Notes under the pieces: model-generated
What the model was told of the DNA's origin: nothing
The model's database searches: none
Seen by the model: the letters and a program-made list of their open reading frames with translations, nothing else
Position numbers and translations under genes: made by a program
Shown: piece after piece, positions 1 through 49,018 of the stretch
Numbering within the stretch: the first letter of the stretch is position 1
Layout of the letters: each line of letters opens with the position of its first letter
Assembly: GCA_902771225.1 (NCBI GenBank)
Contig: CACXWH010000032.1
Location: forward strand, 1-49,018
From: an uncultured Methanobrevibacter sp.
Lineage (GTDB): Archaea > Methanobacteriota > Methanobacteria > Methanobacteriales > Methanobacteriaceae
Reading direction: 5' to 3'
DNA: 49,018 bases

Positions 1-565
1 ATAAATAATAAATCACCAACTGAACCTTAACTCAAAGTAGATTTTACAATAAAATATTTAACCATACACCATATATAAAAAAATACCAAGAGCATTTGAA
101 AAGTAATCCCAACAAAACATAAAAAAAACAAATGATAATCCAATATCAAGAAAATATAGAAAAAAAATAATTCATTCGAGAAAAAAAAAGTATACCAACT
201 TAAAAAAAATACCACTTAACATTCAAAACAAGCATAAAAAAATAAAAAAAGAAACCAGCACCCATTATAATGTAGAATACCCTTCCCTTACAGTGCAATT
301 CATCCCCAACCTAAGAGGTCGGAGTGTTCTTGCAAAAATATGATAAAATCATAAATAACTATTATGAGTAATTACTGAATTTTCATTTAATCGAAATCAG
401 TACACTTCACCGAAATTAACCTCAGCATCAATCGGCGATAATGAATTATTTTATCTTTTGCCACATATTATTATATGAATGCATGAAAAATAGATGATAT
501 GTATACAATCCATAAGTGATAATTTAAATATTATAGAAATGATATAAATTATATAAGGTGAATAT
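1..565. other. Gene-free AT-rich region upstream of pyrH
   Basis: I see no convincing gene in this stretch. The only long frame (27-215, minus) is a low-complexity run of Phe, Leu and Ile produced by A/T-rich DNA, with no family resemblance. The single part with balanced base composition is about 283-345, described separately as a possible insertion-sequence end. The last bases carry an AAGGTGA ribosome binding site for pyrH. Confidence 0.6.
283..345 (-). mobile_element. Possible orphan right end of an IS200/IS605-type element
   Basis: On the minus strand this segment reads CCGACCT-CTT-AGGTTGG, a seven-base stem with one mismatch and a three-base loop (306-312 with 316-322 on the plus strand), followed by GGATGAATTGC. 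A compact CTCTTAGG hairpin followed by GGATGAAT-like sequence resembles the right ends, and the omega-RNA scaffold tails, of TnpB-bearing IS200/IS605 elements; that resemblance is from memory. I found no readable tnpB frame next to it. If the call is right, this is a scar or a miniature derivative. It could also be an unrelated small structured RNA. Confidence 0.3.
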
Positions 566-1237
566 ATGAAAATCGTTGTTGCAATTGGTGGATCAATTCT
601 AATAAAAGACCATGATAGTTCAAGATTCAAAGAATACAGTAAACTCTTAAAAGAATTAGCACAAGAACATGAAATATTTGTTGTAGTTGGTGGAGGAAAA
701 CCCGCTAGAGAATATATTAGTGTTGTCCGAGATTTAGGAGCAGGTGAAGCTCAATACGACGATATTGGAATTGAAGTTACTAGAATAAATGCAAAATTAT
801 TATTAATCGCACTTGGAGATTCAGCTTATCAAAAAGTACCTCACAATTTCCAAGAAGCATTAGAATATTCTGCTACGGGAAAAATCATTGTTATGGGTGG
901 AACAGAACCTGCACACAGTACTGATGCAGTATCTGCTATCTTGGCCGAATATGTCAATGCAGACAAATTAATCAATTTAACATCAGTAGATGGAATGTAC
1001 ACTAAAGACCCCAATAAATATGATGATGCGGAGCTTATACATGAAATAACCGCTTCAGATTTACTTGATTTCCTTAATGATAAAGATATGAAAGCAGGAA
1101 CTTATGAATTCTTTGATACAACAGCAGTTCAAATGATAAAAAGATCCAAATTAGATACTGTAATTGCGAATGGTTTTGAACCAGAAAACCTGATTAAAGT
1201 CATAAACGGTGAAAATATAGGAACTAAAATTATATAG
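566..1237 (+). CDS. pyrH: UMP kinase, archaeal type (amino acid kinase fold)
   Basis: Phosphorylates UMP to UDP with ATP in cytosolic pyrimidine nucleotide synthesis. The 223 residues match the usual length of archaeal PyrH. The N-terminal AIGGS loop (residues 6-10), the [10 protein letters not shown] nucleotide-binding segment (40-49), the [11 protein letters not shown] segment (110-120) and the [11 protein letters not shown] segment (139-149) are family hallmarks. The ATG follows an AAGGTGA ribosome binding site at good spacing, so the start is well supported. The tatD gene follows on the same strand after a short gap, so the two are probably co-transcribed. Confidence 0.95.
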
Positions 1238-1256
1238 AATCAATTTTGGTGATTTT

Positions 1257-2045
1257 GTGAATGATTTAATTGATATTGGTTTAAATTTAATGCATTCTTC
1301 TTTTAAAAAAGATAGAGTTGAAATTATCGAAGAAGCAAAAAAAGTTGGTGTAAATCAATTTATTATTACTGGAACCAATATACATTCAAGCCATATGGCT
1401 CGTGAATATGCTTCCAAATACCCGAATACATTGTTTTCTACATCAGGAGTTCATCCACATGATGCAAAAACATGTAATGGACACACAATTTTTGAACTAG
1501 AAAAAATAGCTAAAGATGATTGTGTTGTGGCTATTGGCGAATGTGGACTTGATTACAATAGAAATTTTTCACCCCAAAATGTACAAAGAAAATGGTTTGA
1601 AGCACAGGTAGAACTTGCAGAAACTTTAGATATGCCACTATTTTTACATGAACGTGAAGCTCATGATGATTTATATAACATATTAAGTAAACATGATCAG
1701 GTTATTGAAAAAAGTGTTGTTCATTGTTTTACCGGAACCAAAGAAGAAGCTCAAAACTATATTGATTTAGGTTGTTATATTGGAGTTACTGGATGGATTT
1801 GTGATATGAAAAGAGGAAGAGATTTGCAAGAAGCAGTGAGTGTTATTCCTCCTGAAAAATTAATGATTGAAACTGATGCTCCATTCCTAATACCTAAAAA
1901 CTTTGATAAAAAACCTAAAAAGAATAGGAATGAACCGAAATATTTACCTCATATACTCAAAACAATTGCAGTTTGTATGGGTATTGATAAAGAAGAACTT
2001 GCATTGCAAGTTACTAAAAATACAAAAGAATTTTTTAAAATATAA
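1257..2045 (+). CDS. tatD: TatD-family metal-dependent deoxyribonuclease
   Basis: TatD proteins are TIM-barrel metal-dependent hydrolases with 3'-5' DNase activity, active in the cytosol. This 262-residue protein keeps the TatD-specific N-terminus DIGLNL (as in the E. coli TatD subgroup rather than YcfH). It also has GVHPHDA, IGECGLDYNRNFS, the H-x-R/E segment around FLHEREAHD, HCFTGT, TGWICD and the IETDAPFL metal ligand region. It uses a GTG start at 1257, placed just after a GGTGAT ribosome binding site. By eye the resemblance to the bacterial TatD subgroup is high over the whole length, which may reflect transfer from bacteria. Confidence 0.93.
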   Translation: MNDLIDIGLNLMHSSFKKDRVEIIEEAKKVGVNQFIITGTNIHSSHMAREYASKYPNTLFSTSGVHPHDAKTCNGHTIFELEKIAKDDCVVAIGECGLDYNRNFSPQNVQRKWFEAQVELAETLDMPLFLHEREAHDDLYNILSKHDQVIEKSVVHCFTGTKEEAQNYIDLGCYIGVTGWICDMKRGRDLQEAVSVIPPEKLMIETDAPFLIPKNFDKKPKKNRNEPKYLPHILKTIAVCMGIDKEELALQVTKNTKEFFKI

Positions 2046-2060
2046 AAAAAGGTGATAATT

Positions 2061-2252
2061 ATGGCAGTAGAACCTCATAAACATTGTCCAATATGTGGAA
2101 CTCCAATTCCATTAAATGAACTTGTTTGCTCCCCAGACTGTCAAAAAGTATGGGATGCTAGATTAAATCAAACAAAAAGAAGTAGAATTATATTATATGT
2201 AGTTATAGCTATATTTTTAATTATATGGGCAATATTAACATTTGTCAAATAG
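2061..2252 (+). CDS. Small zinc-ribbon membrane protein (DUF2116-like)
   Basis: A protein of 63 residues. The N-terminal half holds CPICG and then CSPDC, giving a four-cysteine zinc ribbon. The C-terminal third is a single hydrophobic helix (IILYVVIAIFLIIWAILTF), so the ribbon is probably anchored at the inner face of the membrane. I place the start at the ATG at 2061, because the upstream in-frame GTG at 2052 is part of the GGTGAT ribosome binding site. The layout matches a small archaeal family (DUF2116 type) of unknown function. Confidence 0.75.
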   Translation: MAVEPHKHCPICGTPIPLNELVCSPDCQKVWDARLNQTKRSRIILYVVIAIFLIIWAILTFVK

Positions 2253-2261
2253 GTGTAAAAA

Positions 2262-2585
2262 ATGATACTAACCTCAGCAAATACGCTAGAAGATAAAACA
2301 ATTATATCATATAAAGGCATTGTTACTGGCGAGTCATTAATTGGTGCGAATATTTATAAAGATTTATTTTCTGGAGTTCGTGATGTTGTAGGTGGTAGAA
2401 CCTCACGTTATGAAGAAGAAATTAAAAAAGCCCGTGACATTGCATTTAAAAGTATGAAAGAAAAAGCAGAACAATTAAATGCTAATGCAATTATCGGTCT
2501 TAAAATTTCTTATGATAATCTCGGAGGTACCATGGGAAATACCATTTTAATTACAGCTTATGGTACTGCAATAACTTATGAATAA
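2262..2585 (+). CDS. YbjQ-family (heavy-metal-binding domain) protein
   Basis: A soluble 107-residue protein of the YbjQ/DUF74 family. It shows the typical [16 protein letters not shown] and [12 protein letters not shown] segments, followed by a helix with [25 protein letters not shown]. The family has a pentamer-forming fold and no settled role. It overlaps the next gene by 8 bases, so the two are probably translated together. That neighbour ends in a related domain, so the two products may interact. A second paralog sits at 37138-37476. Confidence 0.85.
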
Positions 2586-3432
2586 TATGGAAATTAATAA
2601 TAAAGAAATAAAAAACGTCAAGGAAGCTTTTATTTCAATTGTATTAGGTACAGCATCTGGCCTTTTAACATATTATTTGTTTTTATATTTTAATATTGCT
2701 ATTTTTGGATGGAATTTAGGTCTTTTTTTCGCCCCATTAATTGCAGGTTATGTTGAAACTATTATAGCCCAACATCTTACCGGAGAAAGTATAGGTGGAA
2801 TTAGTGCTTTTATTTTATTTTTAGTAACAGTGGTTTACGGTTTTATAATTGATAATAATACATTAGGTTATAATATAATCACTTTCGGTTCAATAATAAT
2901 TATTATCCAGGCAGCTGTTCCAACATTTGCAAATTACTTTGGAATAGTAGTTATTATTTCAATGTTATCCTATTTTACAGGTTTTTTCAAAAAATTAACA
3001 GATAATATAGATAATACCATAAGAAAACACTTTGGAAAAGAAGAAAAAGAAATAGAAATTGTTTTGCCATACGATGATAAAGGAAGTAATGAAAAACTAA
3101 ATTCTCTAGATTTTATTTTTATGACAAGCAATAATCCGGAACATTTAGAATATGATAATTTAGGTTATTTTTATACAACCGCAGTTTTTGAAAGAAATAC
3201 TCATATTTTTCATTTATCTCCAGAAAATGTTGAAAAAAAACATTTAAATGAATTGAAAAAAGGAAAAGACGAGTGTTTAATTAAATTATCAGAAAAAATA
3301 AAAAAAGCTGGCGGCAACGGAGTTATTGATTTAGAAATAAGCTATATTTTAAATGGCCTTGGAGGATCTTATTTCCAAGTCATAAGCAGAGGAATGGGAA
3401 TAAAAATTAAGGAAGAATACCCAACATCTTAA
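2578..3432 (+). CDS. Membrane protein with C-terminal YbjQ-like domain
   Basis: Residues about 12-140 hold four to five hydrophobic helices. The C-terminal 110 residues are soluble and end in a YbjQ-like pattern: a helix [18 protein letters not shown] followed by [17 protein letters not shown]. It overlaps the upstream YbjQ gene by 8 bases. The 3' end overlaps the convergent exporter gene by 26 bases. The start may be the ATG at 2578 or the one at 2587. The domain combination suggests a membrane-tethered version of the upstream soluble protein; the function is unknown. Confidence 0.7.
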
Positions 3433-4216
3433 GAGCAATATACAGTACAACTACACCAAATACTTGTTTTAAACGTTTTTCAGGCAATTTATGAGCATAC
3501 TTAGCACCCACCTGTGCTAAAGGTACTGAAAAACAAGCAATTAATAAAAAATTAACTATGCTAACATAACCAATTGAAAATGGAAATGTATTAACACCCC
3601 ATCCGGAAATCATATAAGATAATGTTCCGCCAATAGCAGTTAAGGAAATGAACACTGATGATATACCTATCGCCCGAATCATTGAAAATCCCAAAAGCAT
3701 TGTTAAAATAACTATTAAAAATATGCCTCCACCAATGCCAAGCAATCCTGAGAAAAATCCAACAAAAAGACCTGTTAACATAATAGCCAAAAAGTTAAAA
3801 TCAAATCTTGCTTCTTTTTCTTTTTTATCTCTTGAAAGTAAATTTCTAATAGCTATAAACAAAAGCAAGCATCCAAAGATTATTTCTAAAATTCTTGAAG
3901 GTGCAAGTGAAGCAACAAATCCTCCAATAAAGCTGCCTAAAATACCGAAAATCCCTAATCTGATACCCGGCCCAACAATATTATCCAATTTTTGAGAATG
4001 CTTATACGCACCACTTATTGCAGTAGGAATTATAATGGCCAAGCTAGTTCCAAATGAAATCAATAGGGCAAGATCCGGCTCAACACCAATATACTTTAAA
4101 AGGAAATACTGGAAGGGCACTATTAAAAATCCTCCGCCAACCCCTAAAAGACCTGATGCAAAACCTGCAACAATTCCAATTAAAATTAAACCTAAATAAT
4201 ATTCAACTGCAAACAT
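3407..4216 (-). CDS. TauE/SafE-family (DUF81) anion exporter-like permease
   Basis: A 269-residue integral membrane protein with about eight helices arranged as two repeats, each opening with a glycine-rich GLLGVGGG / GLLGIGGG motif (near residues 24-31 and 158-165). That is the signature of the TauE/SafE family, linked to export or import of sulfite, sulfoacetate or other small organosulfur anions. The start ATG follows an AAAAGGA-like site. The gene diverges from the 4271 gene across a short AT-rich gap. The substrate cannot be told from sequence. Confidence 0.88.
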   Translation of the reverse strand: MFAVEYYLGLILIGIVAGFASGLLGVGGGFLIVPFQYFLLKYIGVEPDLALLISFGTSLAIIIPTAISGAYKHSQKLDNIVGPGIRLGIFGILGSFIGGFVASLAPSRILEIIFGCLLLFIAIRNLLSRDKKEKEARFDFNFLAIMLTGLFVGFFSGLLGIGGGIFLIVILTMLLGFSMIRAIGISSVFISLTAIGGTLSYMISGWGVNTFPFSIGYVSIVNFLLIACFSVPLAQVGAKYAHKLPEKRLKQVFGVVVLYIALKMLGILP

Positions 4217-4270
4217 GATTTATTCCTTTTAGTAAATAATTTAAATATTATTAATTTAATATTATTTTTA
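4217..4270. promoter_or_regulatory. Shared divergent promoter region
   Basis: The 54 bases between two divergent genes contain overlapping TATA-like boxes on both strands (TTTAAATATT near 4240 and ATTAAATTAA on the other strand). The plus-strand gene has no ribosome binding site, and its ATG lies about 25 bases after the box, so its mRNA may be leaderless. The minus-strand gene has an AAGGA-like site. Confidence 0.4.
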
Positions 4271-5383
4271 ATGAAGATAAACAAGACTATATTAGTTGGT
4301 ATCCTATTTATAATAATTGCAGGAGTACTTTTCATAAGCAATATTTTAAATCCAATTATCCATCCAATAACACATTTGTTTTTAATGGGATCATCTAAAG
4401 GAAAAGACATATTATTTTTTGGATTAATGGGAGTCTTTTTAATATCCACACAGTTATTTAAAGGATTAGACATTGATGCGGACAAATATTTAAAAATTAC
4501 AATAATCCTGGGTTCAATAACATTAATTTTAGGGATACTGCTGGAAGTTTACTTTAGATGGCAAATGGGAATCAGTCTTAACACAATCTTCATGGTTATG
4601 GGAAAAAGCATTTCTTCAACAAGCATTCTCCATACCCATCTGTTGAAGTCCATTTTTGGAGAGGTTATAACTAATTTAATCGGACCATTTATAGGAAATG
4701 AAATAAACACCGGTGTTGGGCTATATCAATACCTGCCAGATTTTTCAAAATTAATAATCATAATGCTTCCGGCAACAGGCATAACGTTATTACTGGCCAT
4801 TAGAAATAAAAGATTTGTTCAGACATTCTTGCTTTCATTTTTTGGATGCTGCTTATTAATTGGCATACTGGACGGAGGACTGTTTTCAACCCCTGCAATA
4901 ACAGGAATTTGCGGAGTATTCTTAATACAAAGAAACGGCAAATGCATTGAACAGATTGTTGACTACATCATTAAAAGAGAAAAAATATGTTATGAGTGTA
5001 AAATAATCCCCCCTTTTAAAAATAAAAGTAATCTAATAATGGTTTTAATGAAAAGATACTTACCATACATAGCAGCAGCATTAATAATAATTTTAAGATT
5101 TACCATAGCTGTTATTGGAGCTAATACAGAATACTATGAAGTAGATGTTATGAATCCTTCAGATAATATTGAATTAAACAATTTTCCAATAGAAAATGTA
5201 ATGCATGACGGAAATAAAACCACATATATCATCAATTCAAATTATAACGAAATGGAACTGTTAAATGACTTAAAAGGGCCTCTGAATAAGAAGTGTGACT
5301 ATTATACTGTCTCATGGAATACATTTTCATATTTAGAACCGTCACATCCAATTAATGAATTATATCAGAAATTGAAAAACTAA
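4271..5383 (+). CDS. Multi-pass membrane protein with external C-terminal tail, unknown
   Basis: I do not recognise this 370-residue protein. It has about seven to eight predicted membrane helices, starting with one at residues 5-25. The last helix is near 265-285 (YIAAALIIILRFTIAVIG), followed by about 80 polar residues with possible N-glycosylation sequons, probably outside the cell. A cytoplasmic-looking loop near 232-250 carries two cysteines (ICYECK). No ribosome binding site is visible before the ATG. It stands alone between a divergent exporter and a glycosyltransferase, so context gives little help. Confidence 0.6.
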   Translation: MKINKTILVGILFIIIAGVLFISNILNPIIHPITHLFLMGSSKGKDILFFGLMGVFLISTQLFKGLDIDADKYLKITIILGSITLILGILLEVYFRWQMGISLNTIFMVMGKSISSTSILHTHLLKSIFGEVITNLIGPFIGNEINTGVGLYQYLPDFSKLIIIMLPATGITLLLAIRNKRFVQTFLLSFFGCCLLIGILDGGLFSTPAITGICGVFLIQRNGKCIEQIVDYIIKREKICYECKIIPPFKNKSNLIMVLMKRYLPYIAAALIIILRFTIAVIGANTEYYEVDVMNPSDNIELNNFPIENVMHDGNKTTYIINSNYNEMELLNDLKGPLNKKCDYYTVSWNTFSYLEPSHPINELYQKLKN

Positions 5384-5420
5384 ATTTTTATAAAATATTA
5401 AAAATAAAACATTAAACCAT

Positions 5421-7319
5421 ATGATTTTAAGCATTATTATACCCACATATAATGAAGAGGAATACTTGCCTATTCTTTTAGAAAGCATTAAACAACAAAA
5501 ATTTGATGATTATGAAATAATTATAGCTGATGCGAATTCTACAGATAGAACACGAGAAATAGCAGAAGAATACGGTTGCATTATTACTGAAGGAGGACTT
5601 CCTGCAGTAGGAAGGAATAATGGTGCTAAAATAGCTAAAGGTGAATATTTACTATTTTTAGATTCTGATTTAAAATTAACCGATGATTATCTTAGAGACA
5701 CTATTTATGAATTCCGAATGGAACGACTTGGAATTGCAATTACACAAATGAAACCTTTATCAGAAAAATCAGAAGCCCAGTTATTTCACTACCTTGCCAA
5801 TCAATTTATGATAGGTGTTGAAAAAATAAAGCCCCATGGTGCGGGATGTTATGGGATTATAGTTAAACGGGAACTGCATGAAAAAAGCGGAGGCTTTAAT
5901 GAAGATTTAACTTTCGGCGAAGATAGCGAATATATAAAACGTTTGGGTTCTATTGAACATTTTAAAGTGCTTAGAAAACCAAAAATTGGAGTATCAACCA
6001 GAAGACTTGAAGAAGAAGGACTTGAAACGTTAATACAGCAATATGGAAAAAGTACATGGAATGATTTTACTGGTAAAGAAACTGGTGCCGAAGAACTAAA
6101 TTATAAGTTCGGACATAATCCAAAAGAAATGACTAAAGAAAACTTAGATAAATTTTCTAAAGAATCCGGAAGAATCACAAAAATTTTTGAAAATTATGAT
6201 AAGTCAGTAGAAACAGTTAATACAGCCAAATCCTATTTTAAAATAACTAAAAATAAAAAAAATAGAAATAAAAAAAGAATATTCTACTGTGTTTGCGGCG
6301 AAGGAATGGGTCATGCAATAAGATCAGGCGTTATAATAGACAGAATAAAAGAAAAATATGATATTTATATTTTTTCACATGACAGAGCATATGAATACTT
6401 AAATAATAAATTCGATAATGTGTATAAAATTGGAGGATTTAATACTGTATATATTAACAATAAAGTAAACAACACTAAAACATTAATTAATGCATTAAAA
6501 AGAAATCCAACCAATATTAAAGTAGGATATCAAAAATTATATAAAAAAGCAAGAGCATTATCTCCAGACATTATTGTAACTGATTTTGAAATGTATGCTA
6601 CAATGGTATCTAAACTTCTTCAAATCCCATTAATAAGCCTGGATAACATACATATGATTACACAAGCAAAAATTGATTATCCACCACATCATCAAACAGA
6701 AATGCTTAAAGCAAAAGGAGTAATTAAAAGTTATGTTGTAAGGCCAAAATTTCACATCATGACAAGTTTCTTCTTCCCAAAAGTAAGATCTAGAAAAAAT
6801 GCCGTGATATATCCCCCAGTTATTCGGGAAGAAATATATAAATTAAAACCTACAACAGAAGACCATATTATTGTTTATCAAACAAGTAAAGAAAGTGTTA
6901 ACCTTGTTAAACGTTTAAAAGCTCTTGATGAGAATTTTATAGTTTATGGATTTAATAAATCGGAAACTGATGATAATTTAACTTATAAATTATTTAATGA
7001 AGATGAGTTTTATGAAGACTTGGCAAGTGCAAAGGCCGTTGTCTGTAATGGTGGATTTACATTCATATCAGAAGCCATAACTCTTAAAAAACCTATATAT
7101 AGTGTTCCGGCTATTGGAAACTTTGAACAAACGTTAAATGGATATTATGTTCAAAAATTAGGTTATGGAGAATATCATGAGGATATGAGTCCGAAAAAAC
7201 TCGAAAGATTCCTAAAAAGACTTGATAAATATCAAAATAAGTTAAATAATGTTAAAAGATATAATAATGACGGAATCATACACGAATTAGAATATCGTAT
7301 TGAAAAATATTCCAGGTAA
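5421..7319 (+). CDS. Fused glycosyltransferase: GT2 domain plus GT-B domain
   Basis: A 632-residue bifunctional protein. Residues 1-245 are a GT-A fold family 2 glycosyltransferase: SIIIPTYNEE near the start, the DANSTDRT segment, and LFLDSDL as the D-x-D metal site. A charged linker rich in Lys and Asn follows (about 255-290). Residues 290-632 look like a GT-B enzyme of the GT28/MurG-like class, opening with a glycine-rich CGEGMGHAIRS loop and ending with VCNGGFTFISEA, the donor-binding side. The product probably builds a cell-surface glycolipid or pseudomurein-associated glycan at the membrane. It lacks membrane helices. No ribosome binding site is seen before the ATG. Confidence 0.82.
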   Translation: MILSIIIPTYNEEEYLPILLESIKQQKFDDYEIIIADANSTDRTREIAEEYGCIITEGGLPAVGRNNGAKIAKGEYLLFLDSDLKLTDDYLRDTIYEFRMERLGIAITQMKPLSEKSEAQLFHYLANQFMIGVEKIKPHGAGCYGIIVKRELHEKSGGFNEDLTFGEDSEYIKRLGSIEHFKVLRKPKIGVSTRRLEEEGLETLIQQYGKSTWNDFTGKETGAEELNYKFGHNPKEMTKENLDKFSKESGRITKIFENYDKSVETVNTAKSYFKITKNKKNRNKKRIFYCVCGEGMGHAIRSGVIIDRIKEKYDIYIFSHDRAYEYLNNKFDNVYKIGGFNTVYINNKVNNTKTLINALKRNPTNIKVGYQKLYKKARALSPDIIVTDFEMYATMVSKLLQIPLISLDNIHMITQAKIDYPPHHQTEMLKAKGVIKSYVVRPKFHIMTSFFFPKVRSRKNAVIYPPVIREEIYKLKPTTEDHIIVYQTSKESVNLVKRLKALDENFIVYGFNKSETDDNLTYKLFNEDEFYEDLASAKAVVCNGGFTFISEAITLKKPIYSVPAIGNFEQTLNGYYVQKLGYGEYHEDMSPKKLERFLKRLDKYQNKLNNVKRYNNDGIIHELEYRIEKYSR

Positions 7320-7340
7320 AATCATTTCTAATTAAAAAAA

Positions 7341-7361
7341 ATAAGTTTTAGGTGAACTTAT
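7341..7361 (-). terminator. Hairpin terminator after TFB
   Basis: ATAAGTT (7341-7347) pairs with AACTTAT (7355-7361). On the minus strand the hairpin is followed directly by a run of eight T, as in an intrinsic terminator. It overlaps the TFB stop codon and lies between two convergent genes. Confidence 0.5.
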
Positions 7362-8341
7362 AAAGTTACACCCATATCTAATTGTTCTGTTAATTCTTTG
7401 TATCTATTACGGATAGTTACTTCAGTAACACCTGCAATATCAGCAACATCTCTTTGAGTTTTCCTCTCACCAAGCAACACAGATGCAATGTATAATGCAG
7501 CTGCTGCTACACCGGTCGGTCCTCTTCCAGAAGTCAATCCTTTATCCATTGCCTTTTCAATAATTTCAATAGCTTTAGATTGAGCTTCACCAGACAAACC
7601 CAATTCACTAGCAAATCTAGGAACATAATCTACTGGAGATGTTGGTGGTAATTTAATATTTAATTCTCTTGTAAGGAATCTGTAAGTCCTACCTACTTCT
7701 TTTTTAGTTACTCTTGAAACCTCAGCAATTTCATCCAATGTACGTGGAACATTACATTGCCTACATGCTGCATATAATGAAGCTGCCACTACACCTTCTA
7801 TACTTCTTCCACGGATAAGTTTGTTATCTACAGCACTTCTATAAATAACAGATGCTGCTTCCCTTACACTTCTTGGAAGCCCTAATCTTGATGAATCCCT
7901 ATCCAATTCTGATAATGCAAATGCTAGATTACGTTCAGTTGCACCAGAAATTCTGATTTTTCTTTGCCATTTTCTTAATCTGTACCATTGAGCACGGTTT
8001 CTTGCAGGAATATCACGACCGTAAATATCTTTATTCCTCCAATCAATCATGGTACTTAAACCTTTATCGTGAATAGTGTATGTAATTGGAGCTCCGACCC
8101 TTGTACGCTTATCTCTTTGTTCATGGTCAAATGCTCTCCATTCAGGACCCATATCTACTAAATTTTCATCAATAACTAATCCGCAATTAGAACAAACAAC
8201 TTCTGCTCTTTCATAATCACCAATTAATTCTGTAGAACCACAATCCGGACAAACTGCTTTTTTACCATCTTCTTCACCATTTCTAGCAGCCCTATCTGAT
8301 CTTCTTCTACGTTTAGGGGGTTGATTTACTTCTTCTGACGT
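7358..8341 (-). CDS. tfb: Transcription initiation factor B (TFB), start codon unclear
   Basis: Archaeal TFIIB homolog that joins TBP at the promoter and recruits RNA polymerase. Two cyclin-like repeats are clear (about 264 residues from the first in-frame ATG at 8152). The conserved B-finger region (GPEWRAFD) sits at that ATG. Upstream in the same frame lie 63 more codons that include the expected zinc ribbon (CPDCG and CSNCG) and a basic stretch of Arg. That part must be translated in a normal TFB, yet the frame holds no ATG, GTG or TTG before a stop. The coordinates given begin at an ACG codon, 8 bases after an AGGAGG site, as the best-placed candidate. A frameshift from the overlapping Gar1 frame or a sequence error are alternatives. 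Confidence 0.85.
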
Positions 8342-8613
8342 GGTTTCATCCTCCTCTTTTTATGTTTTTTAGATTTTGGTTTTGATACAAATAGTTTTTC
8401 ACCATAATTTCTCTTTATTTCATCCTGATTAGCTGATTTAAAAAGACGAATAGAAACATATGGCTGTTTAGTAGGTCCAAAAACATAGCTAACCTTCCCA
8501 ATCTTGTTTTTATTACTATCAAAAACAATCCCACCACTTGATGGTGTTTGGGAGGATCTTGCTATTAATTTACCAGAGTTTGCAATATGCAAACTATTTC
8601 CTAAAAATTTCAT
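8326..8613 (-). CDS. Gar1-like H/ACA ribonucleoprotein subunit
   Basis: A 95-residue protein with the Gar1 beta-barrel core: an N-terminal [16 protein letters not shown] strand pair, then [15 protein letters not shown] and [14 protein letters not shown]. The C-terminus is a basic tail of Lys and Arg. Gar1 joins Cbf5, Nop10 and L7Ae in the box H/ACA complex that makes pseudouridine in rRNA. The last codons overlap the presumed start of tfb, so translation of the two is probably coupled. A Gar1-TFB gene pair is, as far as I recall, common in euryarchaea. Confidence 0.85.
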
Positions 8614-8724
8614 ATAATCAAACTAAAATAAATCTGTATCGTTATATAATTAGAATAACCAAATATATAAAGATATCGATATACTTATATATAGAAATAA
8701 TACTTATTTAAATAATTTTATATT

Positions 8725-9462
8725 TCATCTCAGACCAACAACTTGAGACAATGACTTGCCAGAGTTTAAGATATCCGCTATGTTTTTCTCTTTAATTTTT
8801 ATTTCCAATGTCTTTTCCATAACTTGCGTAAAGTATTCCTTAGGGATAATTACAACACCGGTCTCATCACCATATAAAAAGTCACCAGGAGATATTTTCA
8901 TAGATTCCAATACTAAATCAGAGTTTATTTCACCCAAACCTAAAGGTTTACCTGCATTAGGTCTAAAACCACATGCAAAAATAGGATAATCCATAGTTAA
9001 CAATGCATCCAAATCACGTACACAACCATAAACAAGTGTTGCTTTAACACCATTATTTTTAGCACAGGTGGAAGCTAATTCACCCCATATTGCAGCATCC
9101 ATATCACTGGTTCCTACAAGCAATACATCACCATCATTAGCCTCATCAATAGCCACAGTGATTGTTCCCCAATCATCACTATTTGTTTTAACAGTAGTAA
9201 TTTTACCCCAAGTTTTTAGATTATTTATTGATTTAAGATTATAAAGAACACCTGATCTATGGGCTATTTCATTAAATGCATCTGAAATTTGACAAGTGGA
9301 AACATTTTCTAAAAAAGAACTTAAATTGATATATTGATTGTAATTATTTCCGCCATATGATAAATCATCAATTGAAATATCATTTAAAGATATATCTTCA
9401 AATTTTACTCTTTTTTCTAAATCTTTTTTATTATTTAATAAATCTTGAGGCTTAATTGACAT
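8725..9462 (-). CDS. RraA-family (RraA / 4-hydroxy-4-methyl-2-oxoglutarate aldolase-like) protein
   Basis: A 245-residue protein; residues about 48-245 form the RraA-like alpha/beta fold. Visible family motifs are CQISDAF near the start of the domain, WGELAS, the GCVRD motif that carries the Arg-Asp pair used by the pyruvate aldolases of the family, and GDETGVVIIP. About 45 N-terminal residues are polar and unlike the core. The family contains both class II pyruvate aldolases and RNase E inhibitors. The Arg-Asp pair favours an enzyme, while the neighbours (Gar1, TFB) are information genes. A GGTGAT site lies 3 bases before the ATG, so the start is firm. Confidence 0.8.
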   Translation of the reverse strand: MSIKPQDLLNNKKDLEKRVKFEDISLNDISIDDLSYGGNNYNQYINLSSFLENVSTCQISDAFNEIAHRSGVLYNLKSINNLKTWGKITTVKTNSDDWGTITVAIDEANDGDVLLVGTSDMDAAIWGELASTCAKNNGVKATLVYGCVRDLDALLTMDYPIFACGFRPNAGKPLGLGEINSDLVLESMKISPGDFLYGDETGVVIIPKEYFTQVMEKTLEIKIKEKNIADILNSGKSLSQVVGLR

Positions 9463-10250
9463 CTAATCACCACATTGTTTTCAACTAAATATATGTAATG
9501 CCATAAATAAAAAAATTTCTATAAAAATAAAATAAATTTTTTCACAAAATTGAATCATCCACTTAATCACCAACCAATATATATTTTATCATTACTCAAA
9601 ATTGTTTTAATCGTAAAAGAAGTAATTTAAAGAACAAAAAGAGATACAATTGAAAAAAAATAGGGATATAATTTATATTTCTATTAATTCATTTTCTTAT
9701 ATCCGACTACTGAGATGAAAATGGAATCATCAACCTGCTACTTTTTTATTTTTAATTAAAATTGTTTAAATCATAAATGAAAATTTGTCGTATCAGAAAA
9801 TAAAATAATTATCCAACATCCCATAAACAATTTTTATATATTAGTTTTAACAATAATATTAATTGTAGTATTTGAACAATACTTATTTATTATATGCTTA
9901 AGAGTTCATTTATTCATTATTATTAATTTATTTAAATGTGAATACATCTGCATCCTATATTGGAGCGGATTTCACATATAGTTCAATATTTAACATTTGA
10001 TTAACAAAAAAGGAGAAAATTTAATTATAAATAGGATTTAAAAAGAAAACTGATAAAAATAACAAAATTAATTAACTTAATAACAAGTTAAGACCTAATA
10101 ATTAAATTTTCATTGAACTTTGGCTCTTTTTAGTGTATAATATATTTGAAAATTAAAACATGTTTATCGTATAATTTATTAATTGCCTAAAAATAATTAA
10201 TTTTTAGAAAAATATAAATTAGCCCGATTAATAAGCTAGGAGGCTTAAAA
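9463..10250. other. Long gene-free stretch between RraA-like gene and dnaG
   Basis: About 790 bases lie between divergent genes, with no plausible protein frame and many stops on all frames. Within it, 9935-9980 (plus) can fold: ATGTGAA pairs with TTCACAT across about 26 bases that are less AT-rich than the surroundings. Next to dnaG there is a TATA-like AAAATATAAATT (about 10209-10220) and an AGGAGG ribosome binding site ending near 10243. Nothing else is recognisable; a small RNA cannot be excluded. Confidence 0.45.
9576..9590 (-). promoter_or_regulatory. Candidate TATA box for the RraA-like gene
   Basis: On the minus strand the sequence GATAAAATATATATT is a good archaeal TATA element. Transcription would start near 9552, giving an 85-90 base leader that ends in the GGTGAT site at 9466-9471. 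Confidence 0.4.
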
Positions 10251-11462
10251 ATGGGAAAAGGCGAAGAATTAACTACAACAAAATATTTAATCCATGCACA
10301 AATTAATGCAAATGGAATTGTAGAAAAACCTGATGTTGTCGGAGCCGTCTTCGGACAAACTGAAGGATTATTAAGTAACGATTTAGATTTAAGAGAACTT
10401 CAAAGGACTGGTAGAATAGGCAGGATTCAAGTTAATATTCGTTCTAACAGTGGAAGAGCAAAAGGAGATATTGTAATTCCTTCAAGTTTAGATAGAGTAG
10501 AAACAGCCATTCTTGCAGCATCTTTAGAAACAATCAACCGTGTTGGACCTTGTGAAGCAGAAATACAAACATTAAAAGTTGAAGATGTTCGTGCTGTTAA
10601 AAGGGAACAAGTAGTAAACCGTGCAAAAGAAATTTATAAAAACATGGTTGAAAGCGTCGGTCCGGCAAGTATGAAAATGATTGAAGAAGTAAGGGAAGCT
10701 ATGAGAATCCACGAAATCTCTGAATATGGAGACGACAGATTACCGGCAGGCCCAAGTATACATACTTCAGATGCAATCATTGTTGTTGAAGGACGTAGCG
10801 ATGTTTTAAATTTACTTAAATACGGTATTAAAAATACAGTTGCTGTTGAAGGAGTAAGTGTTCCCCAATCCATTGGAGAATTAAGTAAAAAAAGAACTAC
10901 TACAGCATTTGTAGATGGTGACCGTGGTGGAGAATTAATCTTAAAAGAACTTTTACAAATTGGAGATGTTGACTACATTACCCGTGCTCCACAAGGAAAA
11001 GAAGTGGAAGACTTAGAAAAAGATGAAGTGCTAATTGCACTAAGAGATAAAGTTCCTACTGCACAATTTTTAGCAAATCATAACATTCTTTCAGATTCTA
11101 ACAACAATAAATCCAATAAAAAACAGCAAAAACATCATAACAAAAAATACAATAAAGAACCTGAAGTTGAAATTGAAGATGATGAAATCAGCTTAATGAA
11201 AGATATGTTAAAAGAATTTGAAGGCACCGGCTGTGGAGCAATCTTAGATGAAGCATTGAATATAACCAAAGAAGTTTCCATTGAAGATATTTATGAAGAA
11301 ATAAAAAATATTGAAGGAAATGCTAATACAGTTATATTTGATGGAATCATTAGTCAAAGATTAGTTGATGTTGCTTCTCAAAAAGAAATTAAAAAATTAG
11401 TAGCTTTCAGATCAAATATTGTTAAAAAACCACAAAATTTAAAAATTATCACAATAGAATAG
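10251..11462 (+). CDS. dnaG: DnaG-type archaeal primase / exosome-associated protein
   Basis: Archaeal DnaG (403 residues) carries a TOPRIM domain. The acidic residues expected for metal binding are present: Glu180 in VVEGRSD and Asp222 and Asp224 in FVDGDRGG. In archaea the protein is found bound to the RNA exosome as the Csl4/Rrp41 partner, and primase activity has also been reported. A Lys/Asn/His-rich spacer near residues 280-305 separates TOPRIM from the conserved C-terminal domain. The start is firm: AGGAGG sits just upstream of the ATG. It stands alone with its own promoter and terminator. Confidence 0.95.
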   Translation: MGKGEELTTTKYLIHAQINANGIVEKPDVVGAVFGQTEGLLSNDLDLRELQRTGRIGRIQVNIRSNSGRAKGDIVIPSSLDRVETAILAASLETINRVGPCEAEIQTLKVEDVRAVKREQVVNRAKEIYKNMVESVGPASMKMIEEVREAMRIHEISEYGDDRLPAGPSIHTSDAIIVVEGRSDVLNLLKYGIKNTVAVEGVSVPQSIGELSKKRTTTAFVDGDRGGELILKELLQIGDVDYITRAPQGKEVEDLEKDEVLIALRDKVPTAQFLANHNILSDSNNNKSNKKQQKHHNKKYNKEPEVEIEDDEISLMKDMLKEFEGTGCGAILDEALNITKEVSIEDIYEEIKNIEGNANTVIFDGIISQRLVDVASQKEIKKLVAFRSNIVKKPQNLKIITIE

Positions 11463-11494
11463 AGGATTAACCATCCTCAACCCATTATTTTTTT
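11462..11494 (+). terminator. Intrinsic terminator after dnaG
   Basis: GAGGAT (11462-11467) pairs with ATCCTC (11473-11478) around a five-base loop. A run of eight to nine T follows near 11486-11494. It begins at the dnaG stop codon. Confidence 0.65.
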
Positions 11495-11625
11495 TAGTTA
11501 ATGAAATACAAATCACCTGCCATCACAGGACAAAAATGGACACCTTATCAATCCCCCATTAACATCAAATAATTCCCATGAACTTATTATACTTTTAAAT
11601 AGTACCTATTTCAAATAAACATTAC

Positions 11626-12996
11626 ATGATTTACAAATGTTTAATTTGTGGACATATTCATAATGAAGAATCCACAGGTGTTTTATTAAAAGATTTAAAT
11701 GAATGTCCCGTCTGTAAACAGGATATTTCAAATTTTGTTGAAATTGAAAAAACAGAAAGCTTTGATAATCAAGAATTAGCATATAACAAAAAATTTGCTA
11801 AATCTGATAAAGATGAAAGAGCTATGGATTTGATTCATGAAATGGCAATTAGTGGTCAAAGTATTGTTTCTGCAATGGGAACTGATTTGAAAATGCCTAA
11901 TTGGGAAGATATCTTAATTTTAGGATGTCAATTAAATCCACAACCTTTAGAAAAAGAAATTGATATTAATACCCAAACTGTAATAGGTAAAAATGCTTTA
12001 AAACCCTTAATAATTGAAAGTCCAATCTATATAACCCACATGTCTTTTGGAGCATTATCAAAAGAAGTAAAAATTGCTCTTGCAAAAGGAAGTGCTATGA
12101 TAAAAACAGCACAGTGCAGCGGCGAAGGAGGAATATTAGTCGAAGAAAAGAAAAATGCATATAAATATATTTTTGAGTATGTGCCGAATAAATACAGTGT
12201 TAATGATGAAAATTTAAAAAGTTCTGATGCTATTGAAATTAAAATCGGTCAATCAACAAAACCTGGCCTTGGAGGTCAACTTGAAGGGGTTAAAGTAACT
12301 CCAGAAATTGCAAAAGTTAGAAATAAGACTGAAGGTATGGACATCCATTCACCTGCAACAATTCCTGAAGTAAACTCCAAAGAAGACTTAAAGGATTTAG
12401 TGTCAACGCTGCGTGAAAAATCTGAAGGTAGACCAATTGGTTTAAAACTTGCAGCAGGCCATATTGAAGAGGATCTGGAATATGCAATATATTCCGGAGC
12501 GGATTTTGTAACCATTGATGGAAGAGGGGGATCAACAGGTGCAAGCCCTAAAATAATTAAAGACTCAGCATCCATTCCAACAATATATGCTTTAGCAAGA
12601 GCCCGTAAATATTTGGATGAAAATAATTCTGATATGAGTTTAATCATTACTGGAGGATTAAGAATATCTTCAGATTTTGCAAAAGCTCTGGCTATGGGAG
12701 CTGATGCAATAGCAATTGGTACCGGAGCATTAATAGCTGCCGCATGCCAACAGTATAAGATTTGCCATACCGGCCAATGCCCCGTCGGTGTTGCAACACA
12801 GGATAATGAATTGCGTGAAAGGTTAAAAATAGATTTGGCTGCAAAAAGAGTTGAAAATTATCTTAAAGTATCAACTGAAGAGTTGAAAACTTTCGCAAGA
12901 ATTACCGGCCATGATAATATTCATGACCTAAGTTTAAATGATATAAGAACAATAAACTCTGAAATATCTGATTATACTGACATTAAACATGTTTAA
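11626..12996 (+). CDS. Archaeal-type glutamate synthase, FMN domain with rubredoxin-like N-terminus
   Basis: This 456-residue protein corresponds to the central FMN/Fe-S domain of glutamate synthase large subunit and would reduce 2-oxoglutarate plus ammonia to glutamate. Residues 1-40 are a rubredoxin-like knuckle with CLIC (Cys5, Cys8) and CPVC (Cys27, Cys30), a possible electron entry point. The FMN barrel shows GQSTKPGLGGQL, HSPATIPE, GLKLAAGH, TIDGRGGSTGA and ITGGLRISSD. The cysteine cluster CQQYKICHTGQCP near residue 380 should bind a 3Fe-4S centre. The glutaminase domain and the small NADPH subunit are absent here, so its amide donor and reductant partners must be encoded elsewhere. No ribosome binding site is evident. 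Confidence 0.9.
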   Translation: MIYKCLICGHIHNEESTGVLLKDLNECPVCKQDISNFVEIEKTESFDNQELAYNKKFAKSDKDERAMDLIHEMAISGQSIVSAMGTDLKMPNWEDILILGCQLNPQPLEKEIDINTQTVIGKNALKPLIIESPIYITHMSFGALSKEVKIALAKGSAMIKTAQCSGEGGILVEEKKNAYKYIFEYVPNKYSVNDENLKSSDAIEIKIGQSTKPGLGGQLEGVKVTPEIAKVRNKTEGMDIHSPATIPEVNSKEDLKDLVSTLREKSEGRPIGLKLAAGHIEEDLEYAIYSGADFVTIDGRGGSTGASPKIIKDSASIPTIYALARARKYLDENNSDMSLIITGGLRISSDFAKALAMGADAIAIGTGALIAAACQQYKICHTGQCPVGVATQDNELRERLKIDLAAKRVENYLKVSTEELKTFARITGHDNIHDLSLNDIRTINSEISDYTDIKHV

Positions 12997-13247
12997 ATTA
13001 GTAATTTGTAGAAATATCTGCATTTTTAATATATTTCAAAAAAATACTATTAATAACTTGAAGTTTTTAAAAAATTCATTCGAAAATGAGGTAAAACAAT
13101 TCACAATAACATAACAACTATAATTAGAACATATTGGCAAACAATACACAACAAAAATGGCATTAATAATTTAATAAGAAATTGCTATAATTATAAATAT
13201 TAATAAAAACATAAATTAATAAGGAAATAAAATAAGGAGGAAAACTA

Positions 13248-13859
13248 ATGAATGTAAACATTGAAAATTATTATACTGCTAGAAAAAGCATTTATGAAAG
13301 ATTTAATGAATCTAATACAATAACAAAAATAGTATTTTCATTTTTAATGGCATGTATAACTGGTTTAATGGCACAAATCGTTATTCCTCTTCCATGGACC
13401 CCTGTTCCAATTACTGCACAAACATTTGCAGTTTTATGTTCCGGTTTATTCCTTGGAAAAAGATACGGTTGTTTAAGCCAAATACTTTATGTTGTTTTAG
13501 GAATTGCATTCATCCCATGGTTCGGAGGAATGACTGGTGGATTAAATGTTGTACTTGGATCCACTGGAGGATATTTAATAGGATTTATAATTGCATCATA
13601 CTTCATAGGTTATATTACTGAAAAATATGCAACTGCACGTAATTTTACCCGTATGTTCGCAGTTATCAGCATAGCTAACTTTGCATTAATTTACATTCCT
13701 GGTCTTATAGGATTAGCAGTATGGGCGTACTTAACCCAAGGTACTGTATTAGGTGTTGTAGATTTATTATTAATGGGTCTTGTTCCATTTATATTTGGAG
13801 ACCTTATTAAGATTGCAGGTACGGCTGGATTATCCAAAGTTTTCTTACCAAAAGAATAA
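13248..13859 (+). CDS. bioY: BioY biotin transporter substrate-binding subunit
   Basis: BioY is the membrane S component of an energy-coupling-factor transporter and captures biotin. The 203-residue protein has about six helices. Typical features are VIPLPWTPVPITAQTFAVL and LGKRYG in the first third and GGYLIGF in the middle. The ATPase and T components are not nearby, so it probably shares a common ECF module or works alone. An AAGGAGG site gives a firm start. The 251 bases upstream hold no gene and I could not recognise a BirA operator in them. A strong terminator follows. Confidence 0.92.
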   Translation: MNVNIENYYTARKSIYERFNESNTITKIVFSFLMACITGLMAQIVIPLPWTPVPITAQTFAVLCSGLFLGKRYGCLSQILYVVLGIAFIPWFGGMTGGLNVVLGSTGGYLIGFIIASYFIGYITEKYATARNFTRMFAVISIANFALIYIPGLIGLAVWAYLTQGTVLGVVDLLLMGLVPFIFGDLIKIAGTAGLSKVFLPKE

Positions 13860-13894
13860 AAGGTTAATTTTTAACCTTTTTTACTATTTTTTTT
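13858..13894 (+). terminator. Intrinsic terminator after bioY
   Basis: A perfect ten-base inverted repeat, AAAAGGTTAA (13858-13867) with TTAACCTTTT (13871-13880) around a TTT loop, is followed by a T-rich tract. It overlaps the bioY stop codon and sits directly before the DUF1284 gene. Confidence 0.75.
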
Positions 13895-13901
13895 GATTTT
13901 T

Positions 13902-14291
13902 ATGGCAATAAAATTACGTGGCCATCATTTATTATGTCTTCAAGGCTTTCAAGGATATGGTTATAGTGAAGATTTTGTTTCAAATATGGCTCGCATCAAT
14001 GATTTGAGAAAGTCTGAAGATTGTACAATCATATTAACAAACACTCCTGATGATATTTGTTCATCCTGCCCCAATTTAAAGAATGATTTATGTGAAAATG
14101 AAAAACAGAACAGAATTATTGTTAACATGGATGATGAAGTATTATCTCAACTTGAATATAAAAATAAATATAACTCCCCAGATTTATTCAATGAAGTGTT
14201 TTTAAAATTCAATACATTAAAAAGTGTTGAAAATATCTGTAATAATTGCAAATGGGAAGAAAAATGCTTATTTTACAAAAAATTAAAGTAA
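13902..14291 (+). CDS. DUF1284 family cysteine-rich protein
   Basis: A 129-residue protein with the family signature LRGHHLLCLQGFQGYGYS near the N-terminus. Two later cysteine groups are CSSCPNLKNDLC (middle) and CNNCKWEEKC (C-terminal), which could bind metal or an iron-sulfur cluster. The function is unknown. The ATG at 13902 is preferred over an in-frame TTG at 13893 that falls in the T tract of the bioY terminator. No ribosome binding site is present, so the message may be leaderless. Confidence 0.8.
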   Translation: MAIKLRGHHLLCLQGFQGYGYSEDFVSNMARINDLRKSEDCTIILTNTPDDICSSCPNLKNDLCENEKQNRIIVNMDDEVLSQLEYKNKYNSPDLFNEVFLKFNTLKSVENICNNCKWEEKCLFYKKLK

Positions 14292-14300
14292 AACGATACA

Positions 14301-14349
14301 TTTAAATACTACTTAAAATATATATTAAAATGTTGTTATATAGCAACAT
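14301..14349 (+). promoter_or_regulatory. tRNA-Gln promoter and palindromic 5' leader
   Basis: A TATA-like TTTAAATACT (14301-14310) and an AT-only tract lie upstream. A near-perfect palindrome (ATGTTGT...GCAACAT, 14330-14349) then ends at the base before the tRNA. Transcription from the TATA box would start around 14327-14332, so the pre-tRNA leader would be this hairpin. It could guide RNase P or act as an operator; neither is shown. Confidence 0.45.
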
Positions 14350-14420
14350 AGTCCCGTAGGGTAGTGGTAATCCTTCTAGGCTTTGGACCCGGAGACGGCG
14401 GTTCGACTCCGCTCGGGACT
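14350..14420 (+). tRNA. tRNA-Gln, anticodon TTG
   Basis: AGTCCCG (14350-14356) pairs perfectly with CGGGACT (14414-14420) as the acceptor stem. The T arm GCGG-TTCGACT-CCGC is standard and the D loop holds the GG pair. The anticodon loop CTTTGGA places TTG at positions 34-36, which reads CAA (Gln). The anticodon stem CTAGG/CCCGG has one A-C mismatch (29-41) and one T-G wobble. CCA is not encoded. No intron is seen. Confidence 0.93.
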
Positions 14421-14450
14421 ATTCAAATAACTTTTTTTATGAGATTTTTT

Positions 14451-15626
14451 ATGGAAAATATATTTCTTATTGGAATTAATACAAGAAGTATGCTTAACAG
14501 TGCATTAAAATTAAATTATAATATATTTTCAACCAGCTATTTTTCTACCTCAGATACTCCCAAAATTAAAAATCAAAAAATCATTCTTGAAGAAAAAGAA
14601 AATGAAAGCTCCGGCATTTTTGAGGATAAATTTAACAGTAATGATATTTTAGACTTTTCAAAAGATTATATTGATGAAGCTGATTACATTATTCCCATTT
14701 CTGGAGTTTCACCAAGTGATTTTGCAAAAAAAGATCAAAAAAAGATTTTAGGAAGTAAAAATGTCTCCAATATTGAGGATAAATTTAAATTTTATAAAAA
14801 AATCAAAGATGAATTTAAAACACCTGAAACTTTTTTGATAAAAGATGTAGATGAAGCAGTTGAAATTAGTAAAAATAAACCTAATGTTAAATATATTATA
14901 AAACCTCTTAAAGGATCTGGTGGTTATAACATAAATCTTTTGAATAATGATGGCTCTCTTCAATTAAATGATGGTGAAAATTTTATCCTCCAAGAATATG
15001 TTCACGGAATAAATTTAAGTTCATCAATACTTGGAAGCAAGAATTCTAAAAAAACAATAATGAATTCACGATTATTGACTGAAAATGACTTTGAAAAAAA
15101 TAACAGCTTCATTTATATTGGAAACATATTACCCCTCACGAATGAAAGCATAATGAGAAAAGTCAAAGACATTGATAAAATAAACAATGATATGATTGAA
15201 ACAAGTCAAAAATTAGCTTATGAATTTGATTTAATTGGTTCAAACGGAATAGATTATATTTTAAATAAAAATGGATTATATGTAATAGAAATAAACCCAA
15301 GAATACAGGGAACTTTTGAATGCATAGAAAAATCCCTGCAAATTAATATGTTGGATGCCCATATAAAAAGCTGCCTGAACGAACCTGTTGAAATTCCAAA
15401 AGCAAAATATTATGCCTATAAAAAAATTATTTACGCACCATGTCGAAATAAATACTCAAAAATATATTTGGATAATATTTACGATTTACCTCACACCGGT
15501 ACAATAACCGAAAAATCAGAACCGTTACTTACAATAATAGATAAAAATACAAATTTTAAAGAATTATATGAAAAAGTTGAAAATAGTTCTCGGATTGTAA
15601 GAAATAACTTAAAAAATGCCGACTAG
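14451..15626 (+). CDS. ATP-grasp family ligase, substrate unknown
   Basis: The 391-residue protein has an N-terminal Rossmann-like segment (ENIFLIGINTRSM). An ATP-grasp core follows: YIIKPLKGSGGYNI is the ATP-binding lysine and glycine loop, FILQEYVHG is the hinge, and GSNGIDYI then VIEINPRIQGTFE gives the metal-binding Glu and Asn. The order fits the ATP-grasp_3-type proteins common in methanogens, which join a carboxylate to an amine or thiol. An open frame runs back to a GTG inside the tRNA, but that part cannot be the true start. I use the ATG at 14451; an ATG at 14439 is possible. The 3' end overlaps a convergent small gene. Confidence 0.8.
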   Translation: MENIFLIGINTRSMLNSALKLNYNIFSTSYFSTSDTPKIKNQKIILEEKENESSGIFEDKFNSNDILDFSKDYIDEADYIIPISGVSPSDFAKKDQKKILGSKNVSNIEDKFKFYKKIKDEFKTPETFLIKDVDEAVEISKNKPNVKYIIKPLKGSGGYNINLLNNDGSLQLNDGENFILQEYVHGINLSSSILGSKNSKKTIMNSRLLTENDFEKNNSFIYIGNILPLTNESIMRKVKDIDKINNDMIETSQKLAYEFDLIGSNGIDYILNKNGLYVIEINPRIQGTFECIEKSLQINMLDAHIKSCLNEPVEIPKAKYYAYKKIIYAPCRNKYSKIYLDNIYDLPHTGTITEKSEPLLTIIDKNTNFKELYEKVENSSRIVRNNLKNAD

Positions 15627-15758
15627 ATGCAATATGAAGAATAAAAATCCTATTGTTATTAAAAAAGTAGTTATAATCATAGCATAAGTCATCCATACAA
15701 AAAGTTTAGCTTTATTATCTGGATCCTTTAAAAATTGATCAATCGGATTTCTTTTCAT
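15609..15758 (-). CDS. Small membrane protein (49 aa) downstream of atpD
   Basis: On the minus strand an ATG at 15758 follows a GGTG site by a few bases and opens a 49-codon frame. The N-terminus is polar (MKRNPIDQFLKDPDNKAKLF). One or two hydrophobic helices follow (MTYAMIITTFLITIGFLFFILHLV). The codon pattern and the ribosome binding site make a real gene likely. It lies 74 bases after atpD, the last ATP synthase gene, on the same strand, and overlaps the convergent ATP-grasp gene by 18 bases. I do not recognise a family. Position and size suggest a membrane accessory linked to the ATP synthase or an unrelated energy protein. Confidence 0.6.
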   Translation of the reverse strand: MKRNPIDQFLKDPDNKAKLFVWMTYAMIITTFLITIGFLFFILHLVGIF

Positions 15759-15815
15759 TTTTTACACCATAAATTAAAAATTTCAAAAAAAAAGAATAAT
15801 AAATTGAAAATGATG

Positions 15816-15839
15816 AGAATAAGATAAAAATCTTATTCT
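15816..15839 (-). terminator. Perfect hairpin at the end of atpD
   Basis: AGAATAAGAT (15816-15825) is a perfect inverted repeat of ATCTTATTCT (15830-15839) with a four-base loop. It spans the atpD stop codon and is followed on the minus strand by moderately T-rich sequence. It could terminate the operon, or act as a partial terminator or RNA-processing site before the 49-residue gene. Confidence 0.5.
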
Positions 15840-16507
15840 GCAGCCTCTTTTGCAGCTTGAGCTTTTTCATTTTTCTCAATAGTAGACCTAATCATTTTCA
15901 AACGAACAAAGTTTTCCCTTTCCATTTCTTGGAGTCTCATATCAATATACTTTTCAGTATTTTCGAATCTTGGAATCATAATATGTTCTAAAGCATTTAC
16001 TCTACGTTTAGTTGATTCAATTTCCTCAGCTAATAAGAAAATAGTTTTTTCCACTTCACCAAGTTCAATTAAATATTTAAGAGATTCCTCGAATTTTTTT
16101 GCAGCTTCATCTAATTGAATTGTAGTGTCTGAAAAACCATAACCTCTATCAATAATGGATCTTTCTTCCATTTTAATATCTGTTACCGGTACATTCACAC
16201 CCATTACACTTCTTGAAGAAATATTAACATCAATAGATTCTTTAACTGATAAAGACGCTTTTTTTACAGCTAAATCACCCATCGCAATTTGGGCTTCTAT
16301 TAATGCATCATTAGCTTCCTTTAAACTTTTTTCTGCATTTTCACGAATACCTTTAACACGATCCAAGATATCAAAAAACTCTTTGATTAAAGCATCTCTT
16401 TTTTCTTTGAGTAAACCATGCCCTTTAACAGCAAGTTTAGTCCTGTTTTTAAGAGATAATAACTCCATCCTTGTTGGATTAATTCCATCAATAATATCTT
16501 GTGCCAT
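15833..16507 (-). CDS. atpD: A-type ATP synthase subunit D (central stalk)
   Basis: A 224-residue protein forming the long antiparallel coiled coil that turns inside the catalytic A3B3 head. It begins with [23 protein letters not shown], the usual family opening. Helical heptad-like stretches occupy both ends, with a middle section ([14 protein letters not shown]) as in other archaeal D subunits. It is the last subunit gene of the operon, 27 bases after atpB, with an AGGTGATTA site before its ATG. Confidence 0.95.
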
Positions 16508-16534
16508 TTAATCACCTGTTTTAAACAAATGAAT

Positions 16535-17923
16535 TTAATCTTTTGGAAGGTATTGTTCGACAAATTCTTCTTTAACCCTTTTGAGTTCTGTTTTAGGTAA
16601 GATTTTGAGTAAATCCCAACCAAGATCTAAAGTTTCAAAGATAGTTCTGTCTTCATCTTTACTTTGAGTAATGAATCTATCTTCAAATGCTTGAGCAAAC
16701 TCTAAGAATTTTTGATCTCTTTCTGTAAGTGCTTCTTCCCCTACAACTGCAACCAAGTCTCTTAACTCACGGCCTTCTGCATAAGCAGAATAAAGTTGGT
16801 CAGATACTCCACTGTGGTCATCACGAGTTTTGTCTCCACCGATACCACCACTCATCAAACGAGAGAGTGAAGGAAGTACATCCACAGGAGGATAAATACC
16901 TTTCCTGGAGATTTCTCTGCTTAATACAATTTGCCCTTCAGTAATATATCCAGTTAAATCTGGAATAGGGTGAGTAATATCGTCTTGAGGCATAACTAAG
17001 ATAGGCATCTGAGTAATTGAACCTTCTTTACCATCAATACGTCCTGCTCTTTCATAAATACCTGCAAGGTCAGTGTACATGTAACCAGGATAACCTCTTC
17101 TTCCAGGTACTTCTTCCCTTGCTGCGGAAATTTCCCTTAAAGCTTCACAGTAGTTGGTCATATCTGTTAAGATAACCAATACTTGCATACCTAAGGTAAA
17201 TGCATAATATTCAGCAGTGGTTAAAGCCATTTTTGGAGTTAAGATTCTTTCAATAGCAGGGTCATCTGCTAAGTTCATGAATACTGTTAATTTTTCTAAA
17301 GCTCCAGTACGTTCGAAATCTCTCATGAAGAAGTTTGCTTCCTCGTTGGTAATACCCATAGCTGCGAAAATTACTGCAAACTCATCGTCAGCACCTAATA
17401 CTTTAGCTTGTCTTGCAATCTGTACAGCTAAATCGTTGTGAGGTAAACCAGATCCTGAGAAAATAGGAAGTTTTTGTCCCCTTACTAATGTGTTCATTCC
17501 GTCAATGGTAGAGATACCAGTTTGAATAAATTCTTCAGGGAACTCACGGGAAGCAGGGTTCATCGGAGCACCGTTAATATCCAATTCTTCATCAGGAATG
17601 ATTTCAGGTCCGCCATCAATAGGTTTACCGATACCGTTAAAGATACGGCCCATCATATCTCTTGAAACACCAATTTTTGCAGTTTGACCTGTGAATCTAG
17701 TTTTAGTGTTTTTAGTGTTTAAATCATTAGTTCCTTCGAAAACTTGGATAACAGCAACGTCTTTAGTTACTTCAAGAACTTGACCACTTCTTTTTTCACC
17801 ATCAGGTGTTTCAATATCTACAATTTCATTGTAACCAACGCCTTCTACTCCTTCAACAATCATCAAAGGACCTGAGACTTCAGATACAGTAGTATATTCT
17901 CTAGTTTTAATATTTGTATTCAT
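16535..17923 (-). CDS. atpB: A-type ATP synthase subunit B
   Basis: The 462-residue non-catalytic subunit of the A1 head. It is homologous to the catalytic subunit but carries [10 protein letters not shown] in place of the P-loop, as expected for B. The N-terminal beta-barrel ([10 protein letters not shown]) and the [17 protein letters not shown] segment are typical. It sits two bases after the atpA stop, so translation is probably coupled. Confidence 0.97.
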
Positions 17924-17925
17924 TT

Positions 17926-19668
17926 TTAAGCCTCACTGCATTGTTTAGTAATTGCTGATTGAATTTCTTCAATTTTAGCATCAAAATCATCTTGTGGGAT
18001 GTATTTCATTTTACCAATTTCTTCTTTTACAGGTAATGCTACAATATTTGCAATTGGAACTCCTCTGTTAACTGCTGCAAGAGATTCTTCGTAGAATTTG
18101 AGAATAGTTTTCAACATTTTATATTGTTTATCTGGTGCACAATATGTATCTACGTCATCAAATGCATTTTGTTGTAAGAAATCTTCTCTTAACATACGAG
18201 TAGTTTCTAATGTAGCTTGGTCAGTTTCAGGTAAAGCATCAGGACCTACTAATTGAACAATTTCTTGAAGTTCTGATTCTTTTTGTAAAAGACCCATAGC
18301 TTGGTCACGAGTAGCTCTCCAATCTTCTGATACGTTTTCAGCCCACCAACCTTCAATACTGTCTACATATAAAGAATAACTTTGTAACCAGTCAATTGAA
18401 GGGAAGTGACGTTTATCTGCAAGAGATGCATCTAAAGCCCAAAATACTTTACAAATACGTAAAGTGTTTTGTGTAACCGGTTCAGATAAGTCCCCACCAG
18501 GAGGGGATACTGCACCAACTACGGAAATAGAAGCAACTTTTGATTCTGTACCAATAGTTTCTACTCTTCCAGCTCTTTCATAGAATTGTGCTAATCTGGA
18601 TGCTAAGTATGCTGGGTAACCTTCTTCCCCAGGCATTTCTTCTAACCTTCCGGAAATCTCCCTCATAGCTTCAGCCCATCTTGAAGTTGAATCTGCCATA
18701 AGTGCTACGTCGTAACCTTGGTCACGATAGTACTCTGCAATAGTAATACCGGTATATACACATGCTTCACGAGCTGCTACCGGCATGTTTGAAGTGTTTG
18801 CAATAAGAACAGTTCTGTCCATTAATGGGTTTCCAGTTTTAGGGTCGTCAAGGAATGGGAACTCGGTAAGTACTTCAGTCATTTCGTTTCCACGTTCTCC
18901 ACATCCAATGTACACAACGATATCTGCATCTGCCCATTTAGCTAATTGTTGTTGGGTAACAGTTTTACCTGATCCGAAAGGACCTGGAATAGCTGCTGCT
19001 CCTCCTTTAGCTACTGAGAAGAAGGTATCTTGTGCTCTTTGACCAGTCACTAATGGTATATCCGGATCCAATTTTCTTACATAAGGACGGCTTCTTTTTA
19101 CAGGCCATTTTTGGAGCATTTGTACAGCTTCTCCATTAATTTCTGCAATATCTTCCAATACAGTATATTCGCCTGCAGCAGCAATGCTAGTTACTTCACC
19201 TTCCATAGTTGGAGGGACTAATATTTTATGTAAAACAGCAGTGGTTTCTTGTACTTCACCAAGAACATCTCCGCCTTGTACTTTGTCCCCGACTTTAGCA
19301 ACAGGTTTGAATTCCCATTTTTTCTCTTTGTTTACAGAGTCTACATCAATACCTCTTGCAATAAAGTCTCCAGATTCATCCCTAATAATTCTTAAAGGTC
19401 TTTGAATACCATCGAAAATAGAACTCATTACACCAGGACCGAGTTCTACAGACAAAGGACCTCCTGTACATTCTACTACTTCACCCGGTTGAATACCGGC
19501 TGTTTCTTCATATACTTGGATAGTTGCGGTGTCACCTTCTAACTCGATGATTTCTCCAATAAGCTTTTGTTCACCTACCCTAACCATCTCAAGCATCTGG
19601 GCTCCTCTCATACCATCTGCGACAATAACAGGCCCAGCAATTTTAATAATTTTTCCTTCAATAATCAT
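17926..19668 (-). CDS. atpA: A-type ATP synthase catalytic subunit A
   Basis: The 580-residue catalytic subunit. The P-loop GPFGSGKTV (residues 229-237) and the GERGNEMTE segment that supplies the catalytic glutamate are intact. The archaeal non-homologous region (about 110-190) is present. There is no intein, unlike some archaeal homologs. It overlaps the upstream atpF by 4 bases. Together with B it synthesises ATP at the cytoplasmic face, driven by an ion gradient. Confidence 0.98.
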
Positions 19669-19982
19669 TTAACCATCTCTACCCCAATAACTCTTTTAAT
19701 AAGATCGTTCATTTGATCAGATGACCCTTCGGAGGACCCATCTTTATCAGGTATTTCAATTATCATTGGTAATACACTAGAACCAATTTTCCTAGTAACA
19801 TATTCTCTAATTTCATTAGCTAATACTTGAGTTATAATAATAATAGAAACTTCCTCATCTAAAAATTTATCAAAAGCAGCAATAGCTTCTTCAGCAGTGT
19901 TAACAACTTCTGCTTTTTTTACTCCACCAAGTCTAAATCCAGATACAGTATCCATATCTCCTATAATAGCGACTGAACTCAT
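19665..19982 (-). CDS. atpF: A-type ATP synthase subunit F
   Basis: A 105-residue subunit of the central stalk that contacts D and the head. The Rossmann-like start [19 protein letters not shown] and the [14 protein letters not shown] strand are typical. The gene overlaps both neighbours by 4 bases, with atpC upstream and atpA downstream, so expression is tightly coupled. Confidence 0.95.
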
Positions 19983-21133
19983 ATTAACATCTCCATTATT
20001 TTAGAATTAGGGAAATCAGCTTCTCTTTTTGCTCTTGCAATAATTTTTAAATTCTTAATTTCAGCTTCTTTTTGACTTAAATAACCAATAATTGGACCAA
20101 CACCTAATGGTTTTTTAGAAGATAATGATTTTGCATGTTCTGCGACATACAAATCTAATGCCCTTTCAAACACAGCAACGGAACCAGTTTCGTTATACTG
20201 TGGAACAGCATCAGTTAAAGCTTCTGAATATTTTGTTCCTTCTAATCCAGATACTACATTAGTAACATCAGGAGAATCCATTAAGTCTTTAAGTTTCCAT
20301 TCACGTAATTGATAACCATCAGTCAAGATATAGTTTGAAATATCATCATATGTTAAACCATCTTCTTTAGCTCTTAAAATTAATTTAAGGTTATCAACGT
20401 CTACTTGAGTTCCCACATAAGAGTATACTATTTGTCTATTTTCTTCAGCAGGAACATCTGAAGATTTTAGTAATTTGCCCAAGTAATATTTATCTAAAGC
20501 AGATTCTAATGGAAGAGTCATTTTTTTCTCTTCATATTCAGGAAGAGCATCTTCTAATGCGGTAGCATATTCAGTACCGTCTAAAGCAGTGACTATATCT
20601 GTAACATTGTCAGTGTCAACTAAGGAACTTAAAATATCATATAATGAACCGCTAGGAATCAATAATTCTTTTGTTTCATCACTTGAAAGACCTACTTCTT
20701 TAGCAGTTATAAGACTTTTAATATTGTTAATATCAGTTTTTTTAGACATTACAACAAATGGGTCTTTAACTTCCCCAGGAGCAATTCTTGCGACAAAATC
20801 ATAAGTTTCAGCACGTTGAACATCTAATGCTTTATCAAGAGGGTATTCATCCAATACTTCAGCGTATTCTGGAACACCTTTAAGATAATTTTCCACTTCT
20901 TCTAAATTGTTTGATTCAACAATCTCAGAAATTTGTTTTTCATCGAAGAGTCTTCCTTTTCTAGCTCTTACTCTTGAACTAGGATTGAGATAAGGATAAA
21001 TATCCAATATTGGTCTAGATGTAATTATTACAACTATAGCACCTACAACAACAACTACAAATATACAAAAAACAATGAATGTTTCTTGTGTAAATCCGAA
21101 AGATGTTATCAATGATGCAAGTTCATCTGCCAT
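19979..21133 (-). CDS. atpC: A-type ATP synthase subunit C
   Basis: A 384-residue V-type d-like subunit that links the central stalk to the membrane rotor ring. Internal repeats are visible, each with an LKxLxxAKE- or LKxIxRAK-like helix followed by LLxSSDV or LMDSPDV. Residues about 17-40 form a hydrophobic helix (FIVFCIFVVVVVGAIVVII), so the protein probably has an N-terminal membrane anchor in addition to its soluble body. A GGGGTGAGAAATT-like site precedes the ATG. Confidence 0.93.
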   Translation of the reverse strand: MADELASLITSFGFTQETFIVFCIFVVVVVGAIVVIITSRPILDIYPYLNPSSRVRARKGRLFDEKQISEIVESNNLEEVENYLKGVPEYAEVLDEYPLDKALDVQRAETYDFVARIAPGEVKDPFVVMSKKTDINNIKSLITAKEVGLSSDETKELLIPSGSLYDILSSLVDTDNVTDIVTALDGTEYATALEDALPEYEEKKMTLPLESALDKYYLGKLLKSSDVPAEENRQIVYSYVGTQVDVDNLKLILRAKEDGLTYDDISNYILTDGYQLREWKLKDLMDSPDVTNVVSGLEGTKYSEALTDAVPQYNETGSVAVFERALDLYVAEHAKSLSSKKPLGVGPIIGYLSQKEAEIKNLKIIARAKREADFPNSKIMEMLI

Positions 21134-21149
21134 AATTTCTCACCCCTAA

Positions 21150-21761
21150 TTATTTAAATAATACATCTGCAACTTCACTACGTAAAACACTTTTAAACCT
21201 ATCTAATCTAGATTCAATAGTATTATTTACTTCAATGTCTCCATTTTTAGTTTTAACAATAGCTCCACCAATAGTATCTATAGGTTCTCCTAATTGGAAT
21301 TTAACATCGTCAATTTGGAAAGTAGAAGATGAATCAAGTTGACTTTTAAATTTATTTGTATCAGCTTCATTTAATTGAATAATTAAATCTTTACCGCCAA
21401 TTTCATCAACAGCTTCTTTAATTATTTTAGTTAATGAATCATCATATTCTTCACTACCGGAAGAAGCAATATCTTTTAAATCATCAGTAGCTTTATCAAA
21501 AGCTGCTTCTATAACTTCTTCTTTAGCGCCTAATTCTGCTCTACGAGCATTCATCTTAGCTTCAGAGATAATTTGCTGATATCTCATATCAGATTGTTTT
21601 TTACCATTTTCTAAAATTTTATTTTTCTCTGATTCTGCAGTTTTCTCAGCATCTGCATTAATTGTTGCAATTTCTGCATTAGCTTCTTGCATGATTATAT
21701 CAGCTTTCCCTTGGGCTTCAGACATAATGCTTGAAACAATTTTATCTGTGCCTGAGCTCAT
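21150..21761 (-). CDS. atpE: A-type ATP synthase subunit E (peripheral stalk)
   Basis: The 203-residue subunit E pairs with H to form the stator stalk. The first 110 residues are a long charged helix (EKIVSSIMSEAQGK-like start, many Glu, Lys and Ala). The C-terminal globular part holds GGAIVKTKNGDIEVNNTIESRLD, the usual signature. An AAGGAGG site lies a few bases before the ATG. Confidence 0.95.
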   Translation of the reverse strand: MSSGTDKIVSSIMSEAQGKADIIMQEANAEIATINADAEKTAESEKNKILENGKKQSDMRYQQIISEAKMNARRAELGAKEEVIEAAFDKATDDLKDIASSGSEEYDDSLTKIIKEAVDEIGGKDLIIQLNEADTNKFKSQLDSSSTFQIDDVKFQLGEPIDTIGGAIVKTKNGDIEVNNTIESRLDRFKSVLRSEVADVLFK

Positions 21762-21774
21762 ATAAATTGCCTCC

Positions 21775-22197
21775 TTAACCTAAGATTCCACCGAATATAA
21801 TACCACGTGCGAACATGTCGTTGTCTTCTACGATTGCACCAACGGATGAGGATGCAGCAATACCTTGTCCCATACCGGAACCTAATCCAGCGAAACCAAT
21901 AGATGCACCTACACCAATAGCTACAAGACCAGCTTCTACTGATAAGCCTTTTCCTCCACCTAATAATCCGGAGAATACAAGTAATAAGATTGCAATCAAG
22001 AAACCGTAAATAGCCTGAGTCTCTGGTAATGCAGAGAAAATAATACCTCTAGCAAACATATCGTTATCTTCTGCAACTGCACCTACAGATCCAGCTGCTG
22101 CCATACCTTGCCCTAAACCAGAACCTAATCCGGCAAAACCAATTGCTACTCCAGCACCAATAGCTGCTAAAGCAGTACCTAAAGCAATATCTGCCAT
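21775..22197 (-). CDS. atpK: ATP synthase rotor subunit K (c), with second hairpin cut short
   Basis: The proteolipid of the membrane ring, here 140 residues. The first hairpin is complete: helix 1 with GFAGLGSGLGQ (Gln30), the loop EDNDMFARG, and helix 2 with PETQAIYG, where Glu59 is the ion-binding carboxylate. The Glu-Thr-Gln-Tyr pattern resembles Na+-binding rings. A second unit starts near residue 84 and repeats helix 1 and the loop almost exactly, but after FARGIIF it reads GGILG and stops. The fourth helix and its carboxylate are missing, leaving an odd three-helix protein. A GGTGAT site precedes the ATG. The identity is secure; the missing helix is discussed as a finding. Confidence 0.95.
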   Translation of the reverse strand: MADIALGTALAAIGAGVAIGFAGLGSGLGQGMAAAGSVGAVAEDNDMFARGIIFSALPETQAIYGFLIAILLLVFSGLLGGGKGLSVEAGLVAIGVGASIGFAGLGSGMGQGIAASSSVGAIVEDNDMFARGIIFGGILG

Positions 22198-22265
22198 TTT
22201 TTATCACCTTTGAATAATATATTTTTATTTTTGTTTATTTTTAATTTAAATGAAAAATTTTAATT

Positions 22266-24263
22266 TTATTTTTTAGTAAATGTTCTACTTGCTTTAAAAG
22301 CTTCGAATTTGTCTTTTCCACCCATAAAGAATTGGGAAAAGAATTCAACATAATTTAAACGCAAAGCGTTAATAAATGCACCCAATACTTGGAAAGCGAA
22401 GTTTGCAATATGACCAAATATGAATATAAGGATTGCAAGAACTATTCCAGCATATGGAACCATATTGTTTAACATTTGAGCTAAGATGTTAACTGTCATA
22501 GCAATACCCCCTGTAGCTAAACATAAAGCTAAAAGACGGGCATAAGACAATATGTCTCCCATAAATCCGAAAATGTCCATTACTCCATATGCACCACCGG
22601 AATAAACAAGCATTCCAATACATGCAATGACTAAAACGCCACCTATTGCGTATCCGATCATACCAATTGCAGGCATGAGATAACCTGCAGCGAGGAAAAT
22701 AACACCTGCTTCTAAAACAAACCAACATAATTGAGATCCGATAGCTTCTTTTTTATTACCGTATCTGAAATTATCAATAGCTCCAATAATGAAACCAATA
22801 TTGGTATAAATAACACCAATAGCTATTGCAATTATTAAAATAGTATCTGGATGTTTAAATGCTTCAACAGGAGCAAATACAGTAGGTAATCTGAATCCCG
22901 CAAGTCTTTCTGGGAAATCTCCTATGAAACCATTAGTTAAAAGACCTAATATAACAGCCCACAAACCAGACCAGATTAAAATCCAACCAAAGGCATTCAT
23001 TGTTTTATTGAGTTTACCCATACCTCTTAATAAAACAACACCAATAGCGGATACAACCAATCCATAAACTGCATCAGTCAAACAGAACCCAAAGAAAATT
23101 GGGAACATAATTGCAACAAAAATAGTTGGATCTATTTCATTGTAACGTACTGGAGAGTACATATCAACAAGGTATTCGAAAGGTTTTGCATACCATCCGT
23201 TTTGTTGTAAAACAGGTACATCTTCATCATCTGTTCCTTCGACTTCAATTAATTCAAAGGCACAGTGACCTTCAGAACTTTTTTCTACTAATTGTTCAAC
23301 TTTTTCAGTATCTTTTACTGGTACCCATGCTTCAAGCATGTAAGAATCTTTAGTTTTAACAAAAGCAGAAAGAATATCGTTCTTTTCTTTTTCATTTTCT
23401 AATTGCTCTTTGAGTGCCAATATTTCATCATCCCACTGTTCAGCGACAACTCTTAATTCTGATTTAACAGCTGCACGTTCTGATTCAATAGTGGATAATC
23501 TTGCATCAGCATTTGAAATAATCTGTTGAGGATTTCCTTCAACATTTCCTATTTCAATTTTCTCAAATTCGAATTTACGAAGTGTTGAATAAACCTCATC
23601 GCTAAATTCTTTTAAAGTCACCACAACGATTATAACATAATTTTTATCATCGCTCGGGACTGTAAACATATCTAATTCATCTGTCAAGTTACTTAATTTA
23701 GTTTTGATTTCTGAAGCAGATTCAACATTAATCCTTCCAACAGTTGTAGAAGTGTATTTAGAATCTTTTAAAAGAGCTAAATCCATGTCAAAATTAGATA
23801 ATAGATTAGCTAAACTCTTATTAGACTTTAATTCACTTGTTTCAGAGTCTAGAGCGGCTAGTTTTCCCTCAATAACATGCGTCTTACTACCCACTTCAGA
23901 TAAAGTTTCTTCAGCCTTTGCAATAAAGGCTTCAGTATCTAAATCTTCAACCTTTTTTTGAACGGGCATGTCTGGACTAATGAAAGACATTAAAGTATCT
24001 TTAATCCCATGGCCTTCTGATAAAGAATTTCCCAAAAGTTCAGATATACCGTTTGTTTTCATTAAAAGTGAAGATAATTTACCTGAGTATTTAGTAGCTT
24101 TTGCGGGAGTTACTAATTCCGCTAATTCAGGATCTTGCTGAATACTATCAGAAATATCACTGATTTGTACTAGTCCCTGTGCATGGAGAGCATCCACAGT
24201 AGGAGCTATATACTTATCAAGTGTAACTATTCTAATTTTTCGCATTCTAGCTGTCTTGAACAT
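22266..24263 (-). CDS. atpI: A-type ATP synthase subunit I (stator a-type)
   Basis: The 665-residue stator subunit. About 365 N-terminal residues form a cytoplasmic arm with coiled-coil helices. The C-terminal part has about seven or eight membrane helices. The SYARLLALCLATGG helix carries the arginine that faces the rotor carboxylate, and a second arginine lies in the INALRLNYVEFFSQFF helix near the end. The length is normal for the family. It lies between atpH and atpK in the operon. Confidence 0.95.
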   Translation of the reverse strand: MFKTARMRKIRIVTLDKYIAPTVDALHAQGLVQISDISDSIQQDPELAELVTPAKATKYSGKLSSLLMKTNGISELLGNSLSEGHGIKDTLMSFISPDMPVQKKVEDLDTEAFIAKAEETLSEVGSKTHVIEGKLAALDSETSELKSNKSLANLLSNFDMDLALLKDSKYTSTTVGRINVESASEIKTKLSNLTDELDMFTVPSDDKNYVIIVVVTLKEFSDEVYSTLRKFEFEKIEIGNVEGNPQQIISNADARLSTIESERAAVKSELRVVAEQWDDEILALKEQLENEKEKNDILSAFVKTKDSYMLEAWVPVKDTEKVEQLVEKSSEGHCAFELIEVEGTDDEDVPVLQQNGWYAKPFEYLVDMYSPVRYNEIDPTIFVAIMFPIFFGFCLTDAVYGLVVSAIGVVLLRGMGKLNKTMNAFGWILIWSGLWAVILGLLTNGFIGDFPERLAGFRLPTVFAPVEAFKHPDTILIIAIAIGVIYTNIGFIIGAIDNFRYGNKKEAIGSQLCWFVLEAGVIFLAAGYLMPAIGMIGYAIGGVLVIACIGMLVYSGGAYGVMDIFGFMGDILSYARLLALCLATGGIAMTVNILAQMLNNMVPYAGIVLAILIFIFGHIANFAFQVLGAFINALRLNYVEFFSQFFMGGKDKFEAFKASRTFTKK

Positions 24264-24274
24264 ATAATCTCACA

Positions 24275-24589
24275 CTACAAAATATTTTTGACAATTATTG
24301 AAGCAGCTTCATCTACATTTGCCATAGCCTTTTCTTTTAATGCATTTACATCATTTTCAGAGCTAGCAGCAATAGTTTTAGCTTCTTCTTTAGCTTTATC
24401 TTCTGCATCAAAAACAGTATTTTTAGCTTCTTCTTCAGCTGATTTTTTAGCCTCTGAAATAACTTCTTCGGCTTTAACTCTGGATTCATTGACTAAATCT
24501 TTTGATTGAGATTCAGAATCAATGATGAGTTGTTCAGCATCTGATTCGGCTTTTTTTATCATTGCGATTGCGTCTGATATCTCTGCCAT
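24275..24589 (-). CDS. atpH: A-type ATP synthase subunit H (peripheral stalk)
   Basis: A 104-residue, nearly all-helical protein rich in Glu, Lys, Ala and Ser, forming a right-handed coiled coil with subunit E. It is the first gene of the operon and lies 11 bases before atpI. A GGTGAT site and an upstream TATA-like element mark the operon start. Confidence 0.9.
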   Translation of the reverse strand: MAEISDAIAMIKKAESDAEQLIIDSESQSKDLVNESRVKAEEVISEAKKSAEEEAKNTVFDAEDKAKEEAKTIAASSENDVNALKEKAMANVDEAASIIVKNIL

Positions 24590-24626
24590 AATAAATCACC
24601 ATGGTATATTTAATCTTTATTGTGCT

Positions 24627-24642
24627 TAATATATATCTTTTA
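24627..24642 (-). promoter_or_regulatory. Candidate TATA box of the ATP synthase operon
   Basis: The minus strand reads AAAAGATATATATTAA, a strong archaeal TATA element. It is placed so that transcription would start about 10-15 bases before the atpH ribosome binding site. No second promoter is obvious inside the operon. Confidence 0.5.
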
Positions 24643-24764
24643 CTATATTTTTATGAAAAATAAAACAAATCATGACTTAAAATAAAAAAAAATAACAAAA
24701 GAATAATGTTTTTATAAATATCCATATTTAAAAAAAGAATTAAAAAAAATAAAGAAAAAAAAGA

Positions 24765-25115
24765 TTATCTGTAGAAAAATTTAAGCATGCCCTGAGGTAA
24801 TTTCATCAAATAAGCTAAAATTGCTATTGCAATAATTAAAAGACCGATTATAGCAAATCCAATATTATATGGAAATGCCAGGATTGAATATCCCACAACA
24901 CCAATAACAATACCTTCAAAGAAAAAGACTGCTTTAGTCCATTCGGGCTTAAAAGATATTATAAGATATGCAACACCTAAAAGAATGAGAATAATTGATG
25001 TAGCTATAGAATCATTAGTTAATACATCCCCCCTAATAATTGGAAGGATTCCTACAATAATTAATACTGCAGCCAATACCATACCGAGCATTTTAATTGT
25101 TTTAATACGAGACAT
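24765..25115 (-). CDS. Four-helix membrane protein, unknown
   Basis: A 116-residue protein with four hydrophobic helices separated by short loops, for example IKMLGMVLAAVLIIVGILPII at the start and IGFAIIGLLIIAIAILAYL near the end. I do not recognise a family. It is transcribed away from the 25156 gene across a 40-base AT-rich gap with TATA-like sequence on both strands. It ends about 175 bases before the ATP synthase operon starts, on the same strand, but the promoter before atpH suggests separate transcription. Confidence 0.6.
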   Translation of the reverse strand: MSRIKTIKMLGMVLAAVLIIVGILPIIRGDVLTNDSIATSIILILLGVAYLIISFKPEWTKAVFFFEGIVIGVVGYSILAFPYNIGFAIIGLLIIAIAILAYLMKLPQGMLKFFYR

Positions 25116-25155
25116 ACATCAATATTTAATTAACTTAATATAAATACTATTAAAC

Positions 25156-25488
25156 ATGAATAGATGTGTTTGGATAATTCTTAACAAAAATTTTGAAATG
25201 ATGCTCGATGGAGAAATCTCTGAAAACAATCTGCAAGATAAGAAATTTTCTCCTGGAGGAGACATATGGACAGAAGAGCTTCCATTATTAAAAATAGCTG
25301 ATGAAAGAATTCAAAAAGAATACGATGAATTTAGAAACGACATTCTTACATTATTTTTGGAACCTCAGGTTAATGAAGTATTTATCAATGCCAAAATTGG
25401 TGAAGAATCAGAATATGACAACAGCTCTATTTCAACACCATTAATAATAAGAAAAATAGAAGAGTATGATGTTGAAGAAATTTTATAA
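25156..25488 (+). CDS. Small acidic soluble protein, unknown
   Basis: A 110-residue soluble protein rich in Glu and Asp, with no membrane helix, no cysteine pair and no motif I can name. It contains a mixed alpha/beta pattern (VWIILNKNFEMMLDG at the start, then PLLKIADERIQKEYDEF). A hairpin followed by T residues lies just downstream, which supports a real single-gene transcript. No ribosome binding site is seen, so it may be leaderless. Confidence 0.55.
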   Translation: MNRCVWIILNKNFEMMLDGEISENNLQDKKFSPGGDIWTEELPLLKIADERIQKEYDEFRNDILTLFLEPQVNEVFINAKIGEESEYDNSSISTPLIIRKIEEYDVEEIL

Positions 25489-25528
25489 TCCAATTGAACT
25501 TTTTTCATAATCTTCAACAATTATTCTA

Positions 25529-25560
25529 GACTTAATCTTAATTTAAGTCGTTTAATTTTT
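25529..25560 (+). terminator. Hairpin terminator after the 25156 gene
   Basis: GACTTAA (25529-25535) pairs perfectly with TTAAGTC (25543-25549) around a seven-base loop, followed by GTTTAATTTTT. Confidence 0.5.
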
Positions 25561-25638
25561 CATTTGAATGATTTTCTACCATTATACCTTCTTAAAATAG
25601 GCTGTTTTTGGCAGTACAATATCTGATGGCAATTATAT

Positions 25639-25977
25639 TTAAAATAGTTTATTTGATTTTTCAAGCACTTCATCCATTGTATTGAACTCCAAATCCTCAC
25701 CTTCATTACTTTTTATTTCACTAGTGATTAAAACATGTGGTGAAGCCCATAAATAGCTATATGAAAAATATACAACATTTACGATTAATGCCCAATAAAT
25801 AAAGAACAGACCAATCAGTAAAAATAAAATATGAACATAATAATTTCCATATCTTTTCTTTTTCATTAAAATGAAATGTTCTTCTTCCTGTATTTTTTTA
25901 AATTTATGTTCAGATAATTCCTCTGAAATATTATTAATTTCATCAGAATTATCTGCCTTCAATATAAATAGTTCCAT
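25639..25977 (-). CDS. Small membrane protein, unknown, end of the carboxylate gene block
   Basis: A 112-residue protein with a soluble N-terminal half, a strongly hydrophobic centre (HILFLLIGLFFIYWALIVNVVYFSYSYLW) and an acidic tail. I do not recognise a family. It starts 6 bases after the nitroreductase stop codon on the same strand, so it is probably the last gene of that transcript. Whether it shares a function with the upstream enzymes is unknown. Confidence 0.55.
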   Translation of the reverse strand: MELFILKADNSDEINNISEELSEHKFKKIQEEEHFILMKKKRYGNYYVHILFLLIGLFFIYWALIVNVVYFSYSYLWASPHVLITSEIKSNEGEDLEFNTMDEVLEKSNKLF

Positions 25978-25983
25978 GTTAAT

Positions 25984-26490
25984 CTATAGATAAACTGTAA
26001 ATTCATCGATTTCTTTTCTTGGAGTGTCTCTAGGTTCGGCATTACCATAACCTAACGGAGTGAATAATACCGGTTCTTCTGAATCTTTTAGCTTTAAGAA
26101 TTCTCTTGCTTTGTCTGGTTTGAATGCTGCAATATAACAAGTTCCCAGACCTACGCTTGTTGCGGCAAGAATAATATGATCCATTACAATGGTTGCATCA
26201 ATGTCTGAAATGCACTTGTTATCATATTTTCTAACCCATGCTTCATCAGTTTCTGCAACAACACATAATACATATGGTGCTTGAGTAAACCATTTAGCAG
26301 AATAAATTTCAGACAATGCATCTTTATTTTTCTTTGTATCGATTACATAAACTTTAAAAGGCTGATAGTTAACTCCTGTTGGAGCAATTGTAGCTGCTTT
26401 TAAAACGTAATCCAATTTTTCTTTTTCAACTTCCTTATCCAAATATCCTCTAACACTATACCTTTTATTTATTACTTCATCAAATTCCAT
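25984..26490 (-). CDS. Nitroreductase-family FMN oxidoreductase
   Basis: A 168-residue member of the nitroreductase fold. It opens with the FMN-phosphate motif NKRYSVRGY and continues with the APTGVNYQPF segment. GLGTCYIAAF and the C-terminal PLGYGNAEP are also typical. Family members reduce flavins, quinones, nitro groups or enoates with NAD(P)H; the substrate here is unknown. Its ATG lies directly next to the stop of the citryl-CoA-lyase-like gene, which suggests a role alongside that enzyme. Confidence 0.85.
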   Translation of the reverse strand: MEFDEVINKRYSVRGYLDKEVEKEKLDYVLKAATIAPTGVNYQPFKVYVIDTKKNKDALSEIYSAKWFTQAPYVLCVVAETDEAWVRKYDNKCISDIDATIVMDHIILAATSVGLGTCYIAAFKPDKAREFLKLKDSEEPVLFTPLGYGNAEPRDTPRKEIDEFTVYL

Positions 26491-27288
26491 TTAACGACCT
26501 CCATATACAACATCATCTAAATCACAAAAACGTCTGAATTCATCTTCATCCATTTTTTCTTCGTGAATATGAGCAATAATTCCTGGAACACGACCTATTA
26601 TAAAAATACCTAACCCCAAATCTGGAGTAAAACCCAAATCAGATAAAATAGCTGCATTAGCACCATCAACATTTAATTTGATTCCTTTATTTTGATACAC
26701 CAAATCTTCAATAGCTATGGCCAATTTAACATGTGGACCAACAAAACCTTCTTTAATGGTCATTTTAATCAATTGTTCTGCTCTCGGGTCATTAGTATGG
26801 TATCTATGCCCAAAACCAGGGATTTTATCCTCTTTGGAAAAATAATCATTATAAATGTCAATAGCCAAACTGGCAATTTGCTTATTGTCCAAATCATCAT
26901 CTTCTGTCAATATCAAGGAATTGATTTTAGATTGATACAATTCCATTGTTTTTTCAATCGCTCCTGCATGCTTATGGCCAAAAGAAAGTAATGCTCCGGC
27001 AACTGCTGAATTTAAAGGTGAACCTGATGAGGCAATAATTCTTGCAGTTTGAGTGCTTGGAGGAGTTACTCCATGATCACAAAATGAAACCAGAACATGA
27101 TTAAACATTTTACTTTCTTTAATAGAAGGTAATCTTCCTTTTAAAATTAGATAAATCATATCCCCATATCTGATTTTTTCAATTAAATCCTGTTGATTAA
27201 ATCCTCTTGTAGTTAATTTATTTGGTTCTACATTAGAAATAGTTGTTCTTAAAGAGTGTTCATTTACATGAAAATTATTTTCTTGCAT
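26491..27288 (-). CDS. Short citrate-synthase-fold enzyme, citryl-CoA-lyase-like
   Basis: This 265-residue protein is much shorter than citrate synthase (about 370-430) and matches the lyase-domain size of citryl-CoA lyase. Catalytic positions appear intact: His72 in CDHG, His107 in GHKHAGA, His161 in PGFGHRYH, Asp208 in NVDGA and Arg233 in GRVPG. It should make or break a C-C bond between an acyl-CoA and a 2-oxo acid, such as citryl-CoA to acetyl-CoA and oxaloacetate. No CoA ligase (citryl-CoA synthetase) lies nearby. It sits between the fumarase-like gene and the nitroreductase. No ribosome binding site is visible at this ATG. Confidence 0.85.
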   Translation of the reverse strand: MQENNFHVNEHSLRTTISNVEPNKLTTRGFNQQDLIEKIRYGDMIYLILKGRLPSIKESKMFNHVLVSFCDHGVTPPSTQTARIIASSGSPLNSAVAGALLSFGHKHAGAIEKTMELYQSKINSLILTEDDDLDNKQIASLAIDIYNDYFSKEDKIPGFGHRYHTNDPRAEQLIKMTIKEGFVGPHVKLAIAIEDLVYQNKGIKLNVDGANAAILSDLGFTPDLGLGIFIIGRVPGIIAHIHEEKMDEDEFRRFCDLDDVVYGGR

Positions 27289-27344
27289 GATTAAAATATA
27301 ATTTAATCCATTAATAAATGTTATAGTATTTTTTCAAGTAAATA

Positions 27345-28190
27345 TTATAATCTCAAGGTTGCTTTTCTTGGTTCAACAAAACAAGATGGCCTTACACTAA
27401 CAATACGGACTCCACTTGCTCTTTGATTTCCAATTTTTATAAAAGTACCTAAAACAGTAGTGTTGCCGCCGAAGCCCAAAGGTCCGATATTAGTCTGGTT
27501 TAATTTTTCACTGACAAACTTTTCCTCATCACTCATATTATTCAAATTACCATAAATCATAGATTTTAACATTAATGATGATGCTTCGTAGTGAGTTCTT
27601 CCAATACCTATTGACGGGATTGAAGGAGTGCATCCCAATAGTTTTAAAGAGTCTTCAAGCCAATTAATGGCCTGGCCAATAACAACATCAAAGGAACGTT
27701 TATGATAAACCCTATAAGTTTTCGCCCGTATTTCAGGACCTCCGCCCTGAAGCAAAAAATGAACATTCAACTTGTCTGGAGCCTCTACATTATCAATTAA
27801 AAATGAAGCGGGTTTCATTAATCCGGGATCATCATATAAACCCTGTGACTGTTCAACCTTTTCAATACCACTACCTTTTACGGCCATAGGTCTTGCCGGA
27901 AGTTTATTTAACCCCTGATAAATCCCTTCATTAATTTGTTCCATAAAATCCGAAGTGATTTCACGTTGAGAGCCCATCTCAATGACTACATGAGGAATTC
28001 CTGTATCATCACATAATGGAAATTTTGTTTTTTCAGCCACTTCATAGTTTTTTAAAATTTGTGTTAATGCCCAAGAAGCATTTTCATTAGTTTCATTTTT
28101 AATGGCTAATTTTAAAGCATTTCTTTTATCATCAGATAAAGTGGTGCTTGCCTTAATTATTGAGTCAGATACCTTATCAATAATATCCAT
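27345..28190 (-). CDS. Class I fumarase / tartrate dehydratase-type alpha subunit
   Basis: A 281-residue iron-sulfur hydro-lyase subunit. Three cysteines expected to hold the 4Fe-4S cluster are visible: Cys60 in FPLCDDTG, Cys187 in GCTPSIPSIGIG and Cys270 near the C-terminus (RPSCFVEPRKAT). The family hydrates fumarate, mesaconate or related diacids and normally needs a beta subunit, which is not in this window. The start is placed at the ATG at 28190, because the GTG at 28199 is part of the GAGTGAT ribosome binding site. The upstream gene ends inside that site, so translation is coupled. The true substrate may not be fumarate. Confidence 0.85.
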   Translation of the reverse strand: MDIIDKVSDSIIKASTTLSDDKRNALKLAIKNETNENASWALTQILKNYEVAEKTKFPLCDDTGIPHVVIEMGSQREITSDFMEQINEGIYQGLNKLPARPMAVKGSGIEKVEQSQGLYDDPGLMKPASFLIDNVEAPDKLNVHFLLQGGGPEIRAKTYRVYHKRSFDVVIGQAINWLEDSLKLLGCTPSIPSIGIGRTHYEASSLMLKSMIYGNLNNMSDEEKFVSEKLNQTNIGPLGFGGNTTVLGTFIKIGNQRASGVRIVSVRPSCFVEPRKATLRL

Positions 28191-28195
28191 TTTAA

Positions 28196-29095
28196 TCACT
28201 CAGGAACAGCCAAATCACCAGATTTAGATGACATTACATAATCTGAAGCATACTTATCAATCATTCTATTAACCAGTTTGACTTGCTTTACTCTTGCAAT
28301 AGCTTCTTTTTGAGTTGTATCCCAGTTATGGTTAGCTGCAACAGAACCTCCTGTTTTTAAATAAACTGGAGATGCAACCCTGATGAATTCTGGAACTTCA
28401 TAATGCCTAATAAAACCTCCAGTTGATTTCGGATTTTCCGTATGTAAATCTATTGGAATATCAATAGCATTTCTAATGGATGCAATCATTGGTATTTGCA
28501 AGTCTCGAACGGGGTTGAGTGAATCAAGGCCTATTGATTCTAAAAGTTTAGCGGAAGCCGGGTTTCCATGACCAGCATGTGCTGACATTTTGAAATGAAG
28601 GTTTTTTGGAAGTTCGCCCATTATCCTCATTTGATTTAAAGCATATAATAACCCTTCATCATACAATAAAATCCCCCGAACGCCAAAGCTTACAGCTCTT
28701 TTAACATCCTCAATTGCATAACCCAAATTATCATAACCTCTTAAACGATAGCCAATCCTACTTCCTTCTTTTGAATGGACAGTGGCTGATGTGTCATAAG
28801 TTGCTCTCGGTCCAACAGATAAAAATAGTTCACATCCATAATTTTTAGCCAAATCAACCATTTGAATAATATCTTCATCACTTAAAAGCATTATTCCTTT
28901 AGTTTGAGTAACCCTATGGATTGTTAAATCTTGATTTTGAGCTTCATCCAAAAGAGCTTCCATTGTTTTTGGAGATTGTATTCCGGGAACCTCAAATCTA
29001 AATTGTCCGCCATCGTTGAATGTTTTATTAGATTCAAAACCGGAGTCAACTTCATTAATACCTATTTTTTTTAAAAAATCTTTAGTTTTATTCAT
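28196..29095 (-). CDS. TIM-barrel-like protein, U32-peptidase-like, in carboxylate block
   Basis: A 299-residue soluble protein with an alternating strand-helix pattern like a TIM barrel. Examples are the strand segments GCELFLSVGPRA, GVRGILLYDE and IDIPIDLHTENP. It resembles, weakly and by eye, proteins labelled as U32 peptidases, but I cannot see the U32 cysteine signature. A conserved-looking MSAHAGHGNPAS segment and the TGG-rich stretch KSTGGFIRHYEV may form the active site. It overlaps MmgE/PrpD by 8 bases and ends in the ribosome binding site of the fumarase-like gene. A role in the same pathway is likely; I cannot name the reaction. Confidence 0.6.
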   Translation of the reverse strand: MNKTKDFLKKIGINEVDSGFESNKTFNDGGQFRFEVPGIQSPKTMEALLDEAQNQDLTIHRVTQTKGIMLLSDEDIIQMVDLAKNYGCELFLSVGPRATYDTSATVHSKEGSRIGYRLRGYDNLGYAIEDVKRAVSFGVRGILLYDEGLLYALNQMRIMGELPKNLHFKMSAHAGHGNPASAKLLESIGLDSLNPVRDLQIPMIASIRNAIDIPIDLHTENPKSTGGFIRHYEVPEFIRVASPVYLKTGGSVAANHNWDTTQKEAIARVKQVKLVNRMIDKYASDYVMSSKSGDLAVPE

Positions 29096-30512
29096 TTAAA
29101 GCCCCAACAACATCAGTCATTGAATAATTATCTAATTCATCAATAATAACAAGATTATTAATATTATATTCAGGATTTAAATCTTTAAATTTGTCAATTA
29201 ATTCACTTAAGTCATACGGGTTTTCAAAATCGCCTTTTGGAATAAATGTAATATTCTGAAATACACCATTTCTAAACTCATCGTCTAATTTAATTATTAC
29301 ATTTGAAGGCCTTTTACTTGGATATAAATCATTTAATTTTTCATCTTTTAAAATTATCATTTTACTGACAAGGTTTTTAATATTATTTACCTTATCCACA
29401 GTAGAATAATTTTCAAACAATCCATATTCAATCAATTTATTCAATGTATCAATATCCACTTCTCCCATGACTAAAGTTATAGCTACTGCATATGGAAGAC
29501 TCTGTTTTAATTCTTCCAAATTCTTTGGCTGGAAATTGTCATGTTCTGCTGCAACATCATATGTTTTAACAGCCACATTTTCAATATGAGTATATTCATC
29601 GCCGATACTAATTTTAAGCTTTAATGCAGTATCTATGGAAGAATGAAGGTGTCTACAAAAAGGATATTTTTTGAAATAAATATCCCTAACTTTAACAGTA
29701 CCAACATCCTCTAAAATAGAATCAAAAGAATAATCATCATTATTAAATTCTTCATTATAAACCATCGTTTTTAAAAATCCTTCAGAACCTTCAATTATAG
29801 TTTCAGCTCCAGTGAATCCATTTCTAGCAAGAAAAGCAGATAATATTCCATTATAATTAGCTTTTCCAACATGAAGAACTTTGCCCATACTTCCAGCATG
29901 ATCGGATTCCAGCAAACCTGCAGCCTGAGTTCCACACAATCCCAATGCATTTGAAATTTGAGTTTCGTCAAGTTTAAGCAATTTAGAAGCAACAGCACCT
30001 GAAACAAAAGTTCCGATTGTTCCGGTTGTGTGAAAACCATTATCTCTATGGCGAGGATTAACTAGCTTTCCAAGCAAAATTCCAACTTCATAACCAACGA
30101 TAACGGCTTCAAAAAATTCTTTACCATCCAATCCATAGGCTTCAGATATTGCTAAAGCTGTTGGAAAAATAACTGCCCCCAAATGAGCTTGTGCTTGTCT
30201 GTGACCATCATCCAATTCCAAAACATGTGCAGAAATACCATTCAAAAAAGCTGCATTCAACAGACCTGTTTTTTTACCTGATTTTCCAATAATTGATGCC
30301 TGTAAATTTAAATTATCATTTTTGTTAAATATTTCATTAATAGTATTGAAAGCTATTGCTGGAGAGTCTTCGTTAGCTCCTCTATACGTTACACCAAAAA
30401 AATCAAGAAAAGCTGCTTTAACAGTATTGATTGATTCAACAGTAGCCTGTTCATAACGATAGTTTGAAATAAATTTTGAAATATCTTGCAAAAACATAAT
30501 AATCTTAAACAT
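29088..30512 (-). CDS. MmgE/PrpD-family dehydratase or decarboxylase
   Basis: A 474-residue member of the family of 2-methylcitrate dehydratase (PrpD) and cis-aconitate decarboxylase. Typical motifs are HVLELDDGHRQAQAHLGA (about 96-113) and GFHTTGTIGTF (about 159-169), plus RHLHSSIDTAL later on. The family removes water, or in one branch CO2, from tricarboxylates. The start may be the ATG at 30512 or the one at 30497; neither has a ribosome binding site. A TATA-like AAACTATTTAAGATT lies about 25-40 bases upstream, so it may have its own promoter as well as read-through from the transporter genes. Confidence 0.88.
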   Translation of the reverse strand: MFKIIMFLQDISKFISNYRYEQATVESINTVKAAFLDFFGVTYRGANEDSPAIAFNTINEIFNKNDNLNLQASIIGKSGKKTGLLNAAFLNGISAHVLELDDGHRQAQAHLGAVIFPTALAISEAYGLDGKEFFEAVIVGYEVGILLGKLVNPRHRDNGFHTTGTIGTFVSGAVASKLLKLDETQISNALGLCGTQAAGLLESDHAGSMGKVLHVGKANYNGILSAFLARNGFTGAETIIEGSEGFLKTMVYNEEFNNDDYSFDSILEDVGTVKVRDIYFKKYPFCRHLHSSIDTALKLKISIGDEYTHIENVAVKTYDVAAEHDNFQPKNLEELKQSLPYAVAITLVMGEVDIDTLNKLIEYGLFENYSTVDKVNNIKNLVSKMIILKDEKLNDLYPSKRPSNVIIKLDDEFRNGVFQNITFIPKGDFENPYDLSELIDKFKDLNPEYNINNLVIIDELDNYSMTDVVGALNE

Positions 30513-30565
30513 TATTTATGTAAGAATAATCTTAAATAGTTTATCTAAAAAAATAGAAAGTAATT

Positions 30566-31063
30566 TTAAACAGCGGGAACGCCGGTTAATACAAGAACTA
30601 TGTGGGCTACAATTGCTGCCCCATAATATGTTGATGCAATAACCAGAATAGTTATGACAATAGCCCTCCAACCCAAAGCCTTGAATTTATTCCAACTTTT
30701 ACCCATTCCAATACCAACATAAGCCAAAAATACAGTAACAATAGATAAAAGTTCGATTTGAGAAACATAATGAAGGACAAAATTAGACGTAGGCATTCCT
30801 GGAAAAGCCAAAATGATACCGATTAAACTGATATAAATAATTGAAGAAACATTAAAAGGAAGTTCCCTTTCCATCCAAACTCCTGCAAGAGTAATTAATG
30901 ACAAAATTCCCATACCAACCAATGAATCAGTCATCGGATGTTTATATCCCAAATAATTTCCGATAACGGTAATAACAGAAAAGATAATCAACAATCTAAT
31001 CCAATTCATAATACCATGAACAGAAACATTCTCAGTCCCATCAATAAAATCAGGCATCTCCAT
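30566..31063 (-). CDS. 165-aa membrane protein paired with DUF3100, copy 1
   Basis: A 165-residue protein with about five helices and no known catalytic motif. It begins 14 bases before the end of the DUF3100 gene upstream, so the two are translated together and probably form one permease. Only five residues differ from copy 2 (positions 2, 44, 105, 109 and about 132, by my count), which is far fewer than between the two DUF3100 partners. A transport role for the pair is inferred from membrane character and the enzyme genes downstream. Confidence 0.7.
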   Translation of the reverse strand: MEMPDFIDGTENVSVHGIMNWIRLLIIFSVITVIGNYLGYKHPMTDSLVGMGILSLITLAGVWMERELPFNVSSIIYISLIGIILAFPGMPTSNFVLHYVSQIELLSIVTVFLAYVGIGMGKSWNKFKALGWRAIVITILVIASTYYGAAIVAHIVLVLTGVPAV

Positions 31064-31961
31064 CTTCCTCCTTCTCTTTTATAATAGATTTTTTTCCAAT
31101 TTTCGGCTCTAAAAAATTATAAACTTTTTCAGTTAATGGAAGAGCAATAAATATCACAATATAAATACCAACACAGAATGAAAGTAAATTACTGAATCCT
31201 GCAAATGCCTCAATATTCGTTTCCATTGTAGGGAATGCTGCAAGGGTTGGTCCAATGGCTGCTGCATTCATACTAGCGCTACCTACACCACTAGCCATAG
31301 CATATGCATAAGGATGCAGAGGTATAAAAGATAATGAAAATGATACTAAAAAGCTGATAAATATCGTACCTATTACAGAACCTATAACATATATGGCAAA
31401 TACACCCCTTGATTCCGGAGAATTAAATCCATACTTATCAACAACAACTGCAACATTAGGTTCACGACCAATTGAATTAGTCATACCCACAGCTTCTTCT
31501 TTAAATCCTAAAAGTAAAGCTAAAGGAAGTACTAAAATTGTGGCCAAATGTCCAAATTCCTGCAATATTAATGCAGGACCCATCTCAAAAATCAAATGAA
31601 TAGATTGACCACTAGAAATAGCTAATTTAGCAATTAATACACCTATAAAAAGCATCATAGCCCCTTCAGCGATTTTTGCTTGTCTTTTTTTAATCCATGT
31701 AATTGGCTTTGCCAGATAAAAAACGATCCCGAAAATAATCGTGAAAATTAAAGGCATGATTGTAATAACAACATCTTTTGTGATGGGAATGTTAATAGTT
31801 CCAATTAATTCTGCTATAACTACTAAAATAAATACAGAACCATGCAATCTATAATCTCTCCAAGGATTCTTCTTTAAAATCCTTTTATCTGTTTTTCTAC
31901 GATAAATATGTTTAACTTTACGTTTTTTATCTTTTTTTGGAATAAACAATCGCCTCTGCAT
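31050..31961 (-). CDS. DUF3100-family membrane protein, copy 1
   Basis: A membrane protein of about 303 residues with eight or so helices after a basic N-terminus (KKDKKRKVKHIYRRK). Conserved stretches shared with copy 2 include SSGQSIHLIFEMGPAL, SIGREP, DKYGFNSPESRG, MASGVGSASMNAA and EAFAGFSNLLSF. DUF3100 proteins have no proven function; glycine-rich, helix-breaking segments such as these are common in secondary carriers. The start is uncertain: ATG at 31961 or TTG at 31970, with only a weak GAGG motif. It precedes copy 1 of the small partner and then MmgE/PrpD. Confidence 0.75.
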   Translation of the reverse strand: MQRRLFIPKKDKKRKVKHIYRRKTDKRILKKNPWRDYRLHGSVFILVVIAELIGTINIPITKDVVITIMPLIFTIIFGIVFYLAKPITWIKKRQAKIAEGAMMLFIGVLIAKLAISSGQSIHLIFEMGPALILQEFGHLATILVLPLALLLGFKEEAVGMTNSIGREPNVAVVVDKYGFNSPESRGVFAIYVIGSVIGTIFISFLVSFSLSFIPLHPYAYAMASGVGSASMNAAAIGPTLAAFPTMETNIEAFAGFSNLLSFCVGIYIVIFIALPLTEKVYNFLEPKIGKKSIIKEKEEDGDA

Positions 31962-32069
31962 TAATGCCAATATAATATCAACATATATTACTATCTCTAA
32001 ACAGCCTTATAAAATAATAAGTTTTTACCCCAAAAAATAGGCAAAATGAGAATAAAAAAGTAAAGGTTA

Positions 32070-32086
32070 ATTCTCAAAATGAGAAT
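32070..32086 (-). terminator. Hairpin between the two transporter copies
   Basis: ATTCTCA (32070-32076) pairs perfectly with TGAGAAT (32080-32086). On the minus strand a T-rich tract follows. A direct repeat AAAATGAGAATAAAA also occurs here twice, about 35 bases apart. It may attenuate transcription between copy 2 and copy 1. Confidence 0.45.
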
Positions 32087-32092
32087 AAAATT

Positions 32093-32590
32093 TTAAACAG
32101 CGGGAACGCCTGTTAATACAAGAACTATGTGGGCTACAATTGCCGCCCCATAATATGTTGATGCAATAACCAGAATGGTTATGACAATAGCCCTCCAACC
32201 CAAAGCTTTGAATTTTTTCCAACTTTTACCCATTCCAATACCAACATAAGCCAAAAATACAGTAACAATAGATAAAAGTTCGATTTTAGAAACATAATAA
32301 AGGACAAAATTAGACGTCGGCATTCCGGGAAAAGCCAAAATGATACCGATTAAACTGATATAAATAATTGAAGAAACGTTAAAAGGAAGTTCCCTTTCCA
32401 TCCAAACTCCGGCAAGAGTAATTAATGACAATATTCCCATACCAACCAATGAATCCGTAATTGGATGTTTATATCCCAAATAATTTCCGATAACAGTAAT
32501 AACAGAAAAGATAATCAACAATCTAATCCAATTCATAATACCATGAACAGAAACATTCTCAGTTCCATCAATAAAATCAGGCATCTTCAT
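32093..32590 (-). CDS. 165-aa membrane protein paired with DUF3100, copy 2
   Basis: Almost the same protein as copy 1 at 30566-31063, with about five helices. The DNA is also nearly identical, including the 3' end. It overlaps the DUF3100 copy 2 gene by 14 bases exactly as in copy 1. It carries Lys where copy 1 has Glu at position 2. Probably the small subunit of a two-part permease. Confidence 0.7.
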   Translation of the reverse strand: MKMPDFIDGTENVSVHGIMNWIRLLIIFSVITVIGNYLGYKHPITDSLVGMGILSLITLAGVWMERELPFNVSSIIYISLIGIILAFPGMPTSNFVLYYVSKIELLSIVTVFLAYVGIGMGKSWKKFKALGWRAIVITILVIASTYYGAAIVAHIVLVLTGVPAV

Positions 32591-33473
32591 TTTCCTCCTT
32601 CTTTTTTATAATAGATTTTCTTCCAATTTTCGGCTCTAAAAAAGCATATAACTTTTCAGTGAGAGGAACAGCTATAAATATTACAATATAAATACCAATA
32701 GAAAATGAAAGTAAATTACTAAAACCAGCAAATGCTTCTATACTAGTTTCTAGTGCAGGAAATTCGGCAAGAGTAGGGCCTAAAGAAGCGGCATTCATAC
32801 TGGCACTGCCTACACCGCTAGCCATAGCAAATGCAAATGGATGTAAAGGCAGTGTGGAAACAGAAATACTGGCCAAAAAACTAATAAATATAGTACCAAT
32901 AATAGTTCCAACAATAAATAATGCAAAAATACCTCTGGATTCTGGAGAGTTAAATCCATATTTATCAACAATGACGGCAACTTCCGGTTCACGGCCTATA
33001 GAACTAGTCATACCAATAGACTCCCGTTTAAATCCTAAGAGTAAAGCAACAGGAAGTGCTATCAAAATTGTGGCTAAATGTCCTAATTCCTGTAACAGCA
33101 ATGCCGGACCCATCTCAAAAATCAGATGAATAGATTGTCCACTAGAAACAGCCAACTTAGCAATTAAAATGCCAATAAAAAGCATCATAGCTCCTTCAGC
33201 AATTTTTGATTGTTTTTTACCAACCCATGTAATACGTTTATCCAAATAGAATATTAAACCTAAAACCATCGTATAAAGCAAAGGCATTATGGAAATTTCT
33301 ATACTGTTAGTTAAATGGATTTCAATAGGGCCTATAATTTCTGCAACAATTACTAAAATTAGAATGGAACCATGCAATCTATAATCTCTCCAAGGATTTT
33401 TCTTTAAAATCCTTTTATCTGTTTTTTTACGATAAGTATGTTTAACATTCTTACGTTGTCCATCTTTACCCAA
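32577..33473 (-). CDS. DUF3100-family membrane protein, copy 2 (first gene of the block)
   Basis: A 298-residue paralog of the 31050-31961 protein, sharing the same conserved blocks but with clear differences in the first three helices and in loops (about three quarters identical by eye). I place the start at a TTG at 33473, because GGAGGT lies 8 bases before it and the sequence then aligns with copy 1 (KHTYRKKTDKRILKKNPWRDYRLHGS-type region). The 50 codons open further upstream are low-complexity and cross the promoter, so I reject them. A palindromic TATA box lies about 50 bases upstream, making this the promoter-proximal gene. Confidence 0.75.
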   Translation of the reverse strand: MGKDGQRKNVKHTYRKKTDKRILKKNPWRDYRLHGSILILVIVAEIIGPIEIHLTNSIEISIMPLLYTMVLGLIFYLDKRITWVGKKQSKIAEGAMMLFIGILIAKLAVSSGQSIHLIFEMGPALLLQELGHLATILIALPVALLLGFKRESIGMTSSIGREPEVAVIVDKYGFNSPESRGIFALFIVGTIIGTIFISFLASISVSTLPLHPFAFAMASGVGSASMNAASLGPTLAEFPALETSIEAFAGFSNLLSFSIGIYIVIFIAVPLTEKLYAFLEPKIGRKSIIKKKEENEDA

Positions 33474-33522
33474 TAAGAAATACCTCCAAGTTCCCCCACA
33501 GTTAATAATTAATATAATACTA

Positions 33523-33534
33523 CTATTTAAATAG
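33523..33534 (-). promoter_or_regulatory. TATA-like palindrome upstream of the carboxylate block
   Basis: CTATTTAAATAG is a perfect 12-base palindrome that contains a TATA-like core. Transcription would begin near 33498, about 25 bases before the TTG start, with the GGAGGT ribosome binding site at 33482-33487 in between. The symmetry also makes it a possible operator. Confidence 0.4.
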
Positions 33535-33679
33535 ATATTATTTGAATATAAAAATTTCATCAAATATGAATAAAAAAACAAAAATTTCAAAAAAAAGTTC
33601 CTAAAAAGTGAATAAATAACCATTAAAAAGAAATAATTTGAAATAAAAAAATAGGATAATAAATCAGTTATTTATAAAA

Positions 33680-34939
33680 TTACATTCTACAAAGTGGTTT
33701 TGATAAGTGTCTCCTAGCACTAACAGGCGTTTCATAAAATTGACCATTATTTAAAGCACGTGAAATTTTAGTAGACACTTTTTGTGAAGATTTTATTCTT
33801 TTTCCACATTTCTTACATTTGAATCCTTTATTTTTTCCAGCAGAAGTCATTCTTTTTCCACATTCACACAAGGGATTCTTATACTCAACATCATTTAACT
33901 CAATAACTTGAAATTTCTCTATATTAAATGTATGTTGCTCACCAATTCCACCATACACTTTTATTACATCCCCCGGCCTCAAATGTGAAACAATATTTCT
34001 AAAATTTTTTGTTGGTTCATAAGCCCCGCATTCGATTTCTCCAGTTTCATCAAAGACTTTGAAAAACATATGCCCCCCATCAATAACATGAGGAGTATCT
34101 TTTACGGTAACTGTAATTTCATAACATCCAAACTGCCTCATTTGAGATACATTATCGGCTTTTTGGATATGCATATCAGTATGTTGATTTGTTAAAAAAA
34201 TACAATAATCTTCAACCGGTTCAGATACTTTAACAATTTTTTGAGCCCTATTTAAACTTGAAACATCATTTGATCTGATTCCATATAATATAGGACATGG
34301 AGTTTTAGGTTCAATTGCAATATATCTTTCAGAATAATCCACATTTTCAAAAGTATCTGGAAAAGTTTCCTTATCCATTTTTATTACAGAATTATAATCA
34401 ATTTGACGTTTGGTTCCATAATTTTCAGGAATTCTATAAGCCAACAATTCATAAGTATAATCATCCAAAGGCAAACTTATGGCCGCAATAGAACCGATGA
34501 TTCCTCTTCCTTTTTTAAACTTATATATTTCACAGCCAACAGATTTCCCAAATTCTTCAGCTTCTTCAATCGTTATAAAAGAATAAATTGCTCTAAAAGC
34601 ATAATCCTGCATTTCTTTTGTGATTTCCCCTTCATAAAAAATTACGCCAGGATTGGTATTATCGCAGTCAAACATGGATAATTTAGAAACCTCATCCAAA
34701 ACTATTTTTTTAGCTATTTCTGCATTATCATCATTAATAATTTTAAAGGATACACCACCATTACCCCTTGTTTTAAAACGAGCAAAAGGATTTAATCTTA
34801 TTAAACGAGGATAATCTACAATATTGATATCCTGCTCCTTTAATTTTCGAATAATATGCGCTGCCAAATAAGTTGTGCACATTCCTTCAGGAGAATCTGT
34901 ATCATCAATTCCAATATATAAATAACTAATAAAAATCAC
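33680..34939 (-). CDS. tiaS: TiaS, tRNA(Ile2) 2-agmatinylcytidine synthetase
   Basis: TiaS attaches agmatine to C34 of tRNA-Ile2 using ATP, so that it reads AUA rather than AUG. The 419-residue protein opens with YIGIDDTDSPEGMCTTYLA, the hallmark of the family, and has the middle kinase-like domain. An OB-fold (IECGAYEPTKNF) and a C-terminal zinc ribbon with CECG and CKKCG follow. The start is unclear: the only standard codon is a GTG at 34939 that is part of a GGTGAT ribosome-binding-like motif. The conserved protein begins at TTA-TAT-ATT (LYIGIDD), where an ATG is expected. Confidence 0.93.
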   Translation of the reverse strand: MIFISYLYIGIDDTDSPEGMCTTYLAAHIIRKLKEQDINIVDYPRLIRLNPFARFKTRGNGGVSFKIINDDNAEIAKKIVLDEVSKLSMFDCDNTNPGVIFYEGEITKEMQDYAFRAIYSFITIEEAEEFGKSVGCEIYKFKKGRGIIGSIAAISLPLDDYTYELLAYRIPENYGTKRQIDYNSVIKMDKETFPDTFENVDYSERYIAIEPKTPCPILYGIRSNDVSSLNRAQKIVKVSEPVEDYCIFLTNQHTDMHIQKADNVSQMRQFGCYEITVTVKDTPHVIDGGHMFFKVFDETGEIECGAYEPTKNFRNIVSHLRPGDVIKVYGGIGEQHTFNIEKFQVIELNDVEYKNPLCECGKRMTSAGKNKGFKCKKCGKRIKSSQKVSTKISRALNNGQFYETPVSARRHLSKPLCRM

Positions 34940-34992
34940 CTTTACATAAATTAATTATACTTAAAAGTAATATATAATTTTTAAAGACAAAA

Positions 34993-35940
34993 ATGGTTGT
35001 ATTAATAATGTTAAATAGAAGCAAAATGTTACAGGAAATAGAACGCTTATTAATCTCAGAGGGTTATAAAACATCAGATATTTATGATCAAGGTTCCTTT
35101 GATATTGTTGCTCGTAAAAACTTATTAATTTTACTTTTAAAAACATTTATTAATATTGATAGTGTAAATGAAAAAAATGCTCATGAAATGAAACAATTAG
35201 CCAACATATTTTTAGCATCTCCAATAATAATTGGAGCCAAATCAAGAAATGGCATTTTAGAAGAAGGCGTAATCTATGAAAGATATGACATACCAACCAT
35301 AGGCCTTGAAACCTTGAAAAATATGATAATTTATAAAGAATATCCTGAAATATTAGCCGACCGTGGAGGATATTTTGTTAAAATCGACGGCAATGTAATC
35401 AAACAATACCGAGAGGAATATTCACTTTCACTGAAAGATTTGGCTGACCTTGCTCACGTTTCAAGAGCTACAATGTATAAATACGAAAATGAAATAGTGC
35501 GTGCAAATACCGAAACAGCAATGATATTGGAAGAAATACTGAATACAAAAGTTACATTAGACATTGACATATTGAAATACAACCAAGAAGACCAAATCCA
35601 ATACCAGACAATAGGTGAAGGAACTGAAGATTTATCAAAACTTGGATATGGAGTAGTTTCTACCAGTAAAAGCCCATTTGATGCAGTTGCAAAAGATAAA
35701 AGCTCATCATTAATAGCCAATGTTGAAAAAAATAGGAGCCAAAAAACTTTAAAAAGAATGGCTGTTCCACTAAAAGATTTATCAATGATAACTTCATCAG
35801 AGCCTGTTTTTATTATTAATAATGAAAAAATTAAAGAATCCATCGGAACAATTCCCGTAATAAAATCCTGGGAATTGAAAGAATTTGAACGTTCACAAGA
35901 ATTATTAAAACTCATTAGAGAAAGAAAAGAAAACCAGTGA
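34993..35940 (+). CDS. Archaeal HTH-type transcriptional regulator
   Basis: A 315-residue protein. Residues 1-130 resemble a nuclease-like or restriction-type fold of unknown use (DIYDQGSFDIVARKN, then LASPIIIGAKSRNG). Residues about 137-190 form a Cro/C1-type helix-turn-helix: REEYSLSLKDLADLAHVSRATMYKYE. The rest is mixed alpha/beta. The layout matches the family annotated as putative HTH-type transcriptional regulatory proteins, widespread in euryarchaea. The start could be the ATG at 34993 or at 35008; no ribosome binding site is clear. The targets are unknown. Confidence 0.8.
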   Translation: MVVLIMLNRSKMLQEIERLLISEGYKTSDIYDQGSFDIVARKNLLILLLKTFINIDSVNEKNAHEMKQLANIFLASPIIIGAKSRNGILEEGVIYERYDIPTIGLETLKNMIIYKEYPEILADRGGYFVKIDGNVIKQYREEYSLSLKDLADLAHVSRATMYKYENEIVRANTETAMILEEILNTKVTLDIDILKYNQEDQIQYQTIGEGTEDLSKLGYGVVSTSKSPFDAVAKDKSSSLIANVEKNRSQKTLKRMAVPLKDLSMITSSEPVFIINNEKIKESIGTIPVIKSWELKEFERSQELLKLIRERKENQ

Positions 35941-35944
35941 TAAT

Positions 35945-36331
35945 ATGGAAGATTTAAGAATTCCGGATATGAAAAATTATCCAATTAAATGGATCTGTAA
36001 TTTCAGAGGTCAAAAAGCAATAGGAATATGTGGATATTCACAAAAAATAGCAATGTTTGCATCAGATGAGAGAGTATCTAGAATTTTAGAAGATATTGTG
36101 ATTGGAACACATGAAGATCTGGAAGGCTATGGCTGTGAAGAAAAGGACCGGTGCTGTAACTTTGAGTGCGAATATTGTGAAATAACACCAAGACAATATC
36201 TGCAGATTACAGGTAAAAAACCATCAAATAAAAATTTAAAAGATTTGAATGAAGGATTGAAAAGTTTAAATGATGAATTTGAAATAATGAATATTGTTCC
36301 GTTTGAAGAATATGAAGTTATTAAATTCTAA
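35945..36331 (+). CDS. Cysteine-rich small protein, unknown
   Basis: A 128-residue protein that I do not recognise. Five cysteines cluster in the middle (Cys64, Cys70, Cys71, Cys75 and Cys78, in the context CEEKDRCCNFECEYC), with two more before (Cys18 and Cys29). This suggests metal or iron-sulfur binding. It begins 4 bases after the HTH regulator stop, so the two are co-transcribed. The convergent gene at 36328 overlaps its last codon. Confidence 0.65.
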   Translation: MEDLRIPDMKNYPIKWICNFRGQKAIGICGYSQKIAMFASDERVSRILEDIVIGTHEDLEGYGCEEKDRCCNFECEYCEITPRQYLQITGKKPSNKNLKDLNEGLKSLNDEFEIMNIVPFEEYEVIKF

Positions 36332-37122
36332 ATACCTTTTAAAACTTCCATATCTTTTTTCAATTCATCAACGCTCGCCACGCCAAATGTCATTAAATCA
36401 ACAAAGTCCAGAGAATTGAGAAAATTAAAACCCTCTTCCGGCGTTTGAATACCGACACTCAAAACACGGCAAGCTATTATTTTTTTATTCAAATCCAGAA
36501 TTTTTTGTCTAAATTCCTCCCGCTGGGATTTTAAAAAAGAAGGAGTGTCCATCATATATGCAAAACTATTTAATGGAATCATATAAAAATCAAATAAATC
36601 CAAATCCAAATTATCTTTAAGTAAATCAGTTGTACGATAAGGAAAAGCTGTAACAATACCAGATAAAGAATTGGAATTATTTATTTCTGTTAAAATTTTA
36701 GAAGTTAAATTCCATTTGTACGCATCAGTTATAAATTCATCTACAAGCATGACTGGAGTATCATAACTGGAAAATAACTCAATATCCTCCTGCCAGTCCA
36801 CTTCGCATGCAACTTCATAATTAGGTGAAAGATAATCAACTTCAGATTTTCCAATAGTTGCAATGACTCTCATGTCACAGCCATTATCACAAGCCAAATC
36901 AAAAGCGCTTAAAAGGTTCTTATCATTGACCAGGTTAATGGCTCTTAAACCCTCATCATAAGCAGCCAAAATAACTTCAGCTATTTTTTCAGGCTCAGAA
37001 TATAAATCTAAATAGTATAATCTTGATCTGTGACCATAATATGCTTCAGCCATAAACGGACCGTAGCCTAAAACCGTCTCGGGAATTGATTTATCCTTAA
37101 AATCTAAATTATTTTGAAAAAT
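36328..37122 (-). CDS. TIM-barrel-like protein, unknown, start codon unclear
   Basis: From the first ATG (37053) the protein has 241 residues with an alternating strand-helix pattern (EKIAEVILAAYDEGLRAINLV, MRVIATIGKSE, TPVMLVDEF). The frame stays open upstream to the stop of the neighbouring YbjQ gene, and the added residues IPETVLGYGPF run smoothly into MAEAYYGHRSRLYYLDLY. That looks like true N-terminal protein, so the real start is probably upstream. There is no ATG, GTG or TTG there. I give an ATT at 37122, 3 bases after an AAGGCGAT motif, as the best guess. No family can be named with confidence. Confidence 0.65.
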   Translation of the reverse strand: MFQNNLDFKDKSIPETVLGYGPFMAEAYYGHRSRLYYLDLYSEPEKIAEVILAAYDEGLRAINLVNDKNLLSAFDLACDNGCDMRVIATIGKSEVDYLSPNYEVACEVDWQEDIELFSSYDTPVMLVDEFITDAYKWNLTSKILTEINNSNSLSGIVTAFPYRTTDLLKDNLDLDLFDFYMIPLNSFAYMMDTPSFLKSQREEFRQKILDLNKKIIACRVLSVGIQTPEEGFNFLNSLDFVDLMTFGVASVDELKKDMEVLKGI

Positions 37123-37137
37123 TTTATCGCCTTGAAT

Positions 37138-37476
37138 TTATTCTCTTTCAACAACAACTGCAGTACCGTAGACTAAAATTTCCTGCATTACATTTGAGAT
37201 TTCATTTGAATCAAATCTAATTGCAACAATAGCATTAGCACCTAATTCTTTTGCATGTGAAATTGCTCTTTCTAATGCTTCGTCCCTTGATTCTTCCATC
37301 ATTTTAACATATTGATTAATTTCTCCACCGAAAATAGATTTAACACTCGCTCCGATTTGTCCTCCGGCACCTCTGCTTCTGACAGTTAGACCATATATAA
37401 ATCCTTTTGTTTCAACAATCCTGAATCCGGGAATATTGTTTGCGGTGGATATTGGAAATTCATTTACAGATACCAC
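37138..37476 (-). CDS. YbjQ-family (heavy-metal-binding domain) protein, second paralog
   Basis: A 112-residue protein of the YbjQ/DUF74 family. It contains IVETKGFIYGLTVRSRGAGGQIGASVKSIFGGEI and then a helix with RDEALERAISHAKELGANAIVAIRFD. It is closer to the family consensus than the copy at 2262-2585. Its TAA stop is followed in the same frame by the open frame of the 36328 gene. Transcription would start in the 110-base AT-rich gap shared with serA. Confidence 0.88.
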   Translation of the reverse strand: MVSVNEFPISTANNIPGFRIVETKGFIYGLTVRSRGAGGQIGASVKSIFGGEINQYVKMMEESRDEALERAISHAKELGANAIVAIRFDSNEISNVMQEILVYGTAVVVERE

Positions 37477-37585
37477 GATTAATCACATTTTTTTGCTTAA
37501 TAATTATAATTATAAATACAAAGAAATATATATACTTAAGTAATATTTATGATGATATTTAAAACATTGAAAATATGGTGAAATA

Positions 37586-39160
37586 ATGAAAGTACTTGTT
37601 GCAGACGCAATAAATGAGAAAGGAATAGAAAATTTAAAGGAAGTCGCTGAGGTTGTAGTCGATACCAGCATTACTCCTGAAGAATTAGTTGATACCATCC
37701 ACGAATATGATGGAATTATTGTAAGGAGTAGAACTAAAGTTACAAAAGAAGTCATTGATAAAGCAGATAATTTAAAAATAATTGCAAGAGCAGGTGTTGG
37801 AGTAGACAACATAGATTTAGATGCTGCTACTCAAAAAGGTATTATGGTAGTCAATTCACCAGAATCAACTTCCATTACTGTAGCTGAACATACTATGGGA
37901 TTATTACTTAGTATGGCACGTAAATTATCAATTGCCGATAAATCTGTAAAAGATGGTAAATGGGAAAAGAAAAAATTCATGGGAGTTGAACTTAGAAATA
38001 AAACTCTCGGTGTAATTGGAATGGGAAGAATTGGTTCCCAAGTAGTTAACAGATGTAAAGCATTTGAAATGGATGCTATTGCATATGACCCATACTTACC
38101 AGAAGAAGTGGCTAATCAAATGGGCGTGGAATTAACTGATTTAGAAACCGTTCTTAAAAAAGCTGATTTCATTACAATACATGTGCCGTTAACTCCAGAA
38201 ACCAAACATTTGATTTCACATGATGAATTTGAAATAATGAAAGATGGAGCATTTATTACCAATTGTGCACGTGGTGGAATTATTGATGAAGATGCATTAT
38301 ATGAAGCATTGAAAAATAATAAAATAGGTGGAGCCGCTTTAGATGTATATGAAGACGAACCTCCTGCAGAAGATTCAAAATTATTTGAATTGGACAATAT
38401 TGTTTTAACTCCACACATTGCTGCTTCAACAAAAGAAGCTCAAAGAGATGCTGCAATCATAGTGGCTGATGAAATTATTGGTTTATTCAAAGGCGGAACC
38501 CCGAATAATGTTTTAAACATGCCAAGAATTGATAATAAGACTTATCAGGAATTATCCCAGTACTTTGAAATTTGTGAAAAAATAGGTAGTTTTATTTCAC
38601 AGGCAGCCAACGGTAAAATTAAAGATTTGGAAATTATTTACAGTGGAGAAATTGCACAAATAGACAATTTGGAAATCTTAACAAGGACCGTTATTCAAGG
38701 TATTGTTAACCCATTTTTAAGCTCACCAGTAAATACTGTTAATGCATCAATTGTGGCTAAAGACCGTGGAATTAACATAACAGAAGGCAGGAAAACCAAT
38801 GCCAAAGGCTATGATTCACTAATTAAAGTAAAAGCTAAAACTACCGATGATGAATTATCTGCTGAAGGAACAAATTTACATGGTGCAAGAATCTTAAAAG
38901 TTAATGATTACTGGGTTGACGTAATACCTAAAGGACACATGTTCATTGCAAAATATGAGGACATACCTGGAAGCATCGGTGCAATTGGAACAAAATTAGG
39001 CGAACAAGGCGTAAATATCGGAATCATGCAAGTTGGAAGAGATAAAGAAGGTGGAAGAGCTATTATGATTTTGACACTGGATAAAGAAATTCCAACTGAA
39101 GCAATCAAAGAAATCCAATCACTAGACAACGTTTATGAAGCTGTTGGATTAGAATTATAA
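37586..39160 (+). CDS. serA: D-3-phosphoglycerate dehydrogenase
   Basis: First enzyme of serine synthesis: oxidises 3-phosphoglycerate with NAD. The 524-residue protein is the long SerA form. The N-terminal substrate domain ([10 protein letters not shown]) is followed by the NAD-binding GMGRIGSQV. Catalytic residues lie in [10 protein letters not shown] (Arg) and LTPHIAAST (His). An intervening ASB domain (about 315-450) and a C-terminal ACT domain ([17 protein letters not shown]) suggest serine feedback control. GGTGAAATA before the ATG gives a firm start. A terminator follows. Confidence 0.97.
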
Positions 39161-39187
39161 AAAAACAATTTCACCATATTGTTTTTT
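39160..39187 (+). terminator. Intrinsic terminator after serA
   Basis: AAAAAACAAT (39160-39169) pairs with ATTGTTTTTT (39178-39187) around an eight-base loop, with T-rich sequence after. It lies at the serA stop codon, between convergent genes. Confidence 0.65.
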
Positions 39188-39230
39188 ATTTTTATTTTTT
39201 TTATAAATCATCAAAAAGTTAAAAAAGAAG

Positions 39231-39929
39231 CTATTTTTTATGGAATTTTTTAATATTTCCATCCTTATCAAATTCAATCTTTATCGAATCATTATTAGAA
39301 ATTATAATTGGTTTTAAAGAATTATTGGAAATTATTTTGATATTATTATTTGGCAGATTGCGTTTTTCATATTCTTCATATGCATAATTTGGAGTATCAT
39401 CAAAGTTTGCATCCTCATCAAAGAATCCTGGCTTTATCACTTCATCTTCTTTTAAAACATCATTTTCATCAAAGAAATCATCAACATCCTCATCAAACAT
39501 TTGACTGTAATCACCTACAGTGTATTTGCAAGGACTTCCATACTTATCATAAGCTTTAAAAGTATCATATCCATATGGCAGGCACACAATCATATGGAAA
39601 AGACCATGTTTTGAAAAAGTTTTTAAATCAGCTCCGGAAGGCTGAGCACTTGGCCCTGGATGTGAGTGAACAGAACCCCAATACTTTAAAGTTGGAGGTA
39701 ATAACTCTGTGTGAACAACAGCACCAGTAGCTCCAGTTTCACCCGGAACAAAAATAAGTCCAATTATATAAAGCTTTTTATCTACAATTTCACCATCAAA
39801 AAATGCTAAAAACTCATTAGGATAAGATTGTTTAGAATAATAAATCATAGCATCAAGAACTTCCTGATCAACACAAACTTCATCATATTCCTCATCATCA
39901 TTACTAAAAATCTTTGATAAAAAACTCAT
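39231..39929 (-). CDS. JAMM/MPN-domain metalloprotease-like protein
   Basis: A 232-residue protein. Residues 15-135 form a JAB/MPN domain with the zinc set intact: Glu39, then HSHPGPSAQPSGAD giving His88, His90 and Asp101. The rest is an acidic, low-complexity tail rich in Asp, Glu and Asn that ends in short Ile-rich strands. Such archaeal JAMM enzymes remove SAMP-type ubiquitin-like tags or process small proteins; no tag protein is encoded here. It lies 11 bases after the Thg1-like gene on the same strand. Confidence 0.85.
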   Translation of the reverse strand: MSFLSKIFSNDDEEYDEVCVDQEVLDAMIYYSKQSYPNEFLAFFDGEIVDKKLYIIGLIFVPGETGATGAVVHTELLPPTLKYWGSVHSHPGPSAQPSGADLKTFSKHGLFHMIVCLPYGYDTFKAYDKYGSPCKYTVGDYSQMFDEDVDDFFDENDVLKEDEVIKPGFFDEDANFDDTPNYAYEEYEKRNLPNNNIKIISNNSLKPIIISNNDSIKIEFDKDGNIKKFHKK

Positions 39930-39940
39930 ATTTTAACCTT

Positions 39941-40657
39941 TTAAAACAACTCATTAAAAAAACCTTCTGAAAAAATAGGAAGATTATAATCCACATGGAT
40001 GAAACTTCTATAAGAGACTTGTTCTTTTGATTCTTTCTTATTAAAACCAATGACTTTTTTATTTTTCCTATAAACTCCAATTCCTCTTTTTTTCCATATA
40101 TCAACATCATTTAAATTAATACCATTTTCAAACAATAATTCATGAATATCTGAAAGAGTAAGACCATTAATAATTTCATTAGCCCGGCTAGATGAATATT
40201 TGGATTTTAAGAAATGAATTCCATATCCATTAACACAATTTCTCCATGCTTCATCCTGTCTCCATTTAAAATAATCATAGATATCTAAATCATTAATTGG
40301 AATAATTCTTGAATCAAAAGCAACCGGTTTTGGAAATTCAGCATTATAATGTAAAGTGAATGAAGAAGAAGTGAAACTAGCGATTACAGAGTTTATTTTT
40401 TCAAAACGCCCCTTAAAAGGAATTTTATCTAAAAGCATATTAATTTCATCAGAAAAAGCATAAATAAAAATTGGTGAAAACTCTTCAAATAAATCTTTAC
40501 AGGCTTCCACCATTACATTATAGAAATTTTCATCATATGGCTTTTCAAGTTCCATTTTTTTAGCGAATGAATGAAAACTTCTACCATCTAATCTAATAAT
40601 GATTTTAGAATTAACAGGAACTCTTAAATCAGAATAAACCTCATATTCTTTCATCAT
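39941..40657 (-). CDS. Thg1-like 3'-5' RNA polymerase / tRNA-His guanylyltransferase
   Basis: A 238-residue enzyme of the Thg1 family, which adds nucleotides in the 3'-5' direction to tRNA 5' ends (G-1 of tRNA-His, or repair of truncated tRNAs). The palm-domain metal residues are visible: RLDGRSFHSF (Asp24) and AFSDEINML (Asp70, Glu71). It overlaps nadX by 4 bases (ATGA), so the two are translated together. Whether it acts on tRNA-His or as a repair enzyme cannot be told from sequence. Confidence 0.9.
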   Translation of the reverse strand: MMKEYEVYSDLRVPVNSKIIIRLDGRSFHSFAKKMELEKPYDENFYNVMVEACKDLFEEFSPIFIYAFSDEINMLLDKIPFKGRFEKINSVIASFTSSSFTLHYNAEFPKPVAFDSRIIPINDLDIYDYFKWRQDEAWRNCVNGYGIHFLKSKYSSSRANEIINGLTLSDIHELLFENGINLNDVDIWKKRGIGVYRKNKKVIGFNKKESKEQVSYRSFIHVDYNLPIFSEGFFNELF

Positions 40658-41418
40658 AAACCAACAGAAATTGTCTCATTAAAAGTTTTAAGTAGTTTAA
40701 TTGCAGAAATTGCCGCCAACATACTAGTTTTTGGATTTACAGCACAAGGATGGTTCATTGTAATTGTTTTAAACTCACCGAAGTCCCCTTTTGCCGTAAT
40801 TTCATGAACATTACGGTCAACCTTTGGATCAACAATGATTTTAACATCAATGTCCCGGTTACATGCCAAACTGATTGTAGCAGCAACATTAATATTTAAA
40901 GGAAACTCTTTAACTGCTTCAGATGCTTTACCTTCAAATAAAATTTCTTCACTATCAATAGATTTACCTAATGATTTAGGAGATTTACGTGTAACCAATG
41001 TAATTTCTTTTAAACCAAAATCAGCAACAGCATTAATCCCATCCAAACCTACAATTGCACCGGATGGCAGGTGTATGTGAGCATTATTTTCTTTAGCCAA
41101 TTTGGATATTTTGGTATAAAAAGCTTTATCCATCATGGCACCCACACTCATAATAATCATGCTTATTCCCTTTTCCAATATTTTAGGTGCCAATAATTTT
41201 ACGGAATCCGGTGAAGCACATTCTAAAACCAAATCAACATCATTCAACATATCATCTAAGTTAAGTACAGCCACACCTCCAGCAAATGAAGCTAAATTTT
41301 CAGCACGCTCTATATCTTTATCGAAAAAGTATTTAATTTCAATTTCACTCTCTTCAGGAACTATTTTACTTGCAATAATATTAGCAATAGCTCCACATCC
41401 TATAATTCCTACTTTCAT
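40654..41418 (-). CDS. nadX: L-aspartate dehydrogenase
   Basis: Makes iminoaspartate from aspartate with NAD(P), the entry step to NAD in many methanogens. The 254-residue protein opens with the Rossmann motif GIIGCGAIANII and contains VLECASPDSVK, HLPSGAIVGLDGI and NINVAATISLA, all typical of NadX. The start is set at the ATG at 41418; the GTG at 41427 is part of the AAGTGATT ribosome binding site. It is the first gene of a probable nadX-thg1-JAMM transcript. Confidence 0.92.
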   Translation of the reverse strand: MKVGIIGCGAIANIIASKIVPEESEIEIKYFFDKDIERAENLASFAGGVAVLNLDDMLNDVDLVLECASPDSVKLLAPKILEKGISMIIMSVGAMMDKAFYTKISKLAKENNAHIHLPSGAIVGLDGINAVADFGLKEITLVTRKSPKSLGKSIDSEEILFEGKASEAVKEFPLNINVAATISLACNRDIDVKIIVDPKVDRNVHEITAKGDFGEFKTITMNHPCAVNPKTSMLAAISAIKLLKTFNETISVGL

Positions 41419-41477
41419 TAGAATCACTTAAAAAAGAATAATAAAAAAAAAGTTGAAAGATTAAAAAATCATGTCTT

Positions 41478-41903
41478 TCATTCAAAATTTGGTTTATTTT
41501 CAAATTGTGGTTGAGTTTCAGGTTTTGGAGGCTGTTGTGGAGGCTGTTGTGGATTTTGACGTGGAGAAACAGTTTCAGGCATTGGTGGTTCAGGAGTAAC
41601 TTTTTTAATATCTCTTGGGTTTATTAACATAATATCTCCAATAGCTTGAACTTTATCAAAATCAACAGTCAGTAAATCATTTTTAAAAGATCTTGCACCT
41701 ACATTTTCCTCAGGAAGACCTTGAAAAGCACCTTTAATATTATCAAGCAAACCTATTTGTTTTCTTTCAGGTTCAACTGCCCTTACTTGTAATTTTGATA
41801 TGGTTCCTAATCTTATGTTTAAAACAATATCTTCTACTTGGCCAACATAGTGTCCAGTATTTGTATATATACTTAAATTACGTAAATTTGAAACTTCTAC
41901 CAT
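41478..41903 (-). CDS. PRC-barrel domain protein
   Basis: A 141-residue protein. Residues 1-90 form a PRC-barrel (LRNLSIYTNTGHYVGQVEDIVLNIRLGTI and the second half ending GDIMLINPRDI). The remaining 45 residues are a Pro/Gln-rich disordered tail. Family members are small barrels linked to RNA processing, cell division or photosynthetic reaction centres; in methanogens the role is open. GGTG precedes the ATG at good distance. Confidence 0.85.
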   Translation of the reverse strand: MVEVSNLRNLSIYTNTGHYVGQVEDIVLNIRLGTISKLQVRAVEPERKQIGLLDNIKGAFQGLPEENVGARSFKNDLLTVDFDKVQAIGDIMLINPRDIKKVTPEPPMPETVSPRQNPQQPPQQPPKPETQPQFENKPNFE

Positions 41904-42151
41904 TATAACACCACTGATAAGATTAATAAAATATTAATTAAACTAAATATGTATAACTTTATATTAATTGTTTATATAAATAGTTTTTGTTTAAAAACTT
42001 AATTTTAATATGAAAAATTAAGAAAAATAAAAAAATTTAGCCCATAAGCAATAAATACATTAATTAAAACTTGAATTAAAATAAGAACAAAAACTTATTA
42101 AACTTCGAGTTTAATATTATTATTAAATATCATATTTAAGGAGATTAAACA

Positions 42152-42874
42152 TTGTGGGATACAAGTAAAGATTATAGAATTTTAGTCGCAAATAAAGCAA
42201 GAGAAAATTATCTTAATTTAATTCCAACAGCATCATTTAGAGGAAATTGGAATAAAAAACTTGCTGTCGAAACAGGAAAACAAATGAACAGTGATTTTCA
42301 ATCATTAATTTACTCATATCTTGAAGGAGACGATCTTGTTAACTCACCAGATGTTGCAAGCTTAAGAGAAAAAACAGAGACAATCGTAGAGTGTTTAGGT
42401 GGGGAAGGCTGGAACAAAGCCTTTTTAAATGCAGCACCAAAAGAAGACCGTGAAAAAACCGCTGAAAACATCGCAAAAGTCAGATTTTTTATTGATACAT
42501 TATTAGGTCTTAAGGACCGTTTGGCTTTAGGGCCAATTAACGATCCAATTATTGGAATAGATATAAGAGTTGGAGAGGTAATGAGTGTTACAAAACATCC
42601 TAAAGCAGACTTATTAATGATATGTAATGTTAACTTAGGCAAACGTGCAATTACAGTTGTTACAAATGACTTGGATGTTAAGGAAGGAAATCATGTAGGC
42701 GTTTCTCTATTGCCCCCGCAGACATTCATGGACACCGTTAGTGAAGGAATGTTTTTAGGAATGGACGGAGGCATTTTAAAAGATGTTGATGGGGAACTTG
42801 GACAGATGCCTAAAGGAATTCCAATGGAATCATTAAATGAAACAAGAAATTTAGTGGAAGCTTATCTTGATTAA
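42152..42874 (+). CDS. tRNA-binding (EMAP-II-like OB-fold) domain protein
   Basis: A 240-residue protein. Residues 1-130 are helical and unfamiliar. Residues about 135-235 form the OB-fold of the tRNA_bind family: IIGIDIRVGEVMSVTKHPKADLLMICNVNLG, then VTNDLDVKEGNHVGVSLLPPQTFM. It resembles free-standing archaeal Arc1p/MetRS-C-like tRNA binders. It uses a TTG start at 42152, 8 bases after AAGGAG, which is well supported. It stands alone. Confidence 0.82.
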   Translation: MWDTSKDYRILVANKARENYLNLIPTASFRGNWNKKLAVETGKQMNSDFQSLIYSYLEGDDLVNSPDVASLREKTETIVECLGGEGWNKAFLNAAPKEDREKTAENIAKVRFFIDTLLGLKDRLALGPINDPIIGIDIRVGEVMSVTKHPKADLLMICNVNLGKRAITVVTNDLDVKEGNHVGVSLLPPQTFMDTVSEGMFLGMDGGILKDVDGELGQMPKGIPMESLNETRNLVEAYLD

Positions 42875-43044
42875 TTTAGAAAAGATGGAATGTTATGTAA
42901 AGAATTAAGTAGTTTTTCACCGGCTAAATTCTACTCTTTAAACAATCCTATCATTAAGGCATTGTTTTTTCAAAAGATTTAATTGCTTTGAAAACAAATT
43001 ATTAATTTAAAATAGAAATTTACTTGGAAAATACAGGTGAATAA

Positions 43045-43929
43045 ATGGCAAAAAGACGTTCATTATATAAAAATGATAATAATGAGCCTCCCTCATTATA
43101 CCGAAAGGAAACGAACCAAAGAGGCTCAGTATATGGGAGAAACGCAGGAAATAGGAGAAACGGTCAAACAAAGATAAATTTTTCAAGGATATTGTCAGGC
43201 ATTTTTACCTGGATAAGACGCAACCCTAAACTTGCAAGAAATATTTTTTTAATTGTTATTTTGTTATTGGCTGTATTTTTAGTTGCAAGCCATATTCCTA
43301 ATAGTAATGATAATGGAGGTAAAACTTCTCCGACAACCACCCAGATTGGAAATAATTCATTGGGAACTGTTTATAAAGAAGGACCATATGGAAATACAAA
43401 CTCCAAAGTTTCAATAGCCTATATTTTAGGAGTTCATCCAAGAGAACAGGGAGCTCATCGTTTAATGGAACAAGCGTTTAAAGAAAATGCAGATTCCCTA
43501 AACTGTAGTTATTACATATATAAAATTAATGTAACTCAATCTCCAACGGATTATGAAGAATCCAGACTTAACGGTCAGCTATTAGGTAAGGAATTTGTAG
43601 TTCCGGATATCGTCAATAATAATTTCACTGCAGCTGTTGACGTGCATTATAGTAATGGTAATTGGGGAGTTGAAAGATTTGTCTTCACTCCAAACGAGAA
43701 TAATACTGTATCCAGCCAACTTGGACATGCTATTGCAAATAATTTCCCATGGATAACCTACTATACACCGCCGAACCCAACAAGTCCACAGTATGTGACG
43801 GGGCCTTTGAATGACGGCGGAGTAGGAGCAATAATCTATGAAGCATACACAGAAGACGACAATAACGTTACATTAGAGCATGACAGAGAAATGGTTAAAT
43901 TTATTGACAAGTGGGCTTCCAAATTATAA
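43045..43929 (+). CDS. Membrane-anchored M14-like zinc carboxypeptidase
   Basis: A 294-residue protein with a basic, Asn/Arg-rich cytoplasmic N-terminus (1-60), one membrane helix (about 66-83) and an outside domain. In that domain, GVHPREQGAH gives His131 and Glu134, VDVHYSN gives His201, and IIYEAY gives Glu267. These match the zinc ligands (H-x-x-E and H) and the catalytic glutamate of M14 metallocarboxypeptidases. NNS, NVT and NFT sequons fit an extracellular location. A role in trimming cell-wall peptides is possible (methanogen pseudomurein has peptide cross-links). GGTGAATAA before the ATG fixes the start. A strong terminator follows. Confidence 0.7.
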   Translation: MAKRRSLYKNDNNEPPSLYRKETNQRGSVYGRNAGNRRNGQTKINFSRILSGIFTWIRRNPKLARNIFLIVILLLAVFLVASHIPNSNDNGGKTSPTTTQIGNNSLGTVYKEGPYGNTNSKVSIAYILGVHPREQGAHRLMEQAFKENADSLNCSYYIYKINVTQSPTDYEESRLNGQLLGKEFVVPDIVNNNFTAAVDVHYSNGNWGVERFVFTPNENNTVSSQLGHAIANNFPWITYYTPPNPTSPQYVTGPLNDGGVGAIIYEAYTEDDNNVTLEHDREMVKFIDKWASKL

Positions 43930-43955
43930 TCTAAAAAAAATTTGCATAGTTTAAA

Positions 43956-43998
43956 GTGGAATGAAAATGTTTTACATTCCACCCACATTATTTTTTAA
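43956..43998 (+). terminator. Terminator after the M14-like peptidase gene
   Basis: GTGGAATG (43956-43963) pairs perfectly with CATTCCAC (43975-43982), followed by a T-rich tract ending near 43996. It lies between two convergent genes. Confidence 0.6.
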
Positions 43999-44001
43999 AA
44001 T

Positions 44002-45414
44002 TCATCTTAAATTTAGACCTATTAATTTCGTTTTAGTCATTTCATCAACAGCATATTTGATTCCTTCTTTTCCACATCCACTATTTTTAAATCCTCCAAA
44101 CGGCATATTATCTGTTCTGAATGTTGACTGCTTATTTACAAATACTGTTCCTGCTTCAATTTCGTTGGCACACTTTAAAGCATTTCTATAATTTTCTGTA
44201 AATACTCCTGATTGAAGGCCGTATTCTGTTGCATTTGCCATTTTGATTGCTTCATCAACACTCTTCACTTTAATTAATGGTGCAACAGGACCGAATGTTT
44301 CGTTAACGACTATATCCATATCAGGCGTGACTTTGTCAATGACTGTAGCTTCATAAAATGCACCGTTCCTTTTTCCACCAATTAATATTTGAGCTCCGTC
44401 TTTTACAGCATTATTCACTGTTTCTTCAACATGAACAGCGGCTTTTTTGCTGATTAATGTTCCAAGTTGTGTTTTTTTATCCATCGGATTTCCCATTTTA
44501 ATCTTGGATGTCTCTTCAACTAGTTTAGCTTTAAATTCTTCATAAATTCCTTCCTGAACTATTATTCTTTTAACACCCATACAAACCTGACCCGCATTTA
44601 AATATGCTCCATTGATAACTCCTTTTACTGCAGCATCAGTATTTGCATCATCCAAAACGATTAACGGGTCATTTCCACCAAGTTCAAGAGTTACCTTTTT
44701 CATCCCCGCTCTTTGAGATATCATCAATCCGGTCATGACACTTCCGGTAAAGGATATTTTATCAATTTTGGCGGATGCAACCAAAGCATCCCCAACTTCT
44801 GATCCGTATCCTGTGATTACGTTAATGACTCCTTTAGGAAATTCTTCATTTACAAGTTCTGCAAATTTCATGACTGTTAATGGTGCATCAGTTGGTGGTT
44901 TAATAATAACCGTATTTTTTGCGGCAATTGCCGGTGCGATTTTATGAATTGTTAAATTTAAAGGATAATTAAATGGAGTTATTGCAGCCACGACACCCAG
45001 AGGCAGTTTTTGTGTAAATGCAAAAAATCCTTTTCCATTTAATCCCGCATCCAACGGAACGGATTCACCATAAATTCTTTTAGCCTCTTCAGCTGCAAGT
45101 TTTAATGTTTCTATTGATCTGTCGAGTTCCACATAAGATTCATTAATTGGTTTTCCAACTTCTTTTGTCAGTAATTCTGCAAAATCCTCCCGATGTAGCT
45201 TTAGTTTTTCACAAACATTAAATAATTTATTTGATATTTTAAAAGCAGACATTTCCTGCAAATATTTTTTAGCATTATTTGCAGCTTCAATAGCCTTATC
45301 AACATTATTTAAATGAGAAATAGGGACTTTATCTATTACTTCACCATCATAAGGATTTATAACATTCTCATAATCCATATCACTTACATACTCACCGTCA
45401 ATCAACATATCCAT
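44002..45414 (-). CDS. cofA: Lactaldehyde dehydrogenase, CofA-like (aldehyde dehydrogenase family)
   Basis: In methanogens this NAD-dependent enzyme oxidises lactaldehyde to lactate for coenzyme F420 synthesis. The 470-residue protein has the aldehyde dehydrogenase core: TPFNYPLNL, the NAD-binding FTGSVMTG, the LELGGNDP segment with the general-base glutamate, and NAGQVCMG with the catalytic cysteine. A close homolog with this role is known from Methanocaldococcus; function here is inferred from family match. The start is the ATG at 45414; the GTG at 45423 is part of the AAGGTGATA ribosome binding site. Confidence 0.85.
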   Translation of the reverse strand: MDMLIDGEYVSDMDYENVINPYDGEVIDKVPISHLNNVDKAIEAANNAKKYLQEMSAFKISNKLFNVCEKLKLHREDFAELLTKEVGKPINESYVELDRSIETLKLAAEEAKRIYGESVPLDAGLNGKGFFAFTQKLPLGVVAAITPFNYPLNLTIHKIAPAIAAKNTVIIKPPTDAPLTVMKFAELVNEEFPKGVINVITGYGSEVGDALVASAKIDKISFTGSVMTGLMISQRAGMKKVTLELGGNDPLIVLDDANTDAAVKGVINGAYLNAGQVCMGVKRIIVQEGIYEEFKAKLVEETSKIKMGNPMDKKTQLGTLISKKAAVHVEETVNNAVKDGAQILIGGKRNGAFYEATVIDKVTPDMDIVVNETFGPVAPLIKVKSVDEAIKMANATEYGLQSGVFTENYRNALKCANEIEAGTVFVNKQSTFRTDNMPFGGFKNSGCGKEGIKYAVDEMTKTKLIGLNLR

Positions 45415-45464
45415 TTTTATCACCTTGTTAAATTATTTATATTTTAAAATTAAAATATTTCATC

Positions 45465-46037
45465 ATGCAAACAAACAGGTTTGAAACATTTATTGATGCG
45501 ATAATTGCAATTATTATAACTGTGCTTATTTTAAAAATTGCTCAACCAGTAAATCCAACACTATCTGCAATTTGGGACCTGAAAGTTTTTTATATAGCAT
45601 ATTTAATTAGTTTTTTAACTTTATTTAATATTTGGTATACTAATCATAATCTATTCAAAAAAATTGATAATATTGACAATAATGTAGTTTGGATTTACGG
45701 AATTATGACTTTTATCATATCATTAATACCTTATTTTACAACATGGGTTGCATTAAACATTGAAGCAATTCCTGCTGAGACAATGTTCGGATTATTATTT
45801 GTTTCAATCAATATCCTCCATATATTATCAGTAAAAGCAATTTATAAGAGTAATCCATACAATAAAGAATTGCAAAAAGCAGATAAAAATATTTATTATC
45901 AGTTGATTCCGGAAATAATAATATTCATAGGTTTTATTTTAACATATACAATTTATAGGCCTGGAATTTATTTTTCATGTTTAATTGCAATAGTAATGTG
46001 GATATTTATTAGTTGGAGTGAAGACAATGGGGACTGA
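45465..46037 (+). CDS. TMEM175-like (DUF1211) membrane protein, first of a pair
   Basis: A 190-residue membrane protein with about six helices. The first helix starts NRFETFIDAIIAIIITVLIL, the family pattern R-x3-F-x-D-x3-A. The classical family shows FSD at this position, where this protein has FID. Bacterial and archaeal TMEM175 proteins form tetrameric potassium channels. No ribosome binding site is seen. It overlaps its paralog by 11 to 20 bases, depending on that gene's start. Confidence 0.78.
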   Translation: MQTNRFETFIDAIIAIIITVLILKIAQPVNPTLSAIWDLKVFYIAYLISFLTLFNIWYTNHNLFKKIDNIDNNVVWIYGIMTFIISLIPYFTTWVALNIEAIPAETMFGLLFVSINILHILSVKAIYKSNPYNKELQKADKNIYYQLIPEIIIFIGFILTYTIYRPGIYFSCLIAIVMWIFISWSEDNGD

Positions 46038-46590
46038 ACGATTTGAAGCATTAATCGATGCCATTTTAGCAATCATTTTAACCATAATTGTACTTGAAAT
46101 ACCAATGGCTTCAAACGGTAGCTGGGAAGCACTCTTTGAAATACGTTTAGACTTTATAATTTATGCATTAAGCTTTTTAGTAATTTTTAATTTCTGGAAT
46201 TACAACAATAACATTTTCAGCATTGTAAATAAAGTTAACTATAAAGTCATGTGGTATATGGGTTTTTCATTATTCGTATTATCCTTTCTTCCATACCTAA
46301 CAATATTTGTTAGTCAAAATTTTAATTCATTTATTGCACATGCGGCATATGGTATGGATTTTATAATATGTGGGATACTATCCATATTTACAGCAAATGA
46401 ACTTAAAAAATCCGATAAAGGAAATATTGCTCTTCAAGTTGCATTAAGAAACAATAAACCCTTATATTACTCAATATTAATAACAACAATTGGCTTTATA
46501 TTAGGATATTTTTATCCTCCGGCCATTACACTATGCTGTTTAATATCAATTCCCACACTATGGATCTTTTCTAAACATCAAATTAAGTAA
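46027..46590 (+). CDS. TMEM175-like (DUF1211) membrane protein, second of a pair
   Basis: A 187-residue paralog of the preceding gene, also about six helices, starting ERFEALIDAILAIILTIIVLEI. It carries the same FxD change (LID). I use the ATG at 46027, because GGAGTGA lies a few bases upstream and the in-frame GTG at 46018 overlaps that site. The two proteins are similar in layout but diverged in the later helices, so they may form mixed channels. It converges with and overlaps the next gene by 8 bases. Confidence 0.78.
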   Translation: MGTERFEALIDAILAIILTIIVLEIPMASNGSWEALFEIRLDFIIYALSFLVIFNFWNYNNNIFSIVNKVNYKVMWYMGFSLFVLSFLPYLTIFVSQNFNSFIAHAAYGMDFIICGILSIFTANELKKSDKGNIALQVALRNNKPLYYSILITTIGFILGYFYPPAITLCCLISIPTLWIFSKHQIK

Positions 46591-46765
46591 AAATCTCAGA
46601 TATTTCGCTTAACTTACTTTTAAATTCATTTACTTCATTTGACTGTATTTCACCACTTAAATCAGCAATATATGTTTTGTACATGTAAACAGCAAGCAAT
46701 ACAACAACCATAATACCGCCAAATAATAAAATTAATTCAGCTGATACCTGAGCATTATTATCCAT
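46583..46765 (-). CDS. Class III signal peptide (pilin-like) small protein
   Basis: A 60-residue protein beginning MDNNAQVSAELILLFGGIM. Q-x-SAE followed by a hydrophobic stretch is the archaeal class III signal pattern (DUF361). The EppA-type prepilin peptidase cleaves it just before the conserved glutamine. The mature protein would be a hydrophobic helix with a short acidic tail, as in archaeal type IV pilin-like subunits. It overlaps the convergent TMEM175-like gene. A GGTGATTAA site precedes the ATG. Confidence 0.8.
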   Translation of the reverse strand: MDNNAQVSAELILLFGGIMVVVLLAVYMYKTYIADLSGEIQSNEVNEFKSKLSEISEIFT

Positions 46766-46946
46766 TTAATCACCATTATTAATTATAAAAAAGGATTAAA
46801 ATAAGTTTTTTGGTATTATTCCGGCCAATATAACCATTTAAAGTAAATATTATTCCTATGAAGTAAAAAATTTAAAAAACTTTAATGGTGAACAAGACTG
46901 TTGAAATCATAATAAACAGCGTTACATACACAAAAAACACTGATAA

Positions 46947-47404
46947 AAACAGTATGCATCATTAAACATTAACTTGAACAGTGGTGAGTATCTTGTCAGT
47001 GTTGCTGTTGATGATATTGTGGTCAATTCGACCGTATTTATTAAAGCCACTATAGATACTTCAGATGTATTTAAAGTGTTTAGAAATGACACTCAATATT
47101 ATGCAATATTCATTGATGTAAACGGCACCCCAACAGCAAACCCCATGATTTCCTTTAACGTTAATGGTGTTATCTATAACCGGACAACTGATGAAAATGG
47201 AACTGGAAAACTGAATATAAATCTGCCTTCGGGTGAATACATCCTAACCGCTACCAACACTGTAACCGGTGAAAAAATCTCTAAGTCATTAAAGTGCTTT
47301 CTGTTATTGAATCCAGTAATTTAATTAAGTATTTCAGAAATGTTCGCAGTTTATTGTCCGTATACTATACAATATATTTAGTACTTTTAGCTCTTATAGT
47401 ATAA
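46947..47404 (+). pseudogene. Adhesin-like protein fragment, frameshifted
   Basis: The frame from 46947 reads NINLNSGEYLVSVAVDD and then a typical Ig-like repeat (FKVFRNDTQYYAIFIDVNGT, then ISFNVNGVIYNRTTDENGTGKLNINLPSGEYIL). These repeats are characteristic of Methanobrevibacter adhesin-like surface proteins. There is no signal peptide and no proper start. At about 47293 the coding sense moves to another frame (KVLSVIESSNLIKYFRN), which runs on to about 47404. That shift shows decay. It is the leftover of a much larger gene. Confidence 0.75.
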
Positions 47405-47752
47405 TATTATCAGTTCATATAATCATATGTCGAATCAGATACATGCATAATACTTGATGTTAATGTCAATTAAAACAAAAGTAAATTCACAAGTATAATT
47501 TTAATGAAGTGTTCCCAACATTAACGGCAAGGGCATTAAAAATCAATATCTATTTCAACTATGCTACATCAACTTCTTTTCAAAAGTAAGTTTTCATTAA
47601 GAAATGGTCGTCGTTAATGCTAATTCTGATTTGGCTTTAGCTATTGGAACCGTTAATGTTTGAAAGTGAATGAATAATTATGATGGAGGTATTTAAACAA
47701 ATTGTATTTTGAATCTTTCTCTATCAAAAATTCAAAAAGGCAAAGTCAATAT
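47405..47752. other. Degraded intergenic remnant, no intact gene
   Basis: About 350 bases with stops in all frames. Short pieces still look like adhesin repeats (for example a segment near 47520 that reads INGKGIKN in one frame), so this is probably more of the same decayed gene. I see no complete feature. Confidence 0.4.
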
Positions 47753-48166
47753 TTAATGAATTCTTTGTTTTAGATATGCATTGCCAAAATAAGCTGCAAA
47801 CATTCCGGAAATTACTAATAAAAATATCTGATTGCCAATGTAAATATCAAACCAATTTCCTTTCATATAACCCATAAACATAAAGATAATTGGGGATTGC
47901 AATAAAGCAGTTAATACAGCAACAATTAAACCCATAACTATTGCATCAATTGTATCCATATAAGTAGCAAGTATGGCAACGGAAATTATAACTGCCAATG
48001 GAAATGCCAGTACAGTTAATCCGGGGTTTGCGTTAAGACTATACTGGTAAATTGTAAACTGTGTAACATAATAGAGTAGCAAACCTAAAGCTAATGAACA
48101 AATTGACCCTATTAGTGTAAATTTAATAATATCTACTAAATTAAATTCATTTTTGTTAATATTCAT
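47753..48166 (-). CDS. Four-helix membrane protein, unknown
   Basis: A 137-residue protein with four hydrophobic helices (IIKFTLIGSICSLALGLLLYYV, TVLAFPLAVIISVAILATYM, AIVMGLIVAVLTALLQSPII, IFLLVISGMFAAYFGNA). I do not recognise a family. The start is the ATG at 48166, which follows GGTGAAAAA. The longer frame that begins with a TTG at 48214 is rejected because it contains the ribosome binding site. It lies intact inside a zone of decayed genes. Confidence 0.65.
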   Translation of the reverse strand: MNINKNEFNLVDIIKFTLIGSICSLALGLLLYYVTQFTIYQYSLNANPGLTVLAFPLAVIISVAILATYMDTIDAIVMGLIVAVLTALLQSPIIFMFMGYMKGNWFDIYIGNQIFLLVISGMFAAYFGNAYLKQRIH

Positions 48167-48229
48167 TTTTTCACCAACATTAAATTCATTTAATACATTA
48201 AATATTATAATCAATAATATTTATATATA

Positions 48230-48427
48230 ATCGTTTTTCAGATTGAAACGTATGTTTTACAAAATATCAACATCTCCCAACGGCAATTCAGTAACCTTTT
48301 GAGAAACATCAATGACCCCGATACTTATCAGGGTTCTTTAACTTCAGGCAAACGTAATCTAGTTGATTTATTCCAGAAAGAATTGGTAAATAAAAAGAAA
48401 ATTAAGAATACATATGGCAATATTTAG
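48230..48427 (+). pseudogene. Unidentified reading-frame remnant
   Basis: More than 60 codons are open from about 48230 to the TAG at 48427 and encode a plausible protein tail (for example NISQRQFSNLLRNIND, then PDTYQGSLTSGKRNLVDLFQKE), richer in G and C than its surroundings. No start codon or ribosome binding site is present, so it is a 3' remnant. A seven-base inverted repeat (AGTCCAT/ATGGACT, 48426-48442) lies at the stop and may be its terminator. I cannot assign a family. Confidence 0.4.
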
Positions 48428-48636
48428 TCCATAAAATGGACTGTTTTAGACTAACTTATTTAATTGAATAGCGGATTAATTAAATTCAACATAATTACAA
48501 TCTTTCTTGAATTATGGATCCTATTTTCAATTAAATTATAGTTAATGTTACGGACCATTTAATATTTTCTATGGACTTCTCTGAAAATCCAATTATGAGC
48601 ATAATCTATTTTTACAAAATAAGATTATATAAATGA

Positions 48637-48840
48637 TTTTGCCCGTATACATACTCTGATGGTGGTTATGTCAGTGCAGGCGAGGAAGTTAAATTCAACA
48701 TCAACGGCATATTTTATAATAGGCCAACTGACAGTGATGGTGTGGCAAAACTAAACATCAACTTAATGTCTGGCGAATACATTATAACATCAAGTTATAA
48801 TGGCTGCAACATTGCAAATAAAATTACAATAAGGGGTTAA
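48637..48840 (+). pseudogene. Adhesin-like protein C-terminal fragment
   Basis: An open frame of 67 codons with no start. It reads VSAGEEVKFNINGIFYNRPTDSDG and then AKLNINLMSGEYIITSSYNG, the same Ig-like repeat as the 46947 fragment, and ends with TAA. The terminator after it shows that this was the real 3' end of an adhesin-like gene. The two fragments may come from one ancestral gene or from two. Confidence 0.7.
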
Positions 48841-48867
48841 ATATTAACCCCCACCTTATTTTTTTAA
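48833..48867 (+). terminator. Intrinsic terminator after the adhesin remnant
   Basis: GGGGTTAA (48833-48840) pairs with TTAACCCC (48844-48851), loop ATA, followed by a T run. It overlaps the stop codon of the fragment. Confidence 0.65.
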
Positions 48868-48901
48868 TAACACCCACCAATATTTACATTTTAAAAAGAT
48901 T

Positions 48902-49018
48902 TCAAAATCCTCCAGTAAGCATTGAAGCTCCAAAAGTGGATATCATATAAAATATTCCATATGACACCACAACAATTGGAACGGAAAACTTTATACCCTT
49001 TTTAAAATTACCATACAT
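48902..49018 (-). CDS. C-terminal end of a membrane protein, partial at window edge
   Basis: On the minus strand the last 38 codons before a TGA stop read NFKKGIKFSVPIVVVSYGIF followed by YMISTFGASMLTGGF. This is a hydrophobic helix like the end of a permease. The frame begins exactly at the window edge with ATG, but it is probably the tail of a longer gene to the right. The family cannot be named from this much. Confidence 0.5.
   Translation of the reverse strand: MYGNFKKGIKFSVPIVVVSYGIFYMISTFGASMLTGGF

Follow-up and report, generated by a model that had tools for sequence, protein, structure and literature searches.

We have identified a four-gene core, consisting of a PrpD-like enzyme (PrpD), a TIM-barrel protein (TIM), an alpha subunit of a class I iron-sulfur hydro-lyase (FumA2) and a citryl-CoA-lyase-like enzyme (CCL), that is best explained, judging from sequence comparison, as a conserved biosynthetic pathway ancestral in the class Methanobacteria. 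Tentatively, with a probability of roughly 40%, we propose that the tetracarboxylic side chain of methanofuran, most likely 1,3,4,6-hexanetetracarboxylic acid (HTCA) or its 2-hydroxy form, is the product of the core. The proposal draws on conserved gene order, co-occurrence with a second fumarase beta subunit (FumB2), loss of the core in Methanosphaera, adjacency of FumB2 to the methanofuran gene mfnA, and conserved catalytic residues. A preliminary description had read the same genes as a module for import and cleavage of a carboxylate; that they form a conserved module holds, and the role assigned to them was mostly wrong.

The window, a stretch of 49,018 nucleotides from an uncultured Methanobrevibacter, carries the core within nine genes, all on the minus strand and forming one operon at 25984-33473. 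As previously described, the genes overlap or lie close together; by ORF coordinates the gaps are negative or below 60 bp, with the sole exception of 122 bp between the two DUF3100/partner pairs. The strong ribosome binding site and the palindromic A/T-rich element noted at the head of the operon are likewise present. The most likely start of the first gene is a TTG at 33473, preceded by GGAGGT at 33482-33487, and the palindrome further upstream is possibly a TATA box. The features, in order of transcription, are:

33523-33534, minus strand: candidate TATA box, A/T-rich CTATTTAAATAG, a perfect palindrome upstream of the operon
32577-33473, minus strand: DUF3100 permease subunit, copy 1 (PF11299, 284 bits), with TTG start; accessory, outside the core
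32093-32590, minus strand: small membrane partner of DUF3100, copy 1, with a weakly LysO-like C-terminal half
31050-31970, minus strand: DUF3100 permease subunit, copy 2 (PF11299, 284 bits)
30566-31063, minus strand: small membrane partner, copy 2 (by ORF position and family scan)
29088-30512, minus strand: core gene 1, MmgE/PrpD-family enzyme (MmgE_PrpD_N, 220 bits)
28196-29095, minus strand: core gene 2, TIM-barrel protein, unclassified (no Pfam or NCBIfam match over cut-off)
27345-28199, minus strand: core gene 3, FumA2, alpha subunit of a class I Fe-S hydro-lyase (PF05681, Fumerase, 183 bits)
26491-27288, minus strand: core gene 4, CCL, citrate-synthase-fold, citryl-CoA-lyase-like enzyme (Citrate_synt, 145 bits; NF004866, 413 bits)
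25984-26490, minus strand: nitroreductase-family FMN enzyme (PF00881, 91 bits), outside the four-gene core
25639-25977, minus strand: small membrane protein of 112 aa following the nitroreductase, without family match; conserved in this position in Methanobrevibacter loci

The active sites of the core enzymes look intact in alignments. PrpD has B. subtilis IRG1 and IDS-epimerase as its nearest solved relatives, and scores far under the cut-offs of the prpD equivalogs (35 against 575 bits for NF006943, 31 against 458 for TIGR02330). In FumA2, Cys63, Cys190 and Cys273, counted from an upstream GTG, align with the structure 7xky; these are the cysteines earlier numbered 60, 187 and 270 from the ATG. 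FumA2 reaches 121 bits against a cut-off of 276 for the fumarate hydratase equivalog, is 26-36% identical to the housekeeping FumA of the class, and separates from it in a tree at 100/100, from which we take it to be a distinct protein. CCL exceeds the 245-bit cut-off of NF004866, the NCBIfam citryl-CoA lyase subfamily, and retains the catalytic set previously described as intact (His72, His107, His161, Asp208 and Arg233, aligned with 6hxp and 1a59); the enzyme may run as condensation or cleavage. The nitroreductase accompanies the core in 10 of the 20 four-gene loci and in part of the genera only, and its phyletic profile is uninformative, as family matches, many of them paralogs, occur in 36/36 genomes.

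The second core gene matches no Pfam or NCBIfam family above cut-off, the U32 peptidase family appearing at E 0.006. Structure prediction and comparison with known structures, the check suggested for this protein at the outset, bore out the barrel without singling out a specific lyase: the AlphaFold2 model (mean pLDDT 85.6) and the fold matches agree. Among the 50 matches listed in the fold search (VIA Z 13.5-15.4, rmsd 2.9-4.6 Å), aldolases, a U32 chain, PrpB, CutC and RuBisCO-like barrels score alike, and such similar scores across unlike barrels support the barrel fold alone. PrpB chains, with TM 0.44-0.47 by query length, are an unspecific match among many TIM barrels, and sequence and family searches found no PrpB match. 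Identification of TIM as a U32 peptidase or as PrpB was set aside, as sequence gives nothing over cut-off; by its model, it is a TIM barrel of no named family.

The genes were expected to be found together in other genomes if they formed a module, and this is what we observe. The order PrpD-TIM-FumA2-CCL, seen from Methanothermus to Methanobrevibacter, is kept in 20 of the 26 loci that we examined in 26 genomes, and 16 of the 20 have all gaps below 1 kb. Among 151 genomes of the phylum, TIM occurs in 128, the PrpD family in 127 and CCL in 122. Methanosphaera is the sole genus in this set with neither TIM nor PrpD; CCL is missing there and from genus g2, represented by one genome that is 84% complete. 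As it concerns one genus, the loss in Methanosphaera counts as a single evolutionary event.

The preliminary description found no fumarase beta subunit, which is correct for the window and not for the genome. A second, divergent FumB, termed FumB2, is encoded where the ends of contigs C28 and C7 of the same genome overlap, such that alpha and beta subunits are both available. FumB2 is present in 16/16 core-bearing genomes and in 0/20 Methanosphaera. Both FumB types occur in all 16 non-Methanosphaera genomes examined, of which 15 also have two FumA, G132 having the FumA2 type alone. The Methanosphaera genomes (n=20) have a single FumB in 19 cases and none in one that is 72% complete. The housekeeping FumA/FumB pair exists separately, and FumB2, though encoded apart from the core, is best explained by its co-occurrence as the partner of FumA2.

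The methanofuran core is the product of MfnA to MfnF, and FumB2 adjoins mfnA in part of the genomes. We inspected 17 mfnA loci outside Methanosphaera, each with 1.5 kb of flanking sequence to either side; MfnA was scanned in six of them and scores 537-572 bits with TIGR03812 (cut-off 299). FumB2 is the next same-strand gene downstream of mfnA in eight loci (G138, G148, G140, G133, G136, G132, G013 and G019) with spacings of -4 to 492 bp, including 4-bp overlaps in G138 and G140, which represent two families. In G010 it adjoins mfnA on the opposite strand, without a shared operon. In the remaining eight no FumB2 lies within 1.5 kb of mfnA: five Methanobrevibacter (g1) loci, including that of the window's genome, and G009 (g6), G002 (g3) and G102 (g10). 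No linkage of the four core genes themselves to mfnA was seen. As ppsA and an rpl10e-like gene share a conserved block with mfnA, the adjacency to FumB2 may be passive.

The distribution of methanofuran types is also relevant. Methanofuran-c, with the 2-hydroxy form of HTCA, is reportedly found in M. smithii. The methanofurans of M. jannaschii and M. acetivorans carry glutamate-type tails, and PrpD was not found in these two control genomes, in support of the side-chain proposal. Methanosphaera lacks the core while retaining mfnB in 20/20 and mfnA in 19/20 genomes (over cut-off), so the pathway does not occur wherever the methanofuran core is made; it would do so for one tail type alone, and the proposal requires that Methanosphaera has methanofuran with another tail. 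All Methanosphaera species have lost molybdopterin synthesis, which formylmethanofuran dehydrogenase needs, and with few exceptions the intestinal species have lost CODH/ACS (PMC13135261). CO2 reduction on methanofuran is thus lost in Methanosphaera, and since the loss of CODH/ACS is wider, loss of the module tracks methanofuran-dependent CO2 reduction rather than CODH. A CODH-linked role was set aside, as almost all intestinal species are without CODH/ACS (PMC13135261), yet Methanobrevibacter keeps the module.

In the scheme that we infer, including its substrates, order of steps, TIM reaction and product, a methylcitrate-like cycle would be run in the building direction to give a branched polycarboxylic acid. 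CCL would join an acyl-CoA and a 2-oxo acid to a citrate-type hydroxy acid (alternatively, TIM would form the C-C bond), PrpD would take off water, and FumA2B2 would add or remove water at neighbouring carboxylate-bearing carbons. TIM would carry out an aldolase- or isomerase-type step, and a reductase, in Methanobrevibacter the linked nitroreductase, may saturate the double bond. No isotope-labelling result known to us agrees with this set of enzymes. Several observations weigh against the side-chain proposal: Methanosphaera keeps mfnA and mfnB, FumB2 is unlinked to mfnA in eight loci and on the opposite strand in G010, relatives of FumA2, FumB2 and TIM exist in Bacteroidales, the co-loss in Methanosphaera is one event, we identified no ligase that would attach the tail to methanofuran, and the nitroreductase is linked in only half of the four-gene loci.

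The Bacteroidales relatives are found in polysaccharide-type clusters in which TIM, FumB, FumA and PrpD occur together, with identities of 57-62% for TIM, 42-47% for the FumA2 type and 46-55% for the FumB2 type; no CCL match was found in these clusters. One of them, L019, additionally encodes a PF15617 C-C bond lyase, an aldo/keto reductase, a phosphonopyruvate decarboxylase (TIGR03297, 399 bits) and ATP-grasp enzymes. A phosphonate reading of the clusters was rejected despite this decarboxylase, as no PEP mutase is present among the scanned genes, which cover part of the clusters. Methanofuran synthesis is not known from Bacteroidales, and these relatives show that the core chemistry is not methanofuran-specific.

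It is possible, if somewhat doubtful, that the core makes another branched polycarboxylate for a Methanobacteria-specific use, such as a cofactor, osmolyte or surface group, and that the synteny of FumB2 with mfnA is accidental. The Bacteroidales clusters, the other members of the mfnA block and the loci in which FumB2 is inverted or elsewhere all suit this explanation, whereas the 4-bp overlaps in two families point to methanofuran, as does loss of the core in a genus whose species have all lost formylmethanofuran dehydrogenase function. A side branch of central metabolism of methylcitrate or citrate type is unlikely; in it a tricarboxylate would be made or split to supply acetyl-CoA, 2-oxoglutarate or the precursor of an amino acid, and Methanosphaera would have lost it along with other anabolic capacity. 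This reading is favoured by reaction types that mirror PrpC, PrpD, AcnB and PrpB, by the citryl-CoA lyase nearest to CCL and, unspecifically, by the PrpB chains matching the TIM model, but it predicts no link to mfnA, and it is at odds with the separate housekeeping FumA/FumB and the low PrpD equivalog scores.

Least probable, and in our view very improbable, is the original model in which DUF3100 brings in an external di- or tricarboxylate, which the enzymes would then dehydrate, rehydrate and split. In its favour, DUF3100 stands first in the operon both in the window and in 10 of 14 Methanobrevibacter loci, and in three of the other four the contig starts inside or just before PrpD. Across the phylum genomes, however, permease and enzymes do not generally co-occur: DUF3100 is present in 5/20 genera and was not found in the other 15, each of which has TIM in at least one genome, while 20/20 Methanosphaera have DUF3100 and no core. 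The import reading was rejected on this distribution. Methanothermus and M. thermautotrophicus (L065) also have the core without DUF3100, and the presence of the core in growers on H2 + CO2 such as the latter, together with the position of FumB2 next downstream of mfnA in 8 of 17 loci, speaks against a catabolic role. DUF3100 is hence separable from the core and, with its partner, is best explained by its distribution as a separate membrane transporter put in front of the core in gut lineages. The small partner is weakly LysO-like (PF03956, E about 3e-4 to 4e-4, below cut-off); it shares one frame with DUF3100 in L011, and frames of 421-492 aa are found in L048 and L055. The DUF3100 structure model, with a mean pLDDT of 42.9, is too low for use.

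A broader and rather speculative scenario extends the side-chain proposal. A methylcitrate-like pathway would make the tail in CO2-reducing Methanobacteria and would have been dropped by Methanosphaera with CO2 reduction; TIM-FumA2-FumB2 would have been exchanged with gut Bacteroidales, building a related polycarboxylate for surface polysaccharides, and TIM would represent a new enzyme family. For Methanobacteria, the main methanogens of the rumen and human gut, no side-chain genes seem to have been described: the open literature searched gave neither published genes nor an account of the pathway. If correct, the side-chain proposal names five genes for testing, adds a new enzyme family, accounts for a second pair of fumarase subunits that is likely to be annotated as housekeeping, and predicts a structurally different methanofuran in Methanosphaera. 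If it is wrong, a false import-and-cleavage module has still been removed and a conserved core pathway of unassigned role documented in nearly all Methanobacteria.

No standard pathway matches the core, in agreement with the preliminary description, and its resemblances are partial. With the 2-methylcitrate cycle it would share the succession of reaction types, namely acyl-CoA condensation, PrpD-family dehydration, rehydration by an Fe-S hydro-lyase and a TIM-barrel C-C enzyme; it differs in that CCL is of the short citryl-CoA-lyase type and not PrpC, the hydro-lyase is of class I fumarase type and not aconitase (AcnB), TIM is not PrpB by sequence, and PrpD attains 35 of 575 bits. Methanofuran biosynthesis is approached through the adjacency of FumB2 to mfnA in 9/17 loci, eight of them same-strand, and through a core loss that in Methanosphaera goes with the loss of formylmethanofuran dehydrogenase function, but none of these genes is among MfnA to MfnF. 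The two-subunit class I fumarases, tartrate dehydratases and mesaconases have the same alpha and beta families and three cluster cysteines, FumA2 being set apart by its divergence from housekeeping FumA. Finally, citryl-CoA lyase (6hxp) is the nearest solved structure to CCL (E 5e-49) with its catalytic residues kept; no citryl-CoA synthetase gene lies beside CCL, and the condensation direction is possible.

Four genes of the operon at 25984-33473 (minus strand), encoding PrpD, an unclassified TIM-barrel protein (TIM), a fumarase-alpha-like protein (FumA2) and a citryl-CoA-lyase-like protein (CCL), form the core of a real, conserved pathway of Methanobacteria without an assigned function. Gene calls on the window reproduced the nine genes of the preliminary description in strand, order and tight packing, and profile searches bore out their family assignments. 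The most likely start of the first gene is the TTG at 33473, with GGAGGT eight bases before it, and the palindrome CTATTTAAATAG lies about 50 bases upstream of this start. The genome comprises 2.36 Mb in 122 contigs, of which the window is C32. The two DUF3100 pairs of the window (30566-33473) appear to be a tandem duplication; M. ruminantium-type genomes have longer frames of 421-492 aa, three of them consecutive in locus L055.

Alignment with the structures 6hxp (citryl-CoA lyase) and 1a59 (citrate synthase) shows the proposed catalytic residues of CCL (His72, His107, His161, Asp208 and Arg233) to be kept, and alignment with 7xky places the proposed iron-sulfur cysteines of FumA2 (Cys63, Cys190 and Cys273, counted from an upstream GTG) opposite cysteines of that structure. 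The nearest solved structures to PrpD are those of B. subtilis IRG1 (7bra, E 6e-33) and IDS-epimerase (2hp3, E 1e-31), and the aligned blocks have histidines and lysines in common. Family profile searches found no named family for TIM, the best named relative of which (90% identity) comes from a rumen-type Methanobrevibacter MAG. Structure prediction had been proposed for this 299-residue protein, and AlphaFold2 returned a TIM model with a mean pLDDT of 85.6, unreliable in parts of 97-116 and 252-255. The residues invariant in a 32-row alignment (Arg33, Glu35, His60, Arg61, Arg97, Asp146, Lys169, Asp216, Glu220 and Lys247) lie in or near predicted barrel strands, as expected for an enzyme that binds carboxylates.

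Named genomes were scanned with short query-derived patterns, for which reason distant relatives were missed, and 35 loci were obtained (14 Methanobrevibacter, 16 Bacteroidales, 1 Clostridiales and 4 Acidobacteria). The neighbourhood search that had been suggested found PrpD-TIM-FumA2-CCL as separate, ordered genes in 11 of the 14 Methanobrevibacter loci. L016 starts within PrpD, the L017 contig has no PrpD, and a single 587-aa frame spans FumA2 and CCL in L014 (10836-12599) and likewise in genome G086, possibly a natural fusion. Another 26 loci, one per genome, were picked to span genera, with several each from g1 (the genus of the window), g9, g18 and g19. Twenty have the four core genes in order on one strand, 16 of them with every gap below 1 kb; four (L052, L056, L062 and L063) run PrpD-TIM, one also FumA2, until the contig end or other genes, and two (L053 and L058) have TIM only. 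In many of the loci listed the core adjoins what we take, from reading the sequences, to be a TiaS-like gene and the A-type ATP synthase operon. In G039, an unrelated 418-aa ORF, transposase-like by its start only, is inserted between FumA2 and CCL (L046:11831-13087), and in G010 (contig C114, L054) the intact TIM gene has a broken second copy nearby. L101, L102 and L103 (Methanothermobacter, G133 and G140) have a second CCL, a paralog with 47-52% identity to that of the window, about 5-8 kb from housekeeping FumA and separated from it by genes we take to be phosphate-transport-like; g1 genomes have one CCL match each, except G072.

The apparent lack of a fumarase beta subunit does not hold for the genome: besides a housekeeping FumB on C31, it encodes a second, divergent one (FumB2), which extends across the sequence-overlapping ends of contigs C28 and C7. 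Among 36 chosen genomes, the two FumB types occur together in all 16 that bear the core; 15 of these have two FumA, and G132 has the module type alone. The 20 Methanosphaera genomes have one FumB in 19 cases (none in the 20th, 72% complete) and one FumA in 18 (none in two incomplete genomes). In the loci examined, FumA2 relatives score at least 258 bits against window FumA2 and housekeeping FumA at most 90, and a 53-row tree separates the two at 100/100 support, with the bacterial FumA2-type copies falling either beside or within archaeal FumA2. In 17 gut bacterial TIM loci, FumA2-type and FumB2-type genes occur in 10 and 11, respectively, and adjoin in all 10 with both, which supports pairing of FumA2 with FumB2. 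FumB2 of M. thermautotrophicus (L104:9595-9999) has a frame break near the C-terminus, with the rest in another frame, from sequencing error or damage.

Across 151 genomes assigned to the phylum (20 genera), TIM was found in 128, PrpD in 127, CCL in 122 and DUF3100 in 106. TIM and PrpD are each present in 19 genera, the exception being Methanosphaera, and CCL had no match in Methanosphaera and g2 (one genome, 84% complete); the other TIM misses among those listed are three genomes, 67-72% complete. Since Methanosphaera is placed within Methanobacterium sensu lato (PMC13135261), its lack of the core is most simply explained by secondary loss. DUF3100, previously regarded as the importer of the module, occurs in 5 of 20 genera, yet in 20 of 20 Methanosphaera genomes, a distribution that differs from that of the core and places it outside. 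In nine of the 20 Methanosphaera genomes (G106, G108, G109, G110, G112, G113, G118, G123 and G125) about 2-10 kb separate a DUF3100 gene from the one housekeeping FumB, which hints at C4-dicarboxylates as a possible DUF3100 substrate; G116 and G122 have the two genes far apart, and in some others they lie on different contigs.

Biosynthesis is more likely than the import and cleavage first envisaged. CCL would join a 2-oxo acid to an acyl-CoA through a C-C bond, PrpD and FumA2B2 would shift the hydroxyl through loss and gain of water, and reduction of the double bond may fall to a flavin enzyme. Alternatively, TIM would form the C-C bond and CCL break it. For the core, the best single candidate product is the methanofuran tail, to which we give a probability of about 40%. 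Methanofurans are described as a common core made by MfnA to MfnF with five differing side chains (PMC11365854), and a 2011 Methanothermobacter gene survey estimated that seven methanofuran proteins were unknown (PMC3087415). The methanofuran hypothesis predates inspection of the FumB2 neighbourhoods, which thus were a test it could have failed. Some of the proteins counted in 2011 have since been named as Mfn genes.

All 40 genomes searched gave an MfnA match (TIGR03812), 39 of them above the cut-off. Thirty mfnA loci (17 non-Methanosphaera, 13 Methanosphaera) were inspected for 1.5 kb on each side. FumB2 is the next same-strand gene downstream of mfnA, at -4 to 492 bp, in eight of the 17:

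Loci with FumB2 next downstream of mfnA, same strand
G138, Methanothermus
G148, Methanothermobacter
G140
G133
G136
G132
G013
G019, M. ruminantium

In G010 it lies 142 bp from mfnA on the opposite strand. No FumB2 was found within 1.5 kb of mfnA in the other eight (G042, G101, G039, G065 and G000 of g1; G009; G002; G102) or in any of the 13 Methanosphaera loci; the distance is about 55-68 kb in four g1 genomes, and G000, G009 and G102 have the two genes on separate contigs. In G105, outside the 30 loci, mfnA and FumB2 each lie at the start of a contig and point outward, as would be expected of adjacent genes. The mfnA block also includes ppsA (phosphoenolpyruvate synthase) and a gene we take to be rpl10e-like. 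As the linkage is partial and the block is retained without FumB2 in M. stadtmanae and M. smithii, it is suggestive of a link to methanofuran and no proof.

Among the bacterial relatives, the L019 locus also has genes for a PF15617 C-C bond lyase, an aldo/keto reductase, PrpD, phosphonopyruvate decarboxylase, FumB and FumA, in surroundings that look like polysaccharide-synthesis genes; other gut bacterial loci resemble it, judged from sequence starts only. Of the 17 gut bacterial loci, 12 include PrpD relatives, and all four Acidobacteria loci have TIM with no matches to other module genes. None of these bacteria is expected to make methanofuran, and the unit must therefore serve more than one product.

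All Methanosphaera species have lost molybdopterin synthesis and hence formylmethanofuran dehydrogenase function, and the passages on this loss name no other genus (PMC13135261). Methanosphaera keeps mfnA (19 of 20 above the cut-off) and mfnB (20 of 20), so under the methanofuran hypothesis its methanofuran would carry another tail. M. thermautotrophicus has 1,3,4,6-hexanetetracarboxylic acid (HTCA) as its tail, and M. smithii has the 2-hydroxy form of HTCA; Methanococcales and Methanosarcina have glutamate tails. The core enzyme set, of a citrate-like branched-acid type, fits the HTCA tail.
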